A stretch of 64,000 nt of DNA from Pseudoalteromonas lipolytica (GTDB lineage: Bacteria > Pseudomonadota > Gammaproteobacteria > Enterobacterales > Alteromonadaceae), in NCBI RefSeq assembly GCF_001306915.1, contig NZ_LJTC01000003.1, forward strand, positions 62,001 through 126,000, given 5' to 3'. Both the position numbers and the translations under genes were made by a program. The notes under the pieces were generated by a model. The model made no database searches and was not told the DNA's origin. It saw nothing but the letters and a program-made list of their open reading frames with translations. Of the stretch, positions 1 through 64,000 are shown piece after piece; within the stretch, counting starts at the first letter, position 1; each line of letters opens with the position of its first letter.

Positions 1-1012
1 TTAAAAAACGAGCCAGCAACACCACAGGCACCATGAGTAAACCTAAGCCAATTTCTTCAAGAGTAATAGGCATGGTGACAATTAGCATTCCGATGATCAA
101 AAACAGCAAGGCATTTAAAAAGCTATCTGTGGCATGCCAAAAGTCTTTCACGTAGCGAGTATCTTCAGGCCCGGTACGCTCTGTTGCTTTTGAACGAGTA
201 ATATTGCCAAGTAAGATACCACTGGTGACCATAGCAAGGGCACCTGAGATTTCCCAAATATTTGCTGCTGCAAAGCCGGCTGTTGGAATGGTCAGGGTTA
301 GTAGCAAACGAATGTTCACATCGCGGCTATTAATAATTAAAAAATGCCCGACTAACGCAATCACCAGACCAAACACGATACCGCCAATTGCATCAACTAA
401 AAACAATTCTGCAACATCAGTAAAGGTAGCTTCGGTGCCATAAAAGGCCACTGAAAATATCGTTGTGAAAATCACTAAACCAATACCATCATTAAACAAA
501 GACTCACCTTCAACTTGCACAGAAATACCTTCTGGGGCTCGCATTTGTTTAATAATGGCTAACACTGCAATCGGGTCGGTTGGGCTGATCAAAGCACCAA
601 ACAATAAACAGTAAATAAACGGTACTGGCCAGCCAACAAAAGCAAACAAATAATAGCTTAAGTAACCAACGATAACCGTTGAGGTAATGGTTGAAAATAA
701 TACTAATGCGGTAATTTCCCACCGTTGCTTTCGAAGGGCTGCTAAGTTGATTTCTAGCGCACCCGCGAACAGCAAAAAGCCGAGCATCCCTTTTAATAGC
801 AACTGATTAAAGTTGATACTGGAGACAACTTGAGTCATTTCGAGGGCGGTGGTATCACCAAGCATTTTAACGGCAAGTATAAGAAGTAGAGAAATAACAA
901 CTGAACCTGTTGTTATAGCAATTGTAGTTTGCATTTTGAGGATGAATTGGTTAGCAAAAGCAATAAAAATAGCTAATGCTGAAAGAAAACAAATGAGGTA
1001 CCAAGCATTCAT
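1..1012 (-). CDS. CPA1-family cation/proton antiporter (NhaP-like), C-terminus beyond the window
   Basis: This is an inner-membrane sodium(or potassium)/proton antiporter for pH and ion homeostasis. The frame is open from an ATG at 1012 to the window edge, giving about 337 residues without a stop, so the 3' part is missing. The translation is strongly hydrophobic with many membrane spans. It contains ALISPTDPIA and, further on, EGESLFNDGIG, the signature motifs of the CPA1 family with the ion-binding aspartate region. It is divergent from nothing nearby: the MscS-type channel downstream of its start runs on the same strand. Which cation is exchanged cannot be told from the sequence. Confidence 0.88.
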   Translation of the reverse strand, partial: MNAWYLICFLSALAIFIAFANQFILKMQTTIAITTGSVVISLLLILAVKMLGDTTALEMTQVVSSINFNQLLLKGMLGFLLFAGALEINLAALRKQRWEITALVLFSTITSTVIVGYLSYYLFAFVGWPVPFIYCLLFGALISPTDPIAVLAIIKQMRAPEGISVQVEGESLFNDGIGLVIFTTIFSVAFYGTEATFTDVAELFLVDAIGGIVFGLVIALVGHFLIINSRDVNIRLLLTLTIPTAGFAAANIWEISGALAMVTSGILLGNITRSKATERTGPEDTRYVKDFWHATDSFLNALLFLIIGMLIVTMPITLEEIGLGLLMVPVVLLARFL

Positions 1013-1237
1013 TGTTTGACCTTAAATATTTGTATAACAAGACGCAGAAAGCAGTCACTTTCTGGCCGCATATAGTACGCCTCTAAAATAGGTATGTCAC
1101 AGTGTTTATGCGATTTTTATGACATTTTAGAGTAAAAATTCAAGGTTCTGATTGCATATGTATAATCGCTGTTAATAATGTCTAAAAAGAGACAAAAAAA
1201 ACCTGATGAATGTGCAATTATAATAACTTCAGTTAGG

Positions 1238-2317
1238 TCAATCAGCCTGTTTAAAGTGGGCTGATTCTTGGCTGGTATTAATCGCTCTGATTGGGTAAGG
1301 GATCACAATTCCTTCTTTTGCGTAACGTTGATGTAATGCTTTGATAAACGCAGATTTTACCCAAAAGCGGTTAAAGTACTCTTTTGCTCTTAACATCACC
1401 GTAAAATTGATGCTTGATTGGTCAAAAGTATGAAAGACCACAAAGGTCTCGTAATCATCGATGCCCCATTCATGGCTTTTTAAGATCTGTCTTGCTACAT
1501 CCAAAGTTACTTGCTCAACTTTTTCAAGGTCGGAGCCATAATGAACACCCACCTCAACGGGGACGCTGAGCTCTTTTTCAGGGTAAAAATAGTTAATGAT
1601 GCGTGATTTAGACAGCTGACTATTGGGGATGACTATCATGTTGTTCGGCAACATTTTCACCCAGGTTGAGCGCCAACCAATTTTCTCAACAAACCCTTGA
1701 TCGCCACTTTCAAGTTCTATAAAGTCGCCGACCCGAATTGGTTTATCAATCACCAACTGCACGCCAGAAAAAAAGTTTTCGAGTGTCGGTTGCAAAGCCA
1801 AAGCGACGGCAAGAGAGGTAATGCCTAATGAGGCAATAATTGGGGTGATTGATATGCCTAACGTGCCTAATAACACCAATAAGCCAACACACACAATTGC
1901 ACAGCGGATCAAGCCTTTAATGATGCTATGACTATTCGAAACCACCACCGAGCGGGCACTGTAATAATCAACGGTACCAAATAAGAAATGATCTAAAAAT
2001 AACACTAAGGCAAAAATACAAATGGCTTTAGCGGTGGCCGCAATAGGTAAGGGGTGCTCAGCCATAAAGCCGGTGGTGTTCAATAACTGACCAAAAATGA
2101 TCACAAGCACCATCATTGTGCACAAGGTCAATGGTGTAGAGAGTGAGTCAACCAATAAAGAGTCGAACACAAAGTCAGTGCGTTGAGTCCATTTTTTTAA
2201 ACAATAGATAATTACAAACCTCAATAAGAACAAAGCGATAGCGGCTAGTGCAGTGCCTCCAATGACAACCAGCCAAGGCTCATTTAGCCATTCATTTTGT
2301 ATCAACTCAGTATTCAT
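1238..2317 (-). CDS. MscS-family mechanosensitive ion channel
   Basis: This 359-residue inner-membrane channel should open on membrane tension to release solutes after osmotic downshock. Several hydrophobic spans fill residues 1-190, the last being the glycine/alanine-rich pore helix (ITPIIASLGITSLAVALALQ). The MscS beta domain follows, with VIDKPIRVGDFIELESGDQG and a VEKIGWRSTWV stretch, then the cytoplasmic C-terminal alpha/beta domain. The length is close to E. coli YnaI-type channels and longer than MscS itself (286 aa), so there are extra N-terminal spans. It has its own upstream region and is probably monocistronic. Confidence 0.88.
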   Translation of the reverse strand: MNTELIQNEWLNEPWLVVIGGTALAAIALFLLRFVIIYCLKKWTQRTDFVFDSLLVDSLSTPLTLCTMMVLVIIFGQLLNTTGFMAEHPLPIAATAKAICIFALVLFLDHFLFGTVDYYSARSVVVSNSHSIIKGLIRCAIVCVGLLVLLGTLGISITPIIASLGITSLAVALALQPTLENFFSGVQLVIDKPIRVGDFIELESGDQGFVEKIGWRSTWVKMLPNNMIVIPNSQLSKSRIINYFYPEKELSVPVEVGVHYGSDLEKVEQVTLDVARQILKSHEWGIDDYETFVVFHTFDQSSINFTVMLRAKEYFNRFWVKSAFIKALHQRYAKEGIVIPYPIRAINTSQESAHFKQAD

Positions 2318-4900
<2,583 letters not shown>

Positions 4901-4910
4901 CCACCCTTTT

Positions 4911-4934
4911 AGGGAGCTTCGGCTCCCTTTTTTA
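4911..4934 (+). terminator. Rho-independent terminator after the M4 protease
   Basis: A 7-bp stem AGGGAGC/GCTCCCT (4911-4917 and 4922-4928) closes a stable TTCG tetraloop and is followed by a run of Ts. It lies 10 bases after the protease stop. It separates the protease from the peptidase gene starting at 4970, so the two neighbours are probably transcribed separately. Confidence 0.9.
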
Positions 4935-4969
4935 TTTTCATTAAAATGCAAATCATAAAAGGATTGATT

Positions 4970-6832
4970 ATGACAACCCGCCTAACACAGTGCTTAGTGG
5001 GCTTTGCCACACTGTCACTGAGCCAACTAAGTTATGCAGCGCAAGACGAAACAATTTGGGTCACCATTGATGCCCTTGCTGCAGAGCACTTTCAACAAGA
5101 TACAGTAAGTAAACGTAAACAAAGCAGTAATTTTGCGATGCAAAAATCGGCTTTGAATCAAATTAATTTTATGCGCGTTAACAAGCAGGATATCGCTGGG
5201 TTAAGTGAGTTTATGCACGATAACTATCATCGCTGCGGTGGTTTTGTAGCCCATGACTCACTAGCAGATGCCGAGCTCTATACTCAGCAATTAAATGCTG
5301 TAGCTCAGACAGCTATGAATGCGAGCCTAGTAAACTACAGTATTGATAATGCCGCGACAGTTAACGCACTAATATCATCGATTGATAGTAGCGAACTGAG
5401 CGATACGGTTAATAGCATGATGAACTTTCATAACCGATATTATTCAGTGCAAAGTGGTGTTGATGCAGCTGATTGGTTAAAGAGCCATTGGCAGCAAATA
5501 GCCAGTAGCCGCAGTGATATAAGCGTTGAGTATTTTAACCATAGTTTTTCGCAATCATCAGTTATTGTGACCATTCTTGGTGCAGAAAAAGCAGATGAAA
5601 TCGTCGTTATTGGTGGTCATTTAGACTCAATCAATCAGTCTAATCCAAGTAATGGTCGTGCTCCTGGTGCAGATGATAATGCCTCGGGTATTGCAGTGCT
5701 CACACAAACCTTAAAAGCAATAGTGGAAAATAACTACCAACCTCAGCGAACCATTCAAATTATGGGGTTTGCCGCTGAAGAAGTGGGTCTTAGGGGCTCA
5801 AAAGATATTGCTCAGAGTTATAAAACTCAGGGTAAGAATGTTGTAGGTATGGTGCAGTTTGATATGACTGGCAATAACGGCAGCAGCACAGATATTGTGA
5901 TGATGACCGATTACACAAACTCTTCTCAAAATCAGTATTTATCGCAGTTGCTCGATGCTTACCAGCCCACAGTGAGCTATGGCTTTGATCAATGTGGTTA
6001 TGGCTGCTCAGATCATGCCTCTTGGTATCAACAAGGGTTTGCCGCCTCAATGCCATTTGAATCAACAATGAGTGATATTAACCCATTGATCCACACATCA
6101 AATGATGCTCAATTTGATGCGGCTCACGCGAGTAAATTTGCAAAATTGGCAGTGAGCTATGTTGCTGAAATGGCAAAGAACGCTGGTGATGTGGTAACTG
6201 AGCCGACTAATCAGCTTGAAAATGGCGTAGCTAAAACAGGTTTGTCGGGCGCAGCAAAAGAGCAGTTATTCTTTACACTTGATGTACCCGCAATGAGCAG
6301 TAACCTTGAGTTTGTAACTGAGGGCGGCTCGGGCGATGCCGATTTATACGTTAAATTTGGCAGTAAACCAACTTTACAAGACTTTGATTGTAAAAGCACA
6401 ACCTCTACAAGTAATGAAAGTTGTGTGATGTCGTCAGTTCAAACTGGCACGTATCATGTCATGGTTGAAGCGTGGAATGAGATTTCGAATGTGTCACTCA
6501 CGGGAAGTTATAGCACCTCAGGTGGCGGCGAAAACGTTGACCGAACTGAGACAAACGTGAGTGTCGCTACAGGTAGTTGGCAGCGCTTTACTCAACAAAT
6601 ACCGGCAGGCCTTAGTAATTTAACGGTGACTATATCTGGCGGTAGTGGTGATGCAGATTTGTATGTTAACTATGGCTCAGCGTCAACAAGTTCAAATTAT
6701 CTATGTCGGCCCTACAAAAATGGTAACGAAGAAAGTTGTCAATTTGATAACCCACAAAGTGGAACTTGGTACATAGATTTACAGGGTTACCGAGCTGCAT
6801 CGGGCGTGACATTAACGATTCAAGGACAATGA
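4970..6832 (+). CDS. Secreted M28-family zinc aminopeptidase with two C-terminal PPC domains
   Basis: This is an extracellular leucyl-type aminopeptidase of the kind known from Vibrio proteolyticus. It would trim peptides released by the neighbouring M4 protease. I place the start at ATG 4970, where an AAAGGA ribosome site fits and a signal peptide ending LSYA begins; an in-frame ATG at 4946 lies inside the upstream leader. The di-zinc site is complete: H217 (GGHLDS), D235 (GADDNASG), E270/E271 (AAEEVG), D298 (FDMTG) and H375 (IHTS). Two PPC domains close the protein, about residues 410-505 and 515-620. They are very similar to those of the M4 protease. Confidence 0.94.
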   Translation: MTTRLTQCLVGFATLSLSQLSYAAQDETIWVTIDALAAEHFQQDTVSKRKQSSNFAMQKSALNQINFMRVNKQDIAGLSEFMHDNYHRCGGFVAHDSLADAELYTQQLNAVAQTAMNASLVNYSIDNAATVNALISSIDSSELSDTVNSMMNFHNRYYSVQSGVDAADWLKSHWQQIASSRSDISVEYFNHSFSQSSVIVTILGAEKADEIVVIGGHLDSINQSNPSNGRAPGADDNASGIAVLTQTLKAIVENNYQPQRTIQIMGFAAEEVGLRGSKDIAQSYKTQGKNVVGMVQFDMTGNNGSSTDIVMMTDYTNSSQNQYLSQLLDAYQPTVSYGFDQCGYGCSDHASWYQQGFAASMPFESTMSDINPLIHTSNDAQFDAAHASKFAKLAVSYVAEMAKNAGDVVTEPTNQLENGVAKTGLSGAAKEQLFFTLDVPAMSSNLEFVTEGGSGDADLYVKFGSKPTLQDFDCKSTTSTSNESCVMSSVQTGTYHVMVEAWNEISNVSLTGSYSTSGGGENVDRTETNVSVATGSWQRFTQQIPAGLSNLTVTISGGSGDADLYVNYGSASTSSNYLCRPYKNGNEESCQFDNPQSGTWYIDLQGYRAASGVTLTIQGQ

Positions 6833-6936
6833 TTTAAACGCAATCATACTTTTAACCATGAGGAAGCAACGCTTCCTCATTTAGTCTTGCCCTTGGCAAG
6901 TCAGTTACGTAAAATCTGCCCATCACTTTTAATCTA

Positions 6937-8853
6937 TTGGCGAAGTTTATCAAACAACTTTTCAGTGCCACTGGCCCCCTTGCACTTTCTCTTGATGGAT
7001 ATACTCCTCGGCAGCCACAAATTGACATGGCTGTTGCAGTTGATGATGCCTTAAAAAAACGTCACCAATTAGTGGTTGAGGCGGGCACAGGCACGGGTAA
7101 AACCTATGCTTACTTAGCGCCTGCGTTAAAATCAAAAGGCAAAACCATTATCTCAACGGGTTCAAAAGCACTACAAGAGCAGTTGTTTCACCGTGATTTA
7201 CCCAATTTAGTCAAAGCACTGAGCGCCACTAAAAAAGTCGCCCTTTTAAAAGGCCGCGCGAATTATTTGTGTACCTATCGTTTAAGTCAGCACGTTGCGC
7301 ATGTGCCAACAGATGATCCAGATGTAATGCATCAACTTGCGATGGTGGCAAAGTTTGCAAGTGAAACCCGTTCGGGCGATTTGGCAGATTGTATTGGCAT
7401 AGAAGAAGATGCCAAGGTACTGCCTTATGTTAGCTCAACCGCTGATAACTGTTTGGGTAAAGAGTGCCCCGATTTTCAAGATTGCTATATTCGTAAAGCC
7501 CGCTTAAATGCCATGGAAGCTGACGTGGTGGTGATCAACCATCATTTATTCTTTGCAGATATGGCTGTAAAAGACACAGGCTTTGCTGAATTAATGCCTA
7601 CGGCAGATGCCTATATTTTTGATGAGGCTCATCAGCTCAGTGAAATTGCCAGTGACTATTTTGGTGAAAGTGTTAGTACCAAAAAGCTGGTGGATTTAAT
7701 TAATGACTTACGAGCAATTTACCGTGCCGATATCCCTGATATGCTGCAATTAGGCAAAACCCTCAACAAGTTAGAAACTAGCGTGGCAGATTTACGCTTG
7801 CAGTTTGGGCTTGATGGTAGCCGTGGTGATTGGCGTGAAAAGCTTGCTGATAAAGAGATTTGTGCAGCACTGCACCGGGTCATTAGCGACCTCGACTTTT
7901 TATACCAAGTATTAAAGTTATGCTTAGACCGTAGCGAAAAAATAGAGCATCCGTTTGAGCGCACACTGGCCTTTAAAGGTCAGTTAGAGCGGGTATTTGA
8001 TACCGCACAAACGGGTTATAGTTATTGGTACGAAACCACTCGCCGATACCTAACGGTAAACATTACACCGCTTAATGTATCGGCTAAATTTGCACAGATG
8101 ATGAAAGACACAGGAGCAGGTTTTGTGTTTACATCGGCGACTTTATCGGTCGATAACGACTTAGCGCACTTTAACGCTAGTCTTGGCTTAAAGCCAACGC
8201 AAAGCATGATTGTTGAAAGTCCGTTTGATTATCAACAACAAGCATTACTTTGTTTGCCGCGCTACTTACCTGAGTCTCATGCGAATAATATGCCCCATGC
8301 AATTATCAAGCTGACCCTTGAGTTGATTAAATCAGCAAAAGGTCGCTGCTTTGTGCTGTTTACTAGCTATCGTATGATGCACTTAGTGGCGGAAGGTTTA
8401 ACCACGCAGATGGATTATCCGGTTTATATGCAAGGGCAAATGTCTAAACGCATTATCCTTGAGAAGTTTACCCGTCACGGTAATGCCGTTTTACTTGGCA
8501 CAGCTTCATTTTGGGAAGGCGTAGATGTTAGAGGCAGTACATTAAGTTGTGTTATCATTGATAAATTGCCGTTTGCCGCACCAGATGACCCATTGCTGCA
8601 AGCAAAAATGCAAGATTGCCAGTTACAAGGCAAAGACCCATTTGCGCATATTCAATTACCCCAAGCGGTCATTGCATTAAAGCAAGGGGTAGGGCGACTT
8701 ATTCGCGATAGTAAAGATAAAGGTGTGTTGGTTATTTGTGATAACCGCCTAGTAACACGCCATTACGGCCAAGTATTTTTAAAAAGTTTGCCACCTATGC
8801 GCCGCACGCGCGATTTAGCAATGGCAAACGCGTTTTTAGAACAGATCAATTAG
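6937..8853 (+). CDS. yoaA: YoaA/DinG-family Fe-S ATP-dependent DNA helicase
   Basis: This superfamily 2 (XPD-like) helicase acts in DNA damage tolerance and replication repair. In E. coli YoaA partners the chi subunit of the polymerase clamp loader. It is 638 residues, against 636 for E. coli YoaA. Visible are Walker A (EAGTGTGKT), the DEAH box (IFDEAH), FTSATLS, the C-terminal FWEGVDVRG and the arginine motif QGVGRLIRD. Four cysteines, C112, C172, C177 and C183, have the spacing of the DinG iron-sulfur ligands. The only usable start that keeps the conserved N-terminus (GYTPRQPQ) is TTG at 6937, without a clear ribosome site. It is followed 10 bases later by tsaB, as in E. coli. Confidence 0.92.
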   Translation: MAKFIKQLFSATGPLALSLDGYTPRQPQIDMAVAVDDALKKRHQLVVEAGTGTGKTYAYLAPALKSKGKTIISTGSKALQEQLFHRDLPNLVKALSATKKVALLKGRANYLCTYRLSQHVAHVPTDDPDVMHQLAMVAKFASETRSGDLADCIGIEEDAKVLPYVSSTADNCLGKECPDFQDCYIRKARLNAMEADVVVINHHLFFADMAVKDTGFAELMPTADAYIFDEAHQLSEIASDYFGESVSTKKLVDLINDLRAIYRADIPDMLQLGKTLNKLETSVADLRLQFGLDGSRGDWREKLADKEICAALHRVISDLDFLYQVLKLCLDRSEKIEHPFERTLAFKGQLERVFDTAQTGYSYWYETTRRYLTVNITPLNVSAKFAQMMKDTGAGFVFTSATLSVDNDLAHFNASLGLKPTQSMIVESPFDYQQQALLCLPRYLPESHANNMPHAIIKLTLELIKSAKGRCFVLFTSYRMMHLVAEGLTTQMDYPVYMQGQMSKRIILEKFTRHGNAVLLGTASFWEGVDVRGSTLSCVIIDKLPFAAPDDPLLQAKMQDCQLQGKDPFAHIQLPQAVIALKQGVGRLIRDSKDKGVLVICDNRLVTRHYGQVFLKSLPPMRRTRDLAMANAFLEQIN

Positions 8854-8863
8854 AGTAACTTAG

Positions 8864-9556
8864 ATGATTAAACACAATATTCTTGCCTTAGATGCATCAA
8901 CTGAAGCGTTATCGCTGGTGCTACATTATCGAGGGCAAACATTTCATCATTTTGAAGAGTGCCCACAGCAGCACAGCCAAAAGATTTTGCCTTTAATTGA
9001 TGAGTTACTCGCAAAGGCGCAATGTAAACTAACCGACTTAGATGTGATTGGTTTTGGTCAAGGACCGGGTAGCTTTACGGGCGTGCGTATCAGTGTTGCG
9101 ATTGCACAAGGTTTAGCTTATGCAGCACGCTTACCTTTGGTTGGCGTATCAACATTGCAGATGATGGCACAACAAGCGTTTGAGCAAGACCAAGCTAACG
9201 ATGTGTTTTCTGCTATTGATGCACGTATGGGTGAGATTTATTACGCTCATTATAAAGCTGATAATAATGGCCTGATGACGCTTGTTGATGAAGAGCAAGT
9301 CATTAAACCTGAGTTGCTAACGCTACCTGAAATGGCTGCAACAGCGGTGGGTACAGGTTGGCAGACCTATCCTGCACTTGTTACTGAACTTGCAAATGTA
9401 AGTCTAAATGAAAACATCTTACTGCCCGATGCAAAGTACATGCTGGCCTCGATTGCAACTGCTTATGCTCACGGTGATACAGTGACTGCAGCCAATGCGC
9501 AGCCTAAATATGTGCGTGATACAGTGACTTGGAAAAAGCTACCGGGCCGAGAGTAA
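8864..9556 (+). CDS. tsaB: tRNA threonylcarbamoyladenosine biosynthesis protein TsaB
   Basis: TsaB is the scaffold partner that binds TsaD and TsaE to make the universal t6A37 modification of ANN-decoding tRNAs; it is essential in E. coli. The protein has 230 residues (E. coli 231). It opens with the ASKHA-type ILALDASTEALSL and contains GQGPGSFTGVRI around residue 65, the hallmark of the TsaB/TsaD family. It lies 10 bases after yoaA, so the pair is likely co-transcribed, the same order as in E. coli. Confidence 0.94.
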   Translation: MIKHNILALDASTEALSLVLHYRGQTFHHFEECPQQHSQKILPLIDELLAKAQCKLTDLDVIGFGQGPGSFTGVRISVAIAQGLAYAARLPLVGVSTLQMMAQQAFEQDQANDVFSAIDARMGEIYYAHYKADNNGLMTLVDEEQVIKPELLTLPEMAATAVGTGWQTYPALVTELANVSLNENILLPDAKYMLASIATAYAHGDTVTAANAQPKYVRDTVTWKKLPGRE

Positions 9557-9632
9557 CTGAAAGAATAACGGGACTTGCGTGCCCGTCAGTTATGGCACAT
9601 AATTTAGTCATGTTTGATGTGGAATTACGAGT

Positions 9633-9956
9633 TTGACTTTACCTATTGGCTCAGGCTTTTATACCGGTGACATTCCCGGTCAATATAGCCGTAAAAATAC
9701 CATTACTGATAAGCCTAAAGCGATATCAGACCAAACGGCTGAGCAAAAATCGTCAACAGAGTATGTTAAATCAAGTCCTCAAGCTGTTGCTATTGCCGAT
9801 GAATTTAAAGCTGAGTCGCAAAGCTATCAGCAAACAATTTATGACAAACCAAGCAACCCAAAAACCAGTCGCGCGATTTCAACCTATACGGAATTTGCTA
9901 ACTTAGAGCGCCGCGCCGAAGTGCAAAGCCTTATTGGCGTTGATGTATATGCATAG
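9633..9956 (+). CDS. Small conserved-looking protein of unknown function after tsaB
   Basis: This 107-residue soluble, hydrophilic protein is not recognised. It starts with TTG at 9633, with GGAATTACGAG upstream as a weak ribosome site. It has no signal peptide and no membrane span. The middle (about 20-75) is rich in Lys, Ser, Gln and Thr and probably disordered; the ends look more ordered (MTLPIGSGFYTGD and AEVQSLIGVDVYA). Codon use resembles its neighbours, and a terminator follows, both of which favour a real gene. It may share the yoaA-tsaB transcript. Confidence 0.6.
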   Translation: MTLPIGSGFYTGDIPGQYSRKNTITDKPKAISDQTAEQKSSTEYVKSSPQAVAIADEFKAESQSYQQTIYDKPSNPKTSRAISTYTEFANLERRAEVQSLIGVDVYA

Positions 9957-9995
9957 CTAACTGGTATGATTAATAAAAGCTAAAACTGAATTCAC

Positions 9996-10028
9996 AAAAA
10001 AGCCTAAACAATATGTTTAGGCTTTTTT
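9996..10028. terminator. Bidirectional terminator between the tsaB-side gene and alkaline phosphatase
   Basis: A 9-bp perfect stem, AGCCTAAAC (10001-10009) with GTTTAGGCT (10015-10023), has an AATAT loop. It is flanked by an A run on the left and a T run on the right, so it can stop transcription from both convergent genes. Confidence 0.88.
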
Positions 10029-10058
10029 ATGATTGAACAGTATTTCTAAGCAATAAAA

Positions 10059-11348
10059 TTACTGCTTAATAAAATCTATCAGCTTGTCGGCAATCGCAGT
10101 ATTGTTTTGCGAACCGTAGAAATCTTCTGCACGTTTACCATAGGCAAATACTTGTACATCAATAGCGGTGTGGCCACCAGTAGTCCACCCCGTGAAGCTG
10201 GCATGATTGATGATATCTTTTACAGCAAGTAGCAGTGCTTTATCGCCCATTTTCTTAGCTTCGCTTAGCTTGATGCTGTTTGCATCAGTAAATTCGATAT
10301 CAGAATACTTTTGCCATACTGCTTTTAAGTCATCGTTTTCAAGTAGATCTTTTGTGATAGTGCCGGCAGTTGCTTTAACACCTTTAACAACGTCAGTTTC
10401 CCACTTATATTGACCATGCGCGCCCAGTGTTAAGCCACCTGTTGAGTGATCGGCAGTGATAACAAGTAGGGTATTTGGGTTTTTATCTACATACGCTTTT
10501 GCTTGTTCAATCGATTTAGCAAAGTCGTCCATTTCGCCCATTGCACATGCAATGTCGTTTGCATGACCACACCAGTCAATTTGGCTGCCTTCGATCATTA
10601 CAAAGAAACCTTTGTCGTTTTGACCATCAAGTAAATCAAGCGCTTTAGTCGTCATTTGCGTAAGGCGTGTTGGATTTTCGTCAAGGGCAAACGGTAAACC
10701 TACTTCAGCGAATAAACCAAGTGCAGGAACCTGTTTTAAGTCATTCATAGCTGTAAAGTCATCGCTGTACTGATAGCCAGCTGCTTTGAATTCTTCCACT
10801 AGATTACGGTCTTCTCGAACGTAATATTTCGTGCCGCCACCTAACATTAAATCAACCGGTAATTTACCCGCGATTTTGTTATCGATATAGTCGTTAGCAA
10901 TCTCGTCGTAGTTACGGCGTGATTCGTTATGTGAAGCAAAGCTTGCTGGTGTAGCGTGGTTGATTTGCGAAGTAGCTACGAGTGCTGTTGTCATACCGCG
11001 CTCTTTGGCAACTTCAAGCATAGTTTTTACAGGTTTTTTATCAGTATCAACGGCAATTGCGCCATTATAACTTTTATGACCACTGCTTAGCGCTGTTGCA
11101 CCTGCAGCGCTATCTGTTACATAGGTATGATCGTCAGGGTAGGTATGTGCCATACCACGCAAAATAGTATCGAAAACAGTTGGGTCAACAACTTTAGTAT
11201 TTGGATCATCTTTAAAGTAACGATATGCAGTTGTGTACGCCGGGCCCATACCATCACCAATCATATAAATGATGTTTTTTGGTGCTGATTCAGCCATTAC
11301 TGAGCCTGCTGAGCATAATAATGCTAAAAGACTTAATTTTAATTTCAT
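10059..11348 (-). CDS. phoA: Secreted alkaline phosphatase (PhoA family)
   Basis: This periplasmic or secreted phosphomonoesterase releases inorganic phosphate from organic phosphate. A signal peptide (residues 1-19, ending VMA) precedes NIIYMIGDGMG, where D32 is a metal ligand. The nucleophile is S80 in YVTDSAAGATA. Other metal-site motifs are NHATPASFASH, MIEGSQIDWCGHAND, TADHSTGG and TTGGHTAIDV. The 429-residue length is normal. It is monocistronic between two terminator-bounded units. I see no clear Pho box in its short upstream region, unlike the two Pho-like sites at the far end of the window. Confidence 0.92.
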   Translation of the reverse strand: MKLKLSLLALLCSAGSVMAESAPKNIIYMIGDGMGPAYTTAYRYFKDDPNTKVVDPTVFDTILRGMAHTYPDDHTYVTDSAAGATALSSGHKSYNGAIAVDTDKKPVKTMLEVAKERGMTTALVATSQINHATPASFASHNESRRNYDEIANDYIDNKIAGKLPVDLMLGGGTKYYVREDRNLVEEFKAAGYQYSDDFTAMNDLKQVPALGLFAEVGLPFALDENPTRLTQMTTKALDLLDGQNDKGFFVMIEGSQIDWCGHANDIACAMGEMDDFAKSIEQAKAYVDKNPNTLLVITADHSTGGLTLGAHGQYKWETDVVKGVKATAGTITKDLLENDDLKAVWQKYSDIEFTDANSIKLSEAKKMGDKALLLAVKDIINHASFTGWTTGGHTAIDVQVFAYGKRAEDFYGSQNNTAIADKLIDFIKQ

Positions 11349-11458
11349 TGATGTAACCTTATTATTGTGCCCTTATTTATACTGCGAGGATTATTGTATA
11401 CTAGCCAGACGATAAATAAACGCCTTTAAGTTGAAACGCTTAATAAATAGGAGCAATT

Positions 11459-12310
11459 GTGCAACCTTTTTCTTTTCAAACTGGCACTCAGGCAATGCAT
11501 GGCCTAACCTTTGGTCATGGCGAAGAGGTTGTGATTGCCTTACATGGTTGGCTTGATAACGCACATAGTTACATACCTATGTTACAAAATGCGCAGTTAA
11601 ATCAGCGTTGGTATTGCCTTGATTTTCCTGGCCATGGTTTATCTGATTGGCGAAGTAGTGACGCCCATTATTACTTTATTGACTACATTGATGACGTCTA
11701 TAAGTTTATTGAGTCGCTTGATGTAACGAAAGTGCATTTAGTCGGCCATTCTATGGGCGCCATGGTGGCTGGCGTTTTTGCGAGCTGCTTCCCTGAAAAG
11801 GTAGCATCGGTAAACTTTATTGAGGGAATTGGCTGCGTTACAACCAACAGCAATGAAGTGAGCGGCCAACTTCGTAAAGCAATATTAAATAGAGCGCGGG
11901 TAAACAGCAAAGGCCCTCGCGCATTTGACTCAAAAGCGCACATTATTAGTGCAAGGCTTGCAAGTGGTGACCTTGAATACCCACAAGCTGAGTTATTAAT
12001 GACACGAAATAGCTACGAAAAAGCAGGCAAGTGGTACTTAACAACCGATCCAAAGCTTAAAAATCACTCAGGATTTCGCTTTGATGAAGCACAATGTATT
12101 GCAACCATTAAACAAATTAACGCGCCATGTCAGCTTATTTTAGGCGATGAGGGGTTTCCTTTTGTAAAGCAAAACTTAGAAGCATATGGTAAATATTACA
12201 AAGAGTTAAAAATTCATAAGATACCTGGTGGTCACCATTGCCATATGCAATTTCCTGCATTAACCTTAGAACACGTTCATGCATTTATTGGGCAGTATAA
12301 AGCAAGTTAA
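11459..12310 (+). CDS. Alpha/beta-hydrolase fold protein
   Basis: This cytoplasmic serine hydrolase of 283 residues has an unknown substrate. The oxyanion-hole motif ALHGWLDNA (about residues 27-35) is followed by LDFPGHGLSDW. The nucleophile elbow is GHSMGAMVAG near residue 97. A late GDEG acid loop and GGHHCHMQFP supply the acid and histidine of the triad. The start is GTG with an AGGAG ribosome site. It lies directly upstream of fadD on the same strand but with a 117-bp gap, so co-transcription is possible, and an acyl-ester or thioester substrate would fit; that is inference only. Confidence 0.85.
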   Translation: MQPFSFQTGTQAMHGLTFGHGEEVVIALHGWLDNAHSYIPMLQNAQLNQRWYCLDFPGHGLSDWRSSDAHYYFIDYIDDVYKFIESLDVTKVHLVGHSMGAMVAGVFASCFPEKVASVNFIEGIGCVTTNSNEVSGQLRKAILNRARVNSKGPRAFDSKAHIISARLASGDLEYPQAELLMTRNSYEKAGKWYLTTDPKLKNHSGFRFDEAQCIATIKQINAPCQLILGDEGFPFVKQNLEAYGKYYKELKIHKIPGGHHCHMQFPALTLEHVHAFIGQYKAS

Positions 12311-12427
12311 TTGTATAATTGCACCAAATGTGGGATTATCTGCACCATTAGAGTATTTACTCCATTGAGAAACGGCCTTAGTTAGCTTAAGGTTATTAAA
12401 AAATATAATTATAAACAGGAGCTAAGA

Positions 12428-14089
12428 GTGGAAAAAATCTGGCTTAAACGCTACCCAGAAGGTATGCCTGAAACAATCGACCCTGAGCATTATCACTCGC
12501 TACTCGACTTGTTTGAAAAAAGTTTTGCTGACTTTAGTGACCTTCCAGCTTTTACCAACATGGGTAAAGAGTTGACCTATCGTGAGTTAGACAGTGCTAC
12601 AAAACGTGTTGCGTCGTACATTCAAAATGATCTTGGTCTTAAAAAAGGCGATAAAGTAGCGGTTATGATGCCGAACTTACTACAAACGCCTGTGACTATC
12701 TTAGGTATTCTTCGTGCAGGCTGTGTAGTGGTGAATGTAAACCCACTTTATACCGTGCGTGAATTAGAGCATCAGTTAAATGACTCAGAGTCTTCAGCAA
12801 TTTTTATTCTTGCAAACTTTGCCGATACTCTAGAGAAAGCATTACCAAAAACTAACGTCAAGCACATCGTGGTTACTCAAGTGGGTGACATGGTCGGCGG
12901 CCTTAAAAAGCACATCGTTAATTTTGTGGTGAAGCACGTTAAGAAAATGGTGCCTAGCTACTCATTGCCAAATGTGATCAAATTTGCAGATGCGCTTGCT
13001 GGTGATGAAGCGGGTTACAAAAAACCTGAAGTTGATTTAAACGACTTAGCATTTTTGCAATACACAGGCGGTACAACGGGTGTATCTAAAGGTGCAATGC
13101 TATCGCATGGCAACATGGTTGGTAACCTTGAGCAAGTATCAGGTTGTCTAGACAAAGTATTAGAGCGCGGAAAAGAAGTGGTTATCACAGCACTGCCGCT
13201 TTATCACATCTTTGCACTGACAGCGAACTGCCTAACATTTATGAAATACGGTGGTTTAAACGTACTTATCACAAACCCTCGTGATATGCCGGGCTTTGTT
13301 AAAGAGCTAGCACAGCACAAATTTACGGCGGTAACGGGTGTAAATACGCTATTTAACGGTTTATTAAATACCCCAGGTTTTGCTGAACTTGATTTCTCAA
13401 GCTTAAAAATGTCACTAGGTGGTGGTATGGCGGTACAGCGTCCAGTTGCTGAAAAATGGCAAGCTGTAACGAAGACCAAATTAATGGAAGGTTATGGCTT
13501 AACTGAATGTGCGCCACTTGTAACTGTTAGCCCTTACGACCTTGAAGGTTATAACGGTTCAATCGGTTTACCTGCTCCTAGCACTGATATTAAGCTTATG
13601 CTTGAAAATGGTGAAGAAGCAGCGAAAGGTGAGCCGGGCGAGCTTTGGGTTAAAGGCCCACAAGTTATGCAAGGTTATTATAACCGCCCAGATGCAACAG
13701 CAGAATGCTTAAAAGATGGCTGGTTTGCAACAGGTGACATTGCTACTTACGATGATGAAGGCTTCTTCTACATTGTTGATCGTAAGAAAGACATGATTAT
13801 CGTATCTGGCTTCAACGTGTTCCCTAATGAGATCGAAGAAGTCGTCGCTATGCACGATGGCGTGCTTGAAGTAGCAGCTATCGGTATTCCTCACGAGGTC
13901 AGTGGCGAACAAGTTAAAGTTTTTGTTGTGAAAAAAGATCAATCTTTAACTGAAAAAGATATAATAAAGCACTGTCGTGATAATTTAACGAACTATAAGG
14001 TGCCTAAACTCGTTGAGTTTAGAGATGAACTACCAAAAACAAACGTTGGTAAGATTCTAAGAAGAGCCTTAAAGGACGAAGAAAAATAA
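12428..14089 (+). CDS. fadD: Long-chain fatty-acid--CoA ligase
   Basis: FadD activates long-chain fatty acids to acyl-CoA at the inner membrane, feeding beta-oxidation and phospholipid synthesis. It has 553 residues (E. coli 561). The AMP-binding P-loop [13 protein letters not shown] lies around residues 212-224. [10 protein letters not shown] and the FACS-type stretch GWFATGDI with [16 protein letters not shown] follow, and TNVGKILRR near the end carries the catalytic lysine. The start is GTG after AGGAGCTAAGA. A strong terminator follows, then rnd, the same fadD-rnd order as in E. coli. Confidence 0.95.
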
Positions 14090-14091
14090 TT

Positions 14092-14116
14092 AAAGCCGGC
14101 ATTAGCCGGCTTTTTT
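14092..14116 (+). terminator. Rho-independent terminator after fadD
   Basis: Stem AAAGCCGGC (14092-14100), loop ATTA, stem GCCGGCTTT and a T run. It lies immediately after the fadD stop and 20 bases before rnd, so rnd probably depends on read-through or its own promoter. Confidence 0.9.
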
Positions 14117-14137
14117 ATGGTAAAGAAAGGGGTATAA

Positions 14138-15268
14138 GTGCAATATCAACTGATCGAAACGCAAAATCAATTAAATGATTTTGTAGAAAAAATTACAGGT
14201 AAACCGGTTCTGGCAATTGATACCGAGTTTATGCGTCGTCGTACGCTTTACCCTGAAGTTGCACTTATTCAAGTATACGATGGTGAGCACTTAGCGTTAA
14301 TCGACCCTCTGGCTGAGCTGTCGCTTTTTGATTTTTGGCAAGTACTTAAAAACCCTGAGGTGTTAAAGGTACTACATTCACCGTCAGAAGATATTGAAGT
14401 GTTTCAAAAATACGCTGGCTTTGTACCAACACCGCTGTTTGATACCCAATTTGCACTGCAAATATTAGGTCATGGTAACTGCATGGGCTTTGCCCACATG
14501 GTTAAAGAGTTGCTTGATATCGAAATTGATAAAAGTGAATCGCGCACTAACTGGTTACAGCGCCCGCTAACAGAAAAACAACTAGATTATGCCGCTGCTG
14601 ATACGTATCACTTACTGCCTTGTTTTGAAATTATTAAAAAACAAATTGATGAAGCTGGCTTTTTTGACATCGTGATCAGCGAAAGCGAGTTAGTCGCGCA
14701 AAAACGTGCTTACCAACCACCAGCAGATCAGCTTTATAAAGATATTAAAAATGCTTGGCAATTACGACCGCACGACTTAGCAGTATTACGCGAACTTGCC
14801 GCATGGCGCCGTGAAAAGGCAGAGCGCAAAAACCTCGCTCTTAATTTTGTGGTAAAAGAGCACAACATGGTTGAAATAGCTAAGCGTAAGCCAGCAAGTT
14901 TAAATGCCTTACGCAGAGTGCCAGGTGTTGAGCCAATGGAAGTGAACCGTTCGGGCGTTGAAATTTTAAAATGTATTGAGCGTGGTAAAGCCGTTCCTGT
15001 AAGCGAACAACCTGCACAATTAAAACGTTTAATTGATTTTCCGGCTTACAAAAAAGCCGCTAAAGATATTAAACAAAAAATTACTAAAGCTGCAAAAGAG
15101 CAGGGCATTCCTGAAGATGTATTGGCCTCTAAAAAACAGATTAACCAGCTGATCAGCTGGAATTGGAAGCTCGATGCCGATGAGCGTAAAGCTGCATCAA
15201 AGCCAGATCTGTTTAACTCATGGCGCTATGAGTATGTGAAAGACGTACTTAAAGAGTGGCAAAACTAA
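14138..15268 (+). CDS. rnd: Ribonuclease D
   Basis: RNase D is a 3'-5' exoribonuclease that trims tRNA and other stable RNA precursors. It has 376 residues (E. coli 375). The DEDD-type catalytic residues are visible: D28 and E30 in LAIDTEFMRRR, the aspartate in HSPSEDIEVF, and the YAAADTYHLLP motif with the last aspartate. The C-terminal half has two HRDC-like helical regions (from about residue 205). The start is GTG with an AAAGGGG ribosome site. In E. coli the next gene is minE; here about 15.5 kb of accessory DNA separates them. Confidence 0.94.
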   Translation: MQYQLIETQNQLNDFVEKITGKPVLAIDTEFMRRRTLYPEVALIQVYDGEHLALIDPLAELSLFDFWQVLKNPEVLKVLHSPSEDIEVFQKYAGFVPTPLFDTQFALQILGHGNCMGFAHMVKELLDIEIDKSESRTNWLQRPLTEKQLDYAAADTYHLLPCFEIIKKQIDEAGFFDIVISESELVAQKRAYQPPADQLYKDIKNAWQLRPHDLAVLRELAAWRREKAERKNLALNFVVKEHNMVEIAKRKPASLNALRRVPGVEPMEVNRSGVEILKCIERGKAVPVSEQPAQLKRLIDFPAYKKAAKDIKQKITKAAKEQGIPEDVLASKKQINQLISWNWKLDADERKAASKPDLFNSWRYEYVKDVLKEWQN

Positions 15269-15289
15269 TAAAAGCCCATTTACTTATCA

Positions 15290-15736
15290 TTATAGGCCCT
15301 GAAACTTGCTGCGTTTATGAGTTACCTGTAACCAATGCAGCAAGTTATAATCATACCGTTTTAATCTTTGTAGTTGTCTAGACGTTAAACTATAAAAAGG
15401 GGCAAAAATAAAAAACTTTTCACCTATAATAATTACACAATTAAACCCAAACTTAGAATATTGTTTAATCAACTTCGTTTTAGTTGCTTCTATATGCGCG
15501 TTGCCAAAAGGCGAGCTATAAAATACTCCGTGGCGACAGATTGTGAGTTCACTTTTACTACTAAGTATTAATAATGTTAGAACTAACGAAATTAACATGA
15601 ATAGTATAAGAAGCGGCTCATATAAAAAGTGCTTCTGTGAAAGGGTTTTTAAAAGGTATACAAAAACAGCCTCAAGGGTAGCTAACATCAGCCATATGCT
15701 TTTTTCAGAAGTCTTTCTTAAATTCAATACTTTCAT
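15290..15736 (-). CDS. Two-span membrane protein of unknown function
   Basis: I do not recognise this 148-residue protein. Two adjacent hydrophobic segments (about residues 14-33 and 41-60) are followed by a soluble region of about 85 residues that reads as beta strands (ELTICRHGVFYSSPFG) and then basic helices. This two-span plus small beta-rich domain plan resembles the unknown protein at 34262-34675, though I see no clear sequence identity. It is the first gene of the accessory block after rnd, is AT-rich, and converges on rnd with 21 bases between them. Confidence 0.6.
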   Translation of the reverse strand: MKVLNLRKTSEKSIWLMLATLEAVFVYLLKTLSQKHFLYEPLLILFMLISLVLTLLILSSKSELTICRHGVFYSSPFGNAHIEATKTKLIKQYSKFGFNCVIIIGEKFFIFAPFYSLTSRQLQRLKRYDYNLLHWLQVTHKRSKFQGL

Positions 15737-16321
15737 TCTCAGTCCTTGAGAGGCTTTTTTAATATAATACTTCGCAACTTAGATAAAACAATCTGCCGAA
15801 AAAATGAAAGTAAAAGCTGTTTTTAATGTTTTATTATTAATTTTTAATGGTGTGATTTATTTATCTTGTTGAAAATAAATAAGATATTAAACAGTGAAAG
15901 GTATAAGGTATATCTAAAAGAGGGTAGTAGAATAAGTCACGTGATATATCTTCATTAAGGATAATGAGTTATTGAAAACGACCAAACTATTCTTTGTAGA
16001 TATTTTTGTGAAAATGATCGACGAGAGTATATTAATATATTTAACTTCACATAAAAGCTTTAAAAAACTTGTGACAGCAATACTTTTAGTAATTTTTTAA
16101 AACTATATCAAAGAGGTAAGCCACATAACAAACCGCTGTAGATCTGGAAGGAACATGCTGGGATTAAAGAATGTGAATCTTTCTCGCTTGTTAATATAGC
16201 CATCCTTTTTGTCCCTATGCGAGACGGGTGGTACATTTAAGGATATTCCCGCAATTAATTTTGACGTTGATATTTTTTAAATATAAACAGATGCATTGAA
16301 CGGAAATTTAGGAGTGCTTTT
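15737..16321. other. 585-bp AT-rich gap with no recognisable gene
   Basis: No open frame here looks coding. The sequence is AT-rich, with several in-frame stops in all frames. It contains ATAACAAAC at 16125-16133, which recurs at 16523-16531 just after the small gene at 16322-16504. That 9-mer resembles the first core of integron attC sites, but no complete attC partner was found. It may be decayed mobile DNA. Confidence 0.4.
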
Positions 16322-16504
16322 GTGAAAGGGAGTGCATTCATTCTTCTCATCGTAGCAGTTTTCGGTATTCTAAAACTCATTGCTCCGAAGATTGTGGAGT
16401 TTTTGCCTGAGTGGGTAAATGGACTTATTTTTCTCATTGTATTTTTAGTTTTGTGTTTTCAATTTGGGCGATTTATCTTTAAACACCGAAGAAAGGACGA
16501 TTAG
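16322..16504 (+). CDS. Small membrane protein (60 aa), unknown
   Basis: This short protein has two hydrophobic segments (about 5-22 and 33-52) separated by EFLPEWVN and a very basic tail (KHRRKDD), so both ends are likely cytoplasmic. The start is GTG at 16322, with TTTAGGAG upstream as a good ribosome site. No family is recognised. It belongs to a run of small orphan membrane proteins in an AT-rich stretch, typical of recently acquired or cassette-like DNA. Confidence 0.5.
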   Translation: MKGSAFILLIVAVFGILKLIAPKIVEFLPEWVNGLIFLIVFLVLCFQFGRFIFKHRRKDD

Positions 16505-16591
16505 CTGTTTGTTTTAAAGCATATAACAAACAATTTAAGCCGTCGTTCGGTCGTTTCCACAGTGTGATTTTGGCATCAATAGGATTAAGAT

Positions 16592-16843
16592 ATGGAAAAC
16601 TATGCACTAGCTGGCTTGGGGTTGCTAATAGTGTTCAATATATTAATTAGTTTAGTAATTTCTAAAAGAAATGATTTTGAAACTTTTCAAAAATTAGCAC
16701 AAACAGTGCTGGTTTGGTTACTCCCCGTCATAGGTGGAGCTGGGATCTTGATATTCTATAAAAGTATAGATAAACCAATCAGGAAACCAGAAAGCTTTGC
16801 AAAACGTTCTGAAGGCAATAGCTCCTGGCAAGATGAACCCTAA
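16592..16843 (+). CDS. Small membrane protein (83 aa), unknown
   Basis: The protein has two hydrophobic segments, about residues 4-23 and 38-56, joined by a basic/acidic linker (SKRNDFETFQK). A polar C-terminus (FAKRSEGNSSWQDEP) follows. The second segment, VLVWLLPVIGGAGILIFY, recalls phospholipase-D-nuclease-N-terminal-like or small toxin-immunity membrane helices, but that is too weak for a call. The ATG at 16592 has AGGATTAAG upstream. It may be co-transcribed with the 60-aa gene before it. Confidence 0.5.
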   Translation: MENYALAGLGLLIVFNILISLVISKRNDFETFQKLAQTVLVWLLPVIGGAGILIFYKSIDKPIRKPESFAKRSEGNSSWQDEP

Positions 16844-16928
16844 TATAGAGCTGTGAGTGAACGACTATTTAAATTAAACCCAAGCCATGAGCTCACGTGT
16901 TTAAAGCGAGCTCATTCCTAAAATAACT

Positions 16929-17759
16929 CTACAAACCAAGTAAAATCTTATCTAAGTTTTGTTTTGATTTAGCAACGCTTTGTAGTGGGGTTAACCCGTT
17001 TGGGTATTCTTCTTGCTCAAGCACTAACCACTTGGTGTTGCCGTGCGACTCTAAAGTATCGATGATGGCAGGCCAATCAATGTCGTTTTCGCCGATAATT
17101 GGGCTCAAGTTGCTACCCTGAATCGTACGTACTTTAATGTGCGTAGCAAGCGTGCGGTTAGGGTACTTTTTAATAAAGTAAATTGGATCTTTTGCAGCGT
17201 AATTGACCCAGCCAATATCTAACTGCAATGGCATGGTCTTGGGGGTATTAGTGGCAATGTAATCCCAAAACGTTGCGTTATTAAATGCATTAAACTCTTT
17301 ATTATGATTGTGAAAACCGATCTTCATATCAAAGCGGGTCGCATAATCACTGACTTTAGTAAGCTCTTTAACCAGAGATTTAACTCCCTCAGGGTGCCAT
17401 GCTCTTTCATCCCAAGGTACATAAAGTGTAGTAACGCCAAGGGTCTTGTAAAACAGCAGGGTGCTATCAATTGTGTTTTCACTGAGTGCATCAAAGCCTA
17501 TATGAGCACTACTGGCAACTAAGCCTAATTCACTGAGCTTTGCTTTTAAGGCTGCTGGGTTATGTGAGTATGGGCCAAAGTCTCCGGCAAACTCAACGCC
17601 GTCAAACCCCATTTCGGCAAGAGACTTAAGCGTACCATGAAAGTCATTTTTTAAGGTGTCTTTGACTGACCATAGCTGCACACTCACGGGCAGTTTTGCG
17701 AATAATTGACCACTAAATACAAGGCTAATAATGAGCAATAAAATGCGGGTTTTAAACAT
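16929..17759 (-). CDS. Exported sugar phosphate isomerase/epimerase-like TIM-barrel protein
   Basis: This 276-residue protein belongs to the AP-endonuclease-2/xylose-isomerase-like fold (Pfam AP_endonuc_2). An N-terminal signal peptide ends near LFA, so it acts in the periplasm. Fold landmarks are GFDGVEFAGDFG, the HNHNKEF stretch, LDIGWVNYA and WLVLEQEEYP near the end, which supply the usual metal ligands (Glu, His, Asp, Glu). It is the last gene of the seven-gene sugar-oxidation operon. A likely role is isomerising or epimerising the keto-sugar made by the GMC dehydrogenase, by analogy with other such operons. Confidence 0.85.
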   Translation of the reverse strand: MFKTRILLLIISLVFSGQLFAKLPVSVQLWSVKDTLKNDFHGTLKSLAEMGFDGVEFAGDFGPYSHNPAALKAKLSELGLVASSAHIGFDALSENTIDSTLLFYKTLGVTTLYVPWDERAWHPEGVKSLVKELTKVSDYATRFDMKIGFHNHNKEFNAFNNATFWDYIATNTPKTMPLQLDIGWVNYAAKDPIYFIKKYPNRTLATHIKVRTIQGSNLSPIIGENDIDWPAIIDTLESHGNTKWLVLEQEEYPNGLTPLQSVAKSKQNLDKILLGL

Positions 17760-17826
17760 ACTTCAATCCTAAAAAAGCAGGGGGCTGCCCCCCTGCACAG
17801 TGTTACAAATAACACAAGGGGGAAAG

Positions 17827-18582
17827 TTAATCGATATAGGCGTACTCGCTTAAACCAAGCTCAGCTAAAACCTGATCTAAATGGGCTTTTGCTTCATCAG
17901 AAGGGCCAGGGTAATCGCCTGCAATAGGCACATTACCAAGGTAACCTATGTCTTTACAGCCTTCAGGTGTACAGAAAAAGGCAGCAAGCACTAACTCTTT
18001 AAAGCGTAAAAAAACTTTACCAATACGCTGAAATTGTAGAGGTGTTTGCTCGTTTAAAAACGCAATATCATCTAAAATCTCGCGATGTTGCTTTTCGTTA
18101 AGTGCAACAAATTGCTTTTTAAAACGAAGCTGTGCTTCATCGTTAAGCCACGCTAATGAATTTAAAATTTTAATTCTATCGCGTTGTTGACCTTCATAAG
18201 GCGCGCTCACCCACTCATTAATAACAGCTGGTACTTGTAGCTCACTGGCTGAAGGAATAGCACCTTCGCGCGGCACAATGTAATCAGCTAAAACCGCTAC
18301 TAACGTGAGTTCGTCTGCTGTTAAGGTCAGTGGCCAAGGTGATTCTGGTGGCATAACCAAATTAGGATCTTGACCATAGCCTTTAGCGGTTACAGGCTTG
18401 ATATCTAAATCAGGCCAATGCTCTTTTGCAGAGACAGCAACGTCATCTTCAAGTGCTTTTGTGCAACCTGCAGTTAAACTAACCGCCGAGCCCGCAGCTA
18501 ATAGACCAAGCCATTTTAAAGACTCACGGCGGCTCATGTTAGAAACATAGTTATATGAGTCGTGTTCGTTACGATGATGCAT
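17827..18582 (-). CDS. Tat-exported small subunit of a GMC dehydrogenase (gluconate 2-dehydrogenase subunit 3 family)
   Basis: This 251-residue protein is the small partner that carries a flavin GMC dehydrogenase through the Tat system. The N-terminus has the twin-arginine sequence SRRESLKWLG and a hydrophobic stretch ending LTAGC, so it may also be lipidated. The domain resembles gluconate 2-dehydrogenase subunit 3 (LTLVAVLADYIVPREGAIPSA). It starts 2 bases after the GMC stop codon, showing tight coupling. The GMC protein has no signal of its own and would be exported as a hitchhiker. Confidence 0.86.
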   Translation of the reverse strand: MHHRNEHDSYNYVSNMSRRESLKWLGLLAAGSAVSLTAGCTKALEDDVAVSAKEHWPDLDIKPVTAKGYGQDPNLVMPPESPWPLTLTADELTLVAVLADYIVPREGAIPSASELQVPAVINEWVSAPYEGQQRDRIKILNSLAWLNDEAQLRFKKQFVALNEKQHREILDDIAFLNEQTPLQFQRIGKVFLRFKELVLAAFFCTPEGCKDIGYLGNVPIAGDYPGPSDEAKAHLDQVLAELGLSEYAYID

Positions 18583-18584
18583 AA

Positions 18585-20264
18585 TTAAAGTACCCCGTTA
18601 TCAATTTGTTGAGCAAGCCAAGTTGAATTACGCATTGCCAGTGTCATGATGGTGAGCGTACAGTTTTTATGAGGGTTTGAAGCAAATACCCCCGCATCCA
18701 TTACAAATAGGTTATTACAATCCCATGTTTGGCCCCATTGATTGGTGACTGAGTCTTTCTTTGAGCTGCCCATTCGTGTGGTGCCCACTTCGTGAATGAT
18801 TTCGCCACCTTTTGAAATTGCTTTTTCAGCAGGCGGGAGTTCGCCAACAGTCGCACCCATGTTTTCGAGGATTTGCTTCGCGGTTTTTAAACCATGCTCG
18901 ATTTGCTTTAATTCTCTGTCAGACCACTTAAAGTGGAACTTTGATACCGGAATACCCCATTTGTCTTTAACGTTTTCGTCAATTTCCATGTAGGTATCTT
19001 TGTTCGGTAACATCTCGCCACGCAGAGCAAAACCAACGTAAGAGCCATATGCATCACGAATTTGCTGTTTAAGAGCTGGGCCATAGCCTTGTTTATCACC
19101 TGACACACCCGAACCCGGCTGGCCAAAGCCACTGCCAATTTCAAAGTGATAACCACGTGGGAAATCTAATTCATTGTTAGCTTGTGCTTGATGACCCCAC
19201 CAAGGAATAAATAAGTGATTAGCGGTATGTCCATCTTCGTTATAACGTGGGCGACCTTTAAGTGCCGGAATTTGCGCACCTAACCATGCACCCGTCGAAT
19301 CCATTAAGTTTCGACCTACTTGGCCACTTGAGTTAGCAAGGCCTTTAGGGTGCTTTTTATTCTTTGAATTTAATAAAATACGCGCTGATTCACAGGCGCT
19401 GGCGGCTAAGATAACCACATCGGCATCAATAGCATGTTCGGTTACAGTGTGTTTATCAACATAGGTGACGCCAGTGACTTTACCTTGCTCATCAACTTTG
19501 ACTGATTTAACCATGGCATCGGTAATGACTTTTAAGTTACCAGTGGCTTTTGCCATAGGTAATAGCGATGTCGTAGTTTGAAAAGCAGCACCAATTGAAC
19601 AACCAGAGCCACAAGGTGTTGCATAAAAACACGCCATGCGATCATCTTTAGGGCGAGTTAATACCGCGCGATGCATAGGCACTGCTTGAATGCCCATTTT
19701 CTTTGCCGAAGCGGCAATTAAAAGCTCAGGAACACGCGGCTTTGGTGGCGGCTGTAAAATACCCGGTGACGAATCTGGCATATCTTCATGGCCTGTATTG
19801 GTGCCACATACACCCACAAGTTCTTCAGTTTTATCGTACCAAGGTGCTAAATCAGCGTACTCAAATGGCCAGTCGGCACCGTGACCATCTCGGCTTTTGC
19901 CTTTAAAATCGTGCTCACTAAAGCGTAATGAATAGCGGCCCCAGTGATTTGTTCGACCACCTAACATACGTGCGCGCCACCAATAAAAGTCGCTTCCTTT
20001 GGCGCTGGTGTATGGCTCATCAGGCACTTGCCAGCCGCCATCAACGGTTGCATCGTAAAAGCCAAAGTTTTTGTCTTTGTTACCAGCCCCCATAAGTGGA
20101 GCCTCACTGTTACGACGAAACATCGGGCTTTCTGTTTTCGGGTCATAATTACGGCCCGCTTCAAGTAATAATACTTTGTGGCCAAGTTTGGTTAGCGTAT
20201 ATGCGGCCATTGCACCGCCAGCACCCGAGCCAACAACTAATACCTTATGTTTAAAATCAGACAT
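18585..20264 (-). CDS. GMC-family FAD oxidoreductase (probable sugar or glycoside 3-dehydrogenase large subunit)
   Basis: This flavoprotein oxidises a hydroxyl of a sugar or glycoside to a ketone and passes electrons to the respiratory chain. The FAD dinucleotide fold is at the N-terminus (VLVVGSGAGGAMAA, then LLLEAGR). ACESARILLNS, GTTRMG and the C-terminal GMC domain (VMDAGVFASNPHKNCTLTIM) with the active-site His/Asn pair are present. It has 559 residues. The partner is the Tat-targeted subunit downstream. The DUF1080 neighbour points to glucoside 3-dehydrogenation. No cytochrome c subunit gene is visible in the operon. Confidence 0.88.
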   Translation of the reverse strand: MSDFKHKVLVVGSGAGGAMAAYTLTKLGHKVLLLEAGRNYDPKTESPMFRRNSEAPLMGAGNKDKNFGFYDATVDGGWQVPDEPYTSAKGSDFYWWRARMLGGRTNHWGRYSLRFSEHDFKGKSRDGHGADWPFEYADLAPWYDKTEELVGVCGTNTGHEDMPDSSPGILQPPPKPRVPELLIAASAKKMGIQAVPMHRAVLTRPKDDRMACFYATPCGSGCSIGAAFQTTTSLLPMAKATGNLKVITDAMVKSVKVDEQGKVTGVTYVDKHTVTEHAIDADVVILAASACESARILLNSKNKKHPKGLANSSGQVGRNLMDSTGAWLGAQIPALKGRPRYNEDGHTANHLFIPWWGHQAQANNELDFPRGYHFEIGSGFGQPGSGVSGDKQGYGPALKQQIRDAYGSYVGFALRGEMLPNKDTYMEIDENVKDKWGIPVSKFHFKWSDRELKQIEHGLKTAKQILENMGATVGELPPAEKAISKGGEIIHEVGTTRMGSSKKDSVTNQWGQTWDCNNLFVMDAGVFASNPHKNCTLTIMTLAMRNSTWLAQQIDNGVL

Positions 20265-20265
20265 C

Positions 20266-20958
20266 TTATAGCTCCTTGATTTTTATATTTTTAAACCACA
20301 CTTTGTCACCATGGTCTTGAAGCCCGATATGACCTTGTTCAGCCGTTGCAAAGTTTTTCCAAGTTGCAAACTTACTGCCTTTAACAAGGGTGTTCCATGT
20401 TGTGCTACCAATTACAATGCTGGTGGTGCTAATACCGTTTTGCCAAACTTGTAAGTGGTTGTCTTGCATTTTAATGCGTACATGGTTCCAGCTATTTGCT
20501 GGTTTGTGAGCCGCAACTGGGGCTGCAAATAAATCGTAAATTGACCCCGCTAAGTGCGAGTCAATTTCGGTATCTGGGTGTTCTTCGTTATCGATAATTT
20601 GAATTTCAGGCGCATGAGAGTAAATCATCTGTCCGGTTTCATCTGCTAATACAAAAATACCGCTATTGCCTTTGGTAGAGATTTTCCAATCGATCTGTAA
20701 TTCAAAGTTTTGGTACTGCTTTTTAGTAAGCAGGTCGCCACCACCTTTGGTTAATGTCATAGCGCCATCTTCAACGACCCATGCAGGATTTAAAGATTCG
20801 CTTTTAAAATTACGCCATTGCGACATATCTTTGCCGTCAAACAACAACTGCCAGCCAGCTTGCTTTTCTTGTTGTGTTAGCTGATTGTCAGCCGCATTAG
20901 CGAGTGCACAGCTACTAACGGTGAGCATTAAAGTCAGTGCTTTAAGAGATTTAAACAT
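20266..20958 (-). CDS. Secreted DUF1080 protein (3-keto-disaccharide/glycoside hydrolase family)
   Basis: This 230-residue protein carries one DUF1080 domain (Pfam PF06439, 3-keto-disaccharide hydrolase), a jelly-roll fold. A signal peptide (about residues 1-22) directs it to the periplasm. Family landmarks are GWQLLFDGKDMSQWRN, the FELQIDWKIS strand, GNSGIFVLAD, EIQIIDNEEH and the closing HIGLQDHGDKVWFKNIKI. It would cleave the glycosidic bond of a sugar oxidised at C3 by the adjacent GMC enzyme. It ends 1 base before the GMC start, so the two are translationally coupled. Confidence 0.9.
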   Translation of the reverse strand: MFKSLKALTLMLTVSSCALANAADNQLTQQEKQAGWQLLFDGKDMSQWRNFKSESLNPAWVVEDGAMTLTKGGGDLLTKKQYQNFELQIDWKISTKGNSGIFVLADETGQMIYSHAPEIQIIDNEEHPDTEIDSHLAGSIYDLFAAPVAAHKPANSWNHVRIKMQDNHLQVWQNGISTTSIVIGSTTWNTLVKGSKFATWKNFATAEQGHIGLQDHGDKVWFKNIKIKEL

Positions 20959-20984
20959 TGTGTGTTCCTCGACGATTTACTTGC

Positions 20985-22205
20985 TTAAGACGCACATTTT
21001 TCGGTGCGTTTGTTGTTATTAATTACCAAATGCAACCCAATGAATGCGACGATTAAAATAATTGGGAAGATCAGTAGGTTTTGTAATACAGCCTGTCCGG
21101 CTAAAATTTCAATTTGTTCAGCGCTTGCGCCACTTGCTTCTGCCGATGAGCGTGCCGTATCTATCCAGCTACCAATTACAGGGTTCCAGATGCTCATAGC
21201 AAACATGCCTGCACCGCCCATTAACGACATACCCAGCGCCCCTGACTTTGGAATGTATTCAGCAACACAGCCAAGCATGGTCGGCCAAAAGTAGGTAACC
21301 CCAAGAGCAAATAATATCGCTGCTAAATAAATCATGCTGCCCTCGGCTTGGCTCATCATAAAGATACCTAAGCTTGCACAAATGGCAGAGCCAAGTAATA
21401 CACCGGTAGGGTTGAGCTTATGCACAATAGGGCCTGCAAAGAAGCGACCAACCGCCATTAGGCCAGTGATCAAGGCTAATACCACCATAGGAGAGGCACC
21501 CGATGAACCTAAAATACGCTCAATCCATTGTTGTGTGCCAAATTCAGTAGTTGCGGTAAACGTCATACAAGCAATTAAAAAGATGTATAACGGCGTAAAT
21601 AAGTGGCGAATATTGCTGCTGGTAGAGTGAGTACGCGTATCAAAGCGTGGAAATTGTGCTTTGATCAGCATAGCGCCATAGATAACAGTAGGAATTAAAA
21701 TTAACGCTACTTGCCATTGCCAGTTTAAACCTGCTCCCGACATAAAGTTCGACGCAAGTGCGCCAATCACAATGCCACCTGGGAACCAAACATGAAAACG
21801 GTTTAGCATAGTGGTGGTGTTTTTAGGGTACATTTCTGCAATTAGTGGGTTACAGCCAGCTTCAACAGCGCCGTTGGCAAAACCAATTAAAAAGGTAGAA
21901 ACCAGTAAGCCCCAAAAACCATCAGCAGTGATGGTTAAAACAAGGCCAAGAAAATGACAGATAAACGCTAACGCCACTAATTTCTTCGCGCCAATGGCAT
22001 TATAAATAATACCGCCGACCATAGTCGCAACCGGAAAGCCTAAAAATGCCATGGCATTAACCCAACCTAATTCGGTGTCGGTTAAGCCAAACTCACTGCC
22101 AAGTTGACCCAAAATACCAGCACGAATGGCAAAGGTCATAGAGGTCACAATCAGTGCTATACAGCAAAGCCGAAAGACAATGCGGTTATAATTATTGTTG
22201 TCCAT
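20985..22205 (-). CDS. Major facilitator superfamily transporter (probable sugar/glycoside permease)
   Basis: A 406-residue protein with about 12 hydrophobic spans. The loop between spans 2 and 3 has an MFS-like GGIIYNAIGAKK sequence. It contains NPLIAEMYPKN and a following FHVWFPGG, which recall the FucP/NarK-like sugar permease groups. Its position inside the operon, between the isomerase and the DUF1080 gene, suggests it imports the sugar or keto-sugar formed in the periplasm. The substrate is not determinable from the sequence. Confidence 0.85.
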   Translation of the reverse strand: MDNNNYNRIVFRLCCIALIVTSMTFAIRAGILGQLGSEFGLTDTELGWVNAMAFLGFPVATMVGGIIYNAIGAKKLVALAFICHFLGLVLTITADGFWGLLVSTFLIGFANGAVEAGCNPLIAEMYPKNTTTMLNRFHVWFPGGIVIGALASNFMSGAGLNWQWQVALILIPTVIYGAMLIKAQFPRFDTRTHSTSSNIRHLFTPLYIFLIACMTFTATTEFGTQQWIERILGSSGASPMVVLALITGLMAVGRFFAGPIVHKLNPTGVLLGSAICASLGIFMMSQAEGSMIYLAAILFALGVTYFWPTMLGCVAEYIPKSGALGMSLMGGAGMFAMSIWNPVIGSWIDTARSSAEASGASAEQIEILAGQAVLQNLLIFPIILIVAFIGLHLVINNNKRTEKCAS

Positions 22206-22238
22206 ATTGTGTGTCCTGTGTGTTCTATTGTTGTCGGT

Positions 22239-23291
22239 TTATAAACCTAAAATTCGATTATTCCGCTCAGTGTTTGTTGCGCCACTGGCAAAATCGTCAA
22301 AGGCTTTGTCTGTTGGGTTTATTAAGTGTGCTTTAATAAACTCAGCGCCTTCTCTTGCCCCATCTTCTGGGTGCTTTAAGCAGCATTCCCATTCAAGTAC
22401 AGCCCAACCATGAAAACCATATTGAGTTAACTTGCTGAAGATTTGCTTAAAATCTACTTGGCCATCACCTAAAGAACGAAAACGCCCCGGGCGGTCTTGC
22501 CAGTTTTGAAATCCGCCATAAACACCTGAACGGCCATTTGCGATAAATTCGGCATCTTTGACATGAAACGCCTTAATGCGCGAATGATAAATATCGATAA
22601 ACGCTAAATAGTCGAGCTGTTGCAATACAAAATGGCTAGGATCATATAGAATATTAACGCGTGGGTGATTATTGGTTGCTGCTAAAAAGCGCTCAAATGT
22701 CACACCATCATGCAGGTCTTCACCCGGATGTAATTCATAACACACGTCCACGCCATGCTCGTCAAAGCAATCTAAAATAGGTAACCAACGCTTAGCAAGT
22801 TCACTAAAGCCTTGTTCGACAAGTCCTTGTGGACGCTGTGGCCACGGGTAAAAGGTATGCCATAAAAAAGACCCCGAGAATGTCGCATGGGTTGTTAAGC
22901 CAAGCTTGTTACTCGCTTTCGCTGCTAGCATCAGTTGCTCTGTTGCCCACTTTGTTCGCGCTGCAGGGTTACCTTTTACATGCTCTGCTGCAAAGTTATC
23001 GAACATTTCATCGTAGGCAGGGTGAACAGCAATTAACTGGCCTTGCAAATGTGTTGATAACTCTGAAATTGTAAGTCCATACTCTGTGGCAATACCAGTG
23101 ACTTCATCGCAGTAATGCTGGCTTTGAGCTGCTTTTTCTAAATCAAAAATAGTCGGGTTTGAGGTTGGCACTTGAATCGCTTTGTAACCTAAACCGCTTG
23201 CCCACTCACATAAACCACGAAAACTATTGAAGGGGGCTTGATCTGAAATAAACTGCGCCAAAAATATTGCTGGCCCTTTGATTCTATTCAT
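22239..23291 (-). CDS. Sugar phosphate isomerase/epimerase family TIM-barrel protein (cytoplasmic)
   Basis: This 350-residue protein has the xylose-isomerase-like fold and no signal peptide. Metal-site motifs are CYELHPGEDLHDG, ILYDPSHFVLQQ, AFHVKDAEF and GWAVLEWECC. It resembles the cytoplasmic isomerases that accompany Gfo/Idh/MocA dehydrogenases in oxidised-sugar pathways. It lies 6 bases after the dehydrogenase gene, so it is clearly in the same transcript. A role in converting the imported keto-sugar to a central intermediate is inference. Confidence 0.87.
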   Translation of the reverse strand: MNRIKGPAIFLAQFISDQAPFNSFRGLCEWASGLGYKAIQVPTSNPTIFDLEKAAQSQHYCDEVTGIATEYGLTISELSTHLQGQLIAVHPAYDEMFDNFAAEHVKGNPAARTKWATEQLMLAAKASNKLGLTTHATFSGSFLWHTFYPWPQRPQGLVEQGFSELAKRWLPILDCFDEHGVDVCYELHPGEDLHDGVTFERFLAATNNHPRVNILYDPSHFVLQQLDYLAFIDIYHSRIKAFHVKDAEFIANGRSGVYGGFQNWQDRPGRFRSLGDGQVDFKQIFSKLTQYGFHGWAVLEWECCLKHPEDGAREGAEFIKAHLINPTDKAFDDFASGATNTERNNRILGL

Positions 23292-23297
23292 TCTTTT

Positions 23298-24458
23298 TTA
23301 TCCAATCTGTAATTTGTGCCATTTAGTATCTTGCTTCGATGAAGCAACAACATGCTCAATAAACGCCATACCACGCACAGCCTCATTGATGCCTGGTACA
23401 TCAAATGCTGAATTTGTTGCGTTATCGCCTTGCTTAAATGCGTGGATCTGCGCTGCAAAATTGCGGTAAATATTGGCAAATGCTTCAAGGTAGCCTTCTG
23501 GATGACCGGCAGGGGCGCGCAGGGCATTTTGCGTGTCAGGGTGTAATTCACCTACGCCCGCTCTAAGTAATGTTGCGGCTTGATTGTGGCCTCGTAGCCA
23601 TAAGCTATTTGGCTCAAGTTGCGACCATTCAAGACTGGCTTTATCGCCATAAACACGCAGGTGTAAGTTGTTCTCATCGCCAATAGCAATTTGGCTTGCC
23701 AGTAAAACGCCTTTACAACCATTATTGAATCTAAGAAGCACAGTGCCATCATCATCAAGGGCTCGGCCTTCAACCACATGATTTAAATCGGCGCAAAGCT
23801 CGGTGATTTCGAGATCAGAAACATACTCGGCTAAGTTAGCTGCATGCACGCCAATGTCGCCCATACAACAACTAATGCCAGACTTACTGGTGTCTAAACG
23901 CCAGCTTGCTTGCTTTGAACCTTCGTCTTCGCTGTGCGCTAACCAGCCTTGAGTGTACTCAACAATGACTTTACGTATGCTGCCGAGCTCGCCTGCTTTT
24001 ACGCGATGCTTGGCTTCTTTGACCATAGGGTAACCGGTGTAAGTGTGGGTTAAGCCATATAAAACCTGCTGTTTTGCAATAATGCTTTGTAATTGCTCTG
24101 CTTCTGCGAGAGTAAGCGTTGCAGGTTTATCTGAGAGCACATGAAAACCATGTTCAAGCGCCATTTTCGCGACCGGAAAATGTAAGTGGTTTGGCGTAAC
24201 AATAGCCACAAAATCAATACGCTCATCAGCAGGTAATTTTGCTTCTTCGGTAAATAGCGTTTGGTAACTGTCGTAGCAGCGGCTGCTATCAAGCCCAAGT
24301 AATTCGCCAGTTGTTTTACATTTGTTTGCGTCTGAACTGAATGCGCCTGCAACAAGCTCAATCATTCCGTCTAATCGCGCTGCAATTCGATGAATAGCGC
24401 CAATGAAGGCACCATCGCCACCGCCTACCATTGCCATGCGGATCTTAGCTTTGCTCAT
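23298..24458 (-). CDS. Gfo/Idh/MocA-family NAD(P)-dependent oxidoreductase
   Basis: This is a cytoplasmic sugar dehydrogenase/reductase of 386 residues. An N-terminal Rossmann fold (MAMVGGGDGAFIGAIHR) is followed by VTPNHLHFPVAKMALEHGFHVLSDKP, the family motif with the catalytic lysine. The C-terminal domain has GDIGVHAANLAEYV. In 3-keto-sugar pathways such enzymes reduce the ketone back to the hydroxyl after uptake. It is the first gene of the operon and is divergent from the PAS-AraC regulator, 162 bp away. Confidence 0.9.
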   Translation of the reverse strand: MSKAKIRMAMVGGGDGAFIGAIHRIAARLDGMIELVAGAFSSDANKCKTTGELLGLDSSRCYDSYQTLFTEEAKLPADERIDFVAIVTPNHLHFPVAKMALEHGFHVLSDKPATLTLAEAEQLQSIIAKQQVLYGLTHTYTGYPMVKEAKHRVKAGELGSIRKVIVEYTQGWLAHSEDEGSKQASWRLDTSKSGISCCMGDIGVHAANLAEYVSDLEITELCADLNHVVEGRALDDDGTVLLRFNNGCKGVLLASQIAIGDENNLHLRVYGDKASLEWSQLEPNSLWLRGHNQAATLLRAGVGELHPDTQNALRAPAGHPEGYLEAFANIYRNFAAQIHAFKQGDNATNSAFDVPGINEAVRGMAFIEHVVASSKQDTKWHKLQIG

Positions 24459-24620
24459 CTTAAGCGCTCCTAATTTAAATAGCGTTTGCTACTGTTAATA
24501 TCATGTTATTGATAATAGGAAAGCTTAACCAATAAGCGTTAATAAAAATTCGGTTGACAATGCAACAAAATCGGCGTTTAAAATATATAGGGCTGTTCTT
24601 TATTGAGACAAAATTAAGCG
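24459..24620. promoter_or_regulatory. Divergent control region between the sugar-oxidation operon and its araC-type regulator
   Basis: This 162-bp gap holds both divergent promoters. For the regulator, TTGACA at 24554-24559 could be a -35 box, with TTTAAA/TATATA about 17-23 bases further. AraC-type regulators normally bind next to the divergent operon they control. I found no convincing inverted or direct operator repeat by eye. Confidence 0.45.
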
Positions 24621-25346
24621 ATGGATATTCAAGAAATAATAAAAAAAGCTGGCGTAAATCAGCTAATTGCTGCATTTGATTTACTGCCAGACATCCTCTT
24701 TTGGGTAAAAGACACAGATAGTAGAATCTTGCATTGTAATCAGCATTTTATTGAGCATCAGGGTTATAAAACACTGGAGCAAATATTGCTAAAAACAGAC
24801 TTCGATTTTTCGCCAAAGCACCTCGCGTTTCAATACGTCAATGACGATAAACGAGTGATGGAAGGCTATATAGTGACTGACCGTTTAGAGCTTAACCAAA
24901 CCCAACAAGGTGAGCTTGGTTGGTTTTCTACATCAAAGCATGCTTTAAAAGATCACGATGGCAATGTGATAGGCACTTATGGAGTGACCCGACATCTACA
25001 AAAAACCTCAAAAGCGCTTTCTCATGTAAGGGCAATTGAAGAGCCGGTAAAATTTATTCGCGAGCATTATCATCGTCAGATCAGCATTGATGAATTAGCA
25101 GAGCTTGCACACTTGTCGGTAAGTGCTTTAGAGCGCCGCTTTAAAAAGCACTTAGCGAAAACACCTAATCAATTTATTAACGAAGTGCGTCTTGAAAATG
25201 CCCGTAAGCTGCTAATTGAAACGCAACTGCCCATTTCACAAGTGGCCTACCAGTGCGGGTTTTCTGAGCCAAGTTACTTCAGCAAACAATTTCGGCGTTT
25301 GTTTGGTGAAATTCCCTCACAAATGCGCTCGCAATTAGGTGATTAA
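24621..25346 (+). CDS. PAS-domain AraC-family transcriptional regulator
   Basis: A DNA-binding regulator of 241 residues. Residues 15-130 form a PAS-like sensor (LPDILFWVKDTDSRILHCNQ, then GTYGVTRHLQ). Residues 145-240 are the AraC/XylS double helix-turn-helix (ISIDELAELAHLSVSALERR and QVAYQCGFSEPSYFSKQFRR). The PAS pocket probably senses a small molecule linked to the sugar pathway. It is divergent from the sugar-oxidation operon, its most likely target. Its last 4 bases overlap the 3' end of the convergent kinase gene. Confidence 0.9.
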   Translation: MDIQEIIKKAGVNQLIAAFDLLPDILFWVKDTDSRILHCNQHFIEHQGYKTLEQILLKTDFDFSPKHLAFQYVNDDKRVMEGYIVTDRLELNQTQQGELGWFSTSKHALKDHDGNVIGTYGVTRHLQKTSKALSHVRAIEEPVKFIREHYHRQISIDELAELAHLSVSALERRFKKHLAKTPNQFINEVRLENARKLLIETQLPISQVAYQCGFSEPSYFSKQFRRLFGEIPSQMRSQLGD

Positions 25347-26203
25347 ATTGCCTCTCTCGCCATTAAAATAGCCCCTTGCTCTGCACTGGCAAGGGCGGGG
25401 GTTAAATGCGCTTTACTGGCATCAGGTAAGTAAGGCGTGATGGCACTGGCAATGCCGCCCATCAAGCTGACTTTTTTAATACCTTGTTTTTCAAAGTAAG
25501 TGATATAGCGGGTAATGTATGCGCACGCTTCATTGATTAATTGCTGACAAAAAGCATCGTCAGAATGGCTAAAAACGAGTGGCGCAAATTTGGCAAGCTC
25601 TGCAGGGCGCGCTGATATTAAACGCTGACTTAACGCTTGGCTTGAGTCGCAGTTAAGCTGGGTGAGTAGGGTATTTATTGCTGCAGAACTTTGAGCAACA
25701 CCATCAAGTACTGCAAATGCCTTACGGCAAAGTTGTAAACCTAACCAACCCCCACTGGCACCATCGCTCAGTAATAACCCGTAACCACCTAATTCGCTAA
25801 ATTGGTTTTGCTGCTGGTAACCCGCACAAAAGCCCGTGCCCAGAATAATCACTGCGCCATCATGGTGTTGATGCGCGCCTTTACAGGCAATCAGCATATC
25901 TGTTGACAGGGTAAACTTGGCAAAAGGGTGCTGCCACTTGGTCATAGCTTGATAGGCAGAGTCGATATTAGCTCCGGCAAGCCCTGCATGCACATAGGTG
26001 TTTTTCAGCTCGCTTAAGGCAAGCCCAGCTTCATGAAATGCATGTTCAGTGGCGTGCAGTATTGACTCTTGGCTTTGTTGGCAGCTGGTGGCCACGTTTG
26101 CAGAGCCACTTATGGCTTCACTCAGCAATGAGCCGTTTTCGTTTTCTAAACGAACTTTACACTTACTGCCACCGCCATCAATACCTAAAAAATACGTTGC
26201 CAT
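25343..26203 (-). CDS. BadF/BadG/BcrA/BcrD-type sugar kinase (N-acetylglucosamine kinase-like)
   Basis: An ASKHA-fold ATP-dependent kinase of 286 residues. The phosphate-1 motif is FLGIDGGGSKCKVRL at the N-terminus. VIILGTGFCAGY is the phosphate-2 region and SLMGGIASAITPYL the adenosine motif. It resembles eukaryotic-type N-acetylglucosamine kinases and glucosamine kinases rather than the ROK family. It lies 2 bases after cutC, so both form one transcript. The substrate, perhaps GlcNAc or another amino sugar, is inference from the family. Confidence 0.84.
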   Translation of the reverse strand: MATYFLGIDGGGSKCKVRLENENGSLLSEAISGSANVATSCQQSQESILHATEHAFHEAGLALSELKNTYVHAGLAGANIDSAYQAMTKWQHPFAKFTLSTDMLIACKGAHQHHDGAVIILGTGFCAGYQQQNQFSELGGYGLLLSDGASGGWLGLQLCRKAFAVLDGVAQSSAAINTLLTQLNCDSSQALSQRLISARPAELAKFAPLVFSHSDDAFCQQLINEACAYITRYITYFEKQGIKKVSLMGGIASAITPYLPDASKAHLTPALASAEQGAILMAREAI

Positions 26204-26205
26204 GC

Positions 26206-26934
26206 TTAATCCTTTGAAAGTAGCTTATTGATAGCCTCAGCATTAATTGCACCATTTTCGTTGTGAACGCATGAGTGTACATGCACAGCCGCTTTTGCTG
26301 AATGGTTTTTTATTAATTGCCAAAGTGTTGCCGCGTTTTCTAAAGTAACGCCACCACCCATAACAATTTCTATCTGATTAGCGCTGTGCGCTAAGTATGT
26401 GTTGAGCTGATTTAGACCATCTACAGCACTTTGACCCCTTTGCCATGGCGTGCCTGCTGTTAAGATGCGGTCAACCTTTAAGCTAATCAGTTTCTCAAGT
26501 GCGCTTAACGGGTTTGTAAGGGTATCGAATGCACGGTGAAAGGTCACCATTAGGCCATGCTGTTTGGCTGTGGCAACTAAAGAGCGGGTCACTTTTAAAT
26601 CAAGTTCGCCGTTTTTAACTGCACCAAATACCACGCCATGCGCCCCCGCGTTCGCTACCATTGTTATTTGTTTTTGCATAACTTGGTGACACTCAGCACT
26701 AACGAAAAAGTTGTTTGCTTCGGGGCGTATCATCACCACTAAATCTGCGCTATTGGTTAGGCTTTTTACAGCACAATCAATCGCATTAACACTTGGTGTT
26801 AAGCCACCTAGGTGTAAATTACTGCATAGCTCAAAGCGTTTTGCGCCTAAGTTACTAGCCAGCGAAATGTTGTTAGCAAGCAGCTTTAAGCACCCTTCGT
26901 TTAGGCATACTTCAAGAAATTTACCATTGTTCAT
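26206..26934 (-). CDS. cutC: CutC family protein
   Basis: A cytoplasmic TIM-barrel protein of the CutC family. The name comes from an old copper-homeostasis link that is not well supported; the true biochemical role is unclear. LEVCLNEGCLKLL at the start, AKRFELCSNLHLGGLTPS, VMIRPE and VVFGAVKNGELD are family landmarks. The ATG at 26934 puts LEVC at the usual position; an in-frame ATG at 26970 adds 12 atypical residues, and neither has a good ribosome site. Pairing with a sugar kinase fits a role in sugar metabolism better than in copper handling. Confidence 0.85.
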   Translation of the reverse strand: MNNGKFLEVCLNEGCLKLLANNISLASNLGAKRFELCSNLHLGGLTPSVNAIDCAVKSLTNSADLVVMIRPEANNFFVSAECHQVMQKQITMVANAGAHGVVFGAVKNGELDLKVTRSLVATAKQHGLMVTFHRAFDTLTNPLSALEKLISLKVDRILTAGTPWQRGQSAVDGLNQLNTYLAHSANQIEIVMGGGVTLENAATLWQLIKNHSAKAAVHVHSCVHNENGAINAEAINKLLSKD

Positions 26935-26970
26935 GGACGTGTTTTTACCATATCTATTACACCTACTCAT

Positions 26971-27487
26971 TAGTTAATTAATTTAACGTAAACTTAAAAT
27001 TGTAATGAAATATAATTTAGTGTTAAATATCAATTAGTTACTATTTTAACTAAGTCTGTGTTGATGAGTGAACTAGCTCTGCAACTACAGGCCTAACTAT
27101 AAAGCAGAAATTATAAAAATGAATATAAAATATTCCAAACGCCGATTTTGTCATATCTCTCACCGAATTTTTATTATCACTTTTTGACCGCTCACCCTAT
27201 TCTGAGTTTGAGTTTAACAAGCTGTTAACTACCGATAATCAGTTTAAAAACCGACAACAATAAATCGTTTTTTGAGAGGTTATACCAATTCGCTTAATTA
27301 AATGGTCTATTTTGAGGCAAGAAAACCTTGTTGATAACAAGGCAAAAGTTTCGTTATTTAGTTGTTCTAAATCAGAAATTTTTAACGCAGTTAGCGACAG
27401 GTTTAATCCCTCAAAATGACTAAGTATTATTGCGGGTTGGTATTAAAGCCTCTTAAACAAAAACAGAACACACAACTGGAGATAGGC
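26971..27487. other. Intergenic region before the TonB receptor, holding a MITE-like repeat
   Basis: The first part (26971-27281) is AT-rich with no gene seen. The second part is a structured repeat element, described separately. An ATG at 27416 in frame with the receptor lies inside that repeat and is not preceded by a ribosome site. The better start, 27488, follows CTGGAGATAGGC directly. Confidence 0.6.
27282..27443. mobile_element. MITE-like palindromic element, about 162 bp
   Basis: The element is bounded by ATACCAA (27282-27288) and its inverse TTGGTAT (27437-27443). A second inverted pair lies inside: TTTTGAGG (27310-27317) and CCTCAAAA (27409-27416). Between them are two hairpins, CCTTGTT/AACAAGG (27326-27342) and ATTTAG/CTAAAT (27356-27372). 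It has no coding capacity. Nested inverted repeats with terminal inverted ends are typical of miniature transposable or REP-type elements. Its family and copy number need a genome search. Confidence 0.65.
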
Positions 27488-30277
27488 ATGGGCAAGCAAA
27501 CTGTAATAAAAACAAAAGGGCAAGGAAGGCATTTTAAGCGAAATGCAATTTTGATTTCGCTACTGGCGGCAATCAATACAAGTTACGCAGCAGAGCAAGT
27601 AAATGAAGATGTAGAAGTGATTGAAGTACGAGGTATTCGTTCTTCAACTGCAGAAAACTTAGCAATAAAACGACTTTCAACGGCTACCGTTGATGCAATC
27701 ACCGCAGAGGATATTGGTAAGTTTCCTGATAAAAATGTCGCTGATTCTTTGCAACGTGTATCGGGCGTTTTGATTGACCGCGACGGTGGCGAAGGTAGCC
27801 GCGTGAGTATTCGTGGTACGTCACCAGATTGGACACTTACCCAATTAAACGGTAACTATATTGCTTCATCAGGTTCTGGTACTCCTACCCGTAGTTTTAA
27901 TTACACGTTATTGCCTTCAAGCATGATCAAAAGTGTAGAAGTGTACAAAAGTGCAGAAGCACGCATCGATGAAGGCGGTATTGGTGGTACGGTTATTTTA
28001 CACACCCGTAAACCGCTTGAGATGGAAGCAAATTCAGGGGCGTTAAGTGCCGAGGTGACTTACGATGATGTGTCTGAAGACACTAAGCCGCAAGTTAATG
28101 TGCTGTATTCATGGAAAAATGACGACGAAAACTTTGGTGTATTGGCCGGTTTTACTCGTCAAGATCGCACTGTAACAACCATCACTAACAACGCATCACA
28201 CTGGCGTTTTCACTCAGATACCGTTGAAGGTGCAGAGCGTCCTGCGCTGGTAGACCAAGCCACTGGCGAAGTGTACAACAATGTATGGGCGCCTCGTGCG
28301 ATGAGTGTTAATAACTCAAACCAAGACCGTACACGCGATGGGTATCAAGTCGCTGTGCAGTGGGCACCGAGTGACAGACTTGATTTAAACTTTAACTATT
28401 TTGGTGCCAAGTTAGGCTACGACCAAACAGGGCAAAGCATTACTTTTGCAGAATGGAATGATAACCACAACCCGTATTACGGCATTGTGCTTGATGGCGA
28501 TACCGTGGTTGCCTACGGTAATGGCGATAATGGGTTACTTAATGATAATAACTGGGGTGATGCCGATGTAAATGGTGGTGTGGCTGTTCGCCGTGGCTTG
28601 TTATCACCGCAGTTAACAGGGCGTGAGCGTTTTGGCGAGTCAAAATCAAACACCTATGATTTTGAAGGTACTTATTTTGGCGATACGTACAGCATTACAG
28701 TAAAGCTGGGTCATACTGAAGCTGAAGGCGGCACCTCAAAAGAAACCTACGCCAATATTGATGCGCGTTTAGGCTCAGTAAACAGCTGGTTATGGTCAAT
28801 TGAAAACGGTAAACCAAGCTACGAAGTGTCGACTGATTTAGCCACCGATAAAGAAGCATACCAGTATTATGATTGGTTTGACTCTTACTCATCTGAAAAT
28901 GAAGACTCAGAAGATTACATTCAAACAGATGTAAAATTTGACCTCGATGGCAACTTTTTTACCCGTGTCTATGTAGGTGCTAAATACCGCGACCACGAAA
29001 TTAAAGGTATTCGTAACGACTTTCGTTGGGATGACGGCATCTCTGATAACGGCGGTTACCGCGGTTACTTGCCAGGCACTGAGTGGTTCCATAATCCAGA
29101 TTTTCACCCAGATGCGCCAACATTGGTAAGCGACCATGTGGTTGATAACAGTGCAGGTGATACTGGCGCATTTAACTTTTTAGCGTTTGATTTTAGAGCG
29201 CTGGATGATTACTTAAAAGAAAACTTTAGCCAGACAGTGGTGCCAACGCTTTCGGGTACTTATGCTTTAGAAGAAAAAATTTGGTCTGTTTATACACAAG
29301 CTGATTTTGAGTGGCAAGATTTCCGCGGTAATGTTGGTGTGCGCTATGTTAATACTGAACTAAGCACCTTGACCTACGATGATGTTATAGGTCAAGACGA
29401 TGACGACACGGATCCAAACGAGCGTAGTAGCGATGGCAGTGAAGTACTACCAAGCTTTAACCTTGCATGGGATGCAACCGAAGATCTTGTGGTGCGCTTT
29501 GCCGCAGCACGCACTATGGCCAGAGTGAGCTATTCAGACTTAAGCCAAGCAGAGTCTTACGGTCCTCCAGTTAATATTAACTCGCCAGATTCATGGACAG
29601 GCCGCGGTAATGGTACCTCGGTAAACACAGGCCTTGAACCTATGTTATCTGACCAATTTGATTTAGGTATTGAATGGTATTACGGCGATGGTTCTGCATT
29701 GGGTGCTACGTTATTCTCTAAAGATATTTCTAACCTACCAATCTCGACGGTAGAAATTGTAGAGCGTGAACACGATTGTTGTAACGGCCCAATTGAGGTC
29801 GAAATGAACACCAAAGTGGGTGGGGGTGATGCAAAATCAGAAGGCTTAGAGCTGTTCTTCCAGCATTCGTTTGATAATGGTTTTGGTATTTTAACTAACT
29901 ATACCTACACAGATACCAGCACTAGCGAAGTCTCGACAGACGGACAAAAAACAGAGGCCGAAATACCGGGCACCGCTAAGCACCAATATAATGTGTCGGT
30001 GTACTTTGAGAATGACGACTTTAGTGTTCGAGCGTCATATAACTGGAAAGATGACCGTGCTAACGGTATTCACCAAGGCTACAACTTGTATACCAAAGAC
30101 TATGGTCAGCTAGATGTGAATGCCTCGTATAACCTAACAGAGGATCTTTCGTTTACCGCGTCAGTGGTGAACCTAACTGAAGAAATAGAAGAAGGATATT
30201 GGAAACAAAGCAATCGCTTTACCTATAACCAATATTCAGGCCGCCGTTTTTACTTAGGCGCAAATTATAATTTCTAA
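27488..30277 (+). CDS. TonB-dependent outer-membrane receptor, carbohydrate-type
   Basis: This 929-residue outer-membrane beta-barrel should import a large substrate with energy from TonB. A signal peptide ends at SYAA; a TonB-box-like VEVIEVRGI follows. The plug domain has DIGKFPDKNVADSLQRVSG and VSIRGTSPDWTLTQLNG, and the barrel ends in the expected aromatic F (YLGANYNF). These plug motifs are typical of the large receptors used for sugars and oligomers in Alteromonadales and Xanthomonads. The neighbouring kinase and keto-sugar operon agree with a sugar substrate. The ATG at 27488 has a GGAG ribosome site. Confidence 0.92.
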   Translation: MGKQTVIKTKGQGRHFKRNAILISLLAAINTSYAAEQVNEDVEVIEVRGIRSSTAENLAIKRLSTATVDAITAEDIGKFPDKNVADSLQRVSGVLIDRDGGEGSRVSIRGTSPDWTLTQLNGNYIASSGSGTPTRSFNYTLLPSSMIKSVEVYKSAEARIDEGGIGGTVILHTRKPLEMEANSGALSAEVTYDDVSEDTKPQVNVLYSWKNDDENFGVLAGFTRQDRTVTTITNNASHWRFHSDTVEGAERPALVDQATGEVYNNVWAPRAMSVNNSNQDRTRDGYQVAVQWAPSDRLDLNFNYFGAKLGYDQTGQSITFAEWNDNHNPYYGIVLDGDTVVAYGNGDNGLLNDNNWGDADVNGGVAVRRGLLSPQLTGRERFGESKSNTYDFEGTYFGDTYSITVKLGHTEAEGGTSKETYANIDARLGSVNSWLWSIENGKPSYEVSTDLATDKEAYQYYDWFDSYSSENEDSEDYIQTDVKFDLDGNFFTRVYVGAKYRDHEIKGIRNDFRWDDGISDNGGYRGYLPGTEWFHNPDFHPDAPTLVSDHVVDNSAGDTGAFNFLAFDFRALDDYLKENFSQTVVPTLSGTYALEEKIWSVYTQADFEWQDFRGNVGVRYVNTELSTLTYDDVIGQDDDDTDPNERSSDGSEVLPSFNLAWDATEDLVVRFAAARTMARVSYSDLSQAESYGPPVNINSPDSWTGRGNGTSVNTGLEPMLSDQFDLGIEWYYGDGSALGATLFSKDISNLPISTVEIVEREHDCCNGPIEVEMNTKVGGGDAKSEGLELFFQHSFDNGFGILTNYTYTDTSTSEVSTDGQKTEAEIPGTAKHQYNVSVYFENDDFSVRASYNWKDDRANGIHQGYNLYTKDYGQLDVNASYNLTEDLSFTASVVNLTEEIEEGYWKQSNRFTYNQYSGRRFYLGANYNF

Positions 30278-30306
30278 CCCAAGACATGTTGTTTGTTGCA
30301 ACCTAA

Positions 30307-30335
30307 AAAGGTACTTTTATTAAAGTACCTTTTTC
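30307..30335 (+). terminator. Rho-independent terminator after the TonB receptor
   Basis: An 11-bp stem AAAGGTACTTT/AAAGTACCTTT around a TATT loop is followed by more Ts. It lies 30 bases after the receptor stop. Confidence 0.9.
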
Positions 30336-30350
30336 TTTTTTAAGACAATA

Positions 30351-30767
30351 ATGATTGAATTTGTAGCGGTTACAGAGCAAGACAAAGCCTATTTACTCGA
30401 CTTAAGATTAAATACCATGGTTGAGCACTTAGAGAATCAAGGGTTATTTTTATCACTTGAGCAACATCAAGCAAGAGTGGCAGAACACTTTGAGCACAGT
30501 CATTTAGTGTTAAATGATGGGCAATGTGTAGGCGCTGCCAAATTCATTGTGAGTGACCAAGCAATCAGTTTATTACAGCTACAAATTGCACCTAAAGAGC
30601 AGGGCAAAGGATTAGGCACTAAGGTGTTAGGTGCACTTAAAGCGCAAACAGCAGAGATTAATTTAACGGTGCTAAAAGCGAATCCAGCGTATGGATTATA
30701 TCAACGGGCAGGGTTTAAAACTCTAGGCGAAGACGACTATGAGTTTCATATGCAGTGGCAGAAATAA
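30351..30767 (+). CDS. GNAT-family N-acetyltransferase
   Basis: A 138-residue acetyltransferase that would transfer acetyl from acetyl-CoA to an amine; the acceptor is unknown. The acetyl-CoA loop is LQLQIAPKEQGKGLGTKVL around residues 79-97, matching the Q/RxxGxG/A motif. NPAYGLYQRAGFK is motif B near the end. It lies at the right border of the accessory block, just before the minE terminator. Confidence 0.85.
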   Translation: MIEFVAVTEQDKAYLLDLRLNTMVEHLENQGLFLSLEQHQARVAEHFEHSHLVLNDGQCVGAAKFIVSDQAISLLQLQIAPKEQGKGLGTKVLGALKAQTAEINLTVLKANPAYGLYQRAGFKTLGEDDYEFHMQWQK

Positions 30768-30771
30768 AAAA

Positions 30772-30803
30772 GGGCGCTGTTAAAAAACTAAGCGCCCAAT
30801 TTT
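30772..30803 (-). terminator. Terminator after minE
   Basis: The stem GGGCGCT/AGCGCCC (30772-30778 and 30791-30797) is followed on the minus strand by six Ts. It ends the minCDE transcript and probably insulates it from the GNAT gene converging on it. Confidence 0.82.
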
Positions 30804-30805
30804 GA

Positions 30806-31081
30806 CTATTTCTTTTCTTCGTCAGGTAAGGTGACGTTTAGCTCAAGTACTGCTAAGTCATCTTCGTTTTGGTCAAACTGCACCTGAACTGCATCAGTGT
30901 TTACATTCACGTATTTACGAATAACATCAAGGATGTCTTGTTTTAGCTGTGGTAGGTAATCTGGTGTACCACGCTGTGAACGTTCGTGCGCGACAATGAT
31001 CTGCAATCGCTCTTTTGCTAATGACGCACTGCTTTTCTTTTCTGAGCGGAAGTAGTCAAGTAAAGACACATTAACCTCCAA
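30806..31081 (-). CDS. minE: Cell division topological specificity factor MinE
   Basis: MinE binds MinD on the membrane, stimulates its ATPase and drives the pole-to-pole oscillation that keeps division at mid-cell. It has 91 residues (E. coli 88). The N-terminal membrane-targeting and anti-MinCD helix is followed by [12 protein letters not shown] and [17 protein letters not shown]. Its start overlaps the minD end by 11 bases, indicating translational coupling. Confidence 0.96.
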
Positions 31082-31880
31082 AAATCCGTTTAAATAAGCC
31101 TTTTTTCTCTACGTCTAAGAAACGAAAATCAACAGTTTCGCCTAATAAACGATTGATTGCATCTGTGTACGCTTGGCCTGCATCCGATTCACCATCAAGG
31201 ATAACCGGTTGACCAGAGTTTGATGCACTAAGTACAGCTTGTGATTCAGGAATAACGCCCAGTAGTTTAATCGCTAAGATTTCTTGTACGTCTTCTACTG
31301 AAAGCATTTCGCCTTTTTCAACACGCTCAGGATTATAGCGAGTTAATAGTAGATGTTCTTTTACGCTTTCAAGGCCTTCTTCAGCACGTTTTGATTTGCT
31401 GTGTAAAATGCCAAGAATACGGTCAGAGTCACGTACTGATGATACTTCTGGGTTCGTTGTTACAATCGCTTCATCAGCGAAGTACATTGCCATCATTGCA
31501 CCAGCTTCGATACCCGCTGGAGAATCACACACAATGTAATCAAAATCTTTTTTCAGCTCGTTTAGTACGCGCTCAACACCGTCACGGGTTAGGGCGTCTT
31601 TATCACGGGTTTGTGAGGCAGGTAAAATATGTAGCTTATCTACGCGCTTATCTTTAATAAGTGCTTGATTTAGGTTAGCTTCGCCATTGATTACGTTTAC
31701 GAAATCATAAACAACACGGCGTTCACAACCCATGATAAGGTCAAGATTACGTAGACCAATATCAAAGTCGATAATAACGGTTTTAAAGCCTTTAAGCGCT
31801 AAACCTGTGCCAATCGCAGCACTCGATGTGGTTTTACCAACACCACCTTTACCAGAAGTAACGACAATCACTTTTGCCAT
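31071..31880 (-). CDS. minD: Septum site-determining ATPase MinD
   Basis: MinD is a membrane-cycling ParA/MinD ATPase that recruits MinC and is released by MinE. It has 269 residues. The deviant Walker A motif is [12 protein letters not shown] (residues 9-20). [13 protein letters not shown] and CDSPAGIE are also present. The C-terminal amphipathic membrane-targeting helix ([11 protein letters not shown]) is intact. It lies 5 bases after minC in a minC-minD-minE operon. Confidence 0.97.
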
Positions 31881-31885
31881 GAGAT

Positions 31886-32590
31886 TTATCCTTTAACCAA
31901 AGCTGAAATTTCTAATGAATCATTTTTTTGTTGGATTTGTACTGCGCTGCCCCAGTGTTCACCTTGTAGAGAGTCGCTGATCCAATAACTACCATTAATC
32001 GAAACAAGTTCTGCTTCTAATTTTTGGCAAAATATATTTGCTTCGTTGTAACCTTTAGCCCCTGCAATTGCACGGCCGCGAAGGGTGCCATAAATGTGCA
32101 CGTTGCCATCGCTAATCACTTCGGCGCCATGACTTACAGCACCAATTACGATTAGGTCGCGGTCTTTTGCATACACTTGCTGGCCCGAACGTACAGTGCC
32201 ATGAATAACTTGCGCAGGCAGGTGAACGGTTTTTTCAACGATAGATGTATTTGTTTGTTGTTTAGCGGTTGCACCCTTAACGTCTTGTGAATAATTTAAC
32301 ACCGACAGGCCCGCAGCTTTTGCGCTTTCGTTTTGCTCTTGAGAGCCATTACAAACCCCAACAGGGTTTAACGAAAGGCCGCTTAACATTGATTTTAAGA
32401 AAGAGAAATCAAGCGCTTCATCTTGTACGTCGCTTAAGTTGATTACGATAGGCGCACCGGCAAAGAACTTAGGTGCTTGGGCGATTTTCTCATCTAACTG
32501 CTTACTTAAAAGGGCTGTATCTGCTGAAAATAAATGTAAAACAGATAACGTAAAAAGGTTCCCTTTTAATTCAAAAATTTGTTCCGACAT
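31886..32590 (-). CDS. minC: Septum formation inhibitor MinC
   Basis: MinC blocks FtsZ ring assembly away from mid-cell. It has 234 residues, with an N-terminal FtsZ-interacting domain (about 1-105), a Gln/Thr/Lys linker and a C-terminal beta-helix domain. The latter has VRSGQQVYAKDRDLIVIGAVSHGAE, with GNVHIYGTLRGRAIAGA after it, the signature for dimerisation and MinD binding. It is the first gene of the operon and divergent from ycgL. Confidence 0.96.
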   Translation of the reverse strand: MSEQIFELKGNLFTLSVLHLFSADTALLSKQLDEKIAQAPKFFAGAPIVINLSDVQDEALDFSFLKSMLSGLSLNPVGVCNGSQEQNESAKAAGLSVLNYSQDVKGATAKQQTNTSIVEKTVHLPAQVIHGTVRSGQQVYAKDRDLIVIGAVSHGAEVISDGNVHIYGTLRGRAIAGAKGYNEANIFCQKLEAELVSINGSYWISDSLQGEHWGSAVQIQQKNDSLEISALVKG

Positions 32591-32746
32591 ACACGCTCAA
32601 TTGAATTGTCTGGATTAGCATTATTTAAGTATAAACACAGGCTGAACAAGGCATATACATTAAAAATCTAATCTATTTTTTCTAACTTATTATATCACTC
32701 ATGTTATAGTGTGCGCCTTCGTTAAGCAAGATATTATAGGGCCATA
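32591..32746. promoter_or_regulatory. Divergent promoter region of minC and ycgL
   Basis: A 156-bp AT-rich gap lies between the divergent minC and ycgL genes. The sequence TTATAGTGT near 32704 could be a -10 element for ycgL. No operator was recognised. Confidence 0.4.
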
Positions 32747-33028
32747 ATGCTAACTGCGGTGTATAAAAGTATTAAAAAAGCGGATACATACCTTTTTGTA
32801 GAAAAAAGAGATGATTTCTCACGCGTACCTGAACCATTACTAGAAACGTTTGGTCAACCTAAGTACGTGATGATGATTAATCTAGCAAGCCGTGAAAAGT
32901 TAGGTGTGGCAGACTTAGACGCGGTTAAGCAAGCGTTAATTGACCAAGGGTTCTACTTGCAATTACCTCCGCCGGAAGAAAATCTGTTAACCCAATTTAA
33001 AAAAGACAAGGGAGTTGAGAGTGATTAA
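32747..33028 (+). CDS. ycgL: YcgL family protein
   Basis: This small conserved gammaproteobacterial protein of 93 residues has an unknown function. The family pattern is clear: VYKSIKKADTYLFVEKRDDF at the start, PEPLLETFGQPKYVMM and QGFYLQLPPP. It sits next to minC as in many relatives. Its end overlaps the transglycosylase start by 8 bases, indicating coupling. Confidence 0.92.
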   Translation: MLTAVYKSIKKADTYLFVEKRDDFSRVPEPLLETFGQPKYVMMINLASREKLGVADLDAVKQALIDQGFYLQLPPPEENLLTQFKKDKGVESD

Positions 33029-34046
33029 AAAACTTGCCGTCATTTTACTCAGTGCTTCACTAAGTACTTCAGTATTGGCAGAACAAAAGACACAAGCTGA
33101 TTTTGACGTTTACGTTGCAGCATTAAAAAAAGAAGCACTTGAAAAAGGCTATGATGAAGCCTTAGTTGATCAAGCACTTGCAACAGCTAAATTCAAAAAG
33201 AAAGTGATCTCAGCTGATAAAAACCAGCCAGAAGTAAAAGAAACCCTCGAAACTTATTTACCAAAACGTGTGCCGCAATGGAAAATTGACCGCGCGCGTA
33301 AGCTATACAAAGAAAATCAAGAGGTTCTTGAAAAAGTAGCCAAAGAATACGGCGTACAAGCACGTTTTATTGTGGCACTCTGGGGCCTTGAAAGTAACTT
33401 TGGTAAAATCCAAGGTGGTCACAGTGTCATTGCATCATTAGTTACACTTGCTTTTGATGGTCGCCGCGAAACCATGTACAAAAACCAACTTTGGGCAGCA
33501 CTTGATATCTTAAAAGAGGGTCACATTACCCTAGATAAGTTCAAAGGCTCTTGGGCTGGTGCAATGGGGCAAACGCAGTTTATGCCAACTTCATTTAACG
33601 CTTACGCTGTTGATTACAACGGTGATGGCCGCAAAGACATTTGGACCACAGAAGAAGACGCCTTTGCTTCAATTGCTAACTACCTTAAGCAAGCAGGTTG
33701 GAACGATGATTTAACCTGGGGCCGCCAAGTTAAACTACCTGAAGGCTTTGATAACGCAAATATTCTTAAGCGTGGCACTAAAACGCGCAGCCAATGGTTA
33801 GAGTATTGGAAAGAGTCAGAGCGCAGCCTTGCTGATTGGCAAGCAATCGGTGTACGTAAAATGGATGGTAGTGACCTACCAAACGTTGATGTTACCGCCG
33901 CAATGGTTATGCCAGATGACGTAAACGGCCGTATGTATCTAGCCTACGATAACTACAAAGCACTTATGCACTGGAATCGCTCGTATTACTTTGCAACCAG
34001 TGTTGGTTACTTATCAGATCGCATCGGTTACCCAGCGATTAAGTAA
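33021..34046 (+). CDS. mltB: Lytic murein transglycosylase (MltB type)
   Basis: A periplasmic enzyme that cleaves peptidoglycan glycan strands to 1,6-anhydromuropeptides for cell-wall remodelling. It has about 341 residues. The start is GTG 33021, with GGGAG six bases upstream; an in-frame TTG at 33015 lies too close to that site. The signal peptide ends SVLA; no lipobox cysteine is seen, so unlike E. coli MltB it is probably soluble. The catalytic glutamate lies in LWGLESNFGK. GSWAGAMGQTQFMPTSF and DYNGDGRKDIW are family motifs. Confidence 0.92.
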   Translation: MIKKLAVILLSASLSTSVLAEQKTQADFDVYVAALKKEALEKGYDEALVDQALATAKFKKKVISADKNQPEVKETLETYLPKRVPQWKIDRARKLYKENQEVLEKVAKEYGVQARFIVALWGLESNFGKIQGGHSVIASLVTLAFDGRRETMYKNQLWAALDILKEGHITLDKFKGSWAGAMGQTQFMPTSFNAYAVDYNGDGRKDIWTTEEDAFASIANYLKQAGWNDDLTWGRQVKLPEGFDNANILKRGTKTRSQWLEYWKESERSLADWQAIGVRKMDGSDLPNVDVTAAMVMPDDVNGRMYLAYDNYKALMHWNRSYYFATSVGYLSDRIGYPAIK

Positions 34047-34089
34047 TTAGATACTAGAGCCTAGGTAACTAGGTACTAGGGGATTTGCA

Positions 34090-34117
34090 TAAAGCGCGAG
34101 TTTATCTCGCGCTTTTT
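34090..34117 (+). terminator. Rho-independent terminator after the transglycosylase
   Basis: The stem AAAGCGCGAG/CTCGCGCTTT with a TTTAT loop is followed by a T run. Confidence 0.88.
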
Positions 34118-34261
34118 ATGTTAAATATTACTACTGCAAAAGATCTCTAAGTGAATTACTCACAAAGAGGCCAAGAGACGCTGCGCTTAAGAGGAAAAAT
34201 ACAAAATTATTAATCTATACTTGCTAACTTTACTCCTGTAACTTTCCCTTCGATACAATTT

Positions 34262-34675
34262 TTAAACCTTTACCTTGAGTGCTTGTTGCAGTGCATCAAC
34301 GTTTTTACAGCCAAGGTATATGTTTTTTCTGTTAGCTAAAGTTATTTTAATAGCTTGACCAACTGACGCATTGTATAACCAGCCATCACTTAGCATACGA
34401 ATGCCAATTCCTTGATACCACTTTGTTTTGTAAGCTGAGGTTTCTACAATCTGAGATAATTCAACATCTTTGCTAATAATCTCAAACCCAAAATACCAAC
34501 GTAGCTTTTGCTCATCTATTACGATTGTGAGCGAAAAGAACAGCAAAGTAACAAGCAGGTTTATCGATAATATAATTATTTTGAGGTCAGCCAGTTCAGG
34601 CGAGAAAATTATAAAGGCACTAATTACTAATAAAATAATAATTAACGAGTAATTTATTTCTGTCTCTTTATACAT
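34262..34675 (-). CDS. Two-span membrane protein of unknown function
   Basis: A 137-residue protein with two hydrophobic segments (about residues 9-26 and 33-52) and a soluble C-terminal domain of beta character (LRWYFGFEIISK, IGIRMLSDGWLYN, KITLANRKNIYLG). The soluble part looks like a small PH-type fold, but I cannot assign a family. The gene is isolated between the transglycosylase and the GbsR-type regulator. Confidence 0.6.
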   Translation of the reverse strand: MYKETEINYSLIIILLVISAFIIFSPELADLKIIILSINLLVTLLFFSLTIVIDEQKLRWYFGFEIISKDVELSQIVETSAYKTKWYQGIGIRMLSDGWLYNASVGQAIKITLANRKNIYLGCKNVDALQQALKVKV

Positions 34676-34826
34676 AGCTTAATATCCATTTAAGTCAGAA
34701 CGTAAATAAACGCTTAATTATTAGTATAGCAAAGGCAAGAGTAGTTATGACTATCCATTCAAAACGCGCTAAAGCACGGCCTACAAGAGAGCGCGCGAAA
34801 CAAGTTTCACGCCTACGGTGAGTCCC

Positions 34827-34881
34827 GTAGGAACGGCTTCAGCCGTGAAGTTTAGATGTTCGGCGTTGAAACGCCTCCTAC
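34827..34881. repeat. REP/BIME-like palindromic repeat
   Basis: The outer inverted pair GTAGGA (34827-34832) and TCCTAC (34876-34881) encloses two perfect small hairpins: ACGGCT/AGCCGT (34833-34846) and GGCGTT/AACGCC (34862-34875). This nested palindrome layout between genes is typical of REP/BIME-like extragenic repeats. Its copy number must be checked in the genome. Confidence 0.6.
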
Positions 34882-34907
34882 AAACTTTCCCCTAGCAACT
34901 CGCTAAC

Positions 34908-35465
34908 TTATTCCCCTTTCCCCGGTTTTTTCAAAATCTTATCTTTAAAATCAAGCACCTTGCCAATGCCAGAGCCTAGTTTCATTAGGCTTTGAAGTTG
35001 TTCAGGGCTTAAGCGTTGTAGCTCTGCTGACCATTTGGTTACGGTTTCAAGTAGGTCGTGAATTTCTTGCATTTGCTGCTGAGCAAAGCGTTCATCATCA
35101 TTGTGGGCTTCTTCTAAAATGTTATCGCGAAGCAGGCTAAGGGTAGGGTCTATCTCGCGCTTTTTACGCTCTTCGAATACGCGGTTGGCCATATCCCAAA
35201 TGCTGCCAGCAGGGCCGTAGTATTCTTTACGGTCACCCGGAATATGATGCACTTTAATTAAGCGCCAAGACTGTAGCTCTTTAATACCCATACTTACGTT
35301 TCCGCGCGAGATACTTAAGGTATCGGCAATTTCATTGGCGGTCATTGGCTCTTTAGTAATGGTTAATAATCCACACATTTGACCAATGGTGCGGTTAAAG
35401 CCCCAACGGCTACCCATTTCACCGCAGTGCATAACAAAAGCTAAGTTTTTTTCAGATAGGCTCAT
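34908..35465 (-). CDS. GbsR/MarR-type transcriptional regulator
   Basis: A winged helix-turn-helix repressor of 185 residues. MTANEIADTLSISRGNVSMGIKELQSW is the DNA-reading helix-turn-helix (about residues 41-67). HHIPGDRKEYYGP is the wing. GbsR regulators typically control glycine betaine/choline genes, but the ligand here is unknown. It is divergent from adhP with 250 bases between, so it may regulate adhP or itself. Confidence 0.82.
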   Translation of the reverse strand: MSLSEKNLAFVMHCGEMGSRWGFNRTIGQMCGLLTITKEPMTANEIADTLSISRGNVSMGIKELQSWRLIKVHHIPGDRKEYYGPAGSIWDMANRVFEERKKREIDPTLSLLRDNILEEAHNDDERFAQQQMQEIHDLLETVTKWSAELQRLSPEQLQSLMKLGSGIGKVLDFKDKILKKPGKGE

Positions 35466-35715
35466 AATTTTTAGTATTCAAAAATTTCAGAAATTAAATG
35501 CTAGCACGCTCGGGGTATAACTAAAAGAAATAGCCACTATGCAATCTGCTACTACTAAAGTGTAGATACGCCATTATTTAGTTTTAAGTTATTGAATTTA
35601 AAGTGTAGTTTAATTAAATGCCGCAGTGATTAGCTATTTGATGTGGATCAATAATAGTGACAGTTAATAAGTTTATCGTATAGGCTGAAATCCAATAATA
35701 CCATGGAGGAACGTT

Positions 35716-36726
35716 ATGAAAGCTGCAGTAAATAAAGAGTACAAAGGTAAATTAACAATCGAAGATATCCCATGCCCAGAGGTGGGAATTAACGATGTGC
35801 TAGTTAAAATTGCCGCGTGTGGAGTGTGCCACACAGATTTACATGCTTGTCATGGAGATTGGCCAGTTAAACCCAAAATGCCATTAGTGCCGGGCCATGA
35901 AGGGGTAGGTACTATCGAAAAAGTAGGCGCAAACATTAAACACTTATCAGTAGGCGACCGTGTCGGTGTTCCTTGGTTGTATAGCGCCTGTGGTCATTGT
36001 GAGTTTTGTTTAGAGGGCAAAGAAACCTTATGCCTTGAGCAGCACAACACTGGGTATTCAGTTGATGGAGGTTACGCCGAGTACTGTGTAGCCCATGGCG
36101 ATTACGTGGTTAAAATTCCTGAAGGATTAGGCTTTTCAGAAGCCGCACCACTATTTTGTGCGGGTGTTACTACCTATAAAGCGCTTAAAGTGACTGATGC
36201 AAAAGCGGGTGATTGGGTGGCAATTGTCGGTGTTGGCGGCCTTGGCCATTTAGCAGTGCAGTACGCAAAAGCAATGGGCTTTAATGTAATTGCCGTTGAT
36301 ACCGGCGAGAGCAAGTTGGCCCTAGCTAAAGAGCTTGGCGCAGACATTACTATAGATTTTATGAAGCAAGTACCTTCAGAAACCATTTTTGAACAAGTGG
36401 GCGGAGCACATGGTGTTGTGTGTACTGCTGTTTCAAAACCCGGTTTTGAGCAAGCCTATAAAAGCGTTCGCCGTGGCGGTAAATGCGTGCTTGTAGGTTT
36501 ACCACCCGAAGATATGCCATTGCCAATTTTCGACACCGTATTAAATGGTGTGTCTGTTGTAGGCTCAATCGTTGGTACGCGTAAAGACTTACAAGAATGC
36601 CTCGACTTTGCAGCAAAAGGGAAAGTTAAAGCCATTATTGAAGAAAAACGCCTAGAAGATATCAACGATATTTTTGACGATATGCTAAAAGGCGACATCA
36701 CTGGTCGAATCGTGATGACGCTTTAA
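35716..36726 (+). CDS. adhP: Zinc-dependent alcohol dehydrogenase AdhP
   Basis: A cytoplasmic NAD-dependent alcohol dehydrogenase interconverting ethanol or propanol and aldehydes. Its 336 residues equal the length of E. coli AdhP. Catalytic zinc ligands are C38, H61 (with E62) and C148. The structural zinc is held by C92, C95, C98 and C106. The NAD fold motif is [18 protein letters not shown] ribosome site precedes the ATG. The last 30 codons recur as a diverged copy at 37851-37942, described separately. Confidence 0.94.
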
Positions 36727-36747
36727 ACTGAGTTAGTTGATGCAATG

Positions 36748-36791
36748 CTGTCAGGTTTGATTGAGTGATTCAATTGAATCTGACAGTTTTT
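36748..36791 (+). terminator. Rho-independent terminator after adhP
   Basis: A long stem with outer arms CTGTCAG/CTGACAG (36748-36754 and 36780-36786) continues inward with mostly paired bases around a GTGA loop, and is followed by five Ts. Confidence 0.85.
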
Positions 36792-37016
36792 CATATGCTA
36801 AAAAGCAGCGTGTTGTAATTCGTTATTACTTCAATACATGCTTAAGCGAATTTATCAAAAGAGCGAATTCGGCCGTTCACAATTGCATTTCTATTTCGTC
36901 AAAGTTTATTACTGCATAGTCAGAAAACGACCCTATCGTTCATTATTGTCCTAGGACAAAAGCTAGAACCACTGCATTTTCGTTGTATTGGCAATTAGTT
37001 TAGAAGTTTGTTACAA

Positions 37017-37574
37017 ATGAGTCATTCAGAAAGCGAGTATTCGCTCGCTATATACAAATTATACAACACTTTAATCACTAGTATGAATCAAATTCTTAAA
37101 TATTTAGCTCTACTCGTAAGTACATTAAGTTTAGTGAGTTTGTTCCAACAGTTTTTTACGGTTGGTCTTTCAGAAGTGTTCTCAAGTATCTTGGTGTATT
37201 ATAGGTTAGTTGTATCAGGAGTATTTAAAATCTTTAGTATTGATGTGCCTCAAATTCTTTTGGATTTATGGACACTCTCTTTCATCACTTCGGCCGCATA
37301 CATTAGAACTGAGAATATAGAAAACAGCCGCTTGCTTCATAAAATAGATACAACTTCGCTATATAAGCACTGGAAGATAATTTACTTTTTTATCCTAGGT
37401 TTTTTTTTCATAGGACTAGCAATTTTGTTCTCAATGTTAACCCCCCAAACCTACGTTGACGAAATGAATGAGTCACCTAACGACCTTATAAAAGGAGCTG
37501 TTTTAAACTTAATTTTAGTTGTTTGTGCTTTAGTGTTATTTTTCGGAATGAATGCTTATGCACCATCTTTGTAA
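37017..37574 (+). CDS. Membrane protein of unknown function, four predicted spans
   Basis: I do not recognise this protein of about 185 residues. Four hydrophobic stretches are visible (about 24-48, 65-90, 123-145 and 160-180). The ATG at 37017 is preferred; an in-frame TTG lies 9 bases upstream. Codon use is AT-richer than adhP. It lies between adhP and the chimeric scar. A structured sequence that could be a decayed attC-like site starts right after the stop codon, so the gene may have arrived as a cassette. Confidence 0.6.
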   Translation: MSHSESEYSLAIYKLYNTLITSMNQILKYLALLVSTLSLVSLFQQFFTVGLSEVFSSILVYYRLVVSGVFKIFSIDVPQILLDLWTLSFITSAAYIRTENIENSRLLHKIDTTSLYKHWKIIYFFILGFFFIGLAILFSMLTPQTYVDEMNESPNDLIKGAVLNLILVVCALVLFFGMNAYAPSL

Positions 37575-37758
37575 GTGTTGTATAATAATCGCATTAAAGG
37601 GGGACGCAAAAATTTTGGTTGCGCTCATATTTCGCTTTATGCACCACTTATGCGGTCGTTAATGCCGTCTAATTTTTGCACAAAACTTACCTTCATCTCT
37701 GAAGCATTTTTTCCAAAAACGAACTACCAATAAAACTCGCTCTCACTAAACAAAAAAA

Positions 37759-37855
37759 GTGTGTAGCTGAAGGTTAATTTAGCATTACGCTTTTCTCCTA
37801 GCATACCGCATAAGAACATTACTTTTGAGTAATAGTTTTTGTTAAACAAATTATT
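37759..37855 (-). pseudogene. Remnant of the 3' end of the siderophore-receptor gene
   Basis: These 97 bases align without gaps to 39074-39170, the last codons of the TonB siderophore-receptor gene, with 8 mismatches (about 92% identical). The copy reads on the same strand as the parent. The stop codon is lost, and five of the changes alter the amino acid (T to N, A to V, G to C, P to L, E to K). No start exists, so it is not expressible as a receptor. Confidence 0.9.
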
Positions 37856-37942
37856 AAAGAAAAACGCCTAGAAGATATCAACGATATATTTAACGACATG
37901 TTAAAAAGCTATATCACAGGCCTTATTGTGATGACTCTTTGA
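37851..37942 (+). pseudogene. Remnant of the 3' end of adhP
   Basis: These 92 bases align without gaps to 36635-36726, the last 30 codons of adhP with its stop, with 15 mismatches (about 84% identical). The adhP frame is preserved to the stop; the changes include E to K, D to N, G to S, D to Y and R to L. It joins the receptor remnant at a shared TTATT, which is present in both parents. Only the tail of the gene remains. Confidence 0.9.
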
Positions 37943-38373
37943 GTTGATTCAGTTAATTTGTTTAATTATTTTGGCTGATATTTACTTTGATGTGTAAAAA
38001 ATATAATTGCTTATCTAGATAAGTTTAGGTGTAATGGGAACTAAAAATACGCTGAGCAATACAGGGAAAGCTGAAACAAAAGCTAAGCTAAAGCCACTAA
38101 AAATCAAATTCCCATAGCAAAAATATCCCCAACTCTGATACATCGGGCAGATATTAGCGAAGCCCAAAGCTATTATGCAACAAAAACTGTGATTCGTATA
38201 ATCTCTATAGTGTTGCCATACAAAGTAGGAATAGTGGCAATCGGATCTCAGTTATTTCATAGTCCAATGTAGTTACTAAATGTTTAGGTTGGTGGCTCTA
38301 AAAGCTAAATACGGCGTTATGTCTATCATTTTAAAAACAATACTCTTAGTAAAAAAAGGAATTACTTCAAATT

Positions 38374-38943
38374 ATGAAAAAAATTATGATTATTACATCG
38401 TTATTGCTAAGTGGCTGTGCAGCACAACCGATACAATATGATTTAGATGGTAATTACACCGGTAGCCCAATTAACATAAATAAAAATATCCCTAAAATTA
38501 GTATTAATAATTTTACTTATGAACCTCATCGGAATATCAGCCAATATGCTACATCAGGGTTTGGCTGTGCACTTTGTCAATCTGACGGGAGTTGGAGAGG
38601 GTATGTTTTTCAGCAGCCTGTAAAAGATATTATTCAAGCTGAAGTTGAATTAGCCTTCAAAGAAGTTTCAGCAGGTAAATCAAATGGAACATGTGAGTTG
38701 AACGGCCAAATACACGCTGTTGGTTGGAATAGTATTAATGGTGATACAACAGTTGATATTACTTACATATTAAAAATAGGAGAGTCATCTGAATATGTTA
38801 AAAGAGCAAAAGGCTTATATGACGGTGGCATTTTTGAAATACAAAAACTAGAAAAAATTTGGGATAAGCCTACGAGAGCCTCTGTTCAAGAATTAGTTTG
38901 GGATAAAAATTTTGTTGAGTTATTACATAACAAGTGCACGTAA
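38374..38943 (+). CDS. Lipoprotein of unknown function
   Basis: A 189-residue lipoprotein with lipobox LLSGC (cysteine near residue 15), so it is anchored in the membrane after export. The mature part begins AAQPIQYDLDGNY. It has a cysteine pair (GFGCALC) and a later pair (C at GTCELNG and at NKCT). No family is recognised. The start ATG has AAAAAAAGGAATTACTTC upstream. It is AT-rich like other orphan genes in this block. Confidence 0.7.
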   Translation: MKKIMIITSLLLSGCAAQPIQYDLDGNYTGSPININKNIPKISINNFTYEPHRNISQYATSGFGCALCQSDGSWRGYVFQQPVKDIIQAEVELAFKEVSAGKSNGTCELNGQIHAVGWNSINGDTTVDITYILKIGESSEYVKRAKGLYDGGIFEIQKLEKIWDKPTRASVQELVWDKNFVELLHNKCT

Positions 38944-39021
38944 GTCTGACTCGACAGAATAAGTTATTTAGCTTAGGACGAGGCTAGATCATCTTATGTT
39001 TAATATCAAAAATCTAAACAA

Positions 39022-39053
39022 AAAAAGCGCGGCTTAACTAAGCCGCGCTTTTT
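39022..39053. terminator. Bidirectional terminator between the lipoprotein and siderophore receptor genes
   Basis: A long stem AAAAAGCGCGGCTTA/TAAGCCGCGCTTTTT, with A and T runs at both sides, serves both convergent genes. Confidence 0.9.
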
Positions 39054-39068
39054 GCTATTAATTCACAA

Positions 39069-41477
39069 TTAAAGTGTGTAGCTAAAGGTTAATTTAGCAT
39101 TACGCTCTTCTCCTGGCATGCCGCCTAAGAACATTGCTTTTGAGTAATAGGTTTTGTTAAACAAGTTATTTAGGTTTAACTGTAGTTTCCAATCATCTGT
39201 TTGGTATTGAATGGCGGCGTCGTAAACCGTGTAGCTAGGTACGTAGCCATCAGGTATACCAAACGAGGTTGAGTTTGTGCTGCGGTCATCAACATATTGT
39301 ACGCCTGCGCTAATTGTCAGTGGCTCGGCTAAATCAAACCATTTAGCGTCATAGCTTAACCAGCTGCTTGCTGTTACATAAGGCACACCTTTTTGGCGAG
39401 TATCGAAAGATGATGAGTTAGGGTTTTTCTTATCGCGAGCGTCTTGATACACCGCGTTTACGTTAAGTTTCCACTGCTCGTTTAAATCGGCATTTAAATC
39501 AAGCTCAACACCTTTGGTTTGCTCTTCACCATCGTAAAAGCTTTTTGGTACTGAGGCATCAGATACACCGGCTTCGTACTCTGGGTTGGCATACTCAAGG
39601 TTGGTACGGGCACTATCAAATACCACAAGTGATGCCAGTAGTTGATCGTCAAAGGCTTTTACACGCATACCAATGTCGTTACTGACTGACTCGGCGTCAT
39701 CGCGGTCTGCTTCGTTACCCGATACACTACCAAGTACGCTGTAGGCTGTGCGGCCTTTAGAGTGGTTTACAAAGAACGAAATATCATCGCTAAGTTTATA
39801 AGTTGCACCTAGGTTATAGGTCATACCGCTGTCTGATGTATCTGCTTCTGGCGTTGGCTCGGCGGCACTAGCGCGGTAGCGCGCATCAACACCAAAGTGT
39901 TCGTAGCTTTGTTTAATACGGTTAAACGCAACACCTACACGGGTTGTGAAAGTGTCGTGAATATAGGCAACATGTTGAATACCCACACCCCAAGCTTGAA
40001 CCTTTTTGTTGTAATCGCTGGTTTTTAGCGGGTCGTAGTCGTAAAAGCTGCCTTCGCCCCAGTTCGGGTTACGAATATCAAAAATGTAAGGTAATTGACC
40101 TTGGTAAATAACCTCTCCATCTTTGTTTTTAATGACCTTGTCGGCATCGTAAATTGAGTATTGTTTAAAACGAATATCGCGGTCTTCGTAGTTGGCGTTT
40201 ACAAGTAGTTCGTTATCGATTCCGGCAAAGCTAAAGTCATAACGCAAGTCTGCAAAGTATTGCCATGATTTTTCGTCAGCTTCTACTTGGCGGTACTCTT
40301 GGCGACGCGCTGCAAATGGGTAAAGTACGTCATCAACCACTAAAGGAGCGCGCGGGTCGGCATTGATCACGCCATTACGGTTCCAATAAACATAGTTATA
40401 AGCACCCGTTTGGCGGGCAAAGCTCGATTCGTAATTACGATATTGTAATTGCTGATTTAAAAATAAATTATCAGTAATAAAGTAGTTATGAGTTAACTTA
40501 AAGCGCAGCTCTTCGCCTTCGTTATCATTTGCCATCGGCGAGATAATACCGTTATGACCAAAGGTGTAAGGAGTTAAGCCATCATTTGCTGCCAGTGAGC
40601 CAGCTAATTGTTGGCGTTGCTGTTCGGTTAGTTGCAGGCCTTGTGCAGTTGCGTCGTTAATTAAATCGGCGGCGGTTACTTCACCTGCGGTTTTGCCATT
40701 CACTGAGTCGCTGTTAAAAATACGAATAGGGTGGCCAATTGAGTCAACGGCAATGGCATCTTTAATATAAGCGGCAGAAATCATGATGTCTTGTTTGTCG
40801 CTTAATACGTATTTTAACGCGCCATAAATTTCATCACGGTCGTCTTTTAAGTCGCGGTAGCCATCGCTGCGAGCGGTTTTTGCGTTAACGCGATAAGCAA
40901 GGTTGTCGGTTAATGCTGCTGTGCTATCAAAGCCTAATGAGTAGCTATCCCATTGACCAAGCTCAGCATTTACCGTGTGTTTTTCAGTAAATTGCGGTTT
41001 CTTCTCGATTAGGTTGATAACACCACCTGCGCTACCCATACCATATAAACCTGTTGCAGGGCCTTTAAGTACTTCTACAGATTCAACATTGGTCATTGAG
41101 CGTGTAGGGTTAAAGGTGTTACCTAGGCCTGCACCGCCATACATGCCATCGTAAGTATAGTTAGCGCCTAAACCGCGGATCACTAAGTTATCACCAATAC
41201 CGTAGTTGTTACCGGCTTGGGTTACACCACTGATGTTACGCACTAAGTCTTGTAAGTTAGTTGCGCCTTGCGAGTTGATAAGCTCTTGATCAACAACTAC
41301 AACAGGTGCAGGTGTTTCCATTAGGGTCATATTTGACTTTGTGGCAAGGCCAGATTCAAGTACCACACGGTTTTGTTTGTCGTAAACGGTAATACGTTCA
41401 ACTGAGTCTAAATCGCTGGCGTTTGCATTGAATGCGCTTAAGCAGGCTAGGGCTAAAATTGAATATTTATATGTCAT
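39069..41477 (-). CDS. TonB-dependent siderophore receptor
   Basis: An outer-membrane receptor of about 802 residues importing a ferric siderophore. I place the start at ATG 41477, where a normal signal peptide (MTYKYSILALACLSAFNANA) begins; an in-frame ATG at 41531 adds 18 residues before it and overlaps a likely operator. The plug has VVVVDQELINSQGATNLQDL, GDNLVIRGLG and VEVLKGPATGLYGMGSAGG, typical of the siderophore-receptor group. The barrel ends in an aromatic-hydrophobic strand (LTFSYTL). A Fur-like dyad lies 31-55 bases upstream. Confidence 0.9.
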   Translation of the reverse strand: MTYKYSILALACLSAFNANASDLDSVERITVYDKQNRVVLESGLATKSNMTLMETPAPVVVVDQELINSQGATNLQDLVRNISGVTQAGNNYGIGDNLVIRGLGANYTYDGMYGGAGLGNTFNPTRSMTNVESVEVLKGPATGLYGMGSAGGVINLIEKKPQFTEKHTVNAELGQWDSYSLGFDSTAALTDNLAYRVNAKTARSDGYRDLKDDRDEIYGALKYVLSDKQDIMISAAYIKDAIAVDSIGHPIRIFNSDSVNGKTAGEVTAADLINDATAQGLQLTEQQRQQLAGSLAANDGLTPYTFGHNGIISPMANDNEGEELRFKLTHNYFITDNLFLNQQLQYRNYESSFARQTGAYNYVYWNRNGVINADPRAPLVVDDVLYPFAARRQEYRQVEADEKSWQYFADLRYDFSFAGIDNELLVNANYEDRDIRFKQYSIYDADKVIKNKDGEVIYQGQLPYIFDIRNPNWGEGSFYDYDPLKTSDYNKKVQAWGVGIQHVAYIHDTFTTRVGVAFNRIKQSYEHFGVDARYRASAAEPTPEADTSDSGMTYNLGATYKLSDDISFFVNHSKGRTAYSVLGSVSGNEADRDDAESVSNDIGMRVKAFDDQLLASLVVFDSARTNLEYANPEYEAGVSDASVPKSFYDGEEQTKGVELDLNADLNEQWKLNVNAVYQDARDKKNPNSSSFDTRQKGVPYVTASSWLSYDAKWFDLAEPLTISAGVQYVDDRSTNSTSFGIPDGYVPSYTVYDAAIQYQTDDWKLQLNLNNLFNKTYYSKAMFLGGMPGEERNAKLTFSYTL

Positions 41478-41507
41478 GATTATAGGTAATTGTCGAAATT
41501 TTTCGGC

Positions 41508-41532
41508 AATGATAATGCGAGACATTTTCATT
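41508..41532. promoter_or_regulatory. Fur-box-like inverted repeat upstream of the siderophore receptor
   Basis: The arms AATGATAATG (41508-41517) and CATTTTCATT (41523-41532) pair in 9 of 10 positions around a 5-base spacer. AATGATAAT matches the Fur half-site. It lies just upstream of the preferred receptor start, on the right side for a repressor site. The spacing is not the textbook 19-bp Fur box, so confidence is moderate. Confidence 0.5.
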
Positions 41533-41674
41533 TCAAGTTTTATTTAACCATTATGAGTATTTTTTTAACCTAGATACATTTTTTTAACGGGTGTGTTTTT
41601 TGTTGGTAAATTTGTTTTCAAAATGGTTACATGAGGTGTGGTTGGCTTTGCAAGTGCAAAGCCAACATTGTGGC

Positions 41675-42943
41675 TTATTTAAAAACTTTACCGTCTTTCA
41701 TTACAAATTGTACATCTTCAAGTACTGCAATGTTTTCAAGCGGGTTGCCTTTAACGGCGATAATATCGGCTAAGAAACCGTTTTTGATTTGCCCAAGTTG
41801 ATTATCAGCTTTAAGTAGTTTGGCACTATTGATGGTGGCAGACTGCAAGGCTTGCAGCGGTGTCATACCAAATTCAATCATACGCGAAAACTGCTTTGCG
41901 TTATCGCCATGAGGGTAAATCGCTGCATCGGTACCAAATACCATGTTTACGCCTGCTTTTACTGCGCGGCTAAAGCTATCGCGTTGCTTTTTAGATACTT
42001 GGCGCTCTTTGTTGAGGTTTTCTTCTGCAACCCCATTTTGTTCACCAAAGGCAAGGGTGTACTCAGTGTTGTAAATATCCATTGAGAACCAAGTGCCGTG
42101 TTTTTTAGCCAGTTTAATGGCTTCGTTATCGACAAAACTAACATGCTCAACACTGTCTACACCGGCAACAATGGCCGCTTTAATACCACTGGTACCGTGC
42201 GCATGGGCTGCAACGGTTAGGCCACGTAAATGAGCTTCGTCAACAATGGCATTCATTTCGTCTTGGCTATATTGTTGAATACCGACTTTTGTGCCTTTTG
42301 AAAATACCCCGCCTGTAGCGCAAAACTTAATGGCATTAGCACCGTACTTAATGTTTTCCCGTACTTTAGCGCGCACTGCCCATGGTCCATCAGCAACACC
42401 TTCGGCGGTGTATTTCATTTCTGGTGGTAAACGGTTGTTATCACAGTGACCGCCAGTAACACCTAAAGACGGGCCAGCCGCCCAAATACGCGGGCCAACA
42501 ATATCGCCTGCATTAATGCCATCGCGTACTGCAATCACGCTGTAGCCTTCTGCGCCTAAGTTACGCAGCGTTGTAAAACCTGCATACAGTGTTTTTTCGG
42601 CAAAGTGTGCCGCTTTAATTGCTTTACGCGGAATCGATTGACCAATTCGCTCACTGCGCGGTACGGTAGGATCGCTCGTTAAATGCACATGCATATCCAT
42701 TAAACCCGGCAGCAAAGTCAGTTCTGGTAATTGAATGTGCTTATCGCCGTCTTTTAAGTTTGGCTGTTTATTGCTTTGCACAGCTGTAATTTGACCATTA
42801 TCTATACTAATGAGTGGTGATTTAATCAGTTTACCTGAATTTACATCTACCATGGCTTTTGCCGATAAGTAGGTTGTTGCGTAGGTATTTAAAGGGGTTA
42901 GGCAAGCTAGGCCTAGGCTAATAGCAAGAGCTGTCTTTTTCAT
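41675..42943 (-). CDS. Secreted metal-dependent amidohydrolase (prolidase/imidazolonepropionase-like)
   Basis: A 422-residue enzyme of the amidohydrolase superfamily. A signal peptide ends near TYA. The metal-binding HVH is at H85 and H87 (MDMHVHLTSD). AIKFCATGG provides the lysine region, and AHAHGTSGIKAA and VEHVSF the next two histidines. GTDAAIYPHG holds the final aspartate. Family members act on Xaa-Pro or Xaa-Arg/Lys dipeptides, which would fit this protease-rich genome; the substrate is inferred. Confidence 0.85.
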   Translation of the reverse strand: MKKTALAISLGLACLTPLNTYATTYLSAKAMVDVNSGKLIKSPLISIDNGQITAVQSNKQPNLKDGDKHIQLPELTLLPGLMDMHVHLTSDPTVPRSERIGQSIPRKAIKAAHFAEKTLYAGFTTLRNLGAEGYSVIAVRDGINAGDIVGPRIWAAGPSLGVTGGHCDNNRLPPEMKYTAEGVADGPWAVRAKVRENIKYGANAIKFCATGGVFSKGTKVGIQQYSQDEMNAIVDEAHLRGLTVAAHAHGTSGIKAAIVAGVDSVEHVSFVDNEAIKLAKKHGTWFSMDIYNTEYTLAFGEQNGVAEENLNKERQVSKKQRDSFSRAVKAGVNMVFGTDAAIYPHGDNAKQFSRMIEFGMTPLQALQSATINSAKLLKADNQLGQIKNGFLADIIAVKGNPLENIAVLEDVQFVMKDGKVFK

Positions 42944-43090
42944 TTTTATTCAAAATTGGTAAGTCGAGCCGCCACTCTAGCAATCAGCTTACAAAGTGTA
43001 AATAAACTGCGATAAGTTGCAGCGATACTTGCTAAATAGGGAACTAAACCCTCATAATTTACGCGTACTTAATATAAGGGCAGGGAAAGA

Positions 43091-44914
43091 ATGAAAAACG
43101 TAAAACTAGCACTACTTAGTTCGGCAGTGATGTTTGCATTACTTGGTTGTAATGAATCAACGCCAAGCAACGAAAAAACAACGCAGGCAGTAAGCAAACA
43201 AGCACCAAGCGCAACGTCAGCCACAGAGCAACTTGATACATTACTAGCAGATTACTTTGAAGCAGGCTTAAAGTTTAGCCCTGTTAGCGGCACTTACATT
43301 GGCCGTAGTGAATTTAACGATCAATTTATTGCACCCATTAGTAAAGCCAACCGCGACGAGCGGCTTAATTTTGTTAAAGAATACCAAACTAAATTAGCAA
43401 ATATCGACAAAGCGCAATTAAAGGGTCAGTCATTATTGAGCTACGAAATTCTAGCTCGCGATTTAGACCTTGCGATTGAAGGTGCTCAATTTCCAAGTTA
43501 CTTAATGCCAATTAATCAAATGGGCGGGGCGCACAATACCTTTGCTGCGTTAGGCTCTGGGCAAAGTGCACAGCCTTTTAACACGGTTGAAGATTATCAA
43601 GCATTTGAAAAACGTGCTGACGGTTTTATCGCGTGGTTAGACAGTGTTGAGCAATCAATGCGCCAAGGCATGAAAGACAAAGTGGTTCTTCCTAAACCGC
43701 TTGCTGAAAAACTATTACCGCAATTTCAAACTCATATTGTAGAAAAACCAGAAGAGTCATTATTCTGGGGGCCAATTGCTCAGTTACCTGAATCTTTCAG
43801 CGACGAGCAAAAAGCACAGCTAACAAGCGCGTACACGGCGATGATCAGCGAACGTTTAGTGCCTGCGTATCAAAAAATGGCTGACTTTTTAGCGAATGAA
43901 TACATTCCAAATGCCCGTGAAAGCATTGGTTACAGCGACCTACCAAATGGTAAAGCATGGTATGAGTATCAAATTAAACAGCATACAACGCTTAGCCTAA
44001 ACGCCGATGAAATTCATGACATTGGTTTAAACGAAGTATCGCGCATTTTATCTGAGATGAAAAAAGTCAAAGAGGCTGTTGGTTTTGAAGGCGATTTAAA
44101 AGCGTTTTTTGAACACCTAAGAACTTCAGATGAGTTTTACTACGATACGCCAGAAGAGCTAATTGCCGCGTACGAAGCAGTAAAAGAAAAGATTGATGCT
44201 AAGCTGCCGCAAATGTTCGATATTGCGCCAAAAGCGCCATACGTTGTAAAAGCAGTTGAAGATTTCCGCGCTGAATCTGCTGCAGGTGCATCTTATCAGT
44301 CGCCAGCACCAGATGGCTCACGCCCAGGTATTTTCTATATCAATACCTTTAATCTAAAAGCACAGCCTAAGTTTTTACTTGAAACCTTGTCTATTCACGA
44401 AGCGGCACCGGGTCACCATTTTCAAATTGCCTTGCAACAAGAAATTGAAGGATTACCACTATTCCGTAAATTCGGTGGCTACACGGTATTTGCAGAAGGT
44501 TGGGCATTGTATGCAGAAAGCTTAGGAAAAGAGCTTGGCTTATTTACCGACCCTTACATGTGGTACGGCCGTTTATCAGATGAGCAATTACGTGCAATGC
44601 GCTTAGTGCTTGATACTGGTTTCCACGCAAAAGGCTGGACACGTCAACAAGGTATTGATTACATGTTGGCTAACTCATCAATGGCCGAAAGTGACATTAT
44701 CGCCGAAGTTGAGCGTTATATCGCATGGCCGGGCCAAGCGCTGTCGTACAAGTTAGGTCAGTTCAAAATTCAAGAACTACGTGACTACGCGAGCAAAGAG
44801 TTAGGCGATAAGTTCGATATTAAAGCTTTCCATACGCAAGTGCTAATTGATGGCGCATTACCGATGCCGATTCTTGAAGAGAAAATTAAGCGTTGGGTTA
44901 ACGAGCAAAAATAG
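43091..44914 (+). CDS. DUF885 family lipoprotein peptidase
   Basis: A 607-residue exported lipoprotein of the DUF885 group, putative metal-dependent carboxypeptidases. The lipobox is LLGC, with the cysteine near residue 20. The metal motif is HEAAPGHH (H436, E437 and H442), with the family's FAEGWALYAE and later YIAWPGQALSYKLG. It starts divergently from the amidohydrolase, and both may digest peptides outside the cytoplasm. Confidence 0.88.
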   Translation: MKNVKLALLSSAVMFALLGCNESTPSNEKTTQAVSKQAPSATSATEQLDTLLADYFEAGLKFSPVSGTYIGRSEFNDQFIAPISKANRDERLNFVKEYQTKLANIDKAQLKGQSLLSYEILARDLDLAIEGAQFPSYLMPINQMGGAHNTFAALGSGQSAQPFNTVEDYQAFEKRADGFIAWLDSVEQSMRQGMKDKVVLPKPLAEKLLPQFQTHIVEKPEESLFWGPIAQLPESFSDEQKAQLTSAYTAMISERLVPAYQKMADFLANEYIPNARESIGYSDLPNGKAWYEYQIKQHTTLSLNADEIHDIGLNEVSRILSEMKKVKEAVGFEGDLKAFFEHLRTSDEFYYDTPEELIAAYEAVKEKIDAKLPQMFDIAPKAPYVVKAVEDFRAESAAGASYQSPAPDGSRPGIFYINTFNLKAQPKFLLETLSIHEAAPGHHFQIALQQEIEGLPLFRKFGGYTVFAEGWALYAESLGKELGLFTDPYMWYGRLSDEQLRAMRLVLDTGFHAKGWTRQQGIDYMLANSSMAESDIIAEVERYIAWPGQALSYKLGQFKIQELRDYASKELGDKFDIKAFHTQVLIDGALPMPILEEKIKRWVNEQK

Positions 44915-44978
44915 CACCTTTGCGCGCATGCTGGCTTTACGCTAGAATGCGCGCTGTTTAGGGGCTTTGAGTAATACC

Positions 44979-45476
44979 ATGTTAGAAGATCAATTTTGGC
45001 TTAAGCGCTCGCTTGAGCAAATGTCACAACCCGAATGGGAAGCCATTTGTGACGGCTGTGGTAAATGTTGTTTAAACACGTTTATCGACAGCGAAGACGA
45101 AGATGAATTTACCGCAACGGATCAACTTCGCGAGGGTGAAGAACTCATTTTCACTAATATCGTTTGCCAATACCTAGACAACGACACCTGTGGGTGTAGC
45201 GAATATGCGAACCGCCAAACTTTGGTGCCTTCATGTGTAAAGCTCACTAAAGAAAACCTTAAAGATATCTTTTTTATGCCGCAAAGCTGTAGCTACCGTC
45301 GCCTTTACGAAGGCCGTGGCCTTGCGTCTTGGCACCCGCTACTGAACGGTGGCAGTAAAGATATGATGCATGAGCTGGGTATTTCTGTGCGTGACAAAAC
45401 AGTAAAAGACTGTGATGTAGACCTAGATGATTTTGACCTTTACGTGGCCGAGTGGCCAACCAGAGACATTGATTAA
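44979..45476 (+). CDS. ycgN: YcgN/UPF0260 cysteine-cluster protein
   Basis: A conserved gammaproteobacterial protein of unknown function and about 165 residues. The cysteine cluster CDGCGKCC near the N-terminus, followed by CQYLDNDTCGCSEY, PSCVKL and PQSCSYRRLYEGRGLASWHPL, is typical and probably binds a metal or an Fe-S cluster. The ATG at 44979 is chosen; a TTG at 44967 is in frame, but its AGGGG site is too close. Its stop overlaps the following methyltransferase start by one base (TAATG). Confidence 0.9.
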   Translation: MLEDQFWLKRSLEQMSQPEWEAICDGCGKCCLNTFIDSEDEDEFTATDQLREGEELIFTNIVCQYLDNDTCGCSEYANRQTLVPSCVKLTKENLKDIFFMPQSCSYRRLYEGRGLASWHPLLNGGSKDMMHELGISVRDKTVKDCDVDLDDFDLYVAEWPTRDID

Positions 45477-46000
45477 TGAGCGCCCTTAAAGCAAGCATTG
45501 GCCTGTTAAACCCAAAAAGTCCAACCAATGTGGGTGGCGTACTACGTGCCGCGGGTTGTTACAATGCCAAGCAGGTGTTTTTTACTGGTAGCCGCTATTT
45601 ACGCGCTAATAAGTACCATACTGATACTAAAAATGTGCTTGAGCATATTCCGCTAACGCAAGTTGAAAGCCTAGAGCAAGCAAAGCCTGAAGGTGCCACA
45701 ACTGTGGTGATTGAGCTTGTTGAAGGTGCAACGCCGCTGCCTGAATTTAAGCACCCTGAAAACGCATTTTATGTATTTGGCCCTGAAGATGGCTCGGTGA
45801 GTAAAGACGTGCTGAAATGGTGTGATGAAGTAGTGTATGTGCCAACCATAGGCTGTATGAACCTAGCCGCAACCTGCAATGTTGTGCTGTACGACCGACT
45901 TGCCAAACTCGGTGGTATTGAAAGTTCAAACGACACCATTTGTAATAGTCGAGACACTAACAACTCACTTAAATGGCAACAAAAAAAGAGCGCTAAATAG
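45476..46000 (+). CDS. SPOUT-family RNA 2'-O-methyltransferase (TrmH/SpoU type)
   Basis: A 174-residue knotted SPOUT methyltransferase that uses SAM to methylate ribose in RNA. Motif 1 is NVGGVLRAAGCYN. Motif 2 is VFGPEDGSVSK and motif 3 is IGCMNLAATCNVVLYDRL, which together form the SAM-binding trefoil knot. It is short, close to the TrmL/YibK size, with no extra domain, so the target RNA cannot be assigned. It is coupled to ycgN. Confidence 0.9.
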   Translation: MSALKASIGLLNPKSPTNVGGVLRAAGCYNAKQVFFTGSRYLRANKYHTDTKNVLEHIPLTQVESLEQAKPEGATTVVIELVEGATPLPEFKHPENAFYVFGPEDGSVSKDVLKWCDEVVYVPTIGCMNLAATCNVVLYDRLAKLGGIESSNDTICNSRDTNNSLKWQQKKSAK

Positions 46001-46010
46001 CGCTCTTTTT
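45983..46010. terminator. Bidirectional terminator overlapping the methyltransferase stop codon
   Basis: The stem AAAAAGAGCGCT/AGCGCTCTTTTT, with loop AAAT, includes the TAG stop of the methyltransferase gene and ends both convergent units. Confidence 0.9.
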
Positions 46011-46026
46011 AGATTCAAACTCAAAA

Positions 46027-47763
46027 TTACTTTTTAGTAATTTGTACGTTACTTTCAAGGCCAATGCCGTTGTCGGTAATGTCTGTGGCAAAATAAACAC
46101 CGACAGGTTGGTCGCGTAGCGAATCAAGCTCAGCCATTTCTTCATCACTTAATTGACCCGTTGCAGCAATCGTATCAAGCAAAGGTAATAAGATTTTTTG
46201 TACGTCGAATGCCATGTTCACAAAGCCATTTTTAGTGACACTTTGCGACTCTAAAGTCTCGGCAATCTGCGCTGACTTATCACCCGTGAAAATCACAATA
46301 TGATTGCCTTTAAGTGCCATTTTTATATCAAAGTTAAGTGGCACAGGCGATGGAATGTATTCATTGATCAGTACTGCATCACCATTGGCTGGTAGTTTTA
46401 TGTTAGCAAGCGGCGGTACAAAACCTTGCGCAATTGAATACAAGCCATGGGCATCAGTCGCCGATAGGGTAACGATGGCATCAAGCTTGTCTATTTGTGG
46501 GCCGTTGTAGTCATCGATAGTAAATGCAGCGTCTTGAACGCTGACACTCATACCTTGTACGCCATTAGCAAAGCCCGACATCATAGCAAGGCCAGCAGTG
46601 CTTACTTCTTGCATTTCATTTTGTAGTGCGACAATTGGGCCACAGTTAAACTCAGCCGACTTAATTGCACCGGTTAGTGTATTGGCCAGTGGCAGTACTT
46701 TTGCCACATCAATACCATAGGCAACACTCATCATTTGCCCGTCAAGCCCGGTGGTATGTTTTGGTACAAAACCACGCACAGCTTGTAGGGTATTTAGTAA
46801 GTCTTGATCTGTGCTTTGCAGTACTGCTTTTACGTCAAAGTCAGCGTAGTCGGCGGTAATACGTGTTTTTGTTGTGCCAGATACTGTTGCAGGCCATTTA
46901 GCGGCAATGGCTGCTATATCATCTTGACACTCAGGTGTTGAAATCATTGCTAACGCATTCGCTTGCTGGGCTTTATCAAGTAGCTCTTTGAGCATCTGGT
47001 GTAAGCGAGAGTCTTCTTTGCCTGTTACAGCATTGGCGATACGTTGATGATCAACAAAGCCAACCGAGTTACCATCAAGTGAGAAAGTTTTAATAAGCTC
47101 AGGTAGTTTTTTAGTCTCAGCCAGTGATTGAGCAGGTTTTTCTACGCCAAGGGCTATACGTAAGTCTTGGTCATTAGAAAGAGCAGTGGTTAGCGTGATG
47201 GTAGCCCAATTGTTGTGTGTTGATGCAATTAGGTTGAAGTTATCTAAGCCTTCAAGCTCAATGGCAAAGCGCGTGTAACTTACGCCTTCAAGGTTTTCTG
47301 TAGTATAAGCAATACCGGCTTCATCAGCAGATTGTTTAATGCTTTTGATAATGCTGCTTTGATCAGCGACCTGAAAACGCACAATCGGCATTAAACCTTG
47401 CGCGTACATCATGCCTTTGTAGTCATCACCAAAGCCCCATATCGATTTGAAGGCATCGTAAGAGCTCAATGATTGCTGGTATTTTTCCATCAGTGATGCA
47501 AGGAATAGGGCATTCTTATCATCAACTGTTTTAAGCTCAGCAATGATGGGCGTTAAATCGCTCGTGCCTTTCATTGCATCTGGCATAAGCGCAAAGTATT
47601 TACTGTACGGAAACGGTTTAAGTTGACCATAAAAAACTGCCGTATCGGCAGGAACGTATGCAAGCTCAGGTAAATCTACATCAACACTGGCTTTATTTTG
47701 TGAGTACAACAACGCACCTGCAACAATGGCAATCGCGCCCCCAGCAAGAAGCTTATTATTCAT
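46027..47763 (-). CDS. Membrane-anchored extracytoplasmic protein of unknown function
   Basis: I do not recognise a firm family for this protein of about 578 residues; it resembles DUF3352-type proteins in size and plan. The start is ATG 47763, with AAGGAATT upstream; the longer frame to 47805 adds an atypical leader. Residues 4-19 form a single N-terminal membrane anchor or signal. The mature part opens LAYVPADTAVFYGQLKPFP and has repeated alpha/beta character. The ending ITDNGIGLESNVQITKK is polar. It has its own upstream region and ends at a terminator. Confidence 0.75.
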   Translation of the reverse strand: MNNKLLAGGAIAIVAGALLYSQNKASVDVDLPELAYVPADTAVFYGQLKPFPYSKYFALMPDAMKGTSDLTPIIAELKTVDDKNALFLASLMEKYQQSLSSYDAFKSIWGFGDDYKGMMYAQGLMPIVRFQVADQSSIIKSIKQSADEAGIAYTTENLEGVSYTRFAIELEGLDNFNLIASTHNNWATITLTTALSNDQDLRIALGVEKPAQSLAETKKLPELIKTFSLDGNSVGFVDHQRIANAVTGKEDSRLHQMLKELLDKAQQANALAMISTPECQDDIAAIAAKWPATVSGTTKTRITADYADFDVKAVLQSTDQDLLNTLQAVRGFVPKHTTGLDGQMMSVAYGIDVAKVLPLANTLTGAIKSAEFNCGPIVALQNEMQEVSTAGLAMMSGFANGVQGMSVSVQDAAFTIDDYNGPQIDKLDAIVTLSATDAHGLYSIAQGFVPPLANIKLPANGDAVLINEYIPSPVPLNFDIKMALKGNHIVIFTGDKSAQIAETLESQSVTKNGFVNMAFDVQKILLPLLDTIAATGQLSDEEMAELDSLRDQPVGVYFATDITDNGIGLESNVQITKK

Positions 47764-47942
47764 AGGATGAATTCCTTTTTCTAAAATTAGGAGAAAACAT
47801 ACCATGAAAGCCGTTTTCTGACCAATGTTGCTGTATTAAACGGATTGAATTTTTGTAACAAGTTATTCACCGCAAAGCACAGTTTTAACTTTTAACCTAT
47901 GTCATATTTTAATAATACAAATAACAACATGGAGTAGATGTT

Positions 47943-49628
47943 TTGCAGGTAACTCAATTATTTAAAAGCGTGTCAGCCGTTGCTATGATCGCCATTCTAG
48001 CTGGCTGTAGTGTTAAACCTTTGCCACTTGATCCAAGCGTTGGTGATACTGGTCAGCCATTATCGGCAGTTGCACTAAAAAGCGATGTGCAATTTTACGA
48101 CTTATCACTTGAAGTGTTTCCTGATGATAAACGCATTAAAGGGGTGTCGAAAACGCAGTTTAAAATGCTATCTGCAAGCCAATTTGTTGAACTAAAACTT
48201 GATAGCCGATTTTTAATCACTGCAATTACCTCAGACGATAAAACACTTAACTATACCCGCAATGCAGGTGTGCTAAACATTGATTTAGGTAAGCAATACC
48301 CTGCGGGCAGCACAGTAAGTGTTGCTGTGGCCTATGAGGGCAACCCCCATATTGCTAAAAACGCGCCTTGGGATGGCGGGTTTGGATTTGCTGAAACAGA
48401 AAGCGGCGAGCCGTGGATAGCTACCGCAGTGCAGGGCGAAGGCTGTGATTTATTCTGGCCTTGTAAAGATCATTTTGCTGACAAAGCCGATAGCATGCGC
48501 ATAAGGCTCACGGTACCAAATGGCTTAAGTGCAGTAACCAACGGGGTATTGCAAAGCGTAAAACCAGTCGGAGCAAACAAACAACAATTTGATTGGCTGC
48601 TATCTGTGCCTGCAAGCGACTATAACATTGCCCTGAACATAGGCCCGTATCAACGTATTGAGCGTAGTTATACTAGTATTAATGGCACTGAGGTTCCGAT
48701 TGAATTTTGGGCACTTGCTAAACACACACAGCAAGCGTCGATGCTAATAGAGCAGGATTTGCGTTCTCAAGTCGCGTTTTTTGAGCGCTTTTTAGGGCCT
48801 TACCCATGGGGGAATGACAAACTGGGCTTTGTTGAAACACCGCATTTAGGTATGGAACATCAAACGATCAATGCTTATGGTAAAAAATATAAGCGTGATG
48901 CTGGCGGTTATGATTGGTTATTACAGCATGAGTTAGCTCATGAGTGGTTTGGTAATTTAATGACCCATGAAAAACTCAACGATGCATGGCTACACGAAGG
49001 CTTTGGCAGTTACATGCAGCCAAGTTATAGCTTGTATAAATTCGGTGAAGCGGCCTATAACCACAGCATGTATAAGTCGTATTTAGGGCTTAAAAACTGT
49101 AAAGCCATTGTACTTGATGGCGACATAACCTCAGATCAAGCATTCAACCCTGATATTTATGGCAAAGGCAGTTGGACTTTACATTCCTTACGCTGGTTAA
49201 TTGGTGATGAGTTATTTTGGCAAGCCACCCGTGAGCTGCTTTATGGGGTGAACGACACCAAGCAATTAGCTTACCCAATTTCACCGCGATATCGAAATAC
49301 CGATGAGTTTATTGCTATTGTTAACCGCTTAACGGCGAAAGATTATAGCTGGCTGTTTGATGTGTATTTAAAACAGGCTCAATTACCTGAACTTGATGTT
49401 ATTCAATCAGCTAACAGCTTAACGCTGAAATGGAACAAAAACTCTTTGCAAGATAAGCCATTCCCTATGCCAGTTCCGGTGCAAATAAACGGTTCGTTGC
49501 AAACTTATTATGTTGAAAATGGCGAGATTAGCATTGCTTTAAAAGCGGGGGATCATGTGGTGATCGATCCAAACATGAAGGTGTTTAGGTATTTACCAAT
49601 TATCGATAAATGTAAAACTGAGCAATAG
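47943..49628 (+). CDS. M1-family metallopeptidase lipoprotein
   Basis: A 561-residue zinc peptidase of the gluzincin M1 family. It starts with TTG 47943 after TGGAGTAGAT. The lipobox is LAGC (cysteine 22), so the enzyme is membrane-anchored outside the cytoplasm. The zinc site is HELAH (H329, E330, H333) with E352 in HEGFG. The substrate-facing GXMEN motif is GMEHQ here, so the last position differs from classic aminopeptidase N (Q for N), and a non-classical specificity is possible. Confidence 0.88.
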   Translation: MQVTQLFKSVSAVAMIAILAGCSVKPLPLDPSVGDTGQPLSAVALKSDVQFYDLSLEVFPDDKRIKGVSKTQFKMLSASQFVELKLDSRFLITAITSDDKTLNYTRNAGVLNIDLGKQYPAGSTVSVAVAYEGNPHIAKNAPWDGGFGFAETESGEPWIATAVQGEGCDLFWPCKDHFADKADSMRIRLTVPNGLSAVTNGVLQSVKPVGANKQQFDWLLSVPASDYNIALNIGPYQRIERSYTSINGTEVPIEFWALAKHTQQASMLIEQDLRSQVAFFERFLGPYPWGNDKLGFVETPHLGMEHQTINAYGKKYKRDAGGYDWLLQHELAHEWFGNLMTHEKLNDAWLHEGFGSYMQPSYSLYKFGEAAYNHSMYKSYLGLKNCKAIVLDGDITSDQAFNPDIYGKGSWTLHSLRWLIGDELFWQATRELLYGVNDTKQLAYPISPRYRNTDEFIAIVNRLTAKDYSWLFDVYLKQAQLPELDVIQSANSLTLKWNKNSLQDKPFPMPVPVQINGSLQTYYVENGEISIALKAGDHVVIDPNMKVFRYLPIIDKCKTEQ

Positions 49629-49633
49629 CGAAG

Positions 49634-49666
49634 AAGCCCAGCATAAACTACTTTATACTGGGCTTA
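49634..49666. terminator. Probable bidirectional terminator between the M1 peptidase and kinase genes
   Basis: The arms AAGCCCAG and CTGGGCTT (49634-49641 and 49658-49665 or close) extend through a weakly paired AT stem. Confidence 0.65.
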
Positions 49667-49687
49667 TTACTCAACCTAAACAAAGTT

Positions 49688-50641
49688 CTAGGCTAAATCG
49701 GCTGCGCTTGGTAAAGACGCAAATGCACCATAACGGCTTACAGCAAAAGCGCCAGCTTTAGCTGCATAAGCAATGGTTTGTTCGATGTTAGCTGGGGTTT
49801 GGCAAAACGCTTTAAAACTTTGTTTGTTTTCACAGTGCTGACCAATCTTTGACAGCATGCCGCCAATAAACGCATCACCTGCAGCTGTGGTATCAACCAC
49901 TTTTGTCGCTGGTGGGCTAACTTGACCTTTAAAGTCTGCGTGATAAAAGCTGATTGCTTCGCCGCCATTGGTAACTAGCAAACAGGTTACACCGGCCTTT
50001 AAAATGGCATCAATAGTATGCTCAAGTGGCATTTCTTGATGGCTTCTTTGATTTAAAAACTCAAGCTCTTCAAATGAGAGTTTAACGATATCTGCCAGAG
50101 AAATAACATGCCACATTCTATCAAGCGTATGGCGCATACTAGGCCACAGGTTTTCGCGCAGATTCATATCAAAGCTACAAATTGCACCAGCTTTTTTCGC
50201 CTGCGTTAAACCATAAATTGTTGTTTGATAGATATTGTGCTCAGTCAAACTGTTGCTGCATACGTGCATGATGGCGTGATTTGCAAACATTGCATGCTCA
50301 AAGTCGTCCACTCGATACAGTAAATCGGCAGCTGGTGGGCGATAAAAACTAAACGAGCGTTCGCCATTTTCATCGAGTGATACAAACGCCAATGCTGTTT
50401 TAGCCGCATCGGTGAATGTACAGTAATCAGTGTTTACCGCATGCTGCTCAAGCTCTTGTTTAATAAAGTGACCGAACATATCATCGCCTAGCATACCGCA
50501 AAAGCTGGTGTTTAGGCCTAGTTTTGCTGCTGCAACAGCCACATTGGCAGGTGCGCCACCTGCGTATTTGGTAAATGACTCTGGTTGTTTACCATCTGAT
50601 AAAAAGTCGATTAATGCTTCGCCAAAACACACTAAACTCAT
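49688..50641 (-). CDS. PfkB-family carbohydrate kinase (probable fructokinase)
   Basis: A 317-residue ribokinase-family sugar kinase. The N-terminal signature is FTKYAGGAPANVAVAAAKLG. The C-terminal signature VDTTAAGDAFIGGML carries the catalytic aspartate and anion hole. It is adjacent to an AGE-family isomerase and a FucP-like permease, which fits mannose to fructose to fructose-6-phosphate. The start base overlaps the last base of the upstream gene stop, so it is coupled. Confidence 0.88.
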   Translation of the reverse strand: MSLVCFGEALIDFLSDGKQPESFTKYAGGAPANVAVAAAKLGLNTSFCGMLGDDMFGHFIKQELEQHAVNTDYCTFTDAAKTALAFVSLDENGERSFSFYRPPAADLLYRVDDFEHAMFANHAIMHVCSNSLTEHNIYQTTIYGLTQAKKAGAICSFDMNLRENLWPSMRHTLDRMWHVISLADIVKLSFEELEFLNQRSHQEMPLEHTIDAILKAGVTCLLVTNGGEAISFYHADFKGQVSPPATKVVDTTAAGDAFIGGMLSKIGQHCENKQSFKAFCQTPANIEQTIAYAAKAGAFAVSRYGAFASLPSAADLA

Positions 50642-51858
50642 TATGCATTCCTCAAGGTTAAGGTTCTTAATACTTCGTAGCAGGCACCCATAGTATGGTA
50701 GTCGGTTTTGCCTGCTGGCGATTTTGCGTCACTGTAGGGTTGGTTTTGTGCTGATAAAATGCGATACCACGCACCATATTGGTGATCTACCATATGTTGC
50801 CAACTGTATTGCCAAATTTTTTCGTACCATTGCCAATAGCTTTCGTCATTTGTGGCATCAGCTAGTAGGGCTGCTGCGGCTAATGATTCGGCCTGCACCC
50901 AAAAGTATTTATCTCTATCACAAATTTGTTTATCTGGTGCAAAGCCATAGAAAATGCCCCCATGTTGCTGATCCCACGCAATGCTCAGGGTTTCATCAAA
51001 CAGGCTTTTAGCGCGCGTTACCAGCCAAGGTTCATCAATATGGCGGTTTAAAATAAGTAACAGTTTTGCCCACTCAGTTTGATGACCTGGTTGAAATCCC
51101 CAAGGTCTAAATAAATGCTGCGGGTCATCTTTGTTGTAATCTAAATCGAGTTGCCAATTTTTAGAATAGTGTTCCCAGACAAACTGTTGGCTCTGTGCAG
51201 CCAGTTTTACTGTGAAAGTTTCGGCAAGTTGTTTAGCACGTTTTAAATAACGGGTCTCGTTGGTTGCTTCAAAACACATCAGTAAGGCTTCGCATAAATG
51301 CATATTGGCATTTTGGCCGCGATAGTCATCTGCACAGCTAAAATCGGCATTTTGCTCATCTAAATAGGCATTATGCTGGGGTTCAAAGTAGTGCTGCTCT
51401 AATAAATCCCAAACTTGCGAAAGGGTATTTTTGCAGTCGTTTACCCCTGCTTTTAAGGCTACTGCGTTTGCAAGCATAACAAAGGCAAGCCCGTAGCAAT
51501 GATTGGTGTCGTCTAACACGGTTACTTTGCCGTTATCATCTTGCTCAATAAGCCAAGCATAACCACCAGATGCTTGTTTATGCGCATGTTCAAGGTGAGC
51601 TAAACCATGTTTAGTGAGGCTTAAATATTCTGGCTCTTTAAACTCTATGTACGCCATTGCATAGTTAAAAACAAAGCGGGTGCTCGAGACTAAATGGCGA
51701 GTGTGTTTATCGTAGATCGCGCCATTATTTTTAAAAAACTGATAAAAGCCAGCTAAGCCATGGGCTGAATGATCAACACAATGGGGGTGATAAAAAGCAA
51801 GGGTATCTTGAATATGCTGCTTAAGAAAATCAGGGCTTTTAAAGTTAACTGTGGCCAT
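50641..51858 (-). CDS. AGE-family sugar isomerase/epimerase (mannose isomerase-like)
   Basis: A 405-residue (alpha/alpha)6-barrel protein of the N-acylglucosamine 2-epimerase family, which includes mannose-fructose isomerases. Landmarks are GAIYDKHTRHLVSSTRFVFNYA, FVWEHYSKNWQLDLDYN, FRPWGFQPGHQTEWAKLLL (a catalytic histidine pair region) and KYFWVQAESLAAAA. It is first in a two-gene operon with the kinase. An aldose-ketose isomerase role is inferred from the neighbours. Confidence 0.86.
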   Translation of the reverse strand: MATVNFKSPDFLKQHIQDTLAFYHPHCVDHSAHGLAGFYQFFKNNGAIYDKHTRHLVSSTRFVFNYAMAYIEFKEPEYLSLTKHGLAHLEHAHKQASGGYAWLIEQDDNGKVTVLDDTNHCYGLAFVMLANAVALKAGVNDCKNTLSQVWDLLEQHYFEPQHNAYLDEQNADFSCADDYRGQNANMHLCEALLMCFEATNETRYLKRAKQLAETFTVKLAAQSQQFVWEHYSKNWQLDLDYNKDDPQHLFRPWGFQPGHQTEWAKLLLILNRHIDEPWLVTRAKSLFDETLSIAWDQQHGGIFYGFAPDKQICDRDKYFWVQAESLAAAALLADATNDESYWQWYEKIWQYSWQHMVDHQYGAWYRILSAQNQPYSDAKSPAGKTDYHTMGACYEVLRTLTLRNA

Positions 51859-51911
51859 GCGTTATTAATAAATCTGTGTACATCTTGCAACTATAGCAGG
51901 AAATAAAAATA

Positions 51912-51925
51912 TTGGAACGTTCCTA
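51912..51925. promoter_or_regulatory. Palindromic LacI-type operator in the divergent sugar promoter
   Basis: TTGGAACGTTCCTA is a near-perfect palindrome with a CG centre, the form of LacI-family operators. It lies between the isomerase-kinase operon and the permease and so may control both. The exact reverse complement occurs at 53400-53413. Confidence 0.6.
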
Positions 51926-51995
51926 GTAAATCTTTGTGCTATTTTTACTTCAATGTGTAGAATCAAAGGTAACTTGTTAACGGAGTGAAAACCAC

Positions 51996-53267
51996 GTGAG
52001 TGAAATAAATACAAACCAATCGTTTGTCGCCGATGGTTCGCAGCAAAATAAAAACTACCTGCTACCACTGACAGCAATGACAACCCTGTTCTTTTTATGG
52101 GGTTTTATTACAGTTTTAAATGACGTGTTGATCCCGCGCTTAAAAGGGGTATTCGATTTAACCTACACAGAAGCAATGCTGGTTCAGTTTTGTTTCTTTG
52201 GTGCTTACTTTATTGTGTCGCTACCAGCGGGTATGTTGGTTAAAAAAATGGGCTACAAAAATGGTGTACTAACAGGCTTAGTCGTAGCATCAATTGGCTG
52301 TATGTTATTTTACCCAGCGGTTGTAGTACATGAGTACTGGTTATTTTTAGGTGCGTTATTTGTTCTAGCGGCAGGTATTACCGTATTACAGGTATCTGCT
52401 AACCCGTATGTTGTGGCGTTAGGTCCTGAAAAAACGGCGTCGTCACGTTTAAATTTAGCTCAAGCACTTAACTCACTCGGTACCACAGTTGGTCCATATG
52501 TGGGTGGTATTTTATTCTTTGGTACAGCAGGCACGTTAGCTGCAAACGCGGCAACTGCTGAATCTGTCAAAGTGCCTTACCTTATGCTTGCAGCTGCACT
52601 ACTGACCATTGCTGTAGTATTTGCCTTCTTTAAATTACCCGTGATTGCAGAGCACACAGAAGAGCAAGACTGCAAAGCGAAAGGCCACAGCCTAGCTGAA
52701 GCACCTCATTTAATGATGGGTGTTGTAGGTATCTTCTGTTACGTCGGTGCTGAGGTTTCAATTGGTAGCTTCTTAGTAAACTACTTTGGCGAAGCGCACA
52801 TTGCAGGCCTTGAAGAGCATGCGGCGGCAAGCCTAATTGCTTATTATTGGGGCGGTGCAATGGTGGGTCGTTTCATTGGCTCTGCAGCACTGCAAAAGAT
52901 TGCGCCATCAAAAGCGTTATTCTTTAATGCCATGATGGTTATTGTATTGCTGTTAGTGACTATATTCACTGAAGGTGATGTGGCGCTTTATTCAGTACTT
53001 GCGATTGGTTTATTCAATTCAATCATGTTTCCGACTATTTTCTCTGTTGCTATTGAAGGCCTAGGTTCACTCACAAGTAAAGGTTCGGGTTGGTTATGTC
53101 TAGCAATCGTTGGTGGCGCCTTAGTACCATTAGTACAAGGTGTGGTAGCTGATACAGTAAACATTCAACAAAGCTTCTTTGTACCTGTGATTTGTTATGC
53201 ATTTATCGCTTGGTATGGCTTAAACGTTGTACGCTTAGCAGATAGCTGGAAAAAACGCATCAGCTAA
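51996..53267 (+). CDS. FucP/GlcP-type sugar MFS permease
   Basis: A 423-residue inner-membrane sugar/proton symporter with about 12 spans. The N-terminus has LPLTAMTTLFFLWGFITVLND, the classic FucP-like opening. Later motifs include VLQVSANPYVVALGP and the sugar-path region NSIMFPTIFSVAIEGLG. It is divergent from the isomerase-kinase pair, sharing a palindromic operator, so the three genes form one inferred mannose or fructose uptake and catabolism locus. The start is GTG with a GGAGTG ribosome site. Confidence 0.9.
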   Translation: MSEINTNQSFVADGSQQNKNYLLPLTAMTTLFFLWGFITVLNDVLIPRLKGVFDLTYTEAMLVQFCFFGAYFIVSLPAGMLVKKMGYKNGVLTGLVVASIGCMLFYPAVVVHEYWLFLGALFVLAAGITVLQVSANPYVVALGPEKTASSRLNLAQALNSLGTTVGPYVGGILFFGTAGTLAANAATAESVKVPYLMLAAALLTIAVVFAFFKLPVIAEHTEEQDCKAKGHSLAEAPHLMMGVVGIFCYVGAEVSIGSFLVNYFGEAHIAGLEEHAAASLIAYYWGGAMVGRFIGSAALQKIAPSKALFFNAMMVIVLLLVTIFTEGDVALYSVLAIGLFNSIMFPTIFSVAIEGLGSLTSKGSGWLCLAIVGGALVPLVQGVVADTVNIQQSFFVPVICYAFIAWYGLNVVRLADSWKKRIS

Positions 53268-53282
53268 AAATAACTATTAATA

Positions 53283-53312
53283 AAAACCCCGCACAGAGTT
53301 GCGGGGTTTTTT
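53283..53312 (+). terminator. Rho-independent terminator after the sugar permease
   Basis: The stem AAACCCCGC/GCGGGGTTT with an 8-base loop is followed by Ts. Confidence 0.9.
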
Positions 53313-53362
53313 TGTGCCATTTTTTGCTTTAGCCAACAAAATTAGATGACAGAATGATTTAA

Positions 53363-53376
53363 TGAATACGTATTCA
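53363..53376. promoter_or_regulatory. Perfect 14-bp palindrome upstream of the chemoreceptor
   Basis: TGAATACGTATTCA is a perfect palindrome with a CG centre, the pattern of LacI-family sites, but its sequence differs from the GGAACGTTCC operators nearby. It may bind a second regulator. Confidence 0.45.
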
Positions 53377-53399
53377 GGGGGGATTTAAGCGGTAATTTA

Positions 53400-53413
53400 T
53401 AGGAACGTTCCAA
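53400..53413. promoter_or_regulatory. Second copy of the sugar-locus operator, before the chemoreceptor
   Basis: TAGGAACGTTCCAA is the exact reverse complement of the site at 51912-51925. It lies 202 bases before the receptor ATG and suggests that the chemoreceptor belongs to the same regulon as the sugar genes. Confidence 0.6.
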
Positions 53414-53614
53414 AGAGTGTTTTGCTGCTTTTTATTAATGTGGCTTTAGAAGTTGAATGTGCTGCCGTTAATAAAGTAATTGATTTATAAAGAAAGCGTA
53501 CTTTAATTATAAGTAACGATTTCCTAGTTTTAGCTTAATTTTATAAGACAAATGGCTTTAAATTTGTTAAATATAAAAGTGCTAACAACGAAAAAAATAA
53601 CAAATAGGTTTGTC

Positions 53615-55513
53615 ATGCAAAGCTCCAAAAGCACTTTGAAATTTACCACCAAGGTAACTGCGGCTGCATCACTGGTTTTAGTGATTGTGCTCGGATTATT
53701 TACCGTCAATAACTTCGTCTCTATGCGCAGCCAAACGCAGGAGCAGCTTTCGCTTGTTCTGCAAGAGATTTCTCAATCAGTATCGCAAAATATAGCTAAC
53801 TGGTTAAACGCTAAATTAGCGATTGTTTCGTCTGTCGCAGACACCTATCAGCTAGGTGATAGTAAAGAGTTAACACTTAAACAACTAAACACAGCCGACA
53901 AAGCAGGTGATTTTAAAAATACCTATATTGGTATCACTGATGGCACTTTTGTATTGAATGATCAATCGGTTGTTTTACCACCTGATTACGATGCTACCAA
54001 ACGTCCATGGTACAAACTTGTTGAAAATAAAAGCAGTACTGCGTTTACAGCCCCTTATATTGATGTAACTACCAATGAACTAACTATTTCTGCTGTAGCG
54101 CCAATGCAAGCAAACGGTGTGTTTAGTGGTGTTGCGGGTGCCGACATCGACATGAAAACGATTACCAAAATCGTCAACGAAATTGACTTTTTAGGGTTTG
54201 GTTATGGCTTTTTACTTGATAGCGAAGGGCATATTTTAAGCCACCCAGAAACGAAGTTTATCGATAAAAACATGCGTGACTTATTTGGCAAAGACTTATC
54301 GCTTCAATCTGAGTTCGTTGAAGTTCAAATTGATGACTCAGACAAATTAGTATCGTTTACCAAGGTTAAAGGTATTCAAAACGTTGATTGGTATTTAGGT
54401 GTAGTTATTAACGAGGAAATAGCTTATTCATCGGTTGCCTCATTTAGAAATATGGCAGCTATTTATATGCTGTTAGGTATTGTCGCGATTGTACTGATGA
54501 TGCAGTTTTTACTTCGCTACTTAATGCGCCCAATGCAGCGCTTGAACGATGCAATTAAGGATATTGCACAAGGCGAGGGGGATTTAACCCGTCGTCTTGA
54601 AGTTGAAAATAATGACGAGTTTGGTGAGTTGAGCCATTACTTTAATGCGTTCATCGAGAAGATTCATACATCAATAGAGCAAGTTAAAAATACCACCGTT
54701 GAGCTTGAGCGCTTAGTTGAGAGTTTAGTTAATCAAACGCAAGGCACGCTCGACATGTATGCTGACCAAACAAAGCGTACAGATAACGTAGCAACTGCAA
54801 TCAATGAACTGACATCGAGTGCGGTAGAAATCTCAAATAGTGCAAGTAATGCGTCAACCTTAGCAACCAGTGCTAACAGCCAATCATTACAAAGCCAATC
54901 CGCATTAGCTGATAATTTAACGGCAATTAATGCCTTGTCTCGTAATATGGAGCAGGCGCAAAAAACCATTAATAGTTTAGATGCACACACCGTAAGCATC
55001 GGCCAAGTGCTTGAAGTGATCAAAGGGGTTAGTGAGCAAACTAATTTACTAGCCCTTAATGCCGCAATTGAAGCTGCCCGTGCGGGTGAAGCGGGTCGAG
55101 GCTTTGCGGTTGTCGCCGACGAAGTACGCCAACTTGCGCATCGTACACAGCAATCAACGCAAGAAATCGAAGACACCATTTCGCAATTACAACAAGGCTC
55201 TGCGTCTGCGGTTGAAGTAATGACTGCAAGTATTCGCGACAGTGAAAAGAGTGTTGAGCAAGCTCATGTAGCTGGCGATAAAATGGCAGAGGTAACCCGT
55301 GCCATTGAGTCAATTGATGAGGTGAACCACAGTGTTGCTAATGCCACTACTGAACAAAACCAAGTCATTCAAAGCCTAGACAGTGACATACACTCAATTA
55401 GCGAGCTTTCTAATCAAGGCCAGAGCAATCTGAATAACACCTTAAACGAGTGTACAAAATTAAAAGCCCAGTTCTATGAGCTAGAACAATTGGTACTTAA
55501 ATTTAAAGTTTAG
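53615..55513 (+). CDS. Methyl-accepting chemotaxis protein with a Cache-type sensor
   Basis: A 632-residue membrane chemoreceptor. The ATG at 53615 is chosen for its ribosome-like AGG upstream; an in-frame ATG at 53552 gives an odd 21-residue extension. The order is N-terminal span, periplasmic double-Cache-like sensor (about 45-280, with [13 protein letters not shown] and [16 protein letters not shown]), second span, HAMP, then the cytoplasmic signalling coil with [20 protein letters not shown] at its tip. The upstream operator suggests it senses the sugar taken up by the neighbouring locus. Confidence 0.92.
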
Positions 55514-55532
55514 TTGTTAAGAGACTGCAATT

Positions 55533-56612
55533 TTGGATCAAAACTGGCTTAATGCCATTACTTTAAACAGTGTCGACACGGCGGATAAACAGCGCCGTGC
55601 CTTCACCTTATTTACCATGGCTTTTTTTGCCATTGTTTTAATCACTTCGTTGGTGTTATCTAACTATCAAATTTACGCCTTACCATTAACTATTATGTTG
55701 GTTGTGAGTGATGTAACCATCGTGCTGTGCATGCTGTATTACTTTCGCACAGGTGCTCTTGTGCCTGTTAGCTGCATTATTTTATCTATTATCTTATTGC
55801 TTTGTATGGCCTTAGTGTACACCGGCGGTAAAGAGAATACCGCTTTATATTGGCTAATGTTTTACCCCATTGTGGCTTATGTCACCTTAGGGTTAAAAGT
55901 GGGCAGTGTATTGGTTGCTATTATGTATTTTAGTTCTCTAGCACTGCTGTTTAGCCCTAATTTTGGTCAAGCACACTATGGGCAAGTTGAAACTTCACGC
56001 TTTTTAGCGTCCTTTAGTTTAGTAATTTTGTTCGCTGCGATTAGCGAATATTTTAGACAAAAAAGCCATCAAAAAATTGCTGGTATTACCTTAATAGAAA
56101 AACGCGATGCATTGACTGACCCACTTACAGGTCTTGCTAATCGTCGTTACATTTATGAACATATTCAACCCCGCCTTGAAGCTGAAGCGGCAAACTACTT
56201 ACCTATGTCAGTATTATTAATTGATTTAGATAATTTTAAGTCACTCAACGATAGTTATGGCCATGATTTTGGTGATCAAGTACTTATTGCATTTACTTCT
56301 ATGTTGCACGATAAACTGCGAGGAACCGATATAAAAGCACGCTATGGTGGCGAAGAGTTTATTATTTTGCTACCTAAAACAGGGCTAACAATTGCACACT
56401 CTGTAGCTGAAAAGTTGCGCGCTTTTGTTGCTCAAAAACAGATCCCCTATGATGTTGGGCAATCTATATCTATAACTTGCAGTATTGGTATTGCCAGCCT
56501 CGAAAGGGGAAGCCAATTTAGTAAAGCAATTAAGCATGCTGATGAAAACTTGTATAAGGCCAAAGCAAAAGGGCGCAATCTAGTTGTGTCAGGTTTAAGT
56601 GAGGTTAATTAA
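55533..56612 (+). CDS. Membrane-bound GGDEF diguanylate cyclase
   Basis: A 359-residue protein that makes the second messenger c-di-GMP. About six hydrophobic spans fill residues 25-180 as a membrane sensor, followed by DPLTGLANRRYIYEHI and the catalytic loop RYGGEEFIILLP. The active motif is GGEEF, a functional variant. No RxxD inhibitory site is evident just before the motif. The start is TTG, 19 bases after the chemoreceptor stop. The close spacing suggests a shared transcript. Confidence 0.9.
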   Translation: MDQNWLNAITLNSVDTADKQRRAFTLFTMAFFAIVLITSLVLSNYQIYALPLTIMLVVSDVTIVLCMLYYFRTGALVPVSCIILSIILLLCMALVYTGGKENTALYWLMFYPIVAYVTLGLKVGSVLVAIMYFSSLALLFSPNFGQAHYGQVETSRFLASFSLVILFAAISEYFRQKSHQKIAGITLIEKRDALTDPLTGLANRRYIYEHIQPRLEAEAANYLPMSVLLIDLDNFKSLNDSYGHDFGDQVLIAFTSMLHDKLRGTDIKARYGGEEFIILLPKTGLTIAHSVAEKLRAFVAQKQIPYDVGQSISITCSIGIASLERGSQFSKAIKHADENLYKAKAKGRNLVVSGLSEVN

Positions 56613-57218
56613 ATGGCAAAGCTAATTTACGTTTATGACCCAATGTGTAGTTGGTGCTGGGGCTTCAGAGAAACTTGGTTAAAGCTTCAAGCAGCCATTG
56701 GCGACAAACTTGCTATTGAATATAAAGTGGGTGGCCTTGCGCCTGATTCAGATGAGCCAATGCGAAAAGAAATGCAGCAGTTTTTACAGCAAACATGGCA
56801 GCGCATTGAGCAGCAACTTGGCACACCATTTAATCATGAGTTTTGGCATACCGCGCAACCGCGCCGTTCTACTTACCCAGCATGCCGTGCAGTGCTTGTT
56901 GCAAGGCAGCAAAATAAAGAGCAAGAGATGCTTTATGCCATTCAAAAAGCCTACTACCTAGATGCACAAAATCCATCTGACATCAGCACCCTTGCAAGCC
57001 TTGCTGAGCAAATAGGGTTAGATAAAAATGCATTTATTCACGAAATAGAAAGTGAAAAAATAAATTCATTACTTATGGACGAAATAAACCAAGCGAGAAG
57101 CTTACCTATTCAAGGTTTCCCGTCTTTAGTTCTTGAAAATAAAGGGCTCTATGCTGCTGTCCCTGTTAATTATCAAGACTGGCAAAGTACTTATCAGCAA
57201 ATCCTATCCCATATTTAG
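56613..57218 (+). CDS. DsbA-family (FrnE-like) thiol oxidoreductase
   Basis: A 201-residue cytoplasmic-looking thioredoxin-fold protein without a signal peptide. The active site is CSWC in YDPMCSWCWGF at residues 11-14. IQGFPSLVLE carries the conserved cis-proline. A DsbA-type helical insertion lies between. It starts right after the cyclase stop codon (TAAATGG), so it is co-translated. Its substrate is unknown. Confidence 0.88.
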   Translation: MAKLIYVYDPMCSWCWGFRETWLKLQAAIGDKLAIEYKVGGLAPDSDEPMRKEMQQFLQQTWQRIEQQLGTPFNHEFWHTAQPRRSTYPACRAVLVARQQNKEQEMLYAIQKAYYLDAQNPSDISTLASLAEQIGLDKNAFIHEIESEKINSLLMDEINQARSLPIQGFPSLVLENKGLYAAVPVNYQDWQSTYQQILSHI

Positions 57219-57276
57219 TTCCCGAAACCCTGCAACTTTTGCCTTATCTTTGCACAATATAAACTAATTGTTACAG

Positions 57277-57316
57277 CTGTCATATTTTTGTATTTTTTGC
57301 GCAACATGCTTGTCAT
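57277..57316 (+). promoter_or_regulatory. Pho-box-like repeats before the TonB2 operon
   Basis: TGTCAT occurs at 57278-57283 and 57311-57316, exactly 33 bases (three 11-bp turns) apart. TGTATT lies in the same register at 57289-57294. The segment CTGTCATATTTTTGTATT matches the PhoB box pattern of 7-bp repeats with 11-bp spacing. The fourth register position (57300) is weak. Confidence 0.5.
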
Positions 57317-57394
57317 TTTTCATCGTTATCCTTTCGCACAATAAAACAACCCAACTAGCAAATTAAGCTAACTTAACGAGTAAAGGTGTATGCG

Positions 57395-58147
57395 ATGAAA
57401 GGCGTTAAACCACTGATTTTAGCAGGTATTGTAGCGGCATCTGCAGCAGTACATGCAAACGATCTAGATAAAGTAATTGATAAAAGCAGCGAGATAAACA
57501 AATCTGCGGCGCAATCACAAACTAAAATCGACAAGATTGCAGATTCAATGCAAGGTCGTTTACAACAATTCAAAGCCCTTAATAAAGAAATTGACGGCTT
57601 AACTGTTTATAACGCGCAACTTACTAAGCAATTAAATAACCAAATTGCAGAAATGGACGCGTTAAACGAGTCAATGGATCAGGTATCGGTTATTGAGCGT
57701 CAAATTACGCCGTTAATGATGCGAATGATTACAGGTCTTGAGCAATTCGTTGCACTAGACGTTCCTTTCTTAACTGAAGAACGTAGCAAGCGTATTGCAT
57801 CATTAAAAGAAATGATGGACCGCGCAGACATCACTTCAAGTGAAAAATTCCGCCGCTTACTTGAAGCTTACCAAGTAGAAGTAGATTACGGTCGCACTAT
57901 CGAAGCGTACACATCATTACTGAATGTAGATGGCCAAGAGCGCGAAGTAGATTTCTTACGCATCGGTCGTTTAGAACTTATTTATTTAACACGCGACGGC
58001 AAAAAAGCAGGTAGCTGGGATAAAGAAACAAAATCGTTTGTTGAATTACCAGATTCTGCAATCAGCCAAATCAACAAAGGTTTACGCATTGCACGTAAGC
58101 AACTTGCCCCAGATATGTTAACACTGCCAGTCCACGCTGCTGAATAA
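57395..58147 (+). CDS. DUF3450 periplasmic protein of the TonB2 operon
   Basis: A 250-residue periplasmic coiled-coil protein of the DUF3450 family. A signal peptide ends VHA. A long helical region follows (about 35-110), and the middle has VIERQITPLMMRMITGLEQFVALDVPF. It is regularly the first gene of TonB2-type operons with TtpC; its mechanical role is unknown. The start is ATG 57395 with AAAGG at the right distance; a GTG nine bases upstream is less likely. Confidence 0.9.
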   Translation: MKGVKPLILAGIVAASAAVHANDLDKVIDKSSEINKSAAQSQTKIDKIADSMQGRLQQFKALNKEIDGLTVYNAQLTKQLNNQIAEMDALNESMDQVSVIERQITPLMMRMITGLEQFVALDVPFLTEERSKRIASLKEMMDRADITSSEKFRRLLEAYQVEVDYGRTIEAYTSLLNVDGQEREVDFLRIGRLELIYLTRDGKKAGSWDKETKSFVELPDSAISQINKGLRIARKQLAPDMLTLPVHAAE

Positions 58148-58157
58148 GAGGTTTGAG

Positions 58158-59525
58158 ATGAAATTATTAACGAAAATGACAAAAATGGCCGTGTTTGCAG
58201 CTGGCCTTGGTTTTGCTGGTAGCAGCCTAGCGGCTGAGCCAATGGATTTAGACTCATTACTAAAAACATTAGAGCAAGGTAAAGCACAGCAAAGCGCCGA
58301 AAATAAACAACGTGAACAAGAGTTCATGGCGCGTCAAAACGAACAAGTACAAATGCTTAAAGATACGCAAGCAAAACGTACTGCAATGCTTAACGAGTCT
58401 GAGCGTTTAGAAACTCAGTTTGAAGAAAACGAAGTAAAGCTAGCTAACTTAACAGACACGCTTTCAAACCGCATGGGTTCACTTAAAGAGCTATTCGGTG
58501 TGTTACAACAAGTAGCGGGTGATTCAAGCAATAAATTTATGACGTCAGTTGTTTCTGCAGAGCTTCCTGGTCGTAGTAACTTCATGGATGAACTAGCACA
58601 AAAAATGGGTTCAACGTCAAAGCTTGCTTCAATCGATGATATCGAAAAAGTATGGTTTGAATTACAACGCGAAATGACTGAGCAAGGTAAAGTATCTCGC
58701 TTTACAACCGATGTAATCGTTGAAGGTGGCAGCAAAGCACAAAAAGAAGTGGTGCGTGTAGGTGCATTTAACTTAATTGCTGATGGTAAATACCTAGAGT
58801 ACACACCGGCTACAAATACAATCAGCCAGCTTACACGTCAGCCTAGCAGCCGTTACACAGCAACTGCAGCTGACTTACAACAAGCAAATTCAGGTGTTGT
58901 ACCGTTCGCACTTGACCCTACAGGTGGTTCAATTTTAGGTCTTTTAGTACAAGCACCAGATACTGAAGAGCAAGTTCACCAAGGTGGTACGGTTGGTTAC
59001 ATCATCTTAGGTGTTGGCTTAATCGCTTTACTAATCGCACTTGAGCGTTTTGTATCTCTGATGATTATGGGTAGCAAAATCCGTCGTCAACTTAAAGACA
59101 CAGTGGCACGTGATGACAACCCTCTTGGTCGCGTAATGAAAGTGAAAGATCAGTACCCAGATGTAGCGTACGACACGCTTGAGCTTAAATTAAGCGAAGC
59201 AATCATTCGTGAAATGCCAAAAATTACTCGTAACCTGACGCTAATTAAGATTATCTCTGTGGTAGCACCACTACTTGGTCTACTAGGTACGGTAACCGGT
59301 ATGATTAACACCTTCCAAGCAATTACCTTGTTTGGTACAGGTGACCCTAAACTAATGGCGGGTGGTATTTCTCAGGCACTTGTAACAACGGTACTTGGTC
59401 TGGTTGTGGCTATCCCTACAGTATTCTTATACACACTTCTTAACACGCGCTCTAAAAACATGCTGTTGATTTTACAAGAGCAAAGCGCAGGTATCATCGC
59501 AGAGCGAAGCGAGAAAGGAGCATAA
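58158..59525 (+). CDS. TtpC-type MotA/TolQ/ExbB proton channel protein with periplasmic coiled coil
   Basis: A 455-residue TtpC-like protein needed for TonB2 energy transfer in vibrios. A signal peptide ends SLAA. Residues 30-115 are a charged coiled coil in the periplasm. The channel domain is C-terminal (about 270-450), with VGYIILGVGLIALLIALERF and LLGLLGTVTGMINTF as the conserved TolQ/ExbB helices. It lies 10 bases after the DUF3450 gene. Confidence 0.92.
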   Translation: MKLLTKMTKMAVFAAGLGFAGSSLAAEPMDLDSLLKTLEQGKAQQSAENKQREQEFMARQNEQVQMLKDTQAKRTAMLNESERLETQFEENEVKLANLTDTLSNRMGSLKELFGVLQQVAGDSSNKFMTSVVSAELPGRSNFMDELAQKMGSTSKLASIDDIEKVWFELQREMTEQGKVSRFTTDVIVEGGSKAQKEVVRVGAFNLIADGKYLEYTPATNTISQLTRQPSSRYTATAADLQQANSGVVPFALDPTGGSILGLLVQAPDTEEQVHQGGTVGYIILGVGLIALLIALERFVSLMIMGSKIRRQLKDTVARDDNPLGRVMKVKDQYPDVAYDTLELKLSEAIIREMPKITRNLTLIKIISVVAPLLGLLGTVTGMINTFQAITLFGTGDPKLMAGGISQALVTTVLGLVVAIPTVFLYTLLNTRSKNMLLILQEQSAGIIAERSEKGA

Positions 59526-59528
59526 ATC

Positions 59529-60056
59529 ATGGTGCTATTGATTGATGCAATCAATGCTCTACGTGATTTCCTCGACACAGGTGGCCAAGTTCTCTTGGTC
59601 ATCGGGGTCCTCATCTTCGCGATGTGGTTATTGATACTTGAGCGTTTTATGTACTTCTTTGGTGGCTTTAAACGCTACAAGAAAGACGTAAAAAGCACTT
59701 GGAGCAATAGAGCAGAGCGTAACAGCTGGAACGCAGAGCAAATTCGCCAAGCGATGATTTCACGCGCTGGCATGCAACTAAATAATAACCTTGCGCTAAT
59801 CAACGTAATGGTTGCGTTATGTCCACTTTTAGGTCTGTTAGGTACCGTAACCGGCATGATCGAAGTATTTGATGTAATGGCAATCACAGGCACAGGCAGT
59901 GCACGTTCGATGGCATCAGGGGTGTCTAAAGCCACTATTCCAACAATGGCCGGTATGGTGGGTGCACTTTCAGGGGTTTTCGCATCAACGTTCTTACAAC
60001 GTCGTGCAAAACGCGAAGTGCAATTACTTGAAGACAACATGGTCTTAGACCACTAA
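59529..60056 (+). CDS. exbB: ExbB-type MotA/TolQ channel protein of the TonB2 system
   Basis: A 175-residue inner-membrane subunit that, with ExbD, uses the proton gradient to drive TonB. It has three membrane spans: about 17-36 (VLLVIGVLIFAMWLLILERF), near 95-115 (PLLGLLGTVTGMIEVF) and 130-150. It is a second TolQ/ExbB-like protein in the operon, the usual short type. It starts 3 bases after the TtpC-like gene. Confidence 0.92.
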   Translation: MVLLIDAINALRDFLDTGGQVLLVIGVLIFAMWLLILERFMYFFGGFKRYKKDVKSTWSNRAERNSWNAEQIRQAMISRAGMQLNNNLALINVMVALCPLLGLLGTVTGMIEVFDVMAITGTGSARSMASGVSKATIPTMAGMVGALSGVFASTFLQRRAKREVQLLEDNMVLDH

Positions 60057-60101
60057 ACGAATTTTAGGGTGATGTGAGCATCACCCACTAGGAGACTAAC
60101 A

Positions 60102-60515
60102 ATGAGAGCGCCACTAGGTAACCTATTTCAAGAAGACGACGCTGAAGAAATCAACATGACGCCAATGCTAGACGTTGTTTTCATCATGCTTATCTTCTTT
60201 ATCGTAACAGCATCATTCGTAAAAGAAGCCGGTATTGATGTAAACCGCCCTGAAGCAGCAACAGCAGTGAAAAAAGAGCGTGCCAACATATTAGTTGCTA
60301 TTTCTGACAAAGGTGAAATTTGGATCAACAAACGCCAAGTAGATGTTCGTGCAGTTCAAGCAAATATCGAGCGCTTAAAAGCTGAAAACCCACAAGGTAG
60401 CGTGGTTATTCAAGCTGATAAGAAAGCCACAACCGATGTACTTATTAAAGTAATGGATGCATCGCGTGCTGCAGGCGCATTTGATGTGTCGATTGCTGCG
60501 CAAGAAGCATCATAA
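60102..60515 (+). CDS. exbD: ExbD/TolR-type biopolymer transport protein
   Basis: A 137-residue inner-membrane protein. The single span has INMTPMLDVVFIMLIFF, and the aspartate there is the proton-carrying residue. A periplasmic domain of the TolR/ExbD type follows (ILVAISDKGEIWINKRQV). It follows ExbB by 45 bases with a GGAGACTAACA ribosome site. Confidence 0.94.
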   Translation: MRAPLGNLFQEDDAEEINMTPMLDVVFIMLIFFIVTASFVKEAGIDVNRPEAATAVKKERANILVAISDKGEIWINKRQVDVRAVQANIERLKAENPQGSVVIQADKKATTDVLIKVMDASRAAGAFDVSIAAQEAS

Positions 60516-60527
60516 GGAATGTGAGCA

Positions 60528-61133
60528 ATGCGTTATATAGTTGCATTAATCATCGCTGGTATCGTGACTGTTATGCTGTTTTTAGGCATGCAGGCACTGA
60601 TCACCGGTGGTGAAGGGGCCATGTCTGAGCCCGTAAAAGGAAACGTACTTGATTTTGTTCGTCTGAAAAAAGAAGAGACAGTGCAAAAGAAAGAACGTAA
60701 ACCGCAAAAGCCACCAACGCCAAAAGAGCCACCTCCGCCAATGGAATCACCGCAAATGCAAAACAGTGATCCTAACGCGAGTAATGCCAACTTTGACTTT
60801 GGTGCCAGTGTTGAAGCCGACGTTAACTTAGCTGGCGGCTTAGCCCTTGAATCAAGCGATGGTGAATACCTACCGATTGTAAAAGTAGCGCCTGTTTACC
60901 CGCGCCGAGCTTTATCGCGTGGTATCGAAGGCTATGTGATTGTTGAGTTTACAGTAACCAAGCAAGGCACAGTTCGTGACCCGAAAGTGATTAAAGCTGA
61001 ACCAGAATCACTGTTTGACCGCGCTGCGATGGATGCAGCACTTAAATTTAAATATAAACCGCGCGTTGTTAACGGTGAAGCTGTTGAAGTAGCGGGCGTA
61101 CAGAACAAAATTTCTTTCCAAATTAACGGTTAG
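60528..61133 (+). CDS. tonB: TonB2-type energy transducer
   Basis: A 201-residue TonB-family protein linking the inner-membrane proton motor to outer-membrane receptors. An N-terminal signal-anchor span (residues 3-26) is followed by a short Pro/Lys spacer (PQKPPTPKEPPPPMESPQ). The C-terminal TonB domain has PVYPRRALSRGIEGYVIVEF. The short spacer is typical of TonB2 and may need TtpC to reach the outer membrane. It is 12 bases after exbD. Confidence 0.94.
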   Translation: MRYIVALIIAGIVTVMLFLGMQALITGGEGAMSEPVKGNVLDFVRLKKEETVQKKERKPQKPPTPKEPPPPMESPQMQNSDPNASNANFDFGASVEADVNLAGGLALESSDGEYLPIVKVAPVYPRRALSRGIEGYVIVEFTVTKQGTVRDPKVIKAEPESLFDRAAMDAALKFKYKPRVVNGEAVEVAGVQNKISFQING

Positions 61134-61150
61134 AAAAGAGGAATGCGATT

Positions 61151-62458
61151 ATGAAACCTTTAAAAGTTGCCGTGATTTGCGCGGCTGCTTTCACAAGCAG
61201 CCTTGTAGTCCCAAGCGTTGTTAGCATGTTACCAGGTGTGACACTTGCAACAGTTTACGCTGAGGAGCAAAAAACCAAACGAGTACCTGCACTGCGTGAA
61301 AAAGTGTATAGCCAATTAGCACGAGCACAAAAGCTGGCTGATGATGGTGATGCAAAAGCAGGGCTAGAAGCACTTGATAGTATTCAAGAGCGCTCTTCAA
61401 GCATGAACTCGTATGAAATTGCCATGATGCATAATTTCTACGGTTTTATTTACTACAACGAAAACGACTTAGATAAAGCAATTGCCTCGTTTGAAAAAGT
61501 AGTAAACGAAGATGCGATTCCAGAAACATTACGTGTAAGCACCACCTTTAGCTTAGCGCAACTTGCCATGGCTAATAGCGATTACGAAAAGGTAATCAAA
61601 TATTTAGCACAGTGGGATGTGATTAACGACAAGCCGAAAACAGATGCTTATTACGTATTAAAATCTCAAGCGTATTATCAGCTTAAAGATTACCAAAAAG
61701 GCATTGAGAACATTAACCTAGCTATCGCTGAAGCCGACAGCAAAGGTGAAATGCCAAAAGAAAACTGGTTAATCTTACAGCGTGCTATGTACTACTCACT
61801 TAATCAGTCTGACAAAGTGGTCGAGGTACTTGAGCGTTTAGTTAAGCTTTACAACAAGCCTGAGTACTGGGTTCAGTTAGGTGGCATGTACGGTGAAACG
61901 GGCGCAGAGAAAAAGCAATTAGCGATTTTGGAAGCGGCATACCAACAAGGTTTCATGAAATCTAAATCAGATTTACGTCAATTATCACAAGTTTATTTAT
62001 ACAACGGCCTGGCTTTTAAAGCGGCGAACGTGATGAGTAAAGCTATGCAAGACGGTGTCGCTGAAAAATCAGCGAAAAACTATGCCTTTGTTGCAGAAGC
62101 AATGGTACAAGCAAAAGAGGGTGAAAAGTCACTTGCTTATTTTGCAAAAGCCGCTGATTTAGTGTCGCATGGTCAGTACGAACAACGTATTGCAGAGGTA
62201 AGCATTAACCTTGAAAAATATGAAGAAGCAGCGGATGCAGCACGTAAAGCCCTAAATAAAGGTGGCTTAGAGTTTGAATCAAATGTGTATGTTGCCTTAG
62301 GTATGGCGCAGTACAATTTACAAAACTTTGATGCCTCGATTCTAGCGTTTGAGCAAGCGGAAAAACACAAAAAGTCGCAGCGTTTAGCTGAGCAATGGAT
62401 CAAGTATGTGAAGCGTGAAAAAGTGCACGCCGAAACATTACGTACCGCTTTACTCTAA
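61151..62458 (+). CDS. TPR-repeat protein closing the TonB2 operon
   Basis: A 435-residue periplasmic tetratricopeptide-repeat protein. A signal or anchor covers residues 5-30. TPR-like helical pairs recur, for example GFIYYNENDLDKAIASFEKV, LKSQAYYQLKDYQKGIENI and VALGMAQYNLQNFDASILAF. It probably scaffolds the TonB complex or its receptors. It starts 17 bases after tonB and ends at a terminator. Confidence 0.88.
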   Translation: MKPLKVAVICAAAFTSSLVVPSVVSMLPGVTLATVYAEEQKTKRVPALREKVYSQLARAQKLADDGDAKAGLEALDSIQERSSSMNSYEIAMMHNFYGFIYYNENDLDKAIASFEKVVNEDAIPETLRVSTTFSLAQLAMANSDYEKVIKYLAQWDVINDKPKTDAYYVLKSQAYYQLKDYQKGIENINLAIAEADSKGEMPKENWLILQRAMYYSLNQSDKVVEVLERLVKLYNKPEYWVQLGGMYGETGAEKKQLAILEAAYQQGFMKSKSDLRQLSQVYLYNGLAFKAANVMSKAMQDGVAEKSAKNYAFVAEAMVQAKEGEKSLAYFAKAADLVSHGQYEQRIAEVSINLEKYEEAADAARKALNKGGLEFESNVYVALGMAQYNLQNFDASILAFEQAEKHKKSQRLAEQWIKYVKREKVHAETLRTALL

Positions 62459-62510
62459 ATCGTATTCAACAGGTAAGCGTACAAAAGAACTAATTTATAA
62501 TCGCAACACC

Positions 62511-62536
62511 AAAGCTGCCTTCGGGCGGCTTTTTTC
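62511..62536 (+). terminator. Rho-independent terminator after the TonB2 operon
   Basis: The stem AAAGCTGCC (62511-62519), loop TTCG and stem GGCGGCTTT are followed by Ts. Confidence 0.88.
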
Positions 62537-62581
62537 CGTTCCTAAAATTTACTAACTTACTCTTTTTTAAATAATTAATAT

Positions 62582-62632
62582 TGTCATTTTATGTTTATTA
62601 AAGTGTAACTAGTTTGTCATACAGCTCCCGTA
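62582..62632 (+). promoter_or_regulatory. Pho-box-like repeats before the repeat-rich lipoprotein
   Basis: TGTCAT at 62582-62587 and 62615-62620 are again exactly 33 bases apart. TGTAAC lies in register at 62604-62609; the site at 62593 (GTTTAT) is weak. The 3' pair reads TTGTCATACAGCTCCCGT. The arrangement copies that before the TonB2 operon. Confidence 0.5.
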
Positions 62633-62749
62633 AGGTAGTCGCAGTTTAAAACTCAAGTGACCCAAAAGCATTAAGTTTTAGTGCTTTTTCGGTGACTTGA
62701 GTTTATGCGCTAACACAATAATTAAATATCTATCTTAACGGAGTGAACA

Positions 62750-64000
62750 ATGAAATTATCTGGCTTATTCAAGGTTAGTCTTGTAGCTACAGCAATCTCT
62801 TTAGCAGGTTGTGGCGGTGGTGACATCAACATCAACGTGGACGAAACAGTTGAGCAACCAACTACACCTACTAACCCAACTACACCACCAACAACTGAAG
62901 AGTTACCAGGTGTATACAGCCAAAGCCTTTCGAATGAAGTATCTGCTGCATTAGGTCGTGATGTAACAGTTCAAGTTCTTTCAGGCGTAATTACAGAAGA
63001 TACAACATTATCAACAGACGCATTCTGGGCACTTGATGGTGCAGTATTTGTTGGTAACGATAAAGCAGACAGTGCAACATTAACAATTGAAGCAGGTGCG
63101 GTAGTATTCGGTAACAGCGGCTCTGATTACCTAGTTGTTAGCCGTGACTCTAAAATTGAAGCTACAGGTACTAAAAACGACCCTATCATCTTTACTTCTA
63201 AGCAAGATGTAGTGGGTGATGAAACATCTGCAGGCCAATGGGGCGGTATGGTGCTTCTTGGTAATGGTATTTCTAATAAGTGTCCTGCTGAAGGCGATTG
63301 TGCTCTTCAAGTTGAAGGTGTTGAATCAGGTGCTGTATTTGGCGGTACGGATAACACAGATAATTCAGGTACACTAAAATATGTTGTTGTTAAAAACGCT
63401 GGTTATGAAATTGCACCAGACAACGAACTAAATGGTATTACGTTTGGTGCTGTTGGTTCTGGTACTACAGTTGAATACTTACAAGTTCACAATAATTCAG
63501 ATGATGGTGTTGAATTCTTCGGTGGTGCAGTAAACCTTAAGCACGTTGTATTAACAAGCATCGATGACGATAGCATCGACTGGGACAATGGTTACCAAGG
63601 TAAAATGCAATTCGTTTATGTTGAACAAGATCCTGATTCAACAGATGCAAACCGTGGTATTGAAGCAGATAACGACGGTAGCACACCTTCTAAAGAACCA
63701 AAATCATTACCAATCATCTCTAACTTAACAATCATCGGTAACAACTTTGATGGTGAAGATGATGCTGAAGGTATCTACCTTCGTGAAGGTACAGGTTTAC
63801 ACCTTTATAACTCAGTGATCACTGGCTCTGATGAAATGGGTGAGTGTTTAGAGATTGAAGGTGCAGAAGACGGTGCTAGCGAAACAGTAAATAACGCTAA
63901 CGATGGCACTATCTTAATGCAAAACACGTTTATGTCGTGTACTAATGGCGAAAACTTCAAAAATCCAGTTGATGGTAGCGGCAACACGTTACTTGAGCTT
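62750..64000 (+). CDS. Surface lipoprotein with beta-helix-like repeats, C-terminus beyond the window
   Basis: A lipoprotein open to the window end (417 codons with no stop). The lipobox is LAGC, with the cysteine near residue 21, followed by GGG and a Thr/Pro linker. The body has parallel beta-helix or right-handed beta-solenoid character with many Gly/Asp/Asn turns (WGGMVLLGNG, VEFFGGAVNLKHVVL, DDDSIDWDNGYQG). No enzyme family is recognised. The ATG has ACGGAG upstream. Pho-like repeats lie upstream of it, and a TonB receptor may follow beyond the window. Confidence 0.82.
   Translation, partial: MKLSGLFKVSLVATAISLAGCGGGDININVDETVEQPTTPTNPTTPPTTEELPGVYSQSLSNEVSAALGRDVTVQVLSGVITEDTTLSTDAFWALDGAVFVGNDKADSATLTIEAGAVVFGNSGSDYLVVSRDSKIEATGTKNDPIIFTSKQDVVGDETSAGQWGGMVLLGNGISNKCPAEGDCALQVEGVESGAVFGGTDNTDNSGTLKYVVVKNAGYEIAPDNELNGITFGAVGSGTTVEYLQVHNNSDDGVEFFGGAVNLKHVVLTSIDDDSIDWDNGYQGKMQFVYVEQDPDSTDANRGIEADNDGSTPSKEPKSLPIISNLTIIGNNFDGEDDAEGIYLREGTGLHLYNSVITGSDEMGECLEIEGAEDGASETVNNANDGTILMQNTFMSCTNGENFKNPVDGSGNTLLEL

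Follow-up and report, generated by a model that had tools for sequence, protein, structure and literature searches.

A chimeric scar in Pseudoalteromonas lipolytica as the probable joint of two versions of a gene-insertion slot

When a variable slot gains genes by addition, few marks of the event usually remain, in our view. One described process by which such capture could proceed is homology-facilitated illegitimate recombination, in which foreign DNA is taken up by a homologous crossover at one end and an illegitimate joint at the other, and which is invoked for loci holding alternative segments (PMC2884548). A second paper (PMC3240628) reports that linear DNA can also form a circle and then enter by one crossing-over. 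Two further structures, the chromosomal integron remnant without an integrase and the remnant of a tandem duplication, share features with the locus described here.

We analysed a stretch of 64,000 nucleotides from P. lipolytica (hereafter the window), in which convergent adhP and TonB-dependent receptor genes enclose a gap of 2,342 bp (Table 1). Within this gap lies a scar made of a receptor tail and an adhP tail, which we consider, with modest confidence, to be the joint of two different versions of the slot placed head to tail in one chromosome. The scar resembles the product of homology-facilitated illegitimate recombination in having a short-homology joint, TTATT, at one end. In contrast to the cases described in PMC2884548, in which one segment is replaced by another, cargo was added to the host slot and both gene tails were duplicated. 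That this process acted at the host locus is a proposal, and a donor carrying the second version was not found. As in a chromosomal integron remnant that lacks its integrase, the left interval combines an attI remnant with a single cassette and its worn attC, and attC sites also occur in the same slot of relatives; the scar joint differs in that it sits at neither an attI nor an attC crossover. The order of the parts, and the single new joint with short homology, are those of a tandem duplication remnant, but the cargo of the two host copies is unrelated and retains no similarity.

Table 1. Features of the adhP-receptor slot, with positions in the window
Feature	Position	Strand	Basis or remark
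adhP, left border of the slot	35716..36726	+	ORF; Pfam ADH_N / ADH_zinc_N
Terminator-like hairpin 3' of adhP	36748..36786	+	By eye, alignment with G023 and G087; scar copy lacks the hairpin
Integron remnant without intI: flank and attI	36832..37058	+	Ends at attI crossover, G changed to A
Integron cassette with gene X	37059..37658	+	Left end falls on attI crossover
Gene X (163 aa; protein judged hydrophobic by eye)	37083..37574	+	ORF
Worn attC of the X cassette	37581..37665	+	Covariance model R1, E = 1.3e-4 (rough)
Pre-receptor flank of left interval	37713..37758	+	Similarity to relatives
Scar, receptor-tail half	37754..37855	-	Stop codon and terminator deleted
TTATT joint, common to both parents	37851..37855	.	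Sequence comparison
Scar, adhP-tail half	37851..37942	+	Frame open, five amino-acid changes relative to host adhP
Worn 3' end of IS91-type element	37992..38214	+	Dispersed repeat
Gene Y, lipoprotein-like start by eye	38374..38943	+	ORF
Intact receptor terminator hairpin	39022..39053	.	32-bp palindrome
TonB-dependent receptor (right slot border)	39069..41531	-	Pfam Plug, TonB_dep_Rec_b-barrel

The composition of the scar had been described in a sequence-only reading of the window, and our alignments reproduced it. Positions 37759-37855 are identical to 39074-39170 of the receptor gene at 89 of 97 sites and positions 37851-37942 to 36635-36726 of adhP at 77 of 92 sites, both without gaps, and both parents carry TTATT at the joint. 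The sequence that this reading had seen just before the scar and again beside the receptor, CTAAACAAAAAAAG, indeed occurs at 37746 and 39014 and at no other place on the + strand of the window. When the scar was used as a query against the whole genome of the host (4.58 Mb in 68 contigs), only the scar itself and its two parents were returned at E <= 0.001, the parents with E = 6.4e-36 and 3.5e-24, which excludes chance similarity. If the two gene ends were joined at random, at least 5 bp of shared sequence would be expected with P = 0.0057. The loss of the terminator hairpin and stop codon from the receptor half occurred between two AAAG repeats. The scar is clearly a well-preserved fossil of slot growth, that is, dead DNA left by a known kind of genome change; a functional role for the scar itself is not likely.

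Compared across genomes, the gap between the convergent adhP and receptor genes behaves as a variable gene-insertion slot in this Pseudoalteromonas group. Matches to the scar query were present in 48 of 108 genomes of the genus, the host included (at most seven candidates were scored per genome), and in 22 genomes besides the host, matches to the two halves lay close together on a single contig. Intervals were compared from 20 of these; G049 and G068, whose matches lie ~60-100 bp apart, were left out. The comparison with sister genomes that had been suggested as a check returned a cargo-free gap of 47-128 bp in 10 of the 20 congeners, and a gap of 1,140-4,832 bp in the other 10. Two further named strains have slots of ~1.8 and ~5.9 kb. 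Cargo differs among the congeners, with much of it in common between G066, G073 and G019. Among 13 long intervals (the host, 10 congeners and the two named strains), an extra receptor tail is present in two and an extra adhP tail in one. attC sites were sought with a covariance model, R1, built from 25 attC sites of the genus, the E-values of which are rough. Of the 10 long intervals, 7 contain sites with E < 0.01 in the slot, and the model also finds attC sites in the slots of both named strains; none was found up to E = 1 in the 10 short-interval loci, which leave almost no room for one. The slot of G081 retains a broken intI, and an intI stub was recognised by eye in that of G056. In three named relatives, the region belongs to a plasmid or megaplasmid, according to the labels of the records (0.83-0.90 Mb).

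The left interval of the host is an integron remnant with a cassette: attI and attC are present and the integrase gene is absent. No intI match is listed in the host slot, and the best intI match of the host is truncated and lies ~120 kb away. Positions 36832-37032 are 84% identical to a stretch of P. donghaensis which, judging from the neighbouring genes, seems to correspond to the locus of the host main integron; no intI is listed beside that stretch, where the gene table is incomplete. Positions 36916-37018 match, and those up to 37058 align with, four attI regions, of which two belong to integrons (the host main integron and G057) and two to remnants in the same slot (G081 and G056). The cassette that follows has a counterpart, 91.6% identical over 580 nt, within an array of several attC sites in G041. 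Gene X had previously been started at 37017, which was not upheld: its start is probably the ATG at 37083, inside the cassette that begins at 37059. No known family was found for its protein. The attC of the cassette, the middle of which is shortened, is the best of four R1 matches in the window, the next having E = 0.1. At the right end of the interval, the stretch just before the scar resembles pre-receptor sequence in G081, G057, G023 and G087, and also the flank before an extra receptor copy in G082.

The right interval begins with a repeat that matches the terminal part of elements encoding Y2_Tnp and is thus an IS91-type end. Copies of this repeat are found in 50 of the 108 genus genomes (E <= 0.001), and the long ones encode Y2_Tnp and Zn_Tnp_IS91, with a tyrosine recombinase upstream. 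Of 17 aligned element copies, 16 end at GTTR and one at GTTT. In the host, the repeat starts 50 bp after the adhP half of the scar; in G023 and G087, it recurs ~110 bp behind the full adhP, with 81% identity over query positions 51-247. Other approximately full-length copies among the matches listed have 65-76% identity. Because the IS91 end is dispersed and partial copies elsewhere reach 86%, its position behind adhP in these relatives is weaker evidence than at first sight. A reading of the repeat as a dispersed orphan attI platform, which had rested on the GTTR ends and on downstream attC sites, was rejected, since the long copies are IS91-type elements. Among the 20 top-listed copies of the repeat, 14 have same-orientation attC matches (E < 0.05) within ~4 kb downstream; at E < 1e-5 such matches lie downstream of seven, and upstream matches accompany one of the 20. 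In G046 the repeat abuts a truncated intI, and it is probably not the own attI of that intI. Gene Y, which follows, was found in none of the other 107 genus genomes and in none of 393 other genomes of an order sample that overlaps the genus set. It was detected neither in plasmids (E <= 0.01) nor in Pfam; six pattern matches in viral contigs yielded no confirmed case, and NCBIfam gave weak matches only, far under the cut-off. A search of 36600-39200 against Rfam gave 11 matches up to E = 1, all under the gathering scores and taken as chance.

From 35716 to 45700 of the window, adjacent stretches differ sharply in how closely they match G082, G081 and G004, with ~85-87% identity in some and ~93-95% in others. 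Between the host and these three genomes, adhP is 84.9-85.7% and the amidohydrolase gene 85.7-87.1% identical, and the receptor, which lies between the two, 93.5-94.6%. Relative to G022, which has a 71-bp slot, all three genes have 83-85% identity. In trees in which several forks are poorly supported, the between-group branch is long for adhP (0.13 + 0.066) and for the amidohydrolase (0.11 + 0.041), shorter for the transglycosylase (0.042) and short for the receptor (0.017). This mosaic between species groups suggests that homologous exchange has acted in the region, and the exchanged parts may be adhP and the amidohydrolase. That the receptor itself had moved between species was considered but not retained, because between-group identity is nearly as high in 43300-45700 (93%) and in the transglycosylase (91-93%).

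The two halves of the scar differ unequally from their parents, a disparity left unexplained by the sequence-only reading and now largely accounted for, on few sites. Relative to the host and 13 relatives, changes found only in the scar number 7 among the 92 sites of the adhP half and 6 among the 97 of the receptor half (37759-37855), or 8 of 97 if 37754-37850 is taken instead, so that 37754-37758 beside the lost terminator is included. From the counts of 7/92 and 6/97, both halves have decayed alike and are of similar age. The adhP half differs from the host tail at 15 of 92 sites and from that of G082, the nearest, at 8, of which 7 are scar-only. Its larger distance from the parent arises because the scar agrees with other species at those sites, and the host adhP tail would be another allele, a reading based on a small number of the 92 sites. 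From the receptor half no such signal emerges: seven real receptor tails, that of the host among them, tie at 8 differences.

In the joining that we favour, version 1 would have consisted of adhP, the attI remnant, the X cassette and the receptor, and version 2 of adhP, the IS91 end, gene Y and the receptor. The joint would lead from within the version 1 receptor tail into the version 2 adhP tail, by way of the 5-bp sequence that these tails share. Incoming homologous DNA may have been attached by one illegitimate short-homology joint and one homologous crossover, or a fragment may have been circularised at TTATT and then integrated by a single crossover; either route would give the identical product, and the scar would then have decayed as non-coding DNA. 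Several observations point to such a joining. The scar has two halves, slot ends stand on both sides of it, the cargo of the two intervals is unrelated, and the halves have decayed similarly. Kin of the parts occur apart, with attI at integron loci, the X cassette in G041 and the IS91 end behind adhP; the slot is variable among congeners, the region is mosaic, and the joint carries a shared sequence improbable at random. Against it, version 2 by itself was found in no genome, and within the genus set Y was found in the host only.

The sequence-only reading had taken the scar for the remnant of a tandem duplication of the host adhP-receptor segment, with breakpoints in both tails. Its account of the part order stood, both sides of the scar look like true slot ends, and gene order and joint are just what a tandem duplication would give; the residual similarity to be expected between the interval interiors did not appear. 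When the alignment suggested as a check was run, the interiors proved unrelated, with a local score of 37 against a shuffle mean of 36.3, and 25 of 60 shuffles scored as high as the real pair; this is the outcome that the reading had itself named as refuting its view. A duplication thus demands that the cargo was later fully replaced in at least one copy. Slot turnover permits such a replacement, and the wide variation of slot cargo makes it plausible; a full replacement would also erase the sign of residual similarity. Nevertheless, the joining of two different versions takes one step and a duplication takes more, and the adhP half of the scar is not nearest to the host adhP. We therefore regard a duplication as unlikely, though worth keeping in view. 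A different route would begin with the IS91-type element. IS91 elements have a habit of read-through and a GTTC-type target. An element behind adhP might, by rolling-circle read-through, have taken the adhP tail along and inserted beside GTTA in the receptor tail. The element end is oriented such that read-through would enter adhP, the break in the receptor copy falls immediately ahead of a GTTA, only 1.6% of tested receptor positions precede GTTR, and the GTTR ends of nearly all aligned element copies fit as well. A simple insertion, however, should leave the remainder of the receptor to the right of the element, where Y and a complete receptor are found instead; since the receptor does not continue beyond the element, we think this route very improbable. 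Hardly any credence can be given to an assembly artefact or chance similarity, for which no support was found: the scar matches its parents with the E-values given above and yet differs from both at many sites, and it lies ~99.7 kb into a contig of 309,832 bp.

A separate question is when the scar formed, and here a second stub in the genus is relevant. The slot of G082, another species, contains a supernumerary receptor tail that together with its flank measures 123 bp and is 92.7% identical to the real one of that genome, and after which no adhP tail was found; at least one such copy has thus arisen or been trimmed in another way. The scar may have formed once in an older lineage and then been inherited or passed between species, with the G082 stub as a trimmed descendant, a possibility that we entertain only tentatively. 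It concerns timing and is compatible with the joining of two versions. The scar and the G082 stub have two G-to-A changes in common that are absent from 38 distinct real receptor tails, and the adhP half of the scar is nearest to the G082 adhP; on the other hand, G082 lacks the adhP half, and the sharing of at least two changes by chance has P = 0.012 under a uniform mutation model, 0.024 if G/C sites are four times as likely to change and 0.064 with G/C sites only, in a test chosen after the data had been seen. With chance at this level, scar and stub may have a common origin. It is rather doubtful, if conceivable, that cargo is added to the slot again and again, carried in on homologous DNA of other species, the receptor tail serving as a docking end that leaves a resident stub each time, and that the host and G082 represent two stages of one event passed between species.

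At this locus the joint can still be read, the two versions are distinguishable and cargo-free relatives exist, so that the gain of a second cargo by the slot is testable. The locus also shows pieces of a chromosomal integron residing in a slot well away from the main integron. The main integron of the host (L148 11294-11860; contig C13, ~219.3 kb) has a truncated integrase, with a frame of 188 aa, and eight attC sites. Across the host genome, where 150 of 2427 candidates were scored, at least 19 attC matches are spread over five places. Within the G081 interval (L046), a 44-bp sequence is present twice, at 2222-2265 and 4824-4866, ending near GTTTTTGTCC. Both copies are placed, by eye, after an attC-like end, and the repeat may be the end of an element or array.
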